A stretch of DNA of 41,740 nt from Calidithermus chliarophilus DSM 9957. Lineage in GTDB: Bacteria; Deinococcota; Deinococci; Deinococcales; Thermaceae. Made by a program: the position numbers and the translations under genes. The notes beneath the pieces are model-generated. The model saw nothing but the letters and a program-made list of their open reading frames with translations, ran no database searches and had not been told where the DNA came from. The stretch is taken from assembly GCF_000430045.1 (NCBI RefSeq), contig NZ_KE387023.1, positions 2,967,341 through 3,009,080 on the forward strand, read 5' to 3'. Positions 1 through 41,740 of the stretch are shown here, piece by piece (position 1 is the first letter of the stretch; each line of letters begins with the position of its first letter).

Positions 1-852
1 GTCCCGGGGCTGGCCGGGCTCCCCGGGGTGCGGGCGGCGGTGCAGGCCGGGCGGCGCGTGGCGCTGGCCAATAAGGAGAGCATGGTGGCGGCCGGGCCGC
101 TGCTGTGGGCCGAGGCCGAGAGGAGCAGGGCGCAAATCCTGCCCGTGGACTCCGAGCACTCCGCCCTCTTCCAGAGCCTGGCCGGCGAACCCCTTTCCGG
201 CGTGGCCGAGCTCATCCTCACCGCCTCCGGCGGCCCCTTCCTGCACGAACCCGCCGACCTGCGCCACGTCACCCCCGAGATGGCCCTGCGCCACCCCCGC
301 TGGAAGATGGGGCCCAAAGTGACCATCGACTCCTCGACGCTGTTCAACAAGGGCCTCGAGGTGCTCGAGGCCGTGCAGCTCTTCCGCTTGCCGCTGGAGA
401 AGGTGAAGGTGCTGATCCACCCGCAGTCCTACGTGCACTCGCTGGTGCGCTTCCAGGACGGCAACCTCAAGGCTCAGCTCGGCCCCACCGACATGCGGCT
501 GCCCATCCAGTACGCCCTCACCTACCCCGAACGCCCCCCCACCCCCCTGCGCGACCTCCCCATCCCCGAGCGCCTCGAGTTCTACCCCCCCGACACCGGG
601 CGCTTCCCCGCCCTGGCCGCCGCCTACGAGGCCGGGCGCCGGGGCGGGCTGGCCCCGGTGGTGCTCAACGCCGCCGACGAGGTGGCGGTGGAGGCCTTCC
701 TCAAGGGCCAGATCGGCTACTTAGACATCCCGCGGGTGCTCGAGGCGGCGCTCGAGGCGGTCCCCCAGGGCGGGCTGAGCTGGGAGAGCATCGGGCACGC
801 CGACCTCGAGGCGCGCGTCCGCAGCCGCGAGCTGCTGAAGGTAAAGGTCTAG
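1..852 (+). CDS. dxr: 1-deoxy-D-xylulose 5-phosphate reductoisomerase (5'-truncated by window edge)
   Basis: Converts DXP to 2-C-methyl-D-erythritol 4-phosphate with NADPH, the first committed step of the MEP isoprenoid pathway in the cytoplasm. The reading frame is open from base 1, so the N-terminal NADPH-binding part lies upstream and is not visible. Visible family motifs are [17 protein letters not shown] (metal and substrate binding), TASGGPF, the flexible-loop region [21 protein letters not shown] and [10 protein letters not shown], followed by the C-terminal helical domain. The stop lies 3 nt before the next gene, an RseP-type protease; this dxr-rseP pairing is common in bacteria. Identity is very secure; only the start is missing. 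Confidence 0.96.
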
Positions 853-855
853 AGA

Positions 856-1878
856 ATGGCACTGTTGTGGTTTTTGCTCATCATCGGCGTCAGCATCCTG
901 GTCCACGAGCTGGGCCACTACTGGGCGGCCAAGGCTCAGGGCGTGGGGGTCAAGAACTTCGCGCTGGGCTTCGGCCCCACCCTGCTCAAGTTCGACTGGC
1001 GCGGCACGACCTGGCGGCTCAACGCCATCCCCCTGGGGGGCTACGCCGAGATCGACGGCATGATGCCCGGGGATGCCCACGGGTACTCGAGGCTCTCGGT
1101 CTGGGGCAAATTCCTCATCCTGGTGGGCGGCGTGGTGATGAACCTGCTGCTGGCCTGGCTGCTGCTGGCGACCCTCGCCAGCGTGCGGGGCCTGCCCGAG
1201 GCGGTGCCCGGCCAGGCCCAGGTCGCCGCCGTGGTCGAGGGCAGCCGCGCCGAAGCGATCGGGCTGAGGGCGGGCGACGTGATCGTGGCCCTCAACGGCC
1301 AGCCGCTGAAGAGCTGGGAGGAGGTGCGCAACTTCCGGGAGGGCGCGGGCGAGAAGCGCTTCACCGTGCGGCGCGGCGGGGAAACGGTGGAGGTTCGCTT
1401 CGACTGGCCGGGCGGCCAAGGCACCCTGGGCATCCGCTACGGGCCCATCATCCGGTACACCAAGCTCCCGTTCTTCCAGGCCTTTTTCCGCTCCATCGCC
1501 GACACCGTGACGGCAGCGCCGGCGGCCTTCCGGGCCATCGTCACCGGGCTGGTGGGGACGGTGGCGGGCCAGTCCAACACCGGCCTCTCGGGGCCGGTGG
1601 GCATCGTCTCGGTGACCGGGCAGGCCGCCCAGCAGGGGGTCTACACCCTGGCGCTGCTGATGATCCAGATCAACCTCTCGCTGGCGATCTTCAACCTGCT
1701 GCCCATCCCCGGCCTCGACGGCGGGCGCATCCTGATCCTGCTCGCCAACGTGATCGCCCGCGGCCGCATCACCCCCGAGCACGAGGCGAGGCTGAGCTAC
1801 GGCGGCTTCCTGTTCATGCTGCTGCTGCTGGTGCTGGTCACCATCAACGACCTGCGCAACCTCGGGGGCGGGAGCTAG
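856..1878 (+). CDS. rseP: RseP-type site-2 metalloprotease (peptidase M50) with PDZ domain
   Basis: A 340-residue integral membrane zinc protease of the family that cleaves substrates inside the membrane. The first transmembrane helix carries the catalytic HELGH at residues 17-21. A single PDZ domain follows (about 110-185, with GLRAGDVIVALNGQPL), and the C-terminal helices contain the second active-site element NLLPIPGLDGGRI, which supplies the third zinc ligand. It starts at ATG 856, 3 nt after dxr, and is probably cotranscribed with it. In E. coli the enzyme releases sigma-E from its anti-sigma factor; the substrate here is unknown because no anti-sigma gene is nearby. Confidence 0.93.
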   Translation: MALLWFLLIIGVSILVHELGHYWAAKAQGVGVKNFALGFGPTLLKFDWRGTTWRLNAIPLGGYAEIDGMMPGDAHGYSRLSVWGKFLILVGGVVMNLLLAWLLLATLASVRGLPEAVPGQAQVAAVVEGSRAEAIGLRAGDVIVALNGQPLKSWEEVRNFREGAGEKRFTVRRGGETVEVRFDWPGGQGTLGIRYGPIIRYTKLPFFQAFFRSIADTVTAAPAAFRAIVTGLVGTVAGQSNTGLSGPVGIVSVTGQAAQQGVYTLALLMIQINLSLAIFNLLPIPGLDGGRILILLANVIARGRITPEHEARLSYGGFLFMLLLLVLVTINDLRNLGGGS

Positions 1879-1892
1879 CGGGGAGGGTCCTC

Positions 1893-2528
1893 ATGGCTGC
1901 GACCACGGTGCTGATACCGGCCTACAACGAGCAAGACCACGTCGGCGCGGTGATCAAGACGGTGCTCGAGGCCGGCTTCCCGGTCATCGTCGCCGACGAC
2001 GGCTCGGCCGACGCCACCGCGCAGGTGGCCGAAGCCGCCGGGGCCAAGGTGGTGCGCCTGCCGCAGAACCGGGGCAAGGGCGGGGCGGTGGCCTACGGCC
2101 TGCGGCACGTCGAGACCCCGCTGGTGATGCTGCTCGACGCCGACCTCACCGGCCTGACCCCCCCGCACCTCGAGGCCCTGTTGGCCCCGGTGCGCGACGG
2201 CGAGGCCGACATGAGCATCGGCATCTTCAAGGGCGGGCGGCTGCAGACCGACCTCGCCCAGCGCATCACCCCCTACCTCTCGGGCCAGCGGGCCTTCCGC
2301 ACCGAGCTGCTGCGGCAGGTGCAGGGGCTGGAGGGAGCCCGCTACGGCATCGAGATGGTGCTCACCCAGCACGCCGCCGAGCACAAGTGGCGGGTGAAGT
2401 ACGTGCCGCTGGTGGGGATGGGCCAGGTGATGAAGGAGGAGAAGCGCGGCTTCTGGGGCGGGGTGGCCCACCGCCTGCAGATGTACCGCGAGATCCTGCG
2501 CTCCTGGCGCCGCCGCAGGGTCAGCTAG
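1893..2528 (+). CDS. GT2 family glycosyltransferase
   Basis: A soluble 211-residue family 2 glycosyltransferase. The start is ATG 1893, preceded by the Shine-Dalgarno-like GGGAGG, and the protein begins directly with the GT-A fold strand TVLIPAYNE. DDGS at about 35-38 and the metal/nucleotide-binding DAD at about 82-84 (MLLDADLTG) are both present. There is no C-terminal membrane domain, so it resembles the catalytic half of dolichyl-phosphate mannosyltransferase-like enzymes. Acceptor and sugar cannot be told from sequence. It follows rseP by 14 nt and probably belongs to the dxr-rseP operon. Its last 8 nt overlap the end of the opposite-strand gene at 2521. Confidence 0.85.
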   Translation: MAATTVLIPAYNEQDHVGAVIKTVLEAGFPVIVADDGSADATAQVAEAAGAKVVRLPQNRGKGGAVAYGLRHVETPLVMLLDADLTGLTPPHLEALLAPVRDGEADMSIGIFKGGRLQTDLAQRITPYLSGQRAFRTELLRQVQGLEGARYGIEMVLTQHAAEHKWRVKYVPLVGMGQVMKEEKRGFWGGVAHRLQMYREILRSWRRRRVS

Positions 2529-2811
2529 CCTTCTCGGCCTCCTCGAGCAGGCCCCGCTCGAGCTGGCTCAGCACGTACCCGAAGCGGTGCGGCTCGTTGA
2601 GGTGCAGGCCGAGCGCCGCCTTGCGGGTCGCGGCGATGGCGGGCTTGGGGTCGCCCTTCCGGGTGATGGCCTCGCGGAGCTGGGCCAGCGCCTTGCGGGC
2701 TTCGCGCACCTCGATGCCCGCCCCGTGGATGTGGGTGCCGGGCCCGGCCGGGTGGCGGTGGGAAAGCAGGCGCTCGAGTTCGTCCAGCAGTTCCAGGCTG
2801 CTCTGGGCCAT
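2521..2811 (-). CDS. Conserved-looking small protein of unknown function
   Basis: A 96-residue, probably soluble, mostly helical protein rich in Leu, Glu, Ala and Arg (LELLDELERLL near the N-terminus, LSQLERGLLEEAEKAS at the C-terminus). I do not recognise the family. ATG 2811 was chosen because a strong GAGGAGGGG ribosome-binding site lies 5 nt upstream; the frame extends further but those codons look non-coding. Its stop overlaps the end of the glycosyltransferase gene tail-to-tail by 8 nt, so the two transcripts are complementary at their ends. The gene is read away from mqnC. A histidine-rich stretch (HRHPAGPGTHIH, residues 18-29) is the only distinctive feature. Confidence 0.62.
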   Translation of the reverse strand: MAQSSLELLDELERLLSHRHPAGPGTHIHGAGIEVREARKALAQLREAITRKGDPKPAIAATRKAALGLHLNEPHRFGYVLSQLERGLLEEAEKAS

Positions 2812-2927
2812 AGTCCCCTCCTCGCGGTTCATCTCTAGGGTAGACCGGCTCGAGCACGCTGGCAAGGCGGGGCCAAAGGGGCGAACGGTACTTTTTTCAC
2901 CACGCGGGGCGGTAACATTGAGGGGAT

Positions 2928-2977
2928 ATGAAGCGGCTACCGTGGGTTGCATTGCGTCATGGCGAAGAGGTGACAGC

Positions 2978-2981
<4 letters not shown>
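2928..2981 (+). CDS. Possible 17-codon upstream ORF coupled to mqnC
   Basis: A short ORF (MKRLPWVALRHGEEVTA) starts 9 nt after a TAACAT hexamer (2913-2918) that could be a -10 element, so the message would begin almost on its ATG. Its TGA overlaps the GTG start of mqnC as GTGA, and its last codons contain the mqnC ribosome-binding site (AGAGGTGA). This geometry fits translational coupling. No homology supports it as a functional peptide. Confidence 0.3.
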
Positions 2982-4117
<1,136 letters not shown>

Positions 4118-4140
4118 CCCCGCGCCCTCAACCACAGCAA

Positions 4141-4168
4141 GGAATGGCCGGGAATTCCCGGCCATTCC
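4141..4168. terminator. 28-nt perfect palindrome between convergent genes
   Basis: Two perfectly complementary 14-nt arms (GGAATGGCCGGGAA and its reverse complement) meet without spacer between the mqnC stop and the end of the minus-strand ABC permease. It can form a strong hairpin from either strand. Neither side has a clear U-tract, so a bidirectional terminator is inferred from position and stability only. Confidence 0.6.
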
Positions 4169-4190
4169 GCGTTGGATGCAGGCTAGCGGG

Positions 4191-5372
4191 CTAATTCCGG
4201 AACACCACGTCCTCGCGCCGGAAGTTGCGCACCGCCAGCGCCAGCGCCAGCCCGGCGAAGACCAGCGTGGTGGCCCAGGTCAGGCTGATCTGCCAGCCCT
4301 GGGCCGAGCCCTTGACGATGCCGTCGAGCAGCAGCATGACGTTGAAGGCGGGCAGGGCGTAGTACCACTGCTGCTGGGTGAGGAAGTCGGAGAACTGCAG
4401 GGCGATGAGCGGCAGGATGAAGACGAACTGGAGGGGGGCCATGTAGCTCTGGGCCTCCTTGAAGCTGCGGGCGTACAGGCCCAGCGTGAGCTGCACCGAG
4501 ACCATCATGGCCGCGAAGAGGACGGCGGTGACGAGGAGCGCGAGGTAGCCGCTGGGCTCGAGCGCGAGCGCCCCGCCGAGCTGGGTGCCCCCGCCCTGCA
4601 TGGCCTCGAGCTGCCGCGCGAAGAAGCTACGCACCACCGTCCCGCCCAGCACGATGCCCGCCACCGAGGCCAGCGCCGCCGCCAGCGCCACCACCAGCGT
4701 CGCGAGGGCCTTGCCGAGCACCACCTGTGAGAGGGGTGCCGGGGTCGCCAGCAGGGCCTCGAGCGTCCCCTTCTCCTTCTCCCCCGCCGTGGTGTCGATG
4801 GCCACCACCTGCCCGCCGATGAGGATGAACAGCACCAGGAAGTAGGGGATGAAGAAGGCGAACAGGCCCGCCGAGCGCTCCTGCTTGGGCGAGGCGTCCT
4901 GGGTGGTGATCCGGAAGGGCTCGAGCACCGCGGGCGAGATGCCCCGGCTCTGCAGGGTGCGGGCCACCTCCTGGTCCTTCAGCGCCCGCAGGGCCCCTTC
5001 GACCTTATCCACCACCACGCTGCTCTGGGTGACGCCCCCCGAGAGCCGGCCGTAGATGACGTAGCGGCCTTCGCCGTAGGCCACCGCCGCCTGGACCACC
5101 TTCTCGCGCACCCGGGTCTCGGGGTCGTCCACGGGGACCGGGTCGAGCTTGGCGGCGCGCAGGGCCTGCAGGGCGGCCTCGGGCAGGTTCTGCACCCCCA
5201 CCGGCTGCACCTGCTCCACGGTCTTGCGCGCGGCGTTGCCCAGCAGCAGGCTGGGGCCGTACATCAGCAGGGGCATGAGCAAAATGGGCAGGATCAGGGT
5301 GCTGAAGATCACCCGGCGCTCGCGCAGCACCGAGAGCATCTCCTTGCGGAAAATACGCGTCACGTTGTCCAT
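4191..5372 (-). CDS. ABC-2 type transporter permease (NatB-like)
   Basis: A 393-residue membrane subunit. One N-terminal helix (VIFSTLILPILLMPLLMYG, about 22-40) is followed by a long extracytoplasmic domain (about 45-210) and a C-terminal bundle of about five helices, the layout of NatB/CcmB-like ABC-2 permeases that export ions, lipids or drugs. The segment DTTAGEKEKGTLEALLATP, typical of the family's coupling loop, is present. It starts 24 nt downstream of the ATPase gene and is the last gene of the four-gene minus-strand unit 7052-4191. The substrate cannot be told. Confidence 0.9.
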   Translation of the reverse strand: MDNVTRIFRKEMLSVLRERRVIFSTLILPILLMPLLMYGPSLLLGNAARKTVEQVQPVGVQNLPEAALQALRAAKLDPVPVDDPETRVREKVVQAAVAYGEGRYVIYGRLSGGVTQSSVVVDKVEGALRALKDQEVARTLQSRGISPAVLEPFRITTQDASPKQERSAGLFAFFIPYFLVLFILIGGQVVAIDTTAGEKEKGTLEALLATPAPLSQVVLGKALATLVVALAAALASVAGIVLGGTVVRSFFARQLEAMQGGGTQLGGALALEPSGYLALLVTAVLFAAMMVSVQLTLGLYARSFKEAQSYMAPLQFVFILPLIALQFSDFLTQQQWYYALPAFNVMLLLDGIVKGSAQGWQISLTWATTLVFAGLALALAVRNFRREDVVFRN

Positions 5373-5396
5373 GGATTGCCTCGATTCTCCGGCGGC

Positions 5397-6119
<723 letters not shown>

Positions 6120-6136
6120 GCATTTACTCCTTTGCC

Positions 6137-6466
6137 TCACCCCTTGGCCTGCTGCTGCCGGAGCTGGTCGCCCTGGCGGCGCAGGTCGTCGAGTTGCTTC
6201 CAGTGCTGCTCGAGCGCTGCCCTGCCCGCCTCGGTGAGGCCTATTTGGGTGTTGGGCAGCTTGCCGATGAACTGCTTGGTGATCTGCACGTAACCCGCCT
6301 CCTCGAGCCTGGACAGGTGCGAGGAGAGGTTGCCCTTGGTGAGGCCGGTGGCCCGCTGGAGGAACACGAAGTCGGCGCTCTGGCACGCGCCGAGCACGGT
6401 CATGATCATCAGGCGGGCCGGCTCGTGCAGCAGGCGGGTGGACTCGGGGTCAAAGCGCAGTTCCAT
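6137..6466 (-). CDS. Winged-helix transcriptional regulator (MarR/ArsR-like, HTH_34 type)
   Basis: A 109-residue DNA-binding protein. The N-terminal helix (LLHEPARLMIMTVLGACQSADFVFLQRATGLTKGNLSSHLSRLEEAGYV) and the following wing (ITKQFIGKLPNTQIGLTEAGR) match the small one-domain regulators often found beside ABC-2 transporters. The C-terminus is a charged helix, EQHWKQLDDLRRQGDQLRQQQ, probably for dimerisation. ATG 6466 lies inside the end of the upstream membrane-protein gene (17-nt overlap), which suggests translational coupling. It probably controls its own operon through the paired palindromes at 7064-7090. The effector is unknown. Confidence 0.9.
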   Translation of the reverse strand: MELRFDPESTRLLHEPARLMIMTVLGACQSADFVFLQRATGLTKGNLSSHLSRLEEAGYVQITKQFIGKLPNTQIGLTEAGRAALEQHWKQLDDLRRQGDQLRQQQAKG

Positions 6467-7052
6467 CGTCGTCCTTCACCGGCGGCAGGATGCGGGTGAG
6501 CTCGAGGTGGTCGAGCATCCCGCACGCGGCATACCCCAGGCCCAGCACCCCCAGGAACAGGCTCATCATCCAGTCCGGGCTCACGCCCAGCAGGGGCAGC
6601 GGGGCGAGCAGGGCCAGGGCCAGCGCGAGCAGCCGCCAGTGACGCCGCCCTCCCCCGGTAGCGCGCTCGTAGAGCCAGGCCGCGCCCGCCCAGACCAGGC
6701 CGCTGATGAAGACGGGCAGCTCGAGGCGGGCGTCGAGCGCCAGCAGGAGGGCCAGCAGCGGGATGAAGAGCACCAGCCAGGCGTCCAGGCGCCGGTTGGT
6801 CGCCGGGTTGCGCACCACGCCGTAGGCGGAGCGGTAGTATCCCGCCGCGATGACGCAGGAGAACAGCACCGTGGCCACCACCACCCCCAGGAGGATGACC
6901 CCCACCCCCAGCCCCTTCCCCTCGAACAGCGGGGAGAGCAGCAACCCCTCGACCATGAGCATGAAGCCCAGCGGAACCAGCCGCAGCCCCTGCCAGTAAC
7001 TGAAAAAGGCCGTGACCCGCCTGACTTCTTCCAACCGCCGGTCCTGGTTCAT
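6450..7052 (-). CDS. Multi-pass membrane protein of unknown function
   Basis: A 200-residue protein with about five or six hydrophobic helices (LVPLGFMLMVEGLLL, GVILLGVVVATVLFSCVIAAGYY, LDAWLVLFIPLLALLLAL, LPVFISGLVWAGAAWLY, LLALALALLAPLPLLGV, MMSLFLGVLGLGYAACG). I do not recognise a family. It is the first gene of the unit that continues with the winged-helix regulator, ABC ATPase and permease, so it may be an accessory or sensor subunit of that exporter; this is inference from position only. ATG 7052 lies just downstream of a candidate promoter with embedded palindromes. Confidence 0.8.
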   Translation of the reverse strand: MNQDRRLEEVRRVTAFFSYWQGLRLVPLGFMLMVEGLLLSPLFEGKGLGVGVILLGVVVATVLFSCVIAAGYYRSAYGVVRNPATNRRLDAWLVLFIPLLALLLALDARLELPVFISGLVWAGAAWLYERATGGGRRHWRLLALALALLAPLPLLGVSPDWMMSLFLGVLGLGYAACGMLDHLELTRILPPVKDDDGTAL

Positions 7053-7063
7053 CGCTTCACCCT

Positions 7064-7098
7064 AAACCAGTTTGCGGTACAAACCGGTTTACAGTCAA
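7064..7098 (-). promoter_or_regulatory. Promoter with twin palindromic operators for the 7052-4191 operon
   Basis: Reading the minus strand, TTGACT (7093-7098) is a good -35. Two related 10-bp palindromes follow: AAACCGGTTT (7081-7090, perfect) and AAACTGGTTT (7064-7073, one mismatch), 17 bp start to start. The second overlaps the expected -10 (weak CAAACT). The placement between -35 and the first gene suggests repression by the winged-helix protein of this operon. The motif match is direct; the regulator assignment is inferred. Confidence 0.5.
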
Positions 7099-7112
7099 GC
7101 CCTCAATGAAGA

Positions 7113-7136
7113 CCGCCAGGGCCTAGGCCCTGGCGG
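7113..7136 (-). terminator. Hairpin terminator after the 7158 lipoprotein gene
   Basis: A perfect 24-nt palindrome (arms CCGCCAGGGCCT and its complement) lies 21 nt downstream of the lipoprotein stop. On the minus strand it is followed by a short T-rich stretch (TCTTCATT). Confidence 0.65.
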
Positions 7137-7157
7137 CGTGTCCCAGTTCCCTCAGCT

Positions 7158-7670
7158 TCAGGGGCACTGGCCGGTGCGGTAGAGGTCGAAGCCTTCGTAG
7201 TTCTCGGCCTGGTAGGGAGCGGCCTGGGTCTTGTTGTCGTAGCCGTTCCAGCCCTTGGTCACGGTGAGGGTCTGCACGGTGCCCACCCAGAAGACCTTGT
7301 TGCCGTTGCTCTCGGAGTAGAGCAGGTACTTGTGGCAGGTGTTGCCCAGCACCACGTCGCCCGAGCCGAACTTGCCGTTGGTGTCCTCGTCGGAGTAGGC
7401 CACCACCTGGTAGCTGCCCTCCTCGGCGGCCTGCGGCAGCTCGAGGGCGTAGCGCTTGGTCACGTCGGGGTCCTTGATCTCGAGCTGGTTGTTGTAGCTG
7501 AACTGCCCTTCCGCGGTCAGGCCCACCAGGGCTAAGCGCATCTTGGACTTGTCCACCGTGGACCAGTCGCCGGAGAAAACCCCGATGACCTGCTGCCCGC
7601 CGATACCGGGGAGCAGACCGCACCCCGCGATCAGACCCGCTGCCAGTGTTGCGATCAGGTATTTTTTCAT
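7158..7670 (-). CDS. Small exported lipoprotein of unknown function
   Basis: A 170-residue precursor starting MKKYLIATLAAGLIAGCG: a signal peptide with lipobox LIAGC, so Cys17 would be lipidated and the mature protein anchored at the cell envelope. The rest is polar, with a likely beta-rich domain (QVIGVFSGDWSTVDKSKMRLALVG). A Ca-binding-like DEDTNGKFGSGD stretch suggests a metal-stabilised loop, and two further Cys are present (NTCHK, TGQCP). The family is not recognised. The start has an AGAGGAG ribosome-binding site. It appears to be a single-gene unit with its own hairpin terminator. It is similar in style, not obviously in sequence, to the lipoprotein at 13370. Confidence 0.8.
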   Translation of the reverse strand: MKKYLIATLAAGLIAGCGLLPGIGGQQVIGVFSGDWSTVDKSKMRLALVGLTAEGQFSYNNQLEIKDPDVTKRYALELPQAAEEGSYQVVAYSDEDTNGKFGSGDVVLGNTCHKYLLYSESNGNKVFWVGTVQTLTVTKGWNGYDNKTQAAPYQAENYEGFDLYRTGQCP

Positions 7671-7974
7671 GGTGATCTCCTCTTGTTCGTGCGAACCTAA
7701 TTTGGTTCTCCTGCACGGTAAAAATTCTCACTGAGCCTGCACTGAATCGTGGCTGTCACCCCGCTGATGAGCGGCTTCAGGAAAGCCCATGCAGCTCACA
7801 TCCAACCCGTGCCGATCCGGCGAAATACCCGTACTGCCGGGACTTCTTTTCGTTAATCAAGCTAAGAACCCCGTGGAGGACTACCTGGCCGGCCGCCCTT
7901 ACCCTCGGGGCGTGAGCAGCGCAAGGGAGGGGGCTATGGCCCCCTCCCGGTCCTTCCGCCGGGCCCGCCCCCCG
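7671..7974. other. 304-nt gene-free stretch with inverted repeats upstream of the lipoprotein gene
   Basis: No credible coding frame is seen. Next to the lipoprotein start are two nested inverted repeats, GTTCG-TG-CGAAC (7685-7696) and GAACC-N6-GGTTC (7693-7708), which could be an operator, with a weak TTTACC-17-TAGGTT promoter on the minus strand. The far end holds the hairpin terminator at 7925-7948. I see nothing else in the middle, about 7740-7920. Confidence 0.45.
7925..7948 (-). terminator. Hairpin terminator after the nucleotidyltransferase gene
   Basis: A 10-bp stem GGGAGGGGGC/GCCCCCTCCC with a TATG loop lies 27 nt past the stop of the minus-strand gene at 7975. Confidence 0.65.
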
Positions 7975-8766
7975 TCAGCCCTCGAGCGGGGGTTCAGGGG
8001 AGAGCCCTTCCCGGGCGACCGCCCGGATGAAGGCCAGCACTTCGTCCACGGCGGCCTCGGAAAGGGGCTGGCCGGCTTTCCAGGCCCGGGAGCGCTCGAG
8101 CAGAGGCGCCCACCCGGGCCATCGCCCCAGCGCCCAGCGCACCGCCCGGGGCTTGGTGCCCATCTCCCCTGTTTCCAGCGTCAGCAACGCCCGGCACATG
8201 GTCTCCACGGCGAAGCGCGCCAGGCCCGCGTGCCCCAGCATCTCCCGCCGCGCCGTGGTGCCGGCCCACTCGAGCCAGTCCGGCAGCACCTGCCGCACCG
8301 CCTGGCGCAGCGCCCAGGGCGGGACCGGACCGATCAGGGCCTTCGGATGGGGGCCGTGGAGCGCCACCCCGTGCTCCCGGACGGCCCAGAACTCCAGGAG
8401 CCAGTTGGCGCCCAGCGCCTTCCACCCGAGCGCCCTCCCGCAGCCGCGCTCGAGGGCGGGAACCCGCGTCTTGGGCACGAAGTTCGCCAGGAGCTCGAGC
8501 GGGACATAGGCCAGCTCGACCTCGGCGGCGTAGGGGTTGTCCAGCGCCTGCACCCGCGAGTGCACGGCCGAAAGCGCCGCGAACTCGGCCCCGGTGACGG
8601 GCGTCCGGGTCACGGCGAGCAGGTCCACGTCGCTGCTGGCGGGGTCGAAGTCGCCCAGCGCCAGCGAGCCCCGGAGGTAGAGGCCCTCGAGGCCGGCCCC
8701 CAGGGCCTCACGGATGCCGGCAGCGAGCGCCTCGACGACCTCCTGTACGTCTGGGTTCGGGTACAT
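7975..8766 (-). CDS. Nucleotidyltransferase-domain protein (AadA-like, DUF4111 C-terminal part)
   Basis: A 263-residue protein. The N-terminal half has the polymerase-beta-type nucleotidyltransferase signature LRGSLALGDFDPASSDVDLL, with the GS and D-x-D residues needed for metal binding. The C-terminal half is helical (PPWALRQAVRQVLPDWLEW, MCRALLTLETGEMGTKPRAVRWAL), as in aminoglycoside 3''/9-adenylyltransferases. This suggests an AMP-transferring enzyme acting on a small molecule, but the level of similarity I can judge does not establish drug resistance. ATG 8766 was chosen for its GAGGAGGG site; the longer frame lacks one. It is a monocistronic gene between terminators. Confidence 0.78.
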   Translation of the reverse strand: MYPNPDVQEVVEALAAGIREALGAGLEGLYLRGSLALGDFDPASSDVDLLAVTRTPVTGAEFAALSAVHSRVQALDNPYAAEVELAYVPLELLANFVPKTRVPALERGCGRALGWKALGANWLLEFWAVREHGVALHGPHPKALIGPVPPWALRQAVRQVLPDWLEWAGTTARREMLGHAGLARFAVETMCRALLTLETGEMGTKPRAVRWALGRWPGWAPLLERSRAWKAGQPLSEAAVDEVLAFIRAVAREGLSPEPPLEG

Positions 8767-8861
8767 GGCCGGCCCTCCTCGAGGCCTTATACCGGGTTCG
8801 AAAAGAGTCATCGAAACCAAAGACCTCCAAAGGCTGTCTTTTTGAACCCTAGAGCACTCCC

Positions 8862-8891
8862 TTCGGTCGGTTCAACGCTGAACCGACCGAA
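8862..8891 (-). terminator. Hairpin terminator after the second ABC-2 operon
   Basis: A 13-bp stem (TTCGGTCGGTTCA and its complement) with an ACGC loop begins 8 nt past the permease stop at 8899. No strong U-tract follows on the minus strand. Confidence 0.65.
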
Positions 8892-8898
8892 TCGGGTA

Positions 8899-9726
8899 TC
8901 ACCCGGTGCGCTTGAGCTTGCCCGTGCGCTTGGCCCAGCCCTCGGCCCGGCTGAAGACCCACAGGCCCATCGGGATGAACAGCAGGCCCATCACGAACAG
9001 GATGCCCAGCTCGGGCAGCACCGCGCTCAGCGGGGCCCCCACCAAGCGCTCGGGCGTGGAGTCGGGGTTGTTGATGCCCATGAGCTTGCGCGAGGCCTCG
9101 AGGGCGTAGGTGGCCGGGCTCAGGTAGGCCAGGGGCTGGATCCAGGCCGGCAGCACCGAGACCGGGTAGTAGATGCCCGAGACCAGCAGCAGCACCCCCT
9201 GGAAGATGTTGGTGGCCTGCGCGCCGTTCTCCGGGCTCATCACCGGCAGGATGGCCGCCATCAGGCCCAGGCCCATGAAGGCCAGGCTGCCCACCAGGAG
9301 CACCACCAGCACGCCCAGCAGGTTGGCCCCGCTCACCGAGACCTGGATGAACAGCACCAGCCCGACCAGGATCACGGCCGTGCGCACCACGCTGAAGAGC
9401 ACGGCGAACAGCGACACCCCGCTGAGGTGGATGAGCCTCGAGACCGGGGCCATGAAGGTGTACTCCAGCGTCCCCTCCCAGCGCTCGTAGCTGATGGAGT
9501 TGGCGATCTCGTTGTACATCGCCGAGAGGAAGCTCCATAGCAGCACCCCCAGCAGCAGCGTGAGGGTGAGGCGGAAGTCGTCCTGCGACTTGCCGATGAG
9601 GGCGATGGTCGCCGAGTTGACGATGGCGTAAAAGACGAACACGAACACCCAACTGATGTACCGCCGCGTCAGGTGCCAGTCACGGAACACGAAGGCCCAC
9701 ATGGGGCGTACGTAGCGTTCGAGCAT
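8899..9726 (-). CDS. ABC-2 type transporter permease
   Basis: A 275-residue, six-helix ABC-2 membrane subunit without a large external domain, like DrrB/NodJ-type exporters of drugs or glycolipids. Visible features are YISWVFVFVFYAIVNSATIA, LLLGVLLWSFLSAMYNEIANSISYERWEGTLEYTFMAPVSR (coupling helix region) and SGIYYPVSVLPAWIQPLAYLSPATYALEASRKLM, typical of the ABC2 membrane signature. The start is ATG 9726, with GGAGGGAG upstream. It pairs with the ATPase at 9805-10620, from which it is separated by a heptameric repeat array. The substrate is unknown. Confidence 0.9.
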   Translation of the reverse strand: MLERYVRPMWAFVFRDWHLTRRYISWVFVFVFYAIVNSATIALIGKSQDDFRLTLTLLLGVLLWSFLSAMYNEIANSISYERWEGTLEYTFMAPVSRLIHLSGVSLFAVLFSVVRTAVILVGLVLFIQVSVSGANLLGVLVVLLVGSLAFMGLGLMAAILPVMSPENGAQATNIFQGVLLLVSGIYYPVSVLPAWIQPLAYLSPATYALEASRKLMGINNPDSTPERLVGAPLSAVLPELGILFVMGLLFIPMGLWVFSRAEGWAKRTGKLKRTG

Positions 9727-9744
9727 AAAGCTCCCTCCGGTCGT

Positions 9745-9815
9745 GCTAGACGCTATACGCAATACGCTAAACGCCTTTTGGCTGTTTGCGTCTTGCGTTT
9801 TGCGTCAAGCGTCTT
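9745..9815. repeat. Heptameric intergenic array 1 (ABC ATPase-permease gap)
   Basis: Seventy-one bases parse into ten units beginning GCnnnnn: four of GCTAnAC/GCAATAC type, one 8-mer, then GCTGTTT and four GCGTnnn units. All are 7 bp long except the 8-mer. The array reaches across the stop codon of the ATPase gene (9805-9807) into its last codons, so the repeat appears to have supplied the ATPase C-terminus or stop. It has the same word family as the arrays at 27252 and 34748. Confidence 0.8.
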
Positions 9816-10620
9816 GCTCTTCTTCGATCTCCTCGCCGGTCAGGGCGATGAAGGCTTCCTCGAGGTCCTGCGTCCCCGCCTGCGCCTTGAGCTCCTCGGC
9901 CGTCCCCTCGGCCACCAGGTTGCCGTGGGCCAGGAAGCCGACGCGGTGGGAGAGGCGCTCGGCCTCGGCCATGTCGTGGGTGGTGAGGAGGATGGTGGTG
10001 CCCTGCTCGCGGCGCAGGTCCTCCAGGAAGGCCTGCACGTCGCGGCGGCTCTTGGGGTCGAGGCCGGTGGTGGGCTCGTCGAGCAGCAGGAGCGGGGGGT
10101 TGATGAGCAGCGCGCGGGTGATGGCGATCTTCTGCTGCATCCCCCGGCTCATCTCCTCCAGCGGGTCGTTGAAGCGGCGCGACTCGATGCCCAGGCGCTC
10201 GAGGATCGCCATGGCCCGGCGCTCGGCGGCGCGGGCCTCGAGGCCGTAAAGCTGCGCGGCGTAGAGCAGGTTCTCCCGGGCCGAGAGCTTCTTGTAGAAG
10301 GCCGCGTCCACGCTCACCCGCCCGATCAGGCGGCGCAGGGGGCGCTCCTCCTGCGGCAGGCGGTAGCCCAGCATCCGCACCTCGCCCCCGTCGTGCGTGA
10401 GCAGGGTCGAGAGGATGCGGATCAGCGTGGACTTCCCCGAACCGTTGGGGCCGAGCAGGCCGTAGGTCTCGCCCTCGTGCACCACGAAGGACACGCCCTT
10501 GAGCGCCCACTCCTCCTTGAGCGGCCCCCGCAGCAGGCTTTCCCGCTTACGGAAGACTTTCCTGAGGCCCCGAACTTCGATAGCCAGCTTGGTGGCGACC
10601 GGTTTTTCCAGTACTTGCAT
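9805..10620 (-). CDS. ABC transporter ATP-binding protein
   Basis: A 271-residue ATPase with Walker A GPNGSGKST (about 60-68), signature MSRGMQQK, Walker B LLLLDEPTTGLD, and switch TTHD. The insert between strands 1 and 2 (RKRESLLRGPLKEEWAL) is typical of ABC-2 exporter ATPases of the multidrug/viologen type. The C-terminus ends in a Glu-rich tail (EEIEEEQDA) whose last codons fall in repeat array 1. ATG 10620 (MQVLEK) is preceded by TTTGGAG; an in-frame ATG four codons earlier is possible. It is the first gene of a two-gene operon whose 5' leader has a short ORF and stacked hairpins. Confidence 0.92.
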   Translation of the reverse strand: MQVLEKPVATKLAIEVRGLRKVFRKRESLLRGPLKEEWALKGVSFVVHEGETYGLLGPNGSGKSTLIRILSTLLTHDGGEVRMLGYRLPQEERPLRRLIGRVSVDAAFYKKLSARENLLYAAQLYGLEARAAERRAMAILERLGIESRRFNDPLEEMSRGMQQKIAITRALLINPPLLLLDEPTTGLDPKSRRDVQAFLEDLRREQGTTILLTTHDMAEAERLSHRVGFLAHGNLVAEGTAEELKAQAGTQDLEEAFIALTGEEIEEEQDA

Positions 10621-10639
10621 GGCACACTCCAAACGAAGC

Positions 10640-10681
10640 GGCGGCCCGAAGGCCGCCTGGCTCAGCAGACGTCGCCGTCTG
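10640..10681 (-). promoter_or_regulatory. Stacked hairpins in the 5' leader of the second ABC operon
   Basis: Two GC-rich hairpins lie between the leader ORF and the ATPase start: GGCGGCC-CGAA-GGCCGCC (10640-10657) and CAGACG-TCGC-CGTCTG (10666-10681). A third (CAGGCCC-A-GGGCCTG, 10716-10730) overlaps the end of the leader ORF. The downstream hairpin sits about 20 nt before the start codon, close to the ribosome-binding site. Confidence 0.5.
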
Positions 10682-10714
10682 CGAATGCGCGGGTTTCGGG
10701 TATAGGAAGGGACT

Positions 10715-10753
10715 TCAGGCCCAGGGCCTGGCCATGCGAATGAAGTTGTTCAT
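10715..10753 (-). CDS. Possible 12-residue leader peptide upstream of ABC transporter
   Basis: An ATG-to-TGA frame encoding MNNFIRMARPWA begins 11 nt after the predicted transcription start and has GGGTGA 4 nt upstream. It precedes three hairpins and the transporter ATPase. The layout resembles ribosome-stalling leader peptides that control resistance and transporter genes. The function is a guess; short frames like this also occur by chance. Confidence 0.35.
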   Translation of the reverse strand: MNNFIRMARPWA

Positions 10754-10770
10754 CGAATCACCCAAAGCGC

Positions 10771-10800
10771 AGTGTACCCTCACCCCTCGCTCATTTTCAA
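10771..10800 (-). promoter_or_regulatory. Promoter of the second ABC operon
   Basis: Minus strand TTGAAA (10795-10800), 18-bp spacer, TACACT (10771-10776). The predicted start is near 10764, giving a leader of about 145 nt. Confidence 0.55.
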
Positions 10801-10846
10801 GGGGGGCCTAAAGTCCGGGGCAGGGTTATGAGAGCAACAGAAGCCC

Positions 10847-11971
10847 TCAGACGATGTGGCGCTCGAGCACCTCCACCGCGCTCGAGAAGCGCTCGTAGCG
10901 CAGGGGGTCGATGTCGAGGGAGTGAGCCCGCCCGTCCGCGATCTCCTCGGCCATCAGGCGGCCCACCGCGGCCGCTTGCTGCACTCCGTGGCCCGAGAAG
11001 CCGCAGGCGTTGGCCCAGCCCTCCACGCCGGGCATCCAGCCCAGGATGGGGTTGTGGTCGGGGGTGACCTCGTAGTAGCCCCACCAGCTCGCCCGCCGGT
11101 CGAGGGCCAGGCGCTCGAGCCAGGGGAAGCGCAGCAGGCCGGCCTCGAGGGTGGGCTCGAGCCAGCCCCAGTCCATGCCCTCGGCGAAGCCGAGGTCGGC
11201 GAGGTTGCTCTTGCCGAAGATCAGGCGCTCGCCCTCGGGGCGGAAGTAGAAGCCGGTGGACAGGTCGATGGTGAGGGGGCCTGCGGGGGGCTCGGGCAGC
11301 GGCGCGGTGCAGAAGACCATGCGGCGGGCGGGCTGCACGGGGATTTCCAGACCCGCCCGCCGCCCCACCTCGCCGGCCCAGGCCCCGGCGGCGTTCAAGA
11401 GCACGGGGGCCTCGAACGTCCCGGCGGGCGTCTGCACCTGCCAAGCCCCGCCCCGGCGCTCGGCCCGCAGCACCTCGGCCTCCAGGTGGAGCAGGGCTCC
11501 CAGGCCGCGGGCCCGGCGCAGGTACTCCATGCAGATGCCGTGGGGGTCCACCACCCCGTCGGCCGGGCCGAAGGTGGCCCCGGCGAGGCCGTGGGGCTCG
11601 AAGGTGAACCACTCCTGGGCGGCCTCGAGGCCGCGCACCGCGACGGGCACCCCCAGTTCGCGCTGCAGCTCGACCCCGCGCAGGTGGTCGGCCCAGTCCT
11701 CCTCGGGCACCAGCAGCAAGTAGCCGATCGGGCGGTAGCCCGCCTCGGGCATCTCCCGGTACTCCTGGATGGACTGCCAGGACAGCCGCACGTTGACCGC
11801 CTCGGTGAACTGCACCCGCACGCCCGCCGCGCTCTTGCCGGTCGAACCCGCCGCCGGGGCCGAAGCGGCCTCGAGCAGCCGCACCCGAAGGCCGCGCTCG
11901 GCCAGCCGGTAGGCGCAGGCCGCGCCGATAATCCCCGCACCCACCACGATCACATCCGCTGTCGTGCTCAT
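10847..11971 (-). CDS. DadA/SoxB-like FAD-dependent amine or amino-acid oxidoreductase
   Basis: A 374-residue member of the DAO family (D-amino-acid dehydrogenase, sarcosine/glycine oxidase, proline dehydrogenase beta subunit). It has the N-terminal FAD-binding GAGIIGAACAYRLAERG (residues 11-27), STGKSAAGVR at the flavin site, the mid-domain VVDPHGICMEYLRRA, LLNAAGAWAGEVG, and the C-terminal FSGHGVQQAAAVGRLMAE. The DGVVDP and GKSAAGVRVQFTEAVN elements lean toward sarcosine-oxidase beta-type proteins, but the substrate cannot be fixed. It is divergent from the haem c protein gene at 12056, a possible electron acceptor. TAGAAT 12 nt upstream of the ATG may be its -10. Confidence 0.86.
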   Translation of the reverse strand: MSTTADVIVVGAGIIGAACAYRLAERGLRVRLLEAASAPAAGSTGKSAAGVRVQFTEAVNVRLSWQSIQEYREMPEAGYRPIGYLLLVPEEDWADHLRGVELQRELGVPVAVRGLEAAQEWFTFEPHGLAGATFGPADGVVDPHGICMEYLRRARGLGALLHLEAEVLRAERRGGAWQVQTPAGTFEAPVLLNAAGAWAGEVGRRAGLEIPVQPARRMVFCTAPLPEPPAGPLTIDLSTGFYFRPEGERLIFGKSNLADLGFAEGMDWGWLEPTLEAGLLRFPWLERLALDRRASWWGYYEVTPDHNPILGWMPGVEGWANACGFSGHGVQQAAAVGRLMAEEIADGRAHSLDIDPLRYERFSSAVEVLERHIV

Positions 11972-12055
11972 CTCGTAGCGGACATTCTACCGGGGTTAAG
12001 TAGGATACACAGCCGCCTCCGGGGAGTCGCTAGCGTGGAAGGCGGAGGTGGAGAC

Positions 12056-12508
12056 ATGAAAGCATGGATGCCGGTGCTGGTGCTGGCCATCGTGGGGATC
12101 GTGTCGGCCAAGGTGGCCGGGCTGCCCGAGAAGTACCAGGGCTACACGGGCTGGACGCGGGCGAACGTCGCCAAGATCACGGCCGCCGGGGCTCACCCTT
12201 CGGCCAAGGACGTGTACGTCAACCTCACCGCCGATAAGCTCGTCGGCACGGACGGCAAGTACAAAGCCCCCTTCGCGGCCGGCACGGTCTTCATCAAGGA
12301 GCGCATGGACCCCGACACCCTCAGCGTGACCACCCTGTACGTGATGGAGAAGAAGAGCGCTAGGGAGGGCGACTGGGAGTGGAGCGTCTTCGAGCGTGAC
12401 GGCAACGGCTTCAAGGGCGGGGTCTTCGCCAACGCCGCCATGTGCACCGGCTGCCACCAGGAGGCCAAGGCCAGCGACCTGGTCTTCACGCAGTTCGGCA
12501 AGCGCTGA
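12056..12508 (+). CDS. Exported haem c protein, cytochrome P460-like
   Basis: A 150-residue protein. The N-terminus is a signal peptide or anchor (MKAWMPVLVLAIVGIVSAKVAG). The body resembles the cytochrome P460 family beta fold (LPEKYQGYTGWTRANV, KDVYVNLTADKL, GTVFIKE, TLYVMEKK, WEWSVFERDG). A single c-type haem motif CTGCH lies near the C-terminus (about residues 131-135), so it is probably a periplasmic monohaem protein. GGAGGTGGAGAC directly precedes ATG 12056. The neighbours are a divergent FAD oxidoreductase and a convergent Crp/Fnr regulator, consistent with redox-related control but not proving it. Confidence 0.82.
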   Translation: MKAWMPVLVLAIVGIVSAKVAGLPEKYQGYTGWTRANVAKITAAGAHPSAKDVYVNLTADKLVGTDGKYKAPFAAGTVFIKERMDPDTLSVTTLYVMEKKSAREGDWEWSVFERDGNGFKGGVFANAAMCTGCHQEAKASDLVFTQFGKR

Positions 12509-12594
12509 GCGCCTCTAGCGTGACCCGTGACCGAGTCACCCCGGCTGAAGGGAGAATGAGGGCTCCCGCGGGGCTACTCGGGCTTGCGCGGGCC

Positions 12595-13281
12595 TCACTC
12601 CTGCCACGCGACGGCCTGGAGGTAGCCTTCCAGGCCGTCGCACCGGACCCGGTATGAGCCCCGGGTCCCCTCCAGCAGCCCCCGTTCGCGCAACAGGCCC
12701 AGGCTGTGCGTGACGGTCACGCGGGTGGTGCCGCACAGCGCCGCCAGGTCTTCCTGCCGTAGCTCGAGGTCGATCTCCCGCCAGCCCTCCCCTACCTCGC
12801 GGCCAAAGCACTGTCCCAGCCACACCAGCGCCCGCCCCAGGCGCAGCAGGACCGGCTCAGCGGCGATCTCGAGCTGGTCCTCGAGGTGGCTCAGGCGCCG
12901 GGACAGCACCTCCACCAGCCGCAGCGGCACGTTGGGGAGTTCTCGCGCCACCTGCTCGACGTGCACTCGGCTGACCGGGCAGATCACCACCTCGCCCAGG
13001 CAGACCCCGTCCGAACGGAAGCGTGCTTCCGGGTCGAGGAAATTGGTCCCCAGCAAGTCCCCCGGCCCGGCAATGAAGAGGATGCGCTCCTGCCCGGAAG
13101 GGCTCAGCCGCGCGAGCTTGACCTGCCCGTGGATCACGATGGTGAGCCCGCTGCAGGGGTCGCCCGCGCGGAAGAGGTAATCGCCCCGCCCGTAGGTGTT
13201 GGGAGGGCAGATCTGGCCCAGCCGGGTGCGCTCGTACTCGCTGAGCCCCTCCAGGAAACCGGGCTGCCGTAAATAGTCCAT
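12595..13281 (-). CDS. Crp/Fnr family transcriptional regulator
   Basis: A 228-residue protein. The N-terminal cyclic-nucleotide-binding-like barrel (GDYLFRAGDPCSGLTIVIHGQVKLARLSPSGQERILFIAGPGDLLG) is followed by a dimer helix and a C-terminal HTH (LRQEDLAALCGTTRVTVTHSLGLLRERGLLEG). The barrel lacks the Arg-Ser cAMP-binding pair, and the Cys are not arranged as an Fnr cluster, so the ligand is unknown. ATG 13281 was chosen because TACAGT ends 5 nt upstream, the leaderless pattern seen widely here; a GTG at 13317 would add 12 residues but lacks a ribosome-binding site. It may control the adjacent haem protein and oxidoreductase. Confidence 0.9.
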   Translation of the reverse strand: MDYLRQPGFLEGLSEYERTRLGQICPPNTYGRGDYLFRAGDPCSGLTIVIHGQVKLARLSPSGQERILFIAGPGDLLGTNFLDPEARFRSDGVCLGEVVICPVSRVHVEQVARELPNVPLRLVEVLSRRLSHLEDQLEIAAEPVLLRLGRALVWLGQCFGREVGEGWREIDLELRQEDLAALCGTTRVTVTHSLGLLRERGLLEGTRGSYRVRCDGLEGYLQAVAWQE

Positions 13282-13331
13282 ATCCCACTGTACGCTCGAG
13301 CCCTCACGAGCGGACACCCGGCACGAAAACC

Positions 13332-13353
13332 GGGGGTGCCCTCAGGCACCCCC
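13332..13353 (-). terminator. Intrinsic terminator after the second lipoprotein gene
   Basis: A 9-bp stem GGGGGTGCC/GGCACCCCC with a CTCA loop lies 16 nt past the lipoprotein stop and is followed on the minus strand by GGTTTTCG. Confidence 0.75.
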
Positions 13354-13369
13354 AGCGCAAGAGCTTGCG

Positions 13370-13951
13370 TCAGAGCTTGATCTCGCCCTGGCCGTTCTCG
13401 AAGATGATCTTGAGCGTGGTGCCCGGGGGCAGGGTGGCGTCGGTTTCGAGGCTGAAGGTGCCGGTGATGGTGTTGGGTTCGGGGGCGTTCTTGAGGACCG
13501 CGATCACCTTGGCCACGTCGGAGGCGTTGCCGCAAAGGCCCTTGCCGCTGCCGGTGTACTTGCCGGCTGCCAAGGTCATCGTCACCTCGCTGGCGCTGGC
13601 CTGGAACGACGCCGGGCCGTTGGTGCCGTCATTGACGGTGAGGTCCAGCTCGATATTGCTCAGCTTGACGCTGCCCGACGGGCCGCTGAACGTGCCCTCG
13701 ACCGTGAAGTCGTAGCAAACCTTGAACGAGCCCGGGGTGAAGGGGATGGTCACGTCCTTGAGGACGTCGGCAACCGAGGCGTTCACCGCGCCCGACATGG
13801 CCGACTGGCTGCTCAGCGCGCCCCCGGCCAGGGAGAGCGTTACCGACTTCCCGTTGAGCTGCAGCGGGTCGCTGACGGGGATCGGAGGAACCAGCCCGCA
13901 GCCCGCCAGAATCGCCACCACCGCACCGCCTAGAATCCAATTCCGCTTCAT
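13370..13951 (-). CDS. Exported lipoprotein of unknown function
   Basis: A 193-residue precursor. MKRNWILGGAVVAILAGCG is a signal peptide with lipobox ILAGC. The mature part is Ser/Thr/Gly-rich with alternating hydrophobic strands (SVTLSLAGGALSS, VKLSNIELDLTVNDG, EVTMTLAAGKYTG, TLKIIFENGQGEIKL), suggesting a beta-sandwich. Two Cys (FKVCYDF, KGLCGNA) could form a disulfide. I do not recognise the family. ATG 13951 follows a strong AAGGAGG site; the upstream in-frame start is unlikely. It has its own terminator, and TACACT upstream may be the -10. It may be related in role to the lipoprotein at 7158, but sequence similarity is not obvious. Confidence 0.82.
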   Translation of the reverse strand: MKRNWILGGAVVAILAGCGLVPPIPVSDPLQLNGKSVTLSLAGGALSSQSAMSGAVNASVADVLKDVTIPFTPGSFKVCYDFTVEGTFSGPSGSVKLSNIELDLTVNDGTNGPASFQASASEVTMTLAAGKYTGSGKGLCGNASDVAKVIAVLKNAPEPNTITGTFSLETDATLPPGTTLKIIFENGQGEIKL

Positions 13952-14123
13952 GCATTCCTCCTTAGCCATCTTTTGGCAGTCGTGCTGTAGCCGAGTGTAA
14001 AGCTGCCCTCATCCTACGACAGGCCAACCTGACCAATCGGCCTCGAGCTGACCCGCGCGACAACGGCTCGGGTGGGTCACCCATGACGAAATTACCCTAT
14101 TTTTGAACCACGTCTATGGTGGG

Positions 14124-14729
14124 TCAGCGGCTATTCCCTCCCGTGGAGCGGGCGACGGGCTCCGGCCGGGCGTTGCGCAGCGCCGCCAGGATGAGGCCGG
14201 CGTACTGCTCGCTCAGGGCCTCGAGGCCCAGCGGCCCTCCGGGGTGATACCACTGGTAGACCCAGTTGAGCGCCGAGAGCACGAACAGGCTCGCCAGGCG
14301 CGCGTCCTGCTGGGGGAACAAGCCCGCGGCGATCCCCGCGGCGATGGCCTCGCGGAAATGGGCCTCGTAGGCGTCGCGCCGCTCCTTGATGCGCCGCTGG
14401 TAGTCATCGGACAAAAAGCGCCACTCGTCGAAGAAGACCTTGGCCCGGGGCAGCTCGCGCACGATGACCTCGAGGTGCCCGCGCACCAGCGCCCGCAGGC
14501 GGGCCTCGGGCGACAGGTCGCGCGGCACCGACTCCGCCTGGCGCAAGAAGGCGTCGGCGGCCTTGTTGACGATCTCGAAGAGCAGCTCGTCCTTGGAGGC
14601 GATGTGGGCGTAGAGGCTGCCGCCTTGCAGGCCCACCGCCTCGGCGAGGTCGCGCATGGAAGTCGCGTGGAAGCCCCGGGTGCTGAAGAGCTCCCCGGCC
14701 CGGTCGAGGATTTCGTTGCGGCGGCTCAT
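14124..14729 (-). CDS. TetR family transcriptional regulator
   Basis: A 201-residue repressor. The N-terminal HTH (RNEILDRAGELFSTRGFHATSMRDLAEAVGLQGGSLYAHIASKDELLFEIV, about 4-53) is of the type seen in fatty-acid and phenylacetate degradation regulators. The C-terminal ligand domain is helical (ARLRALVRGHLEVIVRELPRAKVFFDEWRFLSDDYQRRIKERRDAYEAHF). It starts at ATG 14729. Its promoter region contains a perfect inverted repeat overlapping the -10, so autorepression is likely. No degradation genes are in the window, so its targets lie elsewhere. The next genes are tRNAs on the other strand. Confidence 0.92.
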   Translation of the reverse strand: MSRRNEILDRAGELFSTRGFHATSMRDLAEAVGLQGGSLYAHIASKDELLFEIVNKAADAFLRQAESVPRDLSPEARLRALVRGHLEVIVRELPRAKVFFDEWRFLSDDYQRRIKERRDAYEAHFREAIAAGIAAGLFPQQDARLASLFVLSALNWVYQWYHPGGPLGLEALSEQYAGLILAALRNARPEPVARSTGGNSR

Positions 14730-14734
14730 AGCGA

Positions 14735-14753
14735 ACTAACAGTTGTTAGTATA
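14735..14753 (-). promoter_or_regulatory. TetR operator overlapping its own -10
   Basis: The perfect inverted repeat ACTAACA-GT-TGTTAGT (14735-14750) overlaps TATACT (14748-14753, minus strand) just upstream of the TetR gene. The motif resembles the C-n-AAC-N4-GTT-n-G operators I remember for Thermus PaaR-type repressors, but that comparison is from memory. Confidence 0.72.
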
Positions 14754-14821
14754 CCCGTTCCTGAAAGGAGGCTCGCGGGGCAAGGGGCCCGGCAGCCTCC
14801 GTCACCCCTCCCCCGCCACGC

Positions 14822-14850
14822 TTGACGCTACGGCTGGCGGTGCATAAAAT
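14822..14850 (+). promoter_or_regulatory. Strong promoter for tRNA-His
   Basis: TTGACG (14822-14827), 17-bp spacer, TAAAAT (14845-14850). The predicted start is near 14857, about 39 nt before the mature tRNA. It is one of the best sigma-A-type promoters in the window. Confidence 0.8.
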
Positions 14851-14895
14851 GACGGTTGCTGTTTTGCGGCCTCGAGAGGCGCGAAGCGGAGCGCG

Positions 14896-14972
14896 GTGAG
14901 TGTAGCTCAGCCGGTTAGAGCACCGGTCTGTGGAACCGGGGGTCGTGGGTTCAAGTCCCATCACTCACCCCA
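14896..14972 (+). tRNA. tRNA-His (anticodon GTG)
   Basis: The acceptor stem GTGAGTG pairs with CACTCAC. The D arm contains AGCTCAGCCGGTTAGAGC, the anticodon stem CCGGT/ACCGG encloses loop CTGTGGA with anticodon GTG, and the T arm carries GTTCAAGTC. The discriminator is C73, and CCA is encoded (14970-14972). A G at 14895 is in place to be the extra G-1 pairing with C73, the identity element of tRNA-His. A hairpin terminator follows. Confidence 0.97.
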
Positions 14973-14983
14973 AATTTCAGGAG

Positions 14984-15011
14984 GGATGCCACCCCGCGAG
15001 GGGTGGTATCC
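14984..15011 (+). terminator. Hairpin between tRNA-His and tRNA-Leu
   Basis: A 12-bp stem (GGATGCCACCCC with GGGGTGGTATCC, one G-U pair) closed by GCGA, followed by TGTCCTT. It may end tRNA-His transcripts or be a processing signal in a joint transcript, since no obvious separate promoter for tRNA-Leu is seen. Confidence 0.6.
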
Positions 15012-15029
15012 TGTCCTTAGCCCTCATAT

Positions 15030-15114
15030 GCGAGGATGGCGGAATTGGTAGACGCGCTGGACTTAGGATCCAGTACCGCAAGGTGTGCGGGTTCAAGTCC
15101 CGCTCCTCGCACCA
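15030..15114 (+). tRNA. tRNA-Leu (anticodon TAG)
   Basis: An 85-nt class II tRNA. Acceptor GCGAGGA/TCCTCGC, D arm GGCGGAATTGGTAGACGC, anticodon stem CTGGA/TCCAG around CTTAGGA (anticodon TAG, reads CTA and other CTN codons), long variable arm TACCGCAAGGTGT, T arm GTTCAAGTC, discriminator A73 and encoded CCA. It precedes tig by about 150 nt. Confidence 0.97.
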
Positions 15115-15270
15115 AAAGGCTTCAGAGCAGCCCTCCTAAACCCCCCGAAAATCCGGCCTCCTCGCGAGCTAGGCAAACGAGCCCGCAACGGGTAAACTGG
15201 TGGCTTGGTGACGCCAGATGAGCAAGGTCTGGCTCTGCGCCACTGGCTGGCGCGCACACGAGGTGTTGAC

Positions 15271-16485
15271 GTGGCAGAAATTCTCGAGCGCAATGGCTTC
15301 ATGGTCAAAATGAAGGTCGAAGTCCCGGTAGGGGACGTGAAAAAGGCTTACGACGCGGTGGTGCGGGAGTACGCCAGCAAGTACCGCTTCCCCGGCTTCC
15401 GCCCGGGCAAGGCCCCGGCCAAGGTCGTCGAGGCCCGGCTGGGCCGTGAAGCCCTGCTGGAGGAGGTCAAGGAGCGGCTGCTGGACAGCTCCTACCCCCA
15501 GGCCGTGCGCGAGCTCGAGCTGCTGCCCGTAGGGGTCAAGCTGGTCGAGGCCAGGCTCGAGGAGGACGCGCCCTTCGTCTACGTGGCGGAGGTGGAGAAC
15601 TACCCCGAGGTCAAGCTGCCCGACTGGACCGCCTTCAGCCTCGAGGTCGAGAAGCCCGAGATCACCGACGAGATGGTCTCCACGGCCCTCGAAGAGCTGC
15701 GCCAGCGCTACGGCGAGCTGGTCACGGTCGAGCGCCCCATCGAGGCCGGCGACCAGGTCTTCATCGAGACCGAGGATGGCAGCCGCTTCCCGGTGAGCAT
15801 GGAGAACGCGCTCGAGCACGTGCGCGAGGCCCTGATGGGCCGCTCCGCCGGCGAAGAGGTGATGGTGCCGGTCAAGGACGGCGACGCCGTGGTGCGCGAG
15901 ATCAAGACCAAGATCACCGAGGTCAAGGCGCTGCAACTGCCCGAGCTCGACGACGAGTTCGCCAAGACCGTGGGCGAGGAGGACCTCGCCACCCTCACCG
16001 CCAAGGTGCGCGAGAGCCTTGAGGGGCAGGCCGACCGTGAGGTGCGCAACCGGAAGGCCAACCTGTTCGTGGACAAGCTCGCCGAGGGCATGGAGGTGGA
16101 GATTCCCCCCACCATGCAAGCGCGCGAGGAGCAGCACCTCCTGCAGCACCTGGCCGAGGAGCTCAAGGCCCAGAAGATCGAGTTCAACGCCTACATCCAG
16201 AACCTCGAGCAAGAGGGCAAGCTCGAGGAGTTCAAGACCAAGCTGCGCGAGGACGCCGCCCGCTCGATCCGCCGCTCGCTGGCCCGCGAGAAGCTCGCCG
16301 AGGACCTGGGCACCGTCTTCACCGACGAGGAGTGGGCGAGCTACGTCGTGGACCTGGCCCGCGCCTACCGCACCAACCCCAGCGCCCTGCAGCAGGAGCT
16401 CGGCGAGGAGACCCTGGCTCGCCTGCGCATCCAGCGCCTGCACGACAAGGCCGTGATGGAGGCGCTCGAGCGCATCGGGGCCTGA
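15271..16485 (+). CDS. tig: Trigger factor, ribosome-associated chaperone
   Basis: A 404-residue chaperone that binds ribosomal protein uL23 at the exit tunnel and assists folding of nascent chains. The N-terminal ribosome-binding domain has the signature loop YRFPGFRPGKAPAKVVEARLG (about 40-60). A PPIase-like domain (ITDEMVSTALEELRQRYGELV... GDQVFIETEDG) and a long helical C-terminal domain follow. GTG 15271 (VAEILERNGF) matches the N-terminus I recall for Thermus trigger factor and has GAGGTG upstream; TTG/GTG codons near 15205 would add an untypical extension. TAAACT at 15193-15198 may be the promoter -10. It heads a tig-clpP-clpX cluster. Confidence 0.95.
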   Translation: MAEILERNGFMVKMKVEVPVGDVKKAYDAVVREYASKYRFPGFRPGKAPAKVVEARLGREALLEEVKERLLDSSYPQAVRELELLPVGVKLVEARLEEDAPFVYVAEVENYPEVKLPDWTAFSLEVEKPEITDEMVSTALEELRQRYGELVTVERPIEAGDQVFIETEDGSRFPVSMENALEHVREALMGRSAGEEVMVPVKDGDAVVREIKTKITEVKALQLPELDDEFAKTVGEEDLATLTAKVRESLEGQADREVRNRKANLFVDKLAEGMEVEIPPTMQAREEQHLLQHLAEELKAQKIEFNAYIQNLEQEGKLEEFKTKLREDAARSIRRSLAREKLAEDLGTVFTDEEWASYVVDLARAYRTNPSALQQELGEETLARLRIQRLHDKAVMEALERIGA

Positions 16486-16502
16486 ACCTTCCGCGCCGTT
16501 CC

Positions 16503-16534
16503 GGAGGCCGGGGCAGTTCCCGGCCTCCGCCTTT
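16503..16534 (+). terminator. Intrinsic terminator after tig
   Basis: A 10-bp stem GGAGGCCGGG/CCCGGCCTCC with a 6-nt loop, followed by GCCTTTCGTGTTT. It separates tig from clpP. Confidence 0.75.
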
Positions 16535-16674
16535 CGTGTTTGCTACAGCGCCTTTGGGCGCTGCCCGGCGGATGGGTTGGCTACAATTTCCCGGCCCGGC
16601 AGGCCCCGACACCCGGCCAAAATGGTGCTCCAGCGTCCCCTCAGAGGTCGGGCGCCCATTACAATAGGGCCGGT

Positions 16675-17262
16675 ATGGTAGTCCCTTACGTTATCGAACA
16701 GACCGCGCGGGGTGAACGCGTCTACGACATTTACTCCCGTCTTCTCAAGGACCGCATCATCTTCCTGGGCACCGCCATCGACTCCCAGGTCGCCAACATC
16801 ATCATCGCCCAGATGCTGTTCCTGGACGCGCAGAACCCCAACCAGGAGATCAAGCTCTACATCAACTCTCCGGGCGGCGAGGTGACGGCGGGGCTGGCGC
16901 TGTACGACACCATGCAGTTCGTCAAGGCGCCGGTGTCTACCATCTGCTTGGGCATGGCGGCCTCCTTCGGCGCGGTGCTGCTGGCGGCCGGGACCCCGGG
17001 GCGGCGCTTCTCCCTCCCCCACGCCAAGGTAATGATCCACCAGCCGTGGGTCTCGGGCGGCATCGGCGGCCAGGCCAGCGACATCGCCATCTACGCCGAG
17101 CAGATCCTCAAGAACAAGCAGCTTTTGAACAACATCCTGTCCAAGCACACCCGGCAGCCCATCGAGAAGATCGAGCGCGACACCGACCGCGACTTCTGGA
17201 TGACCGCGACCGAGGCGCAGCTTTACGGCGTGGTGGATCAGGTGGTAACGAATGAGGCGTAA
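16675..17262 (+). CDS. clpP: ATP-dependent Clp protease proteolytic subunit
   Basis: A 195-residue serine protease that forms the tetradecameric chamber used by ClpX (and ClpA/C). The nucleophile Ser97 lies in GMAASFG, His122 in MIHQPW, and the catalytic Asp in ERDTDRD (about 169-173). The oxyanion/substrate strand INSPGGEV is intact. ATG 16675 gives a normal-length protein with almost no propeptide. TACAAT (16660-16665) ends 9 nt before the ATG and no good ribosome-binding site is present, so the message is nearly leaderless. clpX starts 11 nt before the clpP stop, so the two are translationally coupled. Confidence 0.96.
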
Positions 17263-18448
17263 CCGGCCCTCCTGCAGCTTCTGTGGACGCCGCCCCCCCG
17301 AGGTGGACAACCTCGTCGAGTCCCCGATGGGCGAGGTCTACATCTGCAACGAGTGCGTGGAGCGTGCCTGGAGCCTGCTCGAGCAGCAGCCCAAGCAGGG
17401 CTTCAAGGGCCCCAGCCACCTGCCCAAGCCGCTGGAGATCAAGACCTTCCTCGACCAGTACGTCATCGGGCAGGACAACGCCAAGAAGACCCTGGCCGTA
17501 GCGGTCTACAACCACTACAAGCGCCTGCTGCACCCCGAGGCCGAGGTGCAGAAGTCGAACGTGCTGCTCATCGGGCCTACCGGCACCGGCAAGACCCTGC
17601 TGGCCGAGACCCTGGCCCGCATGCTCGACGTGCCCTTCGCCATCGCCGACGCCACCACCCTCACCGAGGCGGGCTACGTGGGCGAAGACGTGGAGAACGT
17701 GATCCTGCGCCTGCTCCAGGCCGCCGACTTCGACGTGCAGGCCGCCGAGCGGGGCATTGTCTACATCGACGAGGTGGACAAGATCGCCCGCAAGTCGGAG
17801 CACCCCAGCCTCACCCGCGACGTCTCGGGCGAGGGGGTCCAGCAGGCGTTGCTCAAGATCGTGGAGGGCACGCTGTGCAACGTGCCGCCGCAGGGCGGGC
17901 GCAAGCACCCCCACCAGGAGTTCATCCAGGTCAACACCAAGAACATCCTCTTCATCCTGGGCGGCGCCTTCGACGGCCTGGACCACATCGTCAAGGCCCG
18001 CGCCGACCAGCACCCCATCGGCTTCACCAAGGCCGCGCAGAAGGAGGAGAGCCTCGAGGTCATCCCCGAGGACCTCGTGCGCTTCGGACTGATCCCCGAA
18101 TTCATCGGGCGCGTGCCCGTGCTCGTGCAGCTCGACTCCCTCGACGAAGAGGCGCTGGTGCGCATCCTCACCGAGCCCAGGAACGCCCTGGTGCGGCAGT
18201 ACCAGGAACTCATGCGCATGGAGGGCATCGAGCTGCGCTTCACCCCCGGCGCCTTGCGCGAGATCGCGCGCCGCGCCCTCAAGCGCGGCACCGGCGCGCG
18301 CGGCCTGCGGGCCATCGTGGAGAAAGCCATGATGGACCTGATGTTCGAAGCCCCCAGCGCCACCGTGCGGGAGATCGTCATTGACATCCCCCACCTCGAC
18401 AAGCCGCTCTCGGCGCTCGAGGAAGCCCGGCTGCGGCAGGCGTCGTGA
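17252..18448 (+). CDS. clpX: ATP-dependent Clp protease ATP-binding subunit ClpX
   Basis: A 398-residue AAA+ unfoldase. The N-terminal zinc-binding domain has four Cys (8, 11, 32, 35), Walker A is GPTGTGKT (108-115), pore loop 1 is within GYVGEDVEN, Walker B is IVYIDEVDK, and the sensor/arginine region reads [12 protein letters not shown]. The ClpP-contact loop is of the expected IGF type (HPIGFTK). ATG 17252 overlaps clpP by 11 nt. A heptameric repeat and a GGGGCG hairpin follow directly after the stop. It recognises tagged or damaged proteins and feeds them to ClpP. Confidence 0.96.
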
Positions 18449-18456
18449 AGGGTGTC

Positions 18457-18507
18457 GATGGTCGGTAGCTCATAGCCGATAGCCAGGGGCGCACCGCGGT
18501 GCGCCCC
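18457..18507. repeat. Heptameric array 2 with GC hairpin, downstream of clpX
   Basis: Four 7-bp units (GATGGTC, GGTAGCT, CATAGCC, GATAGCC; 18457-18484) run directly into a perfect 22-nt palindrome (18486-18507, arms GGGGCGCACCG and complement) followed by CTACAG. The hairpin differs from the one at 32596 by a compensatory base-pair change. It may double as the clpX terminator. Confidence 0.7.
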
Positions 18508-18555
18508 TACAGAGTTAATCGTCCACTGCCCCTTCAGAGGGAAAGGAAAGCGAAG

Positions 18556-18578
18556 AGGGCGAACCTTGAGTTCGCCCT
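18556..18578 (-). terminator. Hairpin terminator after the DsbA-like gene
   Basis: A 9-bp stem AGGGCGAAC/GTTCGCCCT with a CTTGA loop lies between the convergent clpX and DsbA-like genes. On the minus strand it is followed by the pyrimidine-rich TTCGCTTTCCTTTCC. Confidence 0.65.
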
Positions 18579-18613
18579 TCTCGAGACTTGCTGGCGAGCG
18601 GCCCTACCCCTGG

Positions 18614-19339
18614 TTACTGGGCGTTGCTGCTGGGGCGGTTACGCTCGGGGATGGTGGGGGTCTTGCCCTCGAGGGCCTCGTCCAACGCCTTCTTCCAGTC
18701 CTCGTAGGGCATCGCGCCGTTGACCTGCGTGCCGTTGATGAAGAAGGCGGGGGTGCCGGTGAGCCGCAGCCGGTCGGCCAGCTTGCGGTCGGCCAGGATG
18801 CCCTCGCGCTTCTGGCCGCTGTTGAGGCAGTTCTCGAAGCTGGCAGGGGCCAGGCCGGTCTGGCCCGCGAGGTCGACGAGGTAGCGCGTGAGGGAAGGCT
18901 CGGGCAGCGCGCCCCACTGCTGCTGGGCGCGGAACAGCGCGTCGTGGTAGGTCACGTACTTGTCGATGGTGGCGTCGGCGGCACAGGCGGCGGCCTCCCC
19001 CGCCCGCACCACGGGCGGCTGGGGGTTGGTGGGGGCGCCGAAGGGGAAGTCGCGGAAGACGTAGCGCACCTTGCCGGTGTCGATGTAGTCGCGGCGGATG
19101 AGGGGGAATACGTCGAGGGCGTGGTCGCGGCAGTGGGGGCAGAGGTAGTTGGAGAAGTCGACCACCGTGACCTTCGCGTCGGCGGAGCCCAGGACGAAGC
19201 GGGCCCCCTCGACCAGTTCGGCCGGGTTGGCGGTGGCGGCCGCGGAGCCTCCGCTCGAGCGCGACCGCAGCACCCCGAACAGCCCGACCGCCAACAATAC
19301 CGCTACTGCGGCAATAACGACGAAAAGCGTCCTTTGCAT
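18614..19339 (-). CDS. DsbA/DsbG-like membrane-anchored thiol-disulfide oxidoreductase
   Basis: A 241-residue protein: an N-terminal anchor (residues 4-24), a linker rich in Ser, Gly and Ala, then a thioredoxin fold with active site CPHC (67-70) in NYLCPHCRDHAL and the cis-proline loop GTPAFFING. A large helical insertion (TIDKYVTYHDALFRAQQQWG) is typical of DsbA-family Thioredoxin_4 proteins. It probably introduces or isomerises disulfides outside the membrane. ATG 19339 was chosen because TAGACT ends 7 nt upstream (leaderless pattern); the longer GTG form is less likely. It lies 40 nt after speE on the same strand but seems to have its own promoter. Confidence 0.88.
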   Translation of the reverse strand: MQRTLFVVIAAVAVLLAVGLFGVLRSRSSGGSAAATANPAELVEGARFVLGSADAKVTVVDFSNYLCPHCRDHALDVFPLIRRDYIDTGKVRYVFRDFPFGAPTNPQPPVVRAGEAAACAADATIDKYVTYHDALFRAQQQWGALPEPSLTRYLVDLAGQTGLAPASFENCLNSGQKREGILADRKLADRLRLTGTPAFFINGTQVNGAMPYEDWKKALDEALEGKTPTIPERNRPSSNAQ

Positions 19340-19379
19340 AGCCACCAGTCTACTCACTACCGGGTGAGACTTGTCCCGC

Positions 19380-20348
<969 letters not shown>

Positions 20349-20370
20349 CTATCTGGGTCCTACGTCTTGT

Positions 20371-20473
20371 GCCGTACGTCCTACGCAGAAGACCAAAGAC
20401 ACTGAGCACAACGCCGAGCGGAGGGTGTTCGGTGCCTGGGGCGCTTTCAGGTGTAAGACGTACGACGTACGGC
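20371..20473. repeat. Inverted-repeat element between speD-like gene and speE
   Basis: Two 15-nt arms match in inverted orientation at 14 of 15 positions (GCCGTACGTCCTACG at 20371-20385; reverse complement at 20459-20473) and bracket about 73 bp. The arms share the TACGACGTACG words seen in the heptameric arrays, so this may be a small non-autonomous mobile element or a relic of one. No target duplication is evident. Confidence 0.5.
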
Positions 20474-20475
20474 CT

Positions 20476-20877
20476 TCATTGCGGCTTCATGGCCCGGCGG
20501 CGGATGTCGTGGCCTTCGGTGGTGCGCCACAGGCGGAACGCCGACTCCTCGCGGGCGCCGAAGGCCCGGGCCAGGCCGCGCAGCACGCTGTCAGGCTCGA
20601 CGTCGGGCTGGTAGAAGTAGAGGTCGAGCGCGGCCGAGGCGTCGTCCTCGGGCCAGGTGTGGATCATCACCGCGCCGACCGGGCTGACGACGGCCGCCGA
20701 GAGCCCTTGGGGGTAGAACTTGTACACCACGCTCTGCACGCTGGCCACCGGCGCGCCGAGTTTGATGACCGCGTCCTTGAGCGCGGTCTCGACCAGGCGC
20801 GGGTTTTCCAGCACGTCGAGGTTGCAGCCGTAGATCTCGGCTACCCAGCGGCCACCGGAAACAGCCATATCTGCCAC
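20476..20877 (-). CDS. SpeD-family (S-adenosylmethionine decarboxylase-like) protein lacking the pyruvoyl-forming serine
   Basis: A 133-residue protein aligning without gaps to class 1b AdoMet decarboxylase around FYPQGLSAAVVSPVGAVMIHTWPE. In active enzymes the sequence before IHTWPE is ESHLT; the Ser cleaved to form the pyruvoyl cofactor is Gly here, and the following His is Ala. The catalytic Cys of DLFTCG is Tyr (DLYFYQ). The processing His in IHTWPE and the Ser of GLSA remain. By these changes it should neither self-process nor decarboxylate. It sits upstream of speE. It could be a regulatory or structural partner of an active SpeD elsewhere. GTG 20877 has TACGAT 8 nt upstream; ATG 20868 is an alternative. 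Confidence 0.85.
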   Translation of the reverse strand: MADMAVSGGRWVAEIYGCNLDVLENPRLVETALKDAVIKLGAPVASVQSVVYKFYPQGLSAAVVSPVGAVMIHTWPEDDASAALDLYFYQPDVEPDSVLRGLARAFGAREESAFRLWRTTEGHDIRRRAMKPQ

Positions 20878-20940
20878 GAGGCACTATCGTATGCCACCCT
20901 ACCGTGGGCTTGTCAAATGCGCCCGGGCTCGAGCCAGGCC

Positions 20941-21591
20941 TCAGGCCCGCCCGGGCGCCGCGGGGTTGCGGAGCAGGTGCAGCAGGACCGCCGTGGCGAG
21001 CAGGCTGCTCAGGGCCATCAGCCCGCTCAGCGGGTCGAGCGGGGCGGCTTCGCCCCACAGCACGCCCAGGCTGCTGGGCAGGGGGAGCCCGGTGAGGCGG
21101 GTCATGAGGAAGACCATCAGGATCACGAAATTGAGGCCGATCCCGGCCGTGTAGAGGCTGCGCTTGAGCTGCTCGAGCCGCGAGCCGCTAACCCCCGAAC
21201 TGAGCCGCGAGCCGCTAACCCCCGAACTGAGCCGCGAACCGCTACCCCCCAGACTGAGCCGCGAGCCGCTACCCCCCATGTCGAGCGGCGAACCCCTGCC
21301 CGCGGTCTGGGGCGAGGCGGGCTCCAGGCGGGCGTACTCGATCGCCCCCTCCTCGTCCGGCAGGTTGAGGAGGACGAGCATCAAGAAGGCGTAGGCCACC
21401 TGCAGCGCCAGCCCGCCGATGAGCAGTTGGGAGTACCAGACCTGCGCCGAGAACACGTCGAGGTATCCGCCGCTCAGGGCCCCGCACCACCCGCCGCCCA
21501 GCGGCGTGCGCACCCAGCCCAGCAGTTGCAGGGCGAAGGGCAGCAGCGAGAGCCCCACCACCGCGTACTGGGCTACCGATCGCCTCTCCAT
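20941..21591 (-). CDS. Four-helix membrane protein with 9-residue tandem repeats in its loop
   Basis: A 216-residue protein of unknown family. Helices are at about 8-27 (AVVGLSLLPFALQLLGWV), 52-77 (SQLLIGGLALQVAYAFLMLVLLNL), 147-165 (GIGLNFVILMVFLMTRL) and 188-206 (LMALSSLLATAVLLHLL). The loop between helices 2 and 3 contains four perfect-length repeats of (S/D)(S/L/M)G(V/G)SGSRL, encoded by a 4 x 27-bp tandem repeat. The gene starts at ATG 21591, with CACAAT ending 7 nt upstream and no ribosome-binding site. It follows the nitrilase-family gene on the same strand by 49 nt and precedes the speD-like gene. The role is unknown. Confidence 0.75.
   Translation of the reverse strand: MERRSVAQYAVVGLSLLPFALQLLGWVRTPLGGGWCGALSGGYLDVFSAQVWYSQLLIGGLALQVAYAFLMLVLLNLPDEEGAIEYARLEPASPQTAGRGSPLDMGGSGSRLSLGGSGSRLSSGVSGSRLSSGVSGSRLEQLKRSLYTAGIGLNFVILMVFLMTRLTGLPLPSSLGVLWGEAAPLDPLSGLMALSSLLATAVLLHLLRNPAAPGRA
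21175..21282. repeat. 4 x 27-bp tandem repeat inside a coding sequence
   Basis: Exactly 108 bp form four 27-bp units, in frame, encoding SGSRL-containing nonapeptides. The two units nearest 21175 are nearly identical; the others differ by a few bases, mainly TAACCCCCG versus TACCCCCCA. Each unit can also be cut as 7+7+7+6, which hints at an origin from the heptameric words seen in intergenic arrays, though this is speculative. Confidence 0.85.
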
Positions 21592-21640
21592 GGCCCCGAT
21601 TGTGGCGTCTGGGCGGCCGTCTGACCAGGGACGTTCTTCC

Positions 21641-22585
21641 TCACGGCACCTCCACCCGCGCCCGCACCACCGCGTCCCCTACCGGGGCGTCGGCCAGGGC
21701 GAGGATCTGGCCCGGCCCGTAGACCCCGCTGCGGCCCTCGAAGTGCAGGTTGTAGAGGTCGCCGTTGAGCATGGGGTTGAGCCCGTAGCGCAGGTTTTCG
21801 CGGCCCTCGAGCTTCCTCGCCAGCCCCTCCTGCAGCCAGACCTGCCCCTCGACCTGGTCCGGGTCGGCGCTCCAGGGGCCCTCCCAGCGGGCGGCGTTGG
21901 CCGAGGGCTGCACCACCAGCCAGGCCCCCGCCGCGTCGCACTGCTCGACGAGGTGCTCGTGGAAGGCATCGAGGCAGATGAGGTTGGCGACGCGGCCCAG
22001 CCCGGTCTGGACGACCTGGGCGCCCCAGCCGCCGCCCTGGAGAAAGCTCTGCCGCTCGTCCTTGGTCAGGTTGACCTTGGGCACACGGGAGAGCACCCGG
22101 CCCTGGGGGTTGAGCACCAGGCTGAGGTTGTACACGCCCCGGCCGTTGCGGTGGTAGCCCTGCGCCGGCTCCCAGTCCACCAGGGGGCTGAACAGCGACC
22201 CCGCGACCACGTAGGCCCCGCTCTGCTTCGCGGCTTGGGCGAAGGTCTCCTCCCACAGCGGCCACACCTCGAGCGCCCGCAGGTGGAAGAGCACCGAGGG
22301 CGAGGGCGGCCCCGACCCCAGCGCCTCCCGCCAGCGCAGGCGCAGCAGCCGCAAGCCCGCGGCCAGGGCCGTGGGGGCTCGCACCACCTCCTCGGGGGTC
22401 TCGAGCCAGAACACCAGCGGCAGGGCGAAGGCCTCGGGGAAGGCCAGCACCCGGGCCTCCCCCTCCGGCAGCCCCTCGACCGCCCGGGAGCACAGCCCCA
22501 GCACCCGCGCCCGGAACGCCCCGGCGTCGCGGTAGTGCTCGAGGCGCAGCTCGGTCTGGAGGGCGACGAGGTGGACGGGCTTCAC
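21641..22585 (-). CDS. Carbon-nitrogen hydrolase (nitrilase superfamily)
   Basis: A 314-residue hydrolase of amides or nitriles. The Glu-Lys-Cys triad is visible: Glu51 in LAFPEAF, Lys170 in VPKVNLT, Cys204 in LICLDAFHEH. The branch of the superfamily (amidase, carbamoylase, N-acyltransferase) cannot be assigned; the C-terminus (EGRSGVYGPGQILALADAPVGDAVV) looks like that of omega-amidase-like members. GTG 22585 overlaps the stop of the rhodanese gene as GTGA, so the pair is translationally coupled. The frame extends upstream only as an unused frame through the rhodanese gene. Confidence 0.86.
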   Translation of the reverse strand: MKPVHLVALQTELRLEHYRDAGAFRARVLGLCSRAVEGLPEGEARVLAFPEAFALPLVFWLETPEEVVRAPTALAAGLRLLRLRWREALGSGPPSPSVLFHLRALEVWPLWEETFAQAAKQSGAYVVAGSLFSPLVDWEPAQGYHRNGRGVYNLSLVLNPQGRVLSRVPKVNLTKDERQSFLQGGGWGAQVVQTGLGRVANLICLDAFHEHLVEQCDAAGAWLVVQPSANAARWEGPWSADPDQVEGQVWLQEGLARKLEGRENLRYGLNPMLNGDLYNLHFEGRSGVYGPGQILALADAPVGDAVVRARVEVP

Positions 22586-22926
22586 AGCGTGGAGGGGTCC
22601 TTGGGGGTGGTGTCCACGGGGAGGCCCTGCTGGTTCCAGGCCAGGATGCCCCCGCCGAGGTTGACCACCTCGCGGTAGCCCTGGGCCAGCAGGAAGGCGG
22701 TGGTCTGGGCACTGCGCCGCCCGCTGCGGCACTGCATCACCACGGGCACGTCCTGCGGGATCTCGGTGAAGCGGGTCATGAACTCCGACAGCGGGATCAG
22801 CCTGGCGCCGGGGATGCGGGCCTCGGCGAACTCGTTGCGCTCGCGCACGTCGATGAGCAGCGCGCCCCGCGCGATCATCTCCTGGGCCTCCTGGGGGCCG
22901 ACTTCGGGCACCTGAACCTCGTTCAT
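22582..22926 (-). CDS. Single-domain rhodanese-like sulfurtransferase
   Basis: A 114-residue protein of the PspE/GlpE type. The active-site loop CRSGRRS has Cys66 as the persulfide-carrying residue. LIDVRERNEFAEARIPGARLIPL and the closing GGGILAWNQQGLPVD are standard rhodanese motifs. There is no signal peptide, so it is cytoplasmic. It moves sulfur between donors and thiophilic acceptors; the partner is unknown. TATACT (22933-22938) ends 6 nt before ATG 22926, so the message should be leaderless. It is cotranscribed with the nitrilase-family gene. Confidence 0.93.
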   Translation of the reverse strand: MNEVQVPEVGPQEAQEMIARGALLIDVRERNEFAEARIPGARLIPLSEFMTRFTEIPQDVPVVMQCRSGRRSAQTTAFLLAQGYREVVNLGGGILAWNQQGLPVDTTPKDPSTL

Positions 22927-22932
22927 GGCCCG

Positions 22933-22938
22933 AGTATA
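22933..22938 (-). promoter_or_regulatory. Leaderless-type -10 for the rhodanese gene
   Basis: TATACT on the minus strand, 6 nt from the ATG, puts the predicted start of transcription on the start codon. No clear -35 is seen. Confidence 0.6.
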
Positions 22939-23041
22939 GGGGCAAAAGCCCCCGCCCGGCCGTGAAGGGGTTTCCAGTCCGGGGCCTGGGATGTCACCCG
23001 GGATACTTCCGCCCCCGACCTTTGGCCTTAGATTGGGACCG

Positions 23042-23539
23042 ATGAGCACGACCCGCAACTGGATCCAGTGGACCGCCGGGGCCGTCCTGCTGCTGGCGCT
23101 GGGGCTCGGCCTCTTCCTGCGCAGGCCCGAGGCCGAGGCCGGCGTGCGCCTGGAGGGCCAGGTTCAGACCGCCGCCGGCGAAGCCTTCGACCTGGCGAGC
23201 CTGCGGGGCCAGCCCGTGGTGGTCAACGCCTGGGCCACCTGGTGCGGCCCCTGCCGCCGCGAGCTGCCCATGATGCTCGAGCAGGCCCGGGCGCACAAGC
23301 ACGTCCGGTTCGTCTTCCTCAACCAGGGCGAGGGGCCCGAGGCGGTGCGGGCGTACCTCGAGGAGGCCAAGCTCGACATGCCCGACCCCCTCTTCGACCC
23401 CAGCACCGAGCTCGTCCAGCGCTGGGGCGCGCAAGGGCTGCCCACCACCTACTTCTTCGACGCCGAAGGAAAGCTGGTAGCGCAGCACCCCGGCGAGCTG
23501 AAGGAGGAGCAGTTGCTGGGCTACTTATCCCAGCTATGA
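23042..23539 (+). CDS. TlpA/ResA-like membrane-anchored thioredoxin
   Basis: A 165-residue protein with one N-terminal membrane helix (about 11-26) and an extracytoplasmic thioredoxin domain whose active site is WCGPC (Cys 68 and 71). The Leu-Pro-Thr-Thr cis-proline loop (GLPTTYFFDAEG) and the FDLASLRGQPVVVNAWATW start are typical of TlpA/ResA/CcmG. It is probably a reductant for cytochrome c maturation or other envelope thiols. TAGATT ends 7 nt before ATG 23042, another leaderless-type start. It stands divergent from the rhodanese gene, and the two promoters share about 110 bp. Confidence 0.9.
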   Translation: MSTTRNWIQWTAGAVLLLALGLGLFLRRPEAEAGVRLEGQVQTAAGEAFDLASLRGQPVVVNAWATWCGPCRRELPMMLEQARAHKHVRFVFLNQGEGPEAVRAYLEEAKLDMPDPLFDPSTELVQRWGAQGLPTTYFFDAEGKLVAQHPGELKEEQLLGYLSQL

Positions 23540-23623
23540 ACCTGGTTCAAGATCTGATTAAGAAATGCACAATCTGGAACGGGCTTTATCTCGTACGCTA
23601 TGGGTAGGGAGGCCTGATACGCG

Positions 23624-23773
23624 ATGCTAGCGCTATTGTCGGATTTCGGGACGCAGATTCTGATCGGTCTGATGCTGCTGGTGTTCATGGCGGTGCCCTT
23701 CGTACTCCGCTCCCGCCGCGGCGAGGACGACGCGGGTCAGGCCAGCAACGATTTACCTCGCGAATTGCTCTGA
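23624..23773 (+). CDS. Small single-pass membrane protein (49 residues)
   Basis: Starts MLALLSDFGTQILIGLMLLV and continues through a hydrophobic segment (about 11-30) to a basic stop-transfer RSRRGEDDAG and a polar cytoplasmic-type tail ending PRELL. GGGAGG lies 11 nt before the ATG. It is followed after 19 nt by a textbook intrinsic terminator, which supports it as a real transcribed unit. I know no family for it. It may be cotranscribed with the TlpA-like gene 84 nt upstream. Confidence 0.6.
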   Translation: MLALLSDFGTQILIGLMLLVFMAVPFVLRSRRGEDDAGQASNDLPRELL

Positions 23774-23792
23774 CAGTCCCGCCTGACACAAG

Positions 23793-23822
23793 CCCCCGCA
23801 GCCTAGAGTTGCGGGGGTTTTT
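23793..23822 (+). terminator. Intrinsic terminator (stem plus T5)
   Basis: An 8-bp stem CCCCCGCA/TGCGGGGG with a 9-nt loop, followed by TTTTT. It ends the TlpA/small-protein unit and lies between convergent genes. Confidence 0.9.
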
Positions 23823-23833
23823 CTATGGGGGTT

Positions 23834-25949
<2,116 letters not shown>

Positions 25950-25955
25950 GGGGCC

Positions 25956-25985
25956 ATGGTAGCTCACCCGGCGGCCCGCTGGCAA
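25956..25985 (-). promoter_or_regulatory. Promoter of the metG leader
   Basis: Minus strand TTGCCA (25980-25985), 18-bp spacer, TACCAT (25956-25961); the predicted +1 at 25949 is the A of the leader ORF. The -35 begins only 3 nt from the rpiA stop codon. Confidence 0.65.
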
Positions 25986-25987
25986 GC

Positions 25988-26691
<704 letters not shown>

Positions 26692-26708
26692 CTCCACAAT
26701 ACCGCCCT

Positions 26709-27179
26709 TCATACCCGCTGGAGTTCCTCGAGGGCCTGGGCCACCTCGAGGGCGTGGTCCTCGGCATTGACCTTCTCCCAGACCCTGGCGACGTGGCCGG
26801 TGGGGTCGATGAGGAAGGTCTGGCGCAGGATGCCTTCGTACTCTTTGCCGTACGCGTTCTTCTTGCCCCACGCCCCGTAAGCCTTGATGACCTCCGCGGC
26901 GGGGTCGGCCAGCAGCGGGAAGTTGAGGCCGTACTTGAGCGCGAACTTGCCGTGGCTGTGGGTGTCGTCGGCCGACACGCCAAACACCACGGCGCCCATC
27001 TGCTCGAGGCGCCCCTTCTCGTCACGGAAGGAGCAGGCCTCCTTGGTGCAGCCCGGGGTGTCGTCCTTCGGGTAGAAGTACAGCACCACCCACTTGCCCC
27101 GGTAGTCCGAAAGCCGGTGAACCTTGCCCTCCTGATCCGGAAGGGCGAACTTGGGTGCGATCTCGCCTGCGGTCGCCAT
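26709..27179 (-). CDS. bcp: Thioredoxin-dependent peroxiredoxin (BCP/PrxQ type)
   Basis: A 156-residue peroxidase that reduces hydrogen peroxide and organic hydroperoxides using thioredoxin. The peroxidatic Cys44 and resolving Cys49 are five residues apart in DDTPGCTKEACSFRD, the pattern of the alpha-2 BCP subgroup, so an intramolecular disulfide forms. FYPKDDTPGC, GVSADDTHSHGKF and FLIDPTGHVARVW are typical. ATG 27179 is preceded by TACGCT 9 nt upstream, again with little or no leader; the longer frame is not convincing. It is followed by a terminator-like hairpin before rpiA. Confidence 0.95.
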   Translation of the reverse strand: MATAGEIAPKFALPDQEGKVHRLSDYRGKWVVLYFYPKDDTPGCTKEACSFRDEKGRLEQMGAVVFGVSADDTHSHGKFALKYGLNFPLLADPAAEVIKAYGAWGKKNAYGKEYEGILRQTFLIDPTGHVARVWEKVNAEDHALEVAQALEELQRV

Positions 27180-27251
27180 ACGCGCAACAGCGTACCGTGT
27201 AGACGGCAAGGCAGTGTTGCCGGAGGCTCAAAGGGCGGCCTCCCGGCCGGC

Positions 27252-27420
27252 GTCGAGAGTCAAGGTCTAGGGTCTAGAGCCAAGGGCCAAAGCGTCTTGC
27301 GTCTTGCGTTCGGCGTTTGGCGTACGACGTACGACCCGCCCCCGGCGCCCGGCTATCAGCTATCGGCTATGGGCTATGGGCATCAGCTATCGGCATCCGG
27401 CATCGGACGCACGCCCCCCC
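27252..27420. repeat. Heptameric intergenic array 4
   Basis: Eighteen 7-bp units run without slippage from 27252 to 27377, then one 6-mer and about five further heptamers up to the stop codon of the gene at 27421. Word types change gradually along the array: GTCnnnn/TCTAGnG, GTCTTGC, GTnnGGC, GTACGAC, CGGCTAT, CGGCATC. There are no spacers and no exact long repeat unit. The GTACGACGTACGACCCGC stretch recurs in the arrays at 34748 and 37714. Confidence 0.88.
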
Positions 27421-27909
27421 TCACCCCACCTTGTACCCGAACCGCCGCAACAGATCCTTACGCCAGGCCACGTCCTCGTCGCCTTCGACCCCGAGGGGCA
27501 GGTAGCCGTCCATCACGCCGAGGATGCCGCGCTGTTCGCCCTGCTGGGCGATGACCACGCTCAGGGGGTTGGCGGTGGCGGCGAAGATGCGCACCACCTC
27601 GGGGCAGGCTTTCACCGCGTGCAGGACGTTGATCGGGAAGAAGCCCTCGCCCAGGACGATCACGAAGCTGTGGCCCGCGCCGATGTTCTGGGCGTTGAGC
27701 ACGGCGAGTTCGACGAGTTCGGGGGCGGTGCCGCTCTTGCGGATGAGGCGCTTGCCGCTGGCCTCGCAGAAGGCCAGGCCGAACTTGATGCCCGGCACGG
27801 CCGTGACCAGGGCCTCGTGCAGGTCCTCGACGGTCTTGATGAAATGGCTCTGGCCCAGGATGACGTTGAGGTTCTCCGGCTTCTCGAGCTGCACTACCTG
27901 CAGTTCCAT
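27421..27909 (-). CDS. Adenosine-specific kinase (DUF355 family)
   Basis: A 162-residue protein matching the small family annotated as adenosine-specific kinase. MELQVVQLEKPENLNVILGQSHFIKTVEDLHEALVTAVPGIKFGLAFCEASGKRLIRKSGT and GILGVMDGYLPLGVEGDEDVAWRKDLLRRFGYKVG are close to archaeal and thermophile members I remember. The biological role is poorly known; the name rests on a structural and biochemical study of an archaeal homologue, as I recall. ATG 27909 has GGGAGGT upstream. A heptameric array abuts its stop codon. Confidence 0.88.
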   Translation of the reverse strand: MELQVVQLEKPENLNVILGQSHFIKTVEDLHEALVTAVPGIKFGLAFCEASGKRLIRKSGTAPELVELAVLNAQNIGAGHSFVIVLGEGFFPINVLHAVKACPEVVRIFAATANPLSVVIAQQGEQRGILGVMDGYLPLGVEGDEDVAWRKDLLRRFGYKVG

Positions 27910-27937
27910 AGCTACCTCCCGTGCGGAGCGATGCCCA

Positions 27938-27976
27938 ATTGTATAAGGCCCCCGGAACGCCTTTGTCCCAGGGGCC
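27938..27976 (-). promoter_or_regulatory. Terminator and promoter between exported-protein gene and adenosine-kinase gene
   Basis: A 9-bp stem (27947-27955 with 27968-27976, one G-U pair) followed on the minus strand by TTATACAATT ends the upstream unit. The TACAAT (27938-27943) inside the T-rich tail is a good -10 for the 27909 gene. The two signals therefore overlap. Confidence 0.55.
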
Positions 27977-27990
27977 CGGCCTCGGGCGGA

Positions 27991-28536
27991 TCAGGGCCTG
28001 AGGATGCGCACGAGGTCGATGGTCCCGCCGTCGGGGCTGGCGTAGCGCACGATGCCCACGCCTGGCACGAAGTACGACTCCACCACCACGCTGCCGCCGG
28101 CCTCGGTGACGAGGGAAGTGCGGATGACGTAGGCGTTGTAGCGGCCGGCCGGGACGTTGACGCCCTCGATGCGCTCGACGCGGGCCAGCAGGGCTACCGA
28201 GGAGCCGTTGAGCAGGCTGCGGCCGCCCCACTCCTGGCCCAGCACGATGGGGGCGGGCGGGTAGAGCATCAAAGCCGGCTGGTAGCGCTGCACGGTGCCG
28301 TTGAACACGGTGCCTTCCAGGAACACCCCCTGCGGGCTGTAGCGCAGCAGGTCGCCGTAGACCGGCTTGCCGGGGAAGCGGTGCTCGAGCACCAGCATCC
28401 CCGACTGCTCGCGGGCGAAGATCTGGACCTCGCCCGAGGAATAGGCCCACCCCAGCCCGACCCCGCGGGGGTAGAAGTCCCCGAACTGGGCCAGCGCCAG
28501 CCCCAGCAGCAAGAGCCACGCCGACCAGCGCCTCAC
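27991..28536 (-). CDS. Exported protein of unknown function
   Basis: A 181-residue precursor with an N-terminal signal peptide ([17 protein letters not shown], likely cleaved after LALAQ). The mature part is beta-rich: GWAYSSGEVQIFAREQ, MLVLEHRF, GVFLEGTVFNGTVQRYQPALMLYPP, then VVVESYFVPGVGIVRYASPDG, which resembles the closing strand of secreted or LolA-like beta sheets. I do not recognise a named family. GTG 28536 overlaps the proC stop as GTGA, so it is translated together with proC, with no evident functional link. Confidence 0.75.
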   Translation of the reverse strand: MRRWSAWLLLLGLALAQFGDFYPRGVGLGWAYSSGEVQIFAREQSGMLVLEHRFPGKPVYGDLLRYSPQGVFLEGTVFNGTVQRYQPALMLYPPAPIVLGQEWGGRSLLNGSSVALLARVERIEGVNVPAGRYNAYVIRTSLVTEAGGSVVVESYFVPGVGIVRYASPDGGTIDLVRILRP

Positions 28537-29315
28537 TCGTCCTCCCCCAAAGCGAAGCCGCGCTCGGTCGCGGCTTCGACGGCTTCGATCAGGGCTGCCC
28601 GCAGGCTGCGGGCCTCGAGCGCGGCCAGGCCATAGATGGTGGTGCCGCCCGGGCTGGCGACCTCCTCCTTGACCACCGCCGGGTGCTTGCGGCGCAGCAG
28701 CTCGCCGGTCGAGACCAGCACGTCGGCGGCCAGCTTGAGGGCCTGGGCCCGCGGGATGCCCTGCTTCACGCCCCCGTCGGCCAGGGCTTCGGCCACCAGC
28801 GCGATGTAGGCGGGGGCCGAGGCCGACATGCCGGTGAAGGCGTTGAACAGGCGCTCGGGCAGGTCGTAGACGTCGCCCACGGTGGCGAAGAGCTGGCGGG
28901 CGAACTCGAGGTCCCCGGCCTCCTCGGCCTCGGGCGGGGCGGTGAGGGCGGTGGAGCTGCGCCCGATGGTGGCGGCCACGTTGGGCATGGCCCGCACCAC
29001 CCGGCGCGTGCCCAGGCGGCGCGAGAGCACCGCGGTCGAGACCCCGGCCATGATCGAGAGGTAACCGGTGTTGGGGTGGACGATGCGGGGGGCCAGCGCG
29101 GAGAAGTCCTTGGGCTGGACCCCGATCAGCACCCGCTCGGCGCGGCGCAGGTCCTCAGGGATGAGGGCGGCCACGGAGTACTGCTCGGCGATCTGCTGGG
29201 TGCGCTCGGGGTGGTCCATCACGCCGATCTCGGCCGGGCTGAGGAACCCCGCGCGCAGCATCCCCTCGAGGATGCTCTTGCCCATCTTGCCCACGCCCAC
29301 CATCGCCAATCTCAT
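28533..29315 (-). CDS. proC: Pyrroline-5-carboxylate reductase
   Basis: Last step of proline synthesis: reduces pyrroline-5-carboxylate with NAD(P)H. The 260-residue protein has the N-terminal dinucleotide motif [16 protein letters not shown], the central [18 protein letters not shown], and the C-terminal signature [40 protein letters not shown] 29315 is 7 nt after TAGACT (29323-29328), so the message is probably leaderless; the ATG two codons upstream is too close to the -10. It is divergent from tsaB. Confidence 0.95.
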
Positions 29316-29322
29316 CCACATG

Positions 29323-29328
29323 AGTCTA
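29323..29328 (-). promoter_or_regulatory. Leaderless-type -10 for proC
   Basis: TAGACT on the minus strand, 7 nt upstream of ATG 29315. It decides the start codon. Confidence 0.55.
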
Positions 29329-29413
29329 ATGGCACTATGAGAGCCGGTAAAGTGCGCCTGAGTTAGGCAATCTCTAATCTTGCCGGGCCGTCTTCTTACC
29401 GATTGCTAAGGGG

Positions 29414-29419
29414 TATACT
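29414..29419 (+). promoter_or_regulatory. Leaderless-type -10 for tsaB
   Basis: TATACT ends 7 nt before GTG 29427; no ribosome-binding site is present, so transcription should begin on the start codon. Confidence 0.65.
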
Positions 29420-29426
29420 CCGCTTC

Positions 29427-29945
29427 GTGCAGGTCCTGGCCCTCGATACCGCCACGCCGTTCCTGGTCCTCGGTCTACCCACTCATGAGCGCGTCCTCCG
29501 GCTCGACCGCCGCCACGCCGAGCGGCTGTTCGGCGAGCTCGAGGACTTCCTCGCCTGGGCCGGGACGTCGCTGGAGGAGCTCGAGGGCATCGCCGTGGGC
29601 CAGGGGCCGGGCTCCTACACCGGCCTGCGCATCGGGATCGCCGCCGGGCTGGGGCTGGCGCGGGGGCTGGGCGTCCCGCTCGTCGGCGTAGACACCCTGG
29701 CCGGGGTGGCCGGGCGCTACCGGGGCACGGTGACGGTGGCGCACGCCACGCGCAACGGCTACGCCTACGCCGCGACCTACCGCGTGGACGATACCGTGCA
29801 GACGCTCGCCCCGCCGCGGAAGCAGCGGCTGGAGGAGCTCGAGCCCGCCTCCCTCGACGAGCCGCCTTCGGGCCGGGTGCTGGCCCGGCTGGGCGTGGAA
29901 CGGCTGCGAAGGGGGGAGTGGGGGGTCGAACCGCTCTACCTCTGA
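29427..29945 (+). CDS. tsaB: tRNA t6A synthesis protein TsaB
   Basis: A 172-residue HSP70-actin-fold partner of TsaD in making N6-threonylcarbamoyladenosine at position 37 of tRNAs reading ANN codons. LALDTATPFLVLGL, GIAVGQGPGSYTGLRIGIAAGLGLARGLGVPLVGVDTL and the pattern of a short C-terminal domain are typical; TsaB lacks the metal site of TsaD. GTG 29427 is set by the leaderless -10. rsmC begins 15 nt after the stop with its own -10 inside the tsaB end. Confidence 0.93.
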   Translation: MQVLALDTATPFLVLGLPTHERVLRLDRRHAERLFGELEDFLAWAGTSLEELEGIAVGQGPGSYTGLRIGIAAGLGLARGLGVPLVGVDTLAGVAGRYRGTVTVAHATRNGYAYAATYRVDDTVQTLAPPRKQRLEELEPASLDEPPSGRVLARLGVERLRRGEWGVEPLYL

Positions 29946-29959
29946 TAAACTCATCCCTC

Positions 29960-31087
29960 GTGACGCTGGAGGAGTACCACCGCCTGCACCCGCTGCCCGC
30001 GGGCGCGCTCACGCTCTACCGCAAGGCCGGCGCCCGGGGCCTGGGCGACGGGCGCTGGCGGTTGCTGGCGCAGGTCGTGCGGCCCCAGGGGGCTCGGGCC
30101 ATCGACCTCAACCCGGCGCTCGGATTGGCTAGCGCGCCGCTGGTGCGGGCGGGCCTCGAGGTGGACCTGCTGGAGCCCTCGCGGGCGGCGCTGCGCTGCC
30201 TCGAGGCCGCCTTCGGCGCCCGTCCCGGCGTCAGCGTGCGGGCCGCCCTGCCCTGGGAGGCGCGGGCCGAACACTACGACCAGGCCCTGCTGGTGCTGCC
30301 CGCCGAGCGGGGCCAGGACTTCACCCACCTGAGCCTGCTCGGCGCCGCGCGGGCCCTGCGCCCCGGCGGCCAGCTCTGGCTGTGCGGCGACAAGAACAAG
30401 GGCTTCGAGCGGCAGTTCAAGGCAGCCCGTGCCCTCCTGGGCGAGGGGGAGGTGGTCGAGCGCGACGGCCCCTTGCGGGTCGCGCTGCTCCACAAGCACC
30501 GGCCCTCCCCCACCCTCCCCGACCCCTGGACGGCCTTCCCCCTCGAGGCCCGGGGCCGCTCACACACCTTCTACAGCCTGCCGGGCGTGTTCTCGGCCGG
30601 GGAGCTCGACCCCGCGAGCGCGCTGCTGCTCGAGGCGCTGGAGGACGTGGCCGGCCTCGACGTGCTCGACCTGGGCGGCGGCTACGGCGCGCTCGGCCTG
30701 AGCCTGGCCGCCGAAGGCGCGCGCGCGGCGCTGCTGGAGGACGACCTGGCGGGCGTTCTGAGCGCCCGGCGCAGCGCCGAGGGGATGGGCCTCGAGGCGA
30801 GCGTCGTGCACAGCGACGTGGACGAGGGCTTGCCAAGCGGCGCTTTGTTCGATATAGTATTATCAAACCCCCCGTTTCACGTGGGGGGCTCGCTCATTCT
30901 CGATGTGGCCCACGCTTTCATCACAGCCGCACATGCCCGCCTCCGGCCAGGCGGGAGGTTCTATCTGGTGGCCAACCCCTTCCTGAAGTACGAACCGCTG
31001 TTGCAGGCGCTGTTCGGCAGCGTCCGCACCCTCGCGGTGCGCAACTACAAGGTGCTCCTGGCGCAGAAGGGCCGGGGCCCACGGTGA
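29960..31087 (+). CDS. rsmC: 16S rRNA (guanine-N2) methyltransferase, RsmC type
   Basis: A 375-residue protein with two tandem Rossmann-like methyltransferase domains. The N-terminal one is degenerate (AIDLNPALGLASAPL). The C-terminal one has motif I DVLDLGGGYGALGLSLA (about 235-252) and the catalytic NPPF in DIVLSNPPFHVGG. This layout and the GDKNKGFER, HTFYSLPGVFSAGELDPAS and NPFLKYEPLLQ segments match what I recall of Thermus RsmC, which modifies G1207 of 16S rRNA. GTG 29960 lies 8 nt after TAAACT (29946-29951). sigA follows after 74 nt. Confidence 0.92.
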   Translation: MTLEEYHRLHPLPAGALTLYRKAGARGLGDGRWRLLAQVVRPQGARAIDLNPALGLASAPLVRAGLEVDLLEPSRAALRCLEAAFGARPGVSVRAALPWEARAEHYDQALLVLPAERGQDFTHLSLLGAARALRPGGQLWLCGDKNKGFERQFKAARALLGEGEVVERDGPLRVALLHKHRPSPTLPDPWTAFPLEARGRSHTFYSLPGVFSAGELDPASALLLEALEDVAGLDVLDLGGGYGALGLSLAAEGARAALLEDDLAGVLSARRSAEGMGLEASVVHSDVDEGLPSGALFDIVLSNPPFHVGGSLILDVAHAFITAAHARLRPGGRFYLVANPFLKYEPLLQALFGSVRTLAVRNYKVLLAQKGRGPR

Positions 31088-31096
31088 ACGACGGCC

Positions 31097-31161
31097 ATGA
31101 CCACAACGACCATCTGCGGGTTTTGCCTTTCGGCAAACCTTCCGCTCGGAGGTGAGGCAGC

Positions 31162-31165
<4 letters not shown>
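31097..31165 (+). CDS. Possible short leader ORF overlapping the sigA start
   Basis: A 22-codon frame beginning [10 protein letters not shown] ends in a TGA that overlaps the TTG start of sigA (TTGA). A second 23-codon frame, GTG 31084 to TGA 31155, overlaps the rsmC stop. A hairpin TTTGCC-TTTC-GGCAAA (31122-31137) lies inside both. Either could couple sigA translation to upstream ribosomes; which, if any, is translated is not clear. Confidence 0.25.
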
Positions 31166-32577
<1,412 letters not shown>

Positions 32578-32594
32578 CCCGCCCGGCAAGGTGA

Positions 32595-32704
32595 CGGGGC
32601 GCGCCGCGGCGCGCCCCGGATGTTTTAAAGCGGTTCCCACGAATACCCCGCACGACTGGGTTGGCTGTGCGGGGTAAAACGCCCTCCGAGGCCGGAGGGC
32701 GTTT
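32595..32704 (+). terminator. Three consecutive hairpins downstream of sigA
   Basis: First, a perfect 24-nt palindrome (32595-32618) followed by GATGTTTTAAAG. Second, ACCCCGCAC/GTGCGGGGT with a 13-nt loop (32645-32675). Third, AAACGCCCTCC/GGAGGGCGTTT with a 6-nt loop (32677-32704). The first is the likely sigA terminator, and the third has A/T ends that work in either direction. The -10 of the next gene begins 14 nt later, so the group also insulates that promoter. Confidence 0.75.
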
Positions 32705-32717
32705 GTGGGAAACGCGA

Positions 32718-32723
32718 TAAGAT
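32718..32723 (+). promoter_or_regulatory. Leaderless-type -10 for the 32729 gene
   Basis: TAAGAT ends 5 nt before ATG 32729; there is no ribosome-binding site. Confidence 0.5.
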
Positions 32724-32728
32724 CGGGT

Positions 32729-33184
32729 ATGGAAGCCGCAGCGGCAGAGCGTTTCCTGGGCCAGGTTGTCGGCTGGGCCCGAAACCGCAAGGACGTGCTG
32801 GGGGTCCTGCTGGTCGGCTCCTGGGCCCGCGGGAGCGCCCACGCCGACTCCGACCTCGACCTGGTGCTCCTGGTGGAGGACCCCGGCGCCTTCCGGCGGG
32901 AGAGCGCCTGGGTGGGCGAGGCCGGGCTCGAGCCCGCGGTCGCCGGCTGGGAGGACGAGGATTACGGCGCGGTCTGGTCCCGCCACGTCCGCCTTGGGGA
33001 CGGCTCGAGGCTCGAGCTCAGCTTCGCCGCCCGCGACTGGGCCTCGGCCCGCCCGCCCGACGCGGGCACGGCGGCGGTGGTGGGCAACGGCTGCCGGGTG
33101 CTCTACGACCCCGAAGGGCTGCTCGAGCAGCTCGTGCGCCAGGTAGAGAACGCCCAATTTCACGTCGAAGGCGGGGGCCCCTGA
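32729..33184 (+). CDS. Stand-alone nucleotidyltransferase-domain protein
   Basis: A 151-residue protein with the polymerase-beta-like signature GVLLVGSWARGSAHADSDLDLVLLVED (about 25-51), including GS and the D-x-D metal ligands, so it is probably catalytically competent. The short C-terminal half (WSRHVRLGDGSRLELSFAARDW) carries the expected third acidic strand. Such small proteins act as MNT-type toxin-antitoxin nucleotidyltransferases or as enzymes on small molecules, but no HEPN partner is adjacent. The neighbour 4 nt downstream is a Nudix hydrolase, so the two are cotranscribed. Function is unassigned. Confidence 0.78.
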   Translation: MEAAAAERFLGQVVGWARNRKDVLGVLLVGSWARGSAHADSDLDLVLLVEDPGAFRRESAWVGEAGLEPAVAGWEDEDYGAVWSRHVRLGDGSRLELSFAARDWASARPPDAGTAAVVGNGCRVLYDPEGLLEQLVRQVENAQFHVEGGGP

Positions 33185-33188
33185 ACCG

Positions 33189-33635
33189 GTGACCGTCCGC
33201 AGCAGCGTCCAGGCCCTGGTCCTGCGGGACCGCCACGTGCTCGTCGTGGTCAAGCGCGACGAGCAGGGTGAGCTTTACGTCCTCCCCGGGGGCGGGCAGG
33301 AGTTCGGGGAGAACCTCGAGCAGGCCGTGGCCCGCGAGTGCTGGGAGGAGCTAGGGGCGCGGGTGAGGGTCGAGGGCTTGCTGACGGTGCGGGAGTTCAT
33401 CTCCGACCACCACCCCACGAGCACCGAGCCCCACGGCGTGCACGTCGTCAACCACGTCTTCGCCTGCACCCTGCTCGACGAACCCTGCCCCGGGCACGCC
33501 GGCGACCCCGACCAGGAGGGCGTGCGCTGGCTGCCGCTCGAGGAGCTGCCAAGGCTGCGCTTCTTCCCCCGGCGGCTGGCAGAATTGCTGGCCCAGGGGC
33601 TCGAGGTCCCGAGCTACCTCGGCGACGTCAACTAA
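33189..33635 (+). CDS. Nudix hydrolase
   Basis: A 148-residue pyrophosphohydrolase. The Nudix box GGGQEFGENLEQAVARECWEELGARV (about 34-59) matches G-x5-E-x7-R-E-U-x-E-E-x-G-U. The following HHPTSTEPHGVHVVNHVFACTLLDE is typical of the MutT/ADP-ribose-like branch, but the substrate cannot be chosen. GTG 33189 comes 4 nt after the previous stop. It may clean up nucleotide products of its operon partner, a nucleotidyltransferase, or be an independent housecleaning enzyme. Confidence 0.9.
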   Translation: MTVRSSVQALVLRDRHVLVVVKRDEQGELYVLPGGGQEFGENLEQAVARECWEELGARVRVEGLLTVREFISDHHPTSTEPHGVHVVNHVFACTLLDEPCPGHAGDPDQEGVRWLPLEELPRLRFFPRRLAELLAQGLEVPSYLGDVN

Positions 33636-33896
33636 GTTTCTCCAGGGCACGTCCGGGCTTTTATCAGGAACCTGGGAAGTTACGCCTCCGCGATGCCGAA
33701 GGGCTCGGCGTGGAGTCATGCCCGTGTGCAGCGCGGGATTCTTCGGCCTGGCGGCCCCGGGGCGCGTCCCCAGACCCTGGAGCCGTTCGCAGAATGGCTG
33801 GCCGATGTGTGCGGGTGAAATCGCCGTCTCCTAGCCGGTTGTGCTGCTTCCCCAGCGGCAAAACTGCAGCAAGCCCCGATATATGCTGGAACAGGT
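33636..33896. other. 261-nt intergenic stretch before nadC with one weak small ORF
   Basis: I see no riboswitch of known type. A 41-codon frame from ATG 33693 to TGA 33818 (starts MPKGSAWSHARVQRG, ends FAEWLADVCG) has no ribosome-binding site or promoter and may be chance or a gene remnant. TATGCT about 9 nt upstream of the nadC ATG is a possible -10. Confidence 0.3.
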
Positions 33897-34766
33897 ATGA
33901 CGGACTCAACAGATACCCGCTTCACGTCGATGATCGCGGAGGCCATCCGGCGGGCGCTCGAGGAGGACGTCGGCGAGGGGGACGTGACCACGCTCTGCAC
34001 CATCCCTGCCGAGGCCCGCTCGAGCGGGCGTTTTCTCGCCAAGGAGAGCGGGGTGATCGCCGGGCTCAAGGTGGCCCGGGAGGTCTACGCCCGCCTTGAC
34101 CCCCGCCTCGAGCTCGAGGTGCTCTTCCCCGACGGGAGCGTGCTCGAGGCGGGCACGGTCTTCGCCCGGGTGCGCGGCCCCTGCCAGGCGCTCCTGACGG
34201 GCGAGCGAACCGCGCTCAACTTCATGCAGCGCATGTCGGGCATCGCCACCCAGACCCGCCGCTTCGTGCAGGCAGTGGCCCACACCAAGGCCCGCATCCT
34301 CGACACCCGCAAGACCGCCCCGGGCCTGCGGGCGCTGGACAAGTGGGCGGTGCGCATCGGCGGCGGGGTCAACCACCGCTTCGGCCTGTGGGACGAGGTG
34401 CTGATCAAGGACAACCACGTCGCCGCAGTGGGGAGCATCCGCGAGGCGGTGCGGAGGGTACGGGAGGGCGACCCCCGGCGGCGGCCCGTCGTCGTGGAGG
34501 TGCGGACCCTCGAGGAGCTTCGCGAAGCGCTCGAGCTCGACGTGACCCGCGTCCTGCTGGACAACATGACCCTCGAGCAGCTCCGCCAGGCGGTGGCGAT
34601 CACCGCCGGACGCGTCCCTCTGGAAGCCTCCGGCAACGTCACCCTCGACAACGTGGCCCAGGTAGCCGAAACAGGCGTGGACTTCATCTCGGCCGGGGCC
34701 CTGACCCACTCGGTCAAGGCGCTGGACATCAGCTTAGATCTGGAGACGATGGTCGATAGTCGATAG
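33897..34766 (+). CDS. nadC: Nicotinate-nucleotide pyrophosphorylase (quinolinate phosphoribosyltransferase)
   Basis: Converts quinolinate and PRPP to nicotinic acid mononucleotide in de novo NAD synthesis. ALEEDVGEGDVTT, the LTGERTALNFMQRMSGIAT stretch, ILDTRKTAPGLRALDKWAVRIGGGVNHRFGLWDEVLIKDNH and the C-terminal barrel strands EASGNVTLDNVAQVAETGVDFISAGALTHSVKALDISL are all family standard. After DISLDLE the last residues (TMVDSR) and the TAG stop are encoded by heptameric array 5, so the natural C-terminus has been altered by the repeat. It starts at ATG 33897 with little leader. The 289 residues include a few extra at both ends. Confidence 0.96.
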   Translation: MTDSTDTRFTSMIAEAIRRALEEDVGEGDVTTLCTIPAEARSSGRFLAKESGVIAGLKVAREVYARLDPRLELEVLFPDGSVLEAGTVFARVRGPCQALLTGERTALNFMQRMSGIATQTRRFVQAVAHTKARILDTRKTAPGLRALDKWAVRIGGGVNHRFGLWDEVLIKDNHVAAVGSIREAVRRVREGDPRRRPVVVEVRTLEELREALELDVTRVLLDNMTLEQLRQAVAITAGRVPLEASGNVTLDNVAQVAETGVDFISAGALTHSVKALDISLDLETMVDSR

Positions 34767-34996
34767 TCGATGGTCGATGGCTCGTGGCTCGTGGTGGACC
34801 CCTCCCCAACCCTCCCCGCCCGCGGGGAGTATCCCCTGCCCCCCTTGTTAAGGGGGGAACAAGGCGTCTTGCGTTTTGCGTTTTGCGTCTTGCGTCTCGC
34901 GTACGACGTAGGACGTACGACGTACGACCCGCGCCCGGCGTTCGGCGTTCGGCGTTTGGCTATCAGCTATCGGCGTTCGACGTTCGGCGTTCAGCA
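34748..34996. repeat. Composite heptameric array 5 (nadC-nadA gap)
   Basis: Left block: seven exact 7-bp units of GATnGTC/CGTGGCT type (34748-34796). Core 34797-34863: pyrimidine-rich, with hairpin CTCCCCGC-CC-GCGGGGAG (34812-34829) and hairpin CCCCCCTT-GTT-AAGGGGGG (34839-34857). Right block: nineteen 7-bp units without slippage (34864-34996), running through GCGTnTn, ACGTACG, TTCGGCG and ATCnGCT words. The left block provides the nadC stop codon. The nadA ribosome-binding site lies just beyond the right block. The architecture is the same as that of the array at 37714. Confidence 0.9.
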
Positions 34997-35019
34997 CCCT
35001 GTAAATTCCGGAGGACGAC

Positions 35020-36066
35020 ATGATGACCCACCCCAACTTCGACCAGCTCAAGGACCGGCTCGCAGGCATCGTGCCCGAGTTCGAGCTCGAGGCCAAATTC
35101 GAGCTCGCGCGGGAGATCCTCGAGCTCAAGCGCGAGAAGAACGCGGTGATCCTGGGCCACAACTACATGGAACCGGCCCTCTTCCACACCATCCCCGACC
35201 ACGTGGGCGACTCGCTCGAGCTCTCCCGGGTCGCGGCCCGGACCGACGCCGAGATCATCGTGTTCTGCGGGGTCAAGTTCATGGCCGAGACCGCCAAGAT
35301 CCTCAACCCCGGCAAGACCGTGCTGCTGCCTTCCACCAAGGCCGGCTGCTCGCTGGCGGCGAGCATCACCGCCGAGGACGTGCGGCGGCTCAAGGAGCGC
35401 TTTCCGGGCGTGCCCGTGGTGACCTACGTCAACACCTACGCCGACGTGAAGGCCGAGAGCGACGTGTGCTGCACCTCGAGCAACGCGGTGGCGGTGGTGG
35501 AGTCCCTCGCCAGCGACACGGTCATTTTCCTGCCCGACGAGTACCTGGCCCGCAACGTGGCCCGCGAGACCGGCAAGCGCATCATCTTCCCGACCCTCGA
35601 CGAGGGCGCGCCGGGCGAGCTGGGCTACGAGATGATCGGCTGGCACGGGCGCTGCGAGGTCCACGAGCGCTACACCGTGCAGGACATCGAGGACGTGCGC
35701 AGGATGTTCCCCGACGTGGTGATCCTCTCGCACCCCGAGTGCAGCCCCGAGGTGGTCGAAGCCTCCGACTTCGCCGGGAGCACCACCGCCATGATCCGCT
35801 ACGTCGAGAAAACCAGCGCCCCGCGCTACCTGCTCCTGACCGAGTGCTCGATGGGCGACAACGTCATGGCGGCCTACCCCGACAAGGAGTTCCTGCGCCT
35901 GTGCACGGTGCGCTGCCCCCACATGAACCAGATCACCCTCGAGGACACCTTGAGCGCCCTCAAGCTGGGCCGCCACGTCATCGAGGTGCCCGAAGACGTC
36001 CGGGTACGGGCCGCTACCGCCCTCGAGCGCATGATCGCCATCGGCCCCAGCGGGAAGAGGGATTGA
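35020..36066 (+). CDS. nadA: Quinolinate synthase A
   Basis: A [4Fe-4S] enzyme that condenses iminoaspartate with dihydroxyacetone phosphate to quinolinate. The 348-residue protein has ILGHNYMEPALFHTIPDHVGDSLELSR, then the three candidate cluster Cys in IVFCGVKFMAETAKIL, VCCTSSNA and LTECSMGDN, plus PDEYLARNVARETGKRII and HPECSPEV. ATG 35020 has GGAGGACGAC upstream. It lies between nadC and nadB, all on the same strand, but both gaps contain heptameric repeats with hairpins, so readthrough between the nad genes may be reduced. Confidence 0.96.
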   Translation: MMTHPNFDQLKDRLAGIVPEFELEAKFELAREILELKREKNAVILGHNYMEPALFHTIPDHVGDSLELSRVAARTDAEIIVFCGVKFMAETAKILNPGKTVLLPSTKAGCSLAASITAEDVRRLKERFPGVPVVTYVNTYADVKAESDVCCTSSNAVAVVESLASDTVIFLPDEYLARNVARETGKRIIFPTLDEGAPGELGYEMIGWHGRCEVHERYTVQDIEDVRRMFPDVVILSHPECSPEVVEASDFAGSTTAMIRYVEKTSAPRYLLLTECSMGDNVMAAYPDKEFLRLCTVRCPHMNQITLEDTLSALKLGRHVIEVPEDVRVRAATALERMIAIGPSGKRD

Positions 36067-36073
36067 GGCAAAA

Positions 36074-36124
36074 GGGCGAGCTACCGGCTCGCCCCTACAA
36101 CCGGCGTTTGGCGTTCAACGTCCT
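36074..36124. repeat. Hairpin plus short heptameric array 6 (nadA-nadB gap)
   Basis: Hairpin GGGCGAGC-TACCG-GCTCGCCC (36074-36094) followed by CCTACAA, then three heptamers GCGTTTG, GCGTTCA, ACGTCCT (36104-36124). The hairpin tail CCCCTACA is shared with the array after clpX, which has the same parts in opposite order. Confidence 0.7.
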
Positions 36125-36133
36125 GCATCGTTT

Positions 36134-37699
36134 ATGGAACTCATCGAAACCGAGGTGCTGGTCATCGGCAGCGGCATCGGGGGCGGCATCACCGCCTTGA
36201 GCCTGGCTGACGCCGGGATACCCGTCACGGTGGTGACCCGCTCGAGCGACGGCGAGGAGAGCAACACCGCCTGGGCGCAGGGCGGCATCATCTACAAGGG
36301 CCCCGGCGACTCGCCCGAGTTGCTCATCGAGGACGTCCTGCGGGCAGGGGCGGGGCACTCCTACCTCGAGGCCGCCCGGATCCTGGCGGAGGAAGGGCCG
36401 AAGAAGGTCGAGGAATGGCTGCTCGAGCGGCTGCAGGTGCCCTTCGACCGGGACCCCTCGGGGGAGCTTTCCCTGGCGCTGGAGGGCGGGCACCGAGTGC
36501 CGCGCATCCTCCACGCCGCCGACGCCACGGGCCTGGCGATCCACCGCGCGCTGAAGGCCGCGCTCGAGGCCCACCCCCACGTCACCGTGCTCAAGGGCCA
36601 CACCGCCATCGACCTGCTCACCCCGGCCCACCACTCCCTCGACCGCCTGGACATCTACCGGCCGCCCTCCTGCGTAGGGGCCTACCTCTTCGACCGCATG
36701 GAGCGCAGCATCAAGCGCTGCATCGCCCGCCACACCGTGCTGGCGACCGGCGGGCTGGGCCAGGTCTTCCTCACCAGCACCAACCCGCCGGGGGCCCGGG
36801 GCGACGGGGTGGCGATGGCCTACCGGGCGGGGGCGCGGGTGATCAACATGGAGTTCGTGCAGTTTCACCCCACCACCTTCCACCTCACCGGAGCCCCGCC
36901 CTTCCTCATCTCCGAAGCCGTGCGCGGCGAGGGGGCCCGGCTGGTGGACTCCAGCGGGCAGCCCTTCATGCAGCACTACGACCCCCACTGGAAGGACCTC
37001 GCCCCGCGCGACGTGGTGGCCCGCAGCATCTACCACCACATGCTCGAGTACGACCTCCCCCACGTGTACCTGGACCTGCGCAGCTACATCCCCAAGGAGA
37101 AGATCCTCGGCCACTTCCCCAACATCCACGCCGAGTGCCTGCGCTACGGCGTCGACATCACCCAGGACCTGGTGCCCGTGGTTCCGGGGGCGCATTATTC
37201 GTGCGGCGGGGTCTGGGTGGACGGCTGGGGCCGGACCACCCTCCAGGGGCTCTACGCGGTCGGAGAGGTGGCCTGCACGGGCCTGCACGGGGCCAACCGG
37301 CTCGCCAGCACCTCGCTGCTGGAGGGCCTGGTCTGGGGGGACCGGGTAGCCCGCCACATCCGCGGCCACCTCGAGGAGCGCCCCCCCTTCGACCCCGAGC
37401 AGATCCCCCCCTGGCAGAACTCGGGCCACTCTGACCCCGACCCCGCTTTGATTCAGCAGGACATGAGCGTGATCAAGCACATCATGTGGAACTACGTGGG
37501 CTTGGTGCGCACCACCCCCCGCCTCGAGCGCGCCCTGCGGGAGTTGCGCCACCTCGAGACCGAGATCGAAGGCTTCTACCGCAACAACCGCCTGAGCGAC
37601 GGGGTCATCGGCCTGCGCAACGCCGTGCGCACCGCCATCCTCATCGCGATGGCAGCCTGGGAAAACAAGCGCAGCATGGGCTGCCACTACCGCGAGTAA
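36134..37699 (+). CDS. nadB: L-aspartate oxidase
   Basis: A flavoprotein that oxidises L-aspartate to iminoaspartate for NadA. The 521-residue protein has the N-terminal FAD motif LVIGSGIGGGITALSLADAGIPVTVVTR, the substrate loop SNTAWAQGGI, ATGGLGQVFLTSTNPPGARGDGVAMAYRAGA, MEFVQFHPTTFH, the catalytic Arg region SEAVRGEGARLVD and APRDVVARSIYHHM, the flavin-closing LYAVGEVACTGLHGANRLASTSLLEGLVWG, and a helical C-terminal domain. Together with nadA and nadC it completes de novo nicotinate mononucleotide synthesis from aspartate. ATG 36134 has only a weak upstream site. Confidence 0.96.
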   Translation: MELIETEVLVIGSGIGGGITALSLADAGIPVTVVTRSSDGEESNTAWAQGGIIYKGPGDSPELLIEDVLRAGAGHSYLEAARILAEEGPKKVEEWLLERLQVPFDRDPSGELSLALEGGHRVPRILHAADATGLAIHRALKAALEAHPHVTVLKGHTAIDLLTPAHHSLDRLDIYRPPSCVGAYLFDRMERSIKRCIARHTVLATGGLGQVFLTSTNPPGARGDGVAMAYRAGARVINMEFVQFHPTTFHLTGAPPFLISEAVRGEGARLVDSSGQPFMQHYDPHWKDLAPRDVVARSIYHHMLEYDLPHVYLDLRSYIPKEKILGHFPNIHAECLRYGVDITQDLVPVVPGAHYSCGGVWVDGWGRTTLQGLYAVGEVACTGLHGANRLASTSLLEGLVWGDRVARHIRGHLEERPPFDPEQIPPWQNSGHSDPDPALIQQDMSVIKHIMWNYVGLVRTTPRLERALRELRHLETEIEGFYRNNRLSDGVIGLRNAVRTAILIAMAAWENKRSMGCHYRE

Positions 37700-37713
37700 A
37701 GCGGCCCACGGAC

Positions 37714-37910
37714 GCGGTAAGCGATAAGCTGTAAGCCTTCAGCGGTCAGCCCTCAGCCGTTAGTGGGGGCTCTTGGGACCCCTCCCCTTCCCTCCCCGCC
37801 GGCGGGGAGGGTTTATCCCCCCCAGCCCCCCTTGTTAAGGGGGGTGAAGAAAAGGCGTTTAGCGTTTGGCGTACGACGTACGACCCGCGCCCGGCTACCG
37901 GCCACCGACT
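37714..37910. repeat. Composite heptameric array 7 (nadB-ABC permease gap)
   Basis: Left block: seven exact heptamers (GCGGTAA to GCCGTTA, 37714-37762). Core: a perfect 22-nt palindrome with arms CCCTCCCCGCC (37790-37811) and hairpin CCCCCCTT-GTT-AAGGGGGG (37826-37844). Right block: eight exact heptamers (37855-37910) whose last base is the first base of the permease stop codon complement. It shares core and order with array 5 and may act as a terminator between convergent genes. Confidence 0.9.
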
Positions 37911-38758
37911 CAACTCCGGGCTTCGTCGCGGTCGCGGCGGTAACCCCACAGCGCCAGCACCCCGAAGAACACGAAGGTTCCCAGCAGCCACAGGGCGTGC
38001 TCGAGCGTCCCCTCCGGCCCGACCCCGGTGAAAGCTTGGGCGGCCTCCCTCGAGCCCACCGTGGTCCAGACCAGTTGCCCGAAGTGGTAGGTGGGGAGGT
38101 AGGGGGCCATCTCGCGCAGGAACTCGGGCAGGCGGGAGAGGGGGAAGAAGAAGCCGCTGGCGAAGGAGAGGGGCAGGTAGACCAGGTTGGCGATGGTGCT
38201 CGCGGCCTTGGGGCGGGCCAGGTAGCCCAGCGCGAAGCCCAGCGTGGAGAGCGAGAGCCCCCCCAGCAGCAGCACGCCGAAGGTGGCGAGCCACTTCTCC
38301 AGAGGCAGCCGCACCCCGCCCGCCAAAGCGGCCACGGCGAAGAGGATGAGCACGGTCAGGACGCCGAAGAGCACGCTCATGGCGAACTTCCCGGCGAAGT
38401 AGACCCACGCCGGCATGGGCGTGACCCGCATCAGGCGCAGCCAGCCGCCCTTGCGGTCCTGGGCCACGTCCACGCCGAAGGTGAAGATCGCCAGGCTCAG
38501 CAGGCCGTAAGCCGCGAAGGAGGCCATCATCAGCGCCCGGACCTGGGTGCCGTCGGGGAGGGTGCCGCTGGAGGTGAGGCCGAACATGGCGTAGAGCATC
38601 ACCGGGATCGCCACGATGCCGATGAGGAACTCGGGCACGCGGAAGGCGGCCAGGAACTCGGCTCTAACCTGGGCCAGCAGCATGGCGGAGGTGGAGCCGC
38701 TGGGGCGAGCGGTAGGGCTCAGGCGGCGCTTGGTCACGTTGGTGATGGTCTTGGTCAT
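37910..38758 (-). CDS. ABC-2 type transporter permease
   Basis: A 282-residue six-helix membrane subunit. The N-terminal cytoplasmic tail is followed by EFLIGIVAIPVMLYAMFGL, SFAAYGLLSLAIFTFGVDVAQDRKGGWLRLMRVTPMPAWVYFAGKF (coupling region), VLIVTVLF-like helices and the conserved LVYLPLSFASGFFFPLSRLPEFLREMAPYLPTYHF, typical of the DesK/DesR- or LiaFSR-linked exporters of the YvfS/YhaP kind. ATG 38758 has GAGGAG upstream. It lies 131 nt downstream of its ATPase gene; a heptameric array abuts its stop. The substrate is unknown; the neighbouring histidine kinase suggests stress or lipid-related induction. Confidence 0.9.
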   Translation of the reverse strand: MTKTITNVTKRRLSPTARPSGSTSAMLLAQVRAEFLAAFRVPEFLIGIVAIPVMLYAMFGLTSSGTLPDGTQVRALMMASFAAYGLLSLAIFTFGVDVAQDRKGGWLRLMRVTPMPAWVYFAGKFAMSVLFGVLTVLILFAVAALAGGVRLPLEKWLATFGVLLLGGLSLSTLGFALGYLARPKAASTIANLVYLPLSFASGFFFPLSRLPEFLREMAPYLPTYHFGQLVWTTVGSREAAQAFTGVGPEGTLEHALWLLGTFVFFGVLALWGYRRDRDEARS

Positions 38759-38772
38759 GGTGTTCTCCTCGT

Positions 38773-38856
38773 TTACTGTGCCCACCCGGCGACCCACGCG
38801 AACTCGAGCAAGTTCAGGGCCAGGTGAGCCGCGAAAGCGGCGGTCAGGGTCTTGCG
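38773..38856 (-). other. Protein-like open frame without start codon in ATPase-permease gap
   Basis: Between a TGA at 38859-38857 and a TAA at 38775-38773 the minus strand reads 27 residues (AHLALNLLEFAWVAGWAQ at the end) that look like an amphipathic helix rich in Ala, Leu and Trp. It has no ATG, GTG or TTG near its beginning. It may be a remnant, a frameshifted small gene or chance. A GCCGC-GAAA-GCGGC hairpin (38828-38841) lies inside it. Confidence 0.3.
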
Positions 38857-38889
38857 TCACGGGGTCTGGGGAAGGCTAGGGCGCGCATC

Positions 38890-39774
38890 TCAGGCCTCGA
38901 GCTTCCCCGTCAGGCTCACGAAGGCGGCCTCGAGGTCGGTGTCTTTGACGGTGAGGTCGCTCATGGAGTAGCCCCGCCGCACCAGTTCGCCGAGGAAAGC
39001 CTCGGGCTCGTTGGAGTAGACCAGCACGTGGCCGTTCTCCCGCTCGAGCCGCCCGGCGCCGGGCAGGGCCTCGAGCTGCTCGAGGGGGGCGTCGGTGCGC
39101 AGGCGCACGGTCTTGGCGGCCACCAGGCGCTTGATCTGGGCGGGGGTGCCGCTCTGGAGCACCCGGCCCTCGTGCAGCACGATCACCCGGTCGGCGTTGG
39201 CGTCGGCCTCCTCGAGGTAGTGGGTGCTGAAGAGGATGGTCTTGCCCAGCGCGGCGAACCCGCGCACCTGCTCCCAGAAGGCCCGCCGCGCCTCGACGTC
39301 CATCGCCACGGTGGGCTCGTCGAGGAAGATCAGGTCGGGGTCGCCCACCACGGCCAGGGCGAAGTACAGCCGCTGCTTCTGCCCGCCCGAGAGCTGGCTC
39401 ACCTGGGCGCGGCGCTTCTCGAGCAGGTCGGCGCGTTGCAGCACCTCCCCCGTGGGCAGGCGGTAGGGGTAGTAGCTGGCGAAGAGCTCGACGATCTCCT
39501 CCACGGTGAGGCTCTGCGGCAGCCCCGGCTCCTGCAGCATCACCCCCACCCGGCCCCTGGCCTCGCGGAGGTCGGGCCGGTGCCCGAAGAGGCGCACCGT
39601 GCCGGAGTCGGGCAGCTTCTGGCCCAGCATGATGCTGATGGCGGTGGTCTTCCCGGCCCCGTTGGGCCCCAGAAAAGCCACCACTTCGCCCGCGCCTACC
39701 TCGAGGCTCACCCCGCGCAGCGCCTCGAGCTTCCCGTAGCGCTTGCTCACCCCCTGCATCTCGATCACGTTCAT
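38890..39774 (-). CDS. ABC transporter ATP-binding protein
   Basis: A 294-residue ATPase: Walker A GPNGAGKTT (about 36-44), Q-loop VGVMLQEPGLPQSLTVEE, canonical signature LSGGQKQRL, Walker B LIFLDEPTVAMD and switch STH. The last 80 residues form the extra C-terminal domain common in BceA/YvfR-like exporters regulated by two-component systems. ATG 39774 has GGAGGCAG upstream. It is transcribed divergently from the histidine kinase at 39901, with about 125 bp of shared promoter region, and is followed by the permease gene. Confidence 0.93.
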   Translation of the reverse strand: MNVIEMQGVSKRYGKLEALRGVSLEVGAGEVVAFLGPNGAGKTTAISIMLGQKLPDSGTVRLFGHRPDLREARGRVGVMLQEPGLPQSLTVEEIVELFASYYPYRLPTGEVLQRADLLEKRRAQVSQLSGGQKQRLYFALAVVGDPDLIFLDEPTVAMDVEARRAFWEQVRGFAALGKTILFSTHYLEEADANADRVIVLHEGRVLQSGTPAQIKRLVAAKTVRLRTDAPLEQLEALPGAGRLERENGHVLVYSNEPEAFLGELVRRGYSMSDLTVKDTDLEAAFVSLTGKLEA

Positions 39775-39834
39775 GCTCTGCCTCCGTCGTGGCCCAGGGT
39801 AGGGCCTGCACCGCCCTGCCCACATCTGCTGGGG

Positions 39835-39894
39835 GTCACGGGAAGCGGGCATGACTTTCGGCAGGGGAAGCCCAGGGGGGGCCGAACCTATAAT
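39835..39894. promoter_or_regulatory. Divergent control region between ABC operon and two-component genes
   Basis: TATAAT (39889-39894, plus strand) ends 6 nt before the kinase ATG, a perfect -10 for a leaderless message. An inverted GTCA-N13-TGAC pair (39835-39855) lies between the two genes and might be a response-regulator site. The -10 of the ATPase side (TACCCT) is weak, as expected for an activated promoter. Confidence 0.5.
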
Positions 39895-39900
39895 TCGGCC

Positions 39901-41043
39901 ATGCCACCGTGGGCGCTGCAGATGTCGTACTGGGCCGGGGTGGGCACCTGGCTGGTGGTGGGGGTGCCGGTGGTGCTCCAGTGGGTCCAGAAGCCTGCCC
40001 TCTTCGCCCAGCCTGGTAACTACCTGTGGCTGGCCTGCTACCTGCTGTTCGGCCTGATCTTCGCCCTCGTCTCCTCCGACCGGCTCTCCTTCCTGCCCGA
40101 CACCCGCCGCACCGCCGTGATCGTCCTGGGGGTGCAGGTGTTCCTGGCCTCGTGCGCCCTGCTGCTGCTGCCGCAGTACGGCTTCATCGCGGTGCTGTTC
40201 ATCATCACCGCCGCCCACGCGCCCCACGTGCTGCGCCTGTCGCAGGCGGTGGCGCTGGTGCTGGCCCAGACCGCGCTGATGGCCGTCACCTTCTCCCGGG
40301 TGGGCGGCTGGGACGACGGGCTCGAGATCGCGGTCTCGGTCTTCGCCTACCTGGGCTTCCAGCTCTTCGCCCTCTTCTCCACCGAGGCCGCGCTGCGCGA
40401 GGCGCGGGCGCGGGCCGAGCTGAGCCAGCTCAACGCCGAGCTCAAGGCCACCCAGGCCCTGCTCTCCGAGTCGAGCCGGGTGGGCGAGCGGGTGCGCATC
40501 GCCCGCGAGTTGCACGACCTCATCGGCCACCAGCTCACCGCGCTCGCGCTCAACCTCGAGATCGCCACCCACACCGAAGGGCAGAAGTCGCGCGAGCACG
40601 TGGAAAAGGCCCAGCAGATCGCCAAGGAGCTGCTCGGCGGGGTGCGGGGCGTGGTCAGCGCCATGCGCGACACGCCCATCGACCTCGAGGCCTCCCTGCG
40701 CGCGCTGGTGGAGGGGGTGCCCAAGCCCGCCATCCACCTCGCCCTCGAGCCCGGCGTGAGCCTGGAAGACCCCGAGAAGGCCCACGCCCTGGTGCGCTGC
40801 GTGCAGGAGGTCATCACCAACGCCGTGCGCCACGCCCAGGCCGATAACCTCTGGATCCGCCTCGAGGCCACCCCCGAGGGCATCGCCGTCCACGCCCGCG
40901 ACGACGGGCGCGGCGTGCGGGAGGTCAGGGCCGGGAACGGCCTGCGCGGGATGCGCGAGCGGCTGGAACAGTTGGGCGGTCGCCTCCAGGTCCAAAGCCG
41001 CCCCGGCGAGGGCTTCAGCATCGACGCGGTGATGCCCTCGTGA
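39901..41043 (+). CDS. Sensor histidine kinase (HisKA_3, DesK/LiaS-like)
   Basis: A 380-residue membrane kinase. Five or six N-terminal helices (about 10-160) form a DesK-like sensor with little external sequence. A coiled coil (EAALREARARAELSQLNAELKATQALL) leads to the phosphoacceptor His205 in RIARELHDLIGHQLTAL. The ATPase domain has N-box EVITNAVRHAQA and GRGVREVRAGNGLRGMRERLEQLGG. Such kinases often sense membrane fluidity or envelope stress. The gene overlaps the response regulator start as GTGA. Divergent placement from an ABC-2 operon suggests that this is its target. Confidence 0.94.
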   Translation: MPPWALQMSYWAGVGTWLVVGVPVVLQWVQKPALFAQPGNYLWLACYLLFGLIFALVSSDRLSFLPDTRRTAVIVLGVQVFLASCALLLLPQYGFIAVLFIITAAHAPHVLRLSQAVALVLAQTALMAVTFSRVGGWDDGLEIAVSVFAYLGFQLFALFSTEAALREARARAELSQLNAELKATQALLSESSRVGERVRIARELHDLIGHQLTALALNLEIATHTEGQKSREHVEKAQQIAKELLGGVRGVVSAMRDTPIDLEASLRALVEGVPKPAIHLALEPGVSLEDPEKAHALVRCVQEVITNAVRHAQADNLWIRLEATPEGIAVHARDDGRGVREVRAGNGLRGMRERLEQLGGRLQVQSRPGEGFSIDAVMPS

Positions 41044-41699
41044 TCCGGGTGGTGCTGGTGGACGACCAGACCCTGGTGCGCCAGGGGATCCGGAGCCTGC
41101 TCGAGCTCTCCGACAAGGTCGAGGTCGTCGCGGAGGCCCCCGACGGCCAGGAGGGCCTGCGAGCCATCGCCCAGCACCGCCCCGACGTGGTGCTGCTCGA
41201 CCTGCGGATGCCGGTGCTCGACGGCATCGGCACCCTCAAGGCCCTCTCCCAGGGCGACTTCTTCCCCCCCACCCTCATCCTCACCACCTTCGACGACGAC
41301 GAGCTGGTCCTGGACGCCCTGCGCGCCGGGGCCAAGGGCTATTTGCTCAAGGACGTGACCCTGGCCCAGCTCGTCGAGGCCATCGAGATCCTGGCCGCAG
41401 GCGGCACCCTGATCCAACCCGCCGTCACCGAGCGATTAATCCGCGGCCTGACCCAACTGCACAAGGGCGACTCGCCCACCCGCCCCTACACCGACCCCTA
41501 CGACCCCGACAAGCTCACCGACCGCGAAACCGAGATCCTGCGCCTGCTGGCCGGGGGCTACAACAACCGCGAGGTGGGCAGCGCCCTGGGCATCTCCGAG
41601 GGCACCGTGAAAAACCACGTCTCCTCCATCCTCTCCAAGCTGGGCGTGCGAGACCGGACGAGGGCGGTGCTGAAGGCGCTCGAGCTAGGTTTGATTTAG
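41040..41699 (+). CDS. NarL/FixJ family response regulator
   Basis: A 219-residue DNA-binding regulator paired with the kinase. The receiver domain has the acidic pocket VLVDDQ, phosphoacceptor Asp54 in VVLLDLRMP, TTFDDDE and Lys in YLLKDV. The LuxR-type HTH (LTDRETEILRLLAGGYNNREVGSALGISEGTVKNHVSSILSKLGVRDRTRAV) is C-terminal. GTG 41040 overlaps the kinase stop by 4 nt, so the two are translated together. It probably activates the divergent ABC-2 transporter, as in DesKR- or LiaRS-like systems; this is inferred from position. Confidence 0.95.
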   Translation: MIRVVLVDDQTLVRQGIRSLLELSDKVEVVAEAPDGQEGLRAIAQHRPDVVLLDLRMPVLDGIGTLKALSQGDFFPPTLILTTFDDDELVLDALRAGAKGYLLKDVTLAQLVEAIEILAAGGTLIQPAVTERLIRGLTQLHKGDSPTRPYTDPYDPDKLTDRETEILRLLAGGYNNREVGSALGISEGTVKNHVSSILSKLGVRDRTRAVLKALELGLI

Positions 41700-41740
41700 G
41701 ATCGAACGGGCTCACGGCCCATGGCACGTGGTGGAAAGGC

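Follow-up and report, generated by a model that had tools for sequence, protein, structure and literature searches.

A speE-linked SpeD homologue without its pyruvoyl serine in Calidithermus chliarophilus, a candidate non-cleaving subunit of a heteromeric AdoMet decarboxylase

Fused and degenerate AdoMet decarboxylases

Eukaryotic class 2 AdoMet decarboxylases (AdoMetDCs) are built from two fused SpeD-like halves, of which only the N-terminal one makes the pyruvoyl group (PMC10407285, PMC5201418), and in the Trypanosoma brucei enzyme three residues of the C-terminal, scaffolding sheet (Y243, S249 and E266) touch a ligand that sits over the pyruvoyl carried by the opposing sheet (PMC5201418). 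His68 (residues are numbered S55, S63, H68, C83 etc. as in T. maritima SpeD, unless assigned to another protein) is essential for both self-processing and catalysis (PMC10407285). A chain in Victivallis vadensis that fuses an active SpeD1 with a degraded SpeD2 has been put forward as a model of class 2 evolution (Li et al. 2023, PMC10407285). Fused active and degraded SpeD units, the class 2 enzyme and the trypanosomatid prozyme are already published; our search of the open-access literature found no description of a Thermales SpeD subunit that lacks the Ser and is encoded separately, nor of reciprocal residue loss. Thermus thermophilus deleted for speD1 makes no long polyamines, and the formation of N1-aminopropylagmatine depends on SpeD1 (PMC6418473). 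The protein, TTC0473, is listed as 'S-adenosylmethionine decarboxylase-like protein 1' and neighbours SpeE, TTC0472 (PMC4021367), and a further protein, TtSpeD2, has been named as the SAMDC (PMC10981699). In the open-access literature on T. thermophilus SpeD1, we found no mention of a missing pyruvoyl Ser or of a half-site.

The gene described here lies in a 41,740-nucleotide stretch of the Calidithermus chliarophilus DSM 9957 genome (the window) and resembles each of these systems in part. With the C-terminal half of class 2 AdoMetDCs it shares the motifs F-x-P-x-G-x-S and H-x-x-P-E and the lack of both cleavage Ser and catalytic Cys, but that half is fused to the pyruvoyl half, with almost no sequence homology, whereas the window protein comes from a separate, unlinked gene. 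The V. vadensis fusion likewise combines an active SpeD with a degraded unit; there, however, both reside in one chain and the degraded part is of the ornithine-decarboxylase type, while here the genes are separate and the degraded one is a T. maritima-like SpeD. The trypanosomatid prozyme is also a catalytically dead AdoMetDC paralogue with an active partner, but it is a dead whole class 2 enzyme that acts allosterically (PMC5201418), and the window protein is one class 1b unit. In animal spermine synthase, a dead class 1b SpeD unit is tied to an aminopropyltransferase, although this N-terminal domain, unlike the window protein, is fused and structural (PMC12803844). T. maritima SpeD, itself of class 1b, has the same fold and differs by Ser63, Cys83 and activity on its own. 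T. thermophilus SpeD1 is alike in its speE neighbour, in the presence of a second SpeD elsewhere and in the N1-aminopropylagmatine requirement (PMC6418473, PMC4021367).

A SpeD unit with a putative half of an active site

The gene occupies positions 20476-20877 of the minus strand as an intact open reading frame of 133 amino acids, counted from a GTG at 20877; comparison with relatives favours the ATG at 20868 as the start. The product matches Pfam AdoMet_dc (PF02675) with 75 bits (6e-21) and the NCBIfam decarboxylase equivalog TIGR03330 with 55.1 bits, below the curated cut-off of 75.65. Aligned to T. maritima SpeD, the stretch from S55 to H68 is free of gaps, and Val67-Gly68-Ala69 (20671-20679, minus strand) stands in place of Glu62-Ser63-His64, so that the pyruvoyl cleavage site is gone; Tyr89 (20611-20613, minus strand) replaces the catalytic Cys83. 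The original prediction, a SpeD homologue beside speE whose Ser-His pair had become Gly-Ala and whose Cys had become Tyr, in an ungapped alignment around IHTWPE, thus describes the window protein correctly, although its list of lost residues, right for Ser, His and Cys, overlooked Glu62. It had also named another Ser at the cleavage site, in a structure-based alignment, as refuting. In the alignment to T. maritima SpeD, the window protein has no such residue: the nearest, S65, aligns with I60. S65 is invariant in Thermales Ser-less proteins but not in the deltaproteobacterial relatives described below, and we rejected it as an alternative cleavage Ser because it lies off the site in a gap-free alignment.

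Two motifs are retained. F-x-P-x-G-x-S (20698-20718, minus strand) extends from Phe54 to Ser60, equivalent to F49 to S55 in T. maritima and F223 to S229 in human AdoMetDC, and H-T-W-P-E (20647-20661, minus strand) from His73 to Glu77, equivalent to H68 to E72 and H243 to E247, respectively. In the human C-terminal half, the corresponding sequences read F223-x-P225-x-G227-x-S229 and H243-x-x-P246-E247 (positions verified in PDB 1jl0), to which T. brucei Y243, S249 and E266 are equivalent. The window protein keeps this complete residue set and lacks what the pyruvoyl half contributes, Ser and Cys. In human and T. maritima AdoMetDCs, F49 stacks on the adenine, S55 and H68 act in processing and catalysis, and E72 binds the ribose; by homology with class 2 and from earlier work, class 1b dimers should receive these trans-side residues from the opposite protomer. 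The window protein displays what is expected of a pyruvoyl-free AdoMetDC half, namely F/Y-x-P-x-G-x-S and H-x-x-P-E with neither Ser nor Cys, and a Ser- and Cys-bearing half occurs in the same genome. The combination typical of SpeDA or SpeDC (ADC or ODC), pyruvoyl Ser with His68 and Cys83, is broken by the absence of Ser and Cys.

An AF2 model (pLDDT 85) predicts an intact fold, as had been claimed, with T. maritima SpeD (1tmi; about 34-35% identity) as the closest PDB structure and human spermine synthase also among the fold matches. At about 130 residues, the protein amounts to one class 1b unit, and no regulatory domain is attached to it. The frame is open throughout, in keeping with the earlier reading that no frameshift is present, and we rejected pseudogene decay in view of this and of the strict conservation across 42 distinct sequences. 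Activity without a pyruvoyl group was likewise rejected as unsupported.

The aminopropyltransferase gene speE (19380-20327, minus strand) follows directly downstream on the same strand. The gap between the two genes measures 148 bp in the window (20328-20475), only 2-12 bp in Thermus, and is longer in Meiothermus and Calidithermus. It contains a 15-nt inverted repeat; we considered the gap as a repeat element and rejected this, given that it is single-copy in the genome and its inverted repeats are weak. A promoter scan gave nothing above chance, and tblastn against plasmids matched only distant ordinary SpeDs.

In the 4.69-Mb genome, whose nearest named relative in our comparison is Calidithermus roseus, there is only one other AdoMet_dc match (G000:C3:2543598-2543933), unlinked, at a distance of about 0.44 Mb on the same contig. 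This second SpeD has Glu-Ser-His and Cys intact, so that the active-looking copy that the original prediction had proposed to look for does exist. By eye, the open reading frames adjoining it resemble membrane subunits of succinate dehydrogenase. We refer to such Ser-bearing copies as GFG-type, after their N-terminal GFGPHL.

Conservation and reciprocal residue loss in two phyla

Of 111 genomes surveyed across the class, nearly all of those in the window's family contained two SpeD matches. Seventy loci, including those of named Thermus, Meiothermus and Calidithermus species and some repeat reads of one genome, yielded 42 Ser-less sequences, all distinct. Glu62, Ser63 and Cys83 are lost in every one of them, being replaced by Val (42), by Ala (39) or Gly (3), and by Tyr (41) or Phe (1); the Gly-Ala of the window protein is therefore Ala-Ala in most relatives. 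F49, P51, G53, S55, H68, W70, P71 and E72, the full trans-side set, are invariant in all 42, as is D79, and a same-strand speE lies beside the Ser-less gene at all 70 loci. The Ser-less form does not represent decay: Ser63 and Cys83 are missing from every sequence, and these eight residues and the speE linkage persist throughout.

The Ser-less and Ser-bearing genes occur as a pair in nearly all Thermaceae and in several other Thermales, and where the Ser-less copy was found alone (G064), genomes were incomplete. In two Meiothermus-like genomes, G027 (100% complete) and G041 (92%), both SpeDs and speE are missing together and SpeA is kept; a PLP-type SpeA is present in most pair-carrying Thermales genomes searched, with G016 as an exception. 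Elsewhere in the survey, Deinococcus-side and g13 genomes (L058, L060, L062-L070) carry SpeD-like genes without Cys83 and with no speE nearby. In genus g13 (L071, L124-L128), the two-SpeD arrangement gives way to another AdoMet_dc match next to a divergent SpeE (about 41% identity).

The Ser-bearing partners show the mirror pattern. Glu62, Ser63, His64 and Cys83 are invariant in all 32 distinct Thermales sequences, none of which contains F-x-P-x-G-x-[ST], and W70 is Phe. Glu72 is found in just five of them, the others having Lys (21), Ser (3), Gln, Arg or His (1 each), with the non-Glu forms spread over several clades of the tree. The 51 ordinary SpeDs used for comparison were taken from high-scoring matches, a choice that biases this set towards conservation. 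We give no weight to the accompanying Fisher value, which takes no account of relatedness and counts three misassigned sequences. In one genome from the order (G004, LSA4.bin17; L290), the Ser-bearing copy carries both H68Q and E72K, and its Ser-less counterpart keeps His68 and Glu72. The Ser-bearing copy of the window genome retains H68 and E72 and could work alone as a homodimer. G003, another member of this order with neither a Ser-less copy nor speE, carries a GFG-type SpeD with Val for Cys83 (L289).

Similar pairs exist in a second phylum, that of one deltaproteobacterial MAG, for which 148 genomes were covered. Eight of these (G147, G148, G184, G185, G219, G220, G247, G248) combine a GFG-type SpeD with a second, trans-type copy that keeps all trans-side residues and has lost Glu62 and Cys83, as well as Ser63 in six of the eight. 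In seven of the eight genomes, the trans-type gene overlaps the estimated speE start by 7-10 bp; E72 is kept in the GFG-type copy of seven of the eight pairs. In a joint alignment, the invariant columns are essentially the trans-side set. Two further genomes (G193, G226) have a GFG-type copy without H68, W70, P71 and E72 and another copy that keeps all four, with Ser in place of Cys83. A SpeE match is present in the paired genomes, and none was detected in G136, G158, G194, G210, G227, G239 and G256, where the GFG-type copy occurs alone or has no trans-type partner. In a quick tree, Ser-less proteins from both phyla lie near each other within the T. maritima-like side, with weak support (0.70), and the GFG-type copies group with the ODC-type SpeDC clade; we do not claim a single origin. 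Two genomes of this phylum (L251, L277) also encode a SpeD-like protein in which Ser63 is Gly, His68 is Ala and Cys83 is Tyr, with Phe49 (or Tyr), Ser55 and Glu72 retained.

A candidate non-cleaving subunit and its alternatives

The retention of F49, S55, H68 and E72 suggests that the window protein completes an active site in the manner of the class 2 C-terminal half. From the sequence, its conservation, the reciprocal residue loss, the gene linkage and the co-loss, we infer a physical pairing and catalysis across subunits: judged on sequence, the window protein would belong to a heteromeric class 1b AdoMetDC as the subunit that never cleaves and that provides one half of the active site in trans, a reading to which we assign a probability of about 0.56. 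Its partner would be the unlinked Ser-bearing, GFGPHL-type SpeD (SpeD2 in T. thermophilus), which would cleave itself and bear the catalytic Cys together with the pyruvoyl group; the window protein would contribute F49, S55, H68 and E72 to the opposite face of this site, its own site being degenerate, and the decarboxylated AdoMet produced would pass to the SpeE encoded in the same operon. More generally, it is an even bet that at least two bacterial phyla have an AdoMetDC for which two genes are obligatory, with a pyruvoyl-making subunit and a non-cleaving one that lends the substrate-binding and processing face, an unfused parallel to the asymmetric eukaryotic enzyme in which the half-sites have been lost reciprocally. 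In the boldest form of this proposal, the non-cleaving subunit would set the substrate and turn a GFG-type homodimer acting on another amino acid into an AdoMet decarboxylase.

The original prediction envisaged a dead paralogue serving as a prozyme-like partner. A role as a partner is indeed what the conservation of a dead AdoMetDC paralogue argues for, but the exact analogy fits less well. If the Ser-bearing SpeD had its own homodimeric site, and the window protein bound and activated it without lending catalytic residues, this would agree with the retention of a dead paralogue beside an active-looking copy in the same genomes, with H68 and E72 in the Ser-bearing copy of the window genome, and with the trypanosomatid precedent; since it would leave unexplained both the invariant S55, H68, F49 and E72 of the dead copy and the loss of E72, and once of H68, from the active one, we regard such allosteric activation as unlikely, if the strongest of the alternatives.

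Somewhat less probable still is a structural or channelling partner of SpeE, an unfused counterpart of the dead SpeD domain that animal spermine synthase carries N-terminally and that human SpmSyn requires for dimer formation (PMC12803844). The same-strand adjacency at 70 of 70 loci and the spermine synthase fold match point in this direction; bona fide speD genes also neighbour speE, however, which makes the linkage unspecific, a structural role needs no invariant H68, S55 and E72, and T. thermophilus SpeE produced Spm/Tspm in E. coli without SpeD1 (PMC11107197). A Ser-less homodimer that senses AdoMet, dcAdoMet or a polyamine and regulates polyamine synthesis would account for the ligand-binding F49 and E72, but H68 and S55 are residues of processing and catalysis rather than binding and no regulatory domain is attached, making this improbable. 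Equally improbable is that the partner copy is an arginine decarboxylase, with dcAdoMet coming from another source and the window gene a relic, as might be read from the ODC-like placement of GFG-type copies and the lone GFG-type genomes without SpeE, given the PLP-type SpeA in most searched Thermales genomes with the pair (G016 excepted), the lack of any further SpeD in the window genome, the eight invariant residues, which a relic would not retain, and the assignment of T. thermophilus SpeD2 as SAMDC (PMC10981699).

The reading as a non-cleaving subunit bears on T. thermophilus, whose SpeD1 is probably the orthologue of the Ser-less window gene, as judged from locus tags and relatives: in every genome read from other Thermus species, the Ser-less copy is the one beside speE, and SpeD1 should therefore be the Ser-less protein. 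With 2-12 bp between the Thermus gene and speE, disrupting speD1 could have a polar effect on speE, and a phenotype arising in this way is a live alternative. If the proposal is true, it would explain why polyamine synthesis in Thermus needs a 'SAM decarboxylase-like' protein despite another SpeD, and would offer an unfused, present-day case of the asymmetric state from which eukaryotic AdoMetDC has been proposed to originate. The pair is a clear test case for cross-subunit complementation, and it calls for caution in annotation, where a speD beside speE may not be a decarboxylase by itself.

Elsewhere in the window, an open reading frame on the minus strand (20941-21591), whose product has no Pfam match, contains four tandem copies of a 27-nt unit (21175-21309) that encode a repeated Ser-Gly-Ser-Arg-Leu segment.
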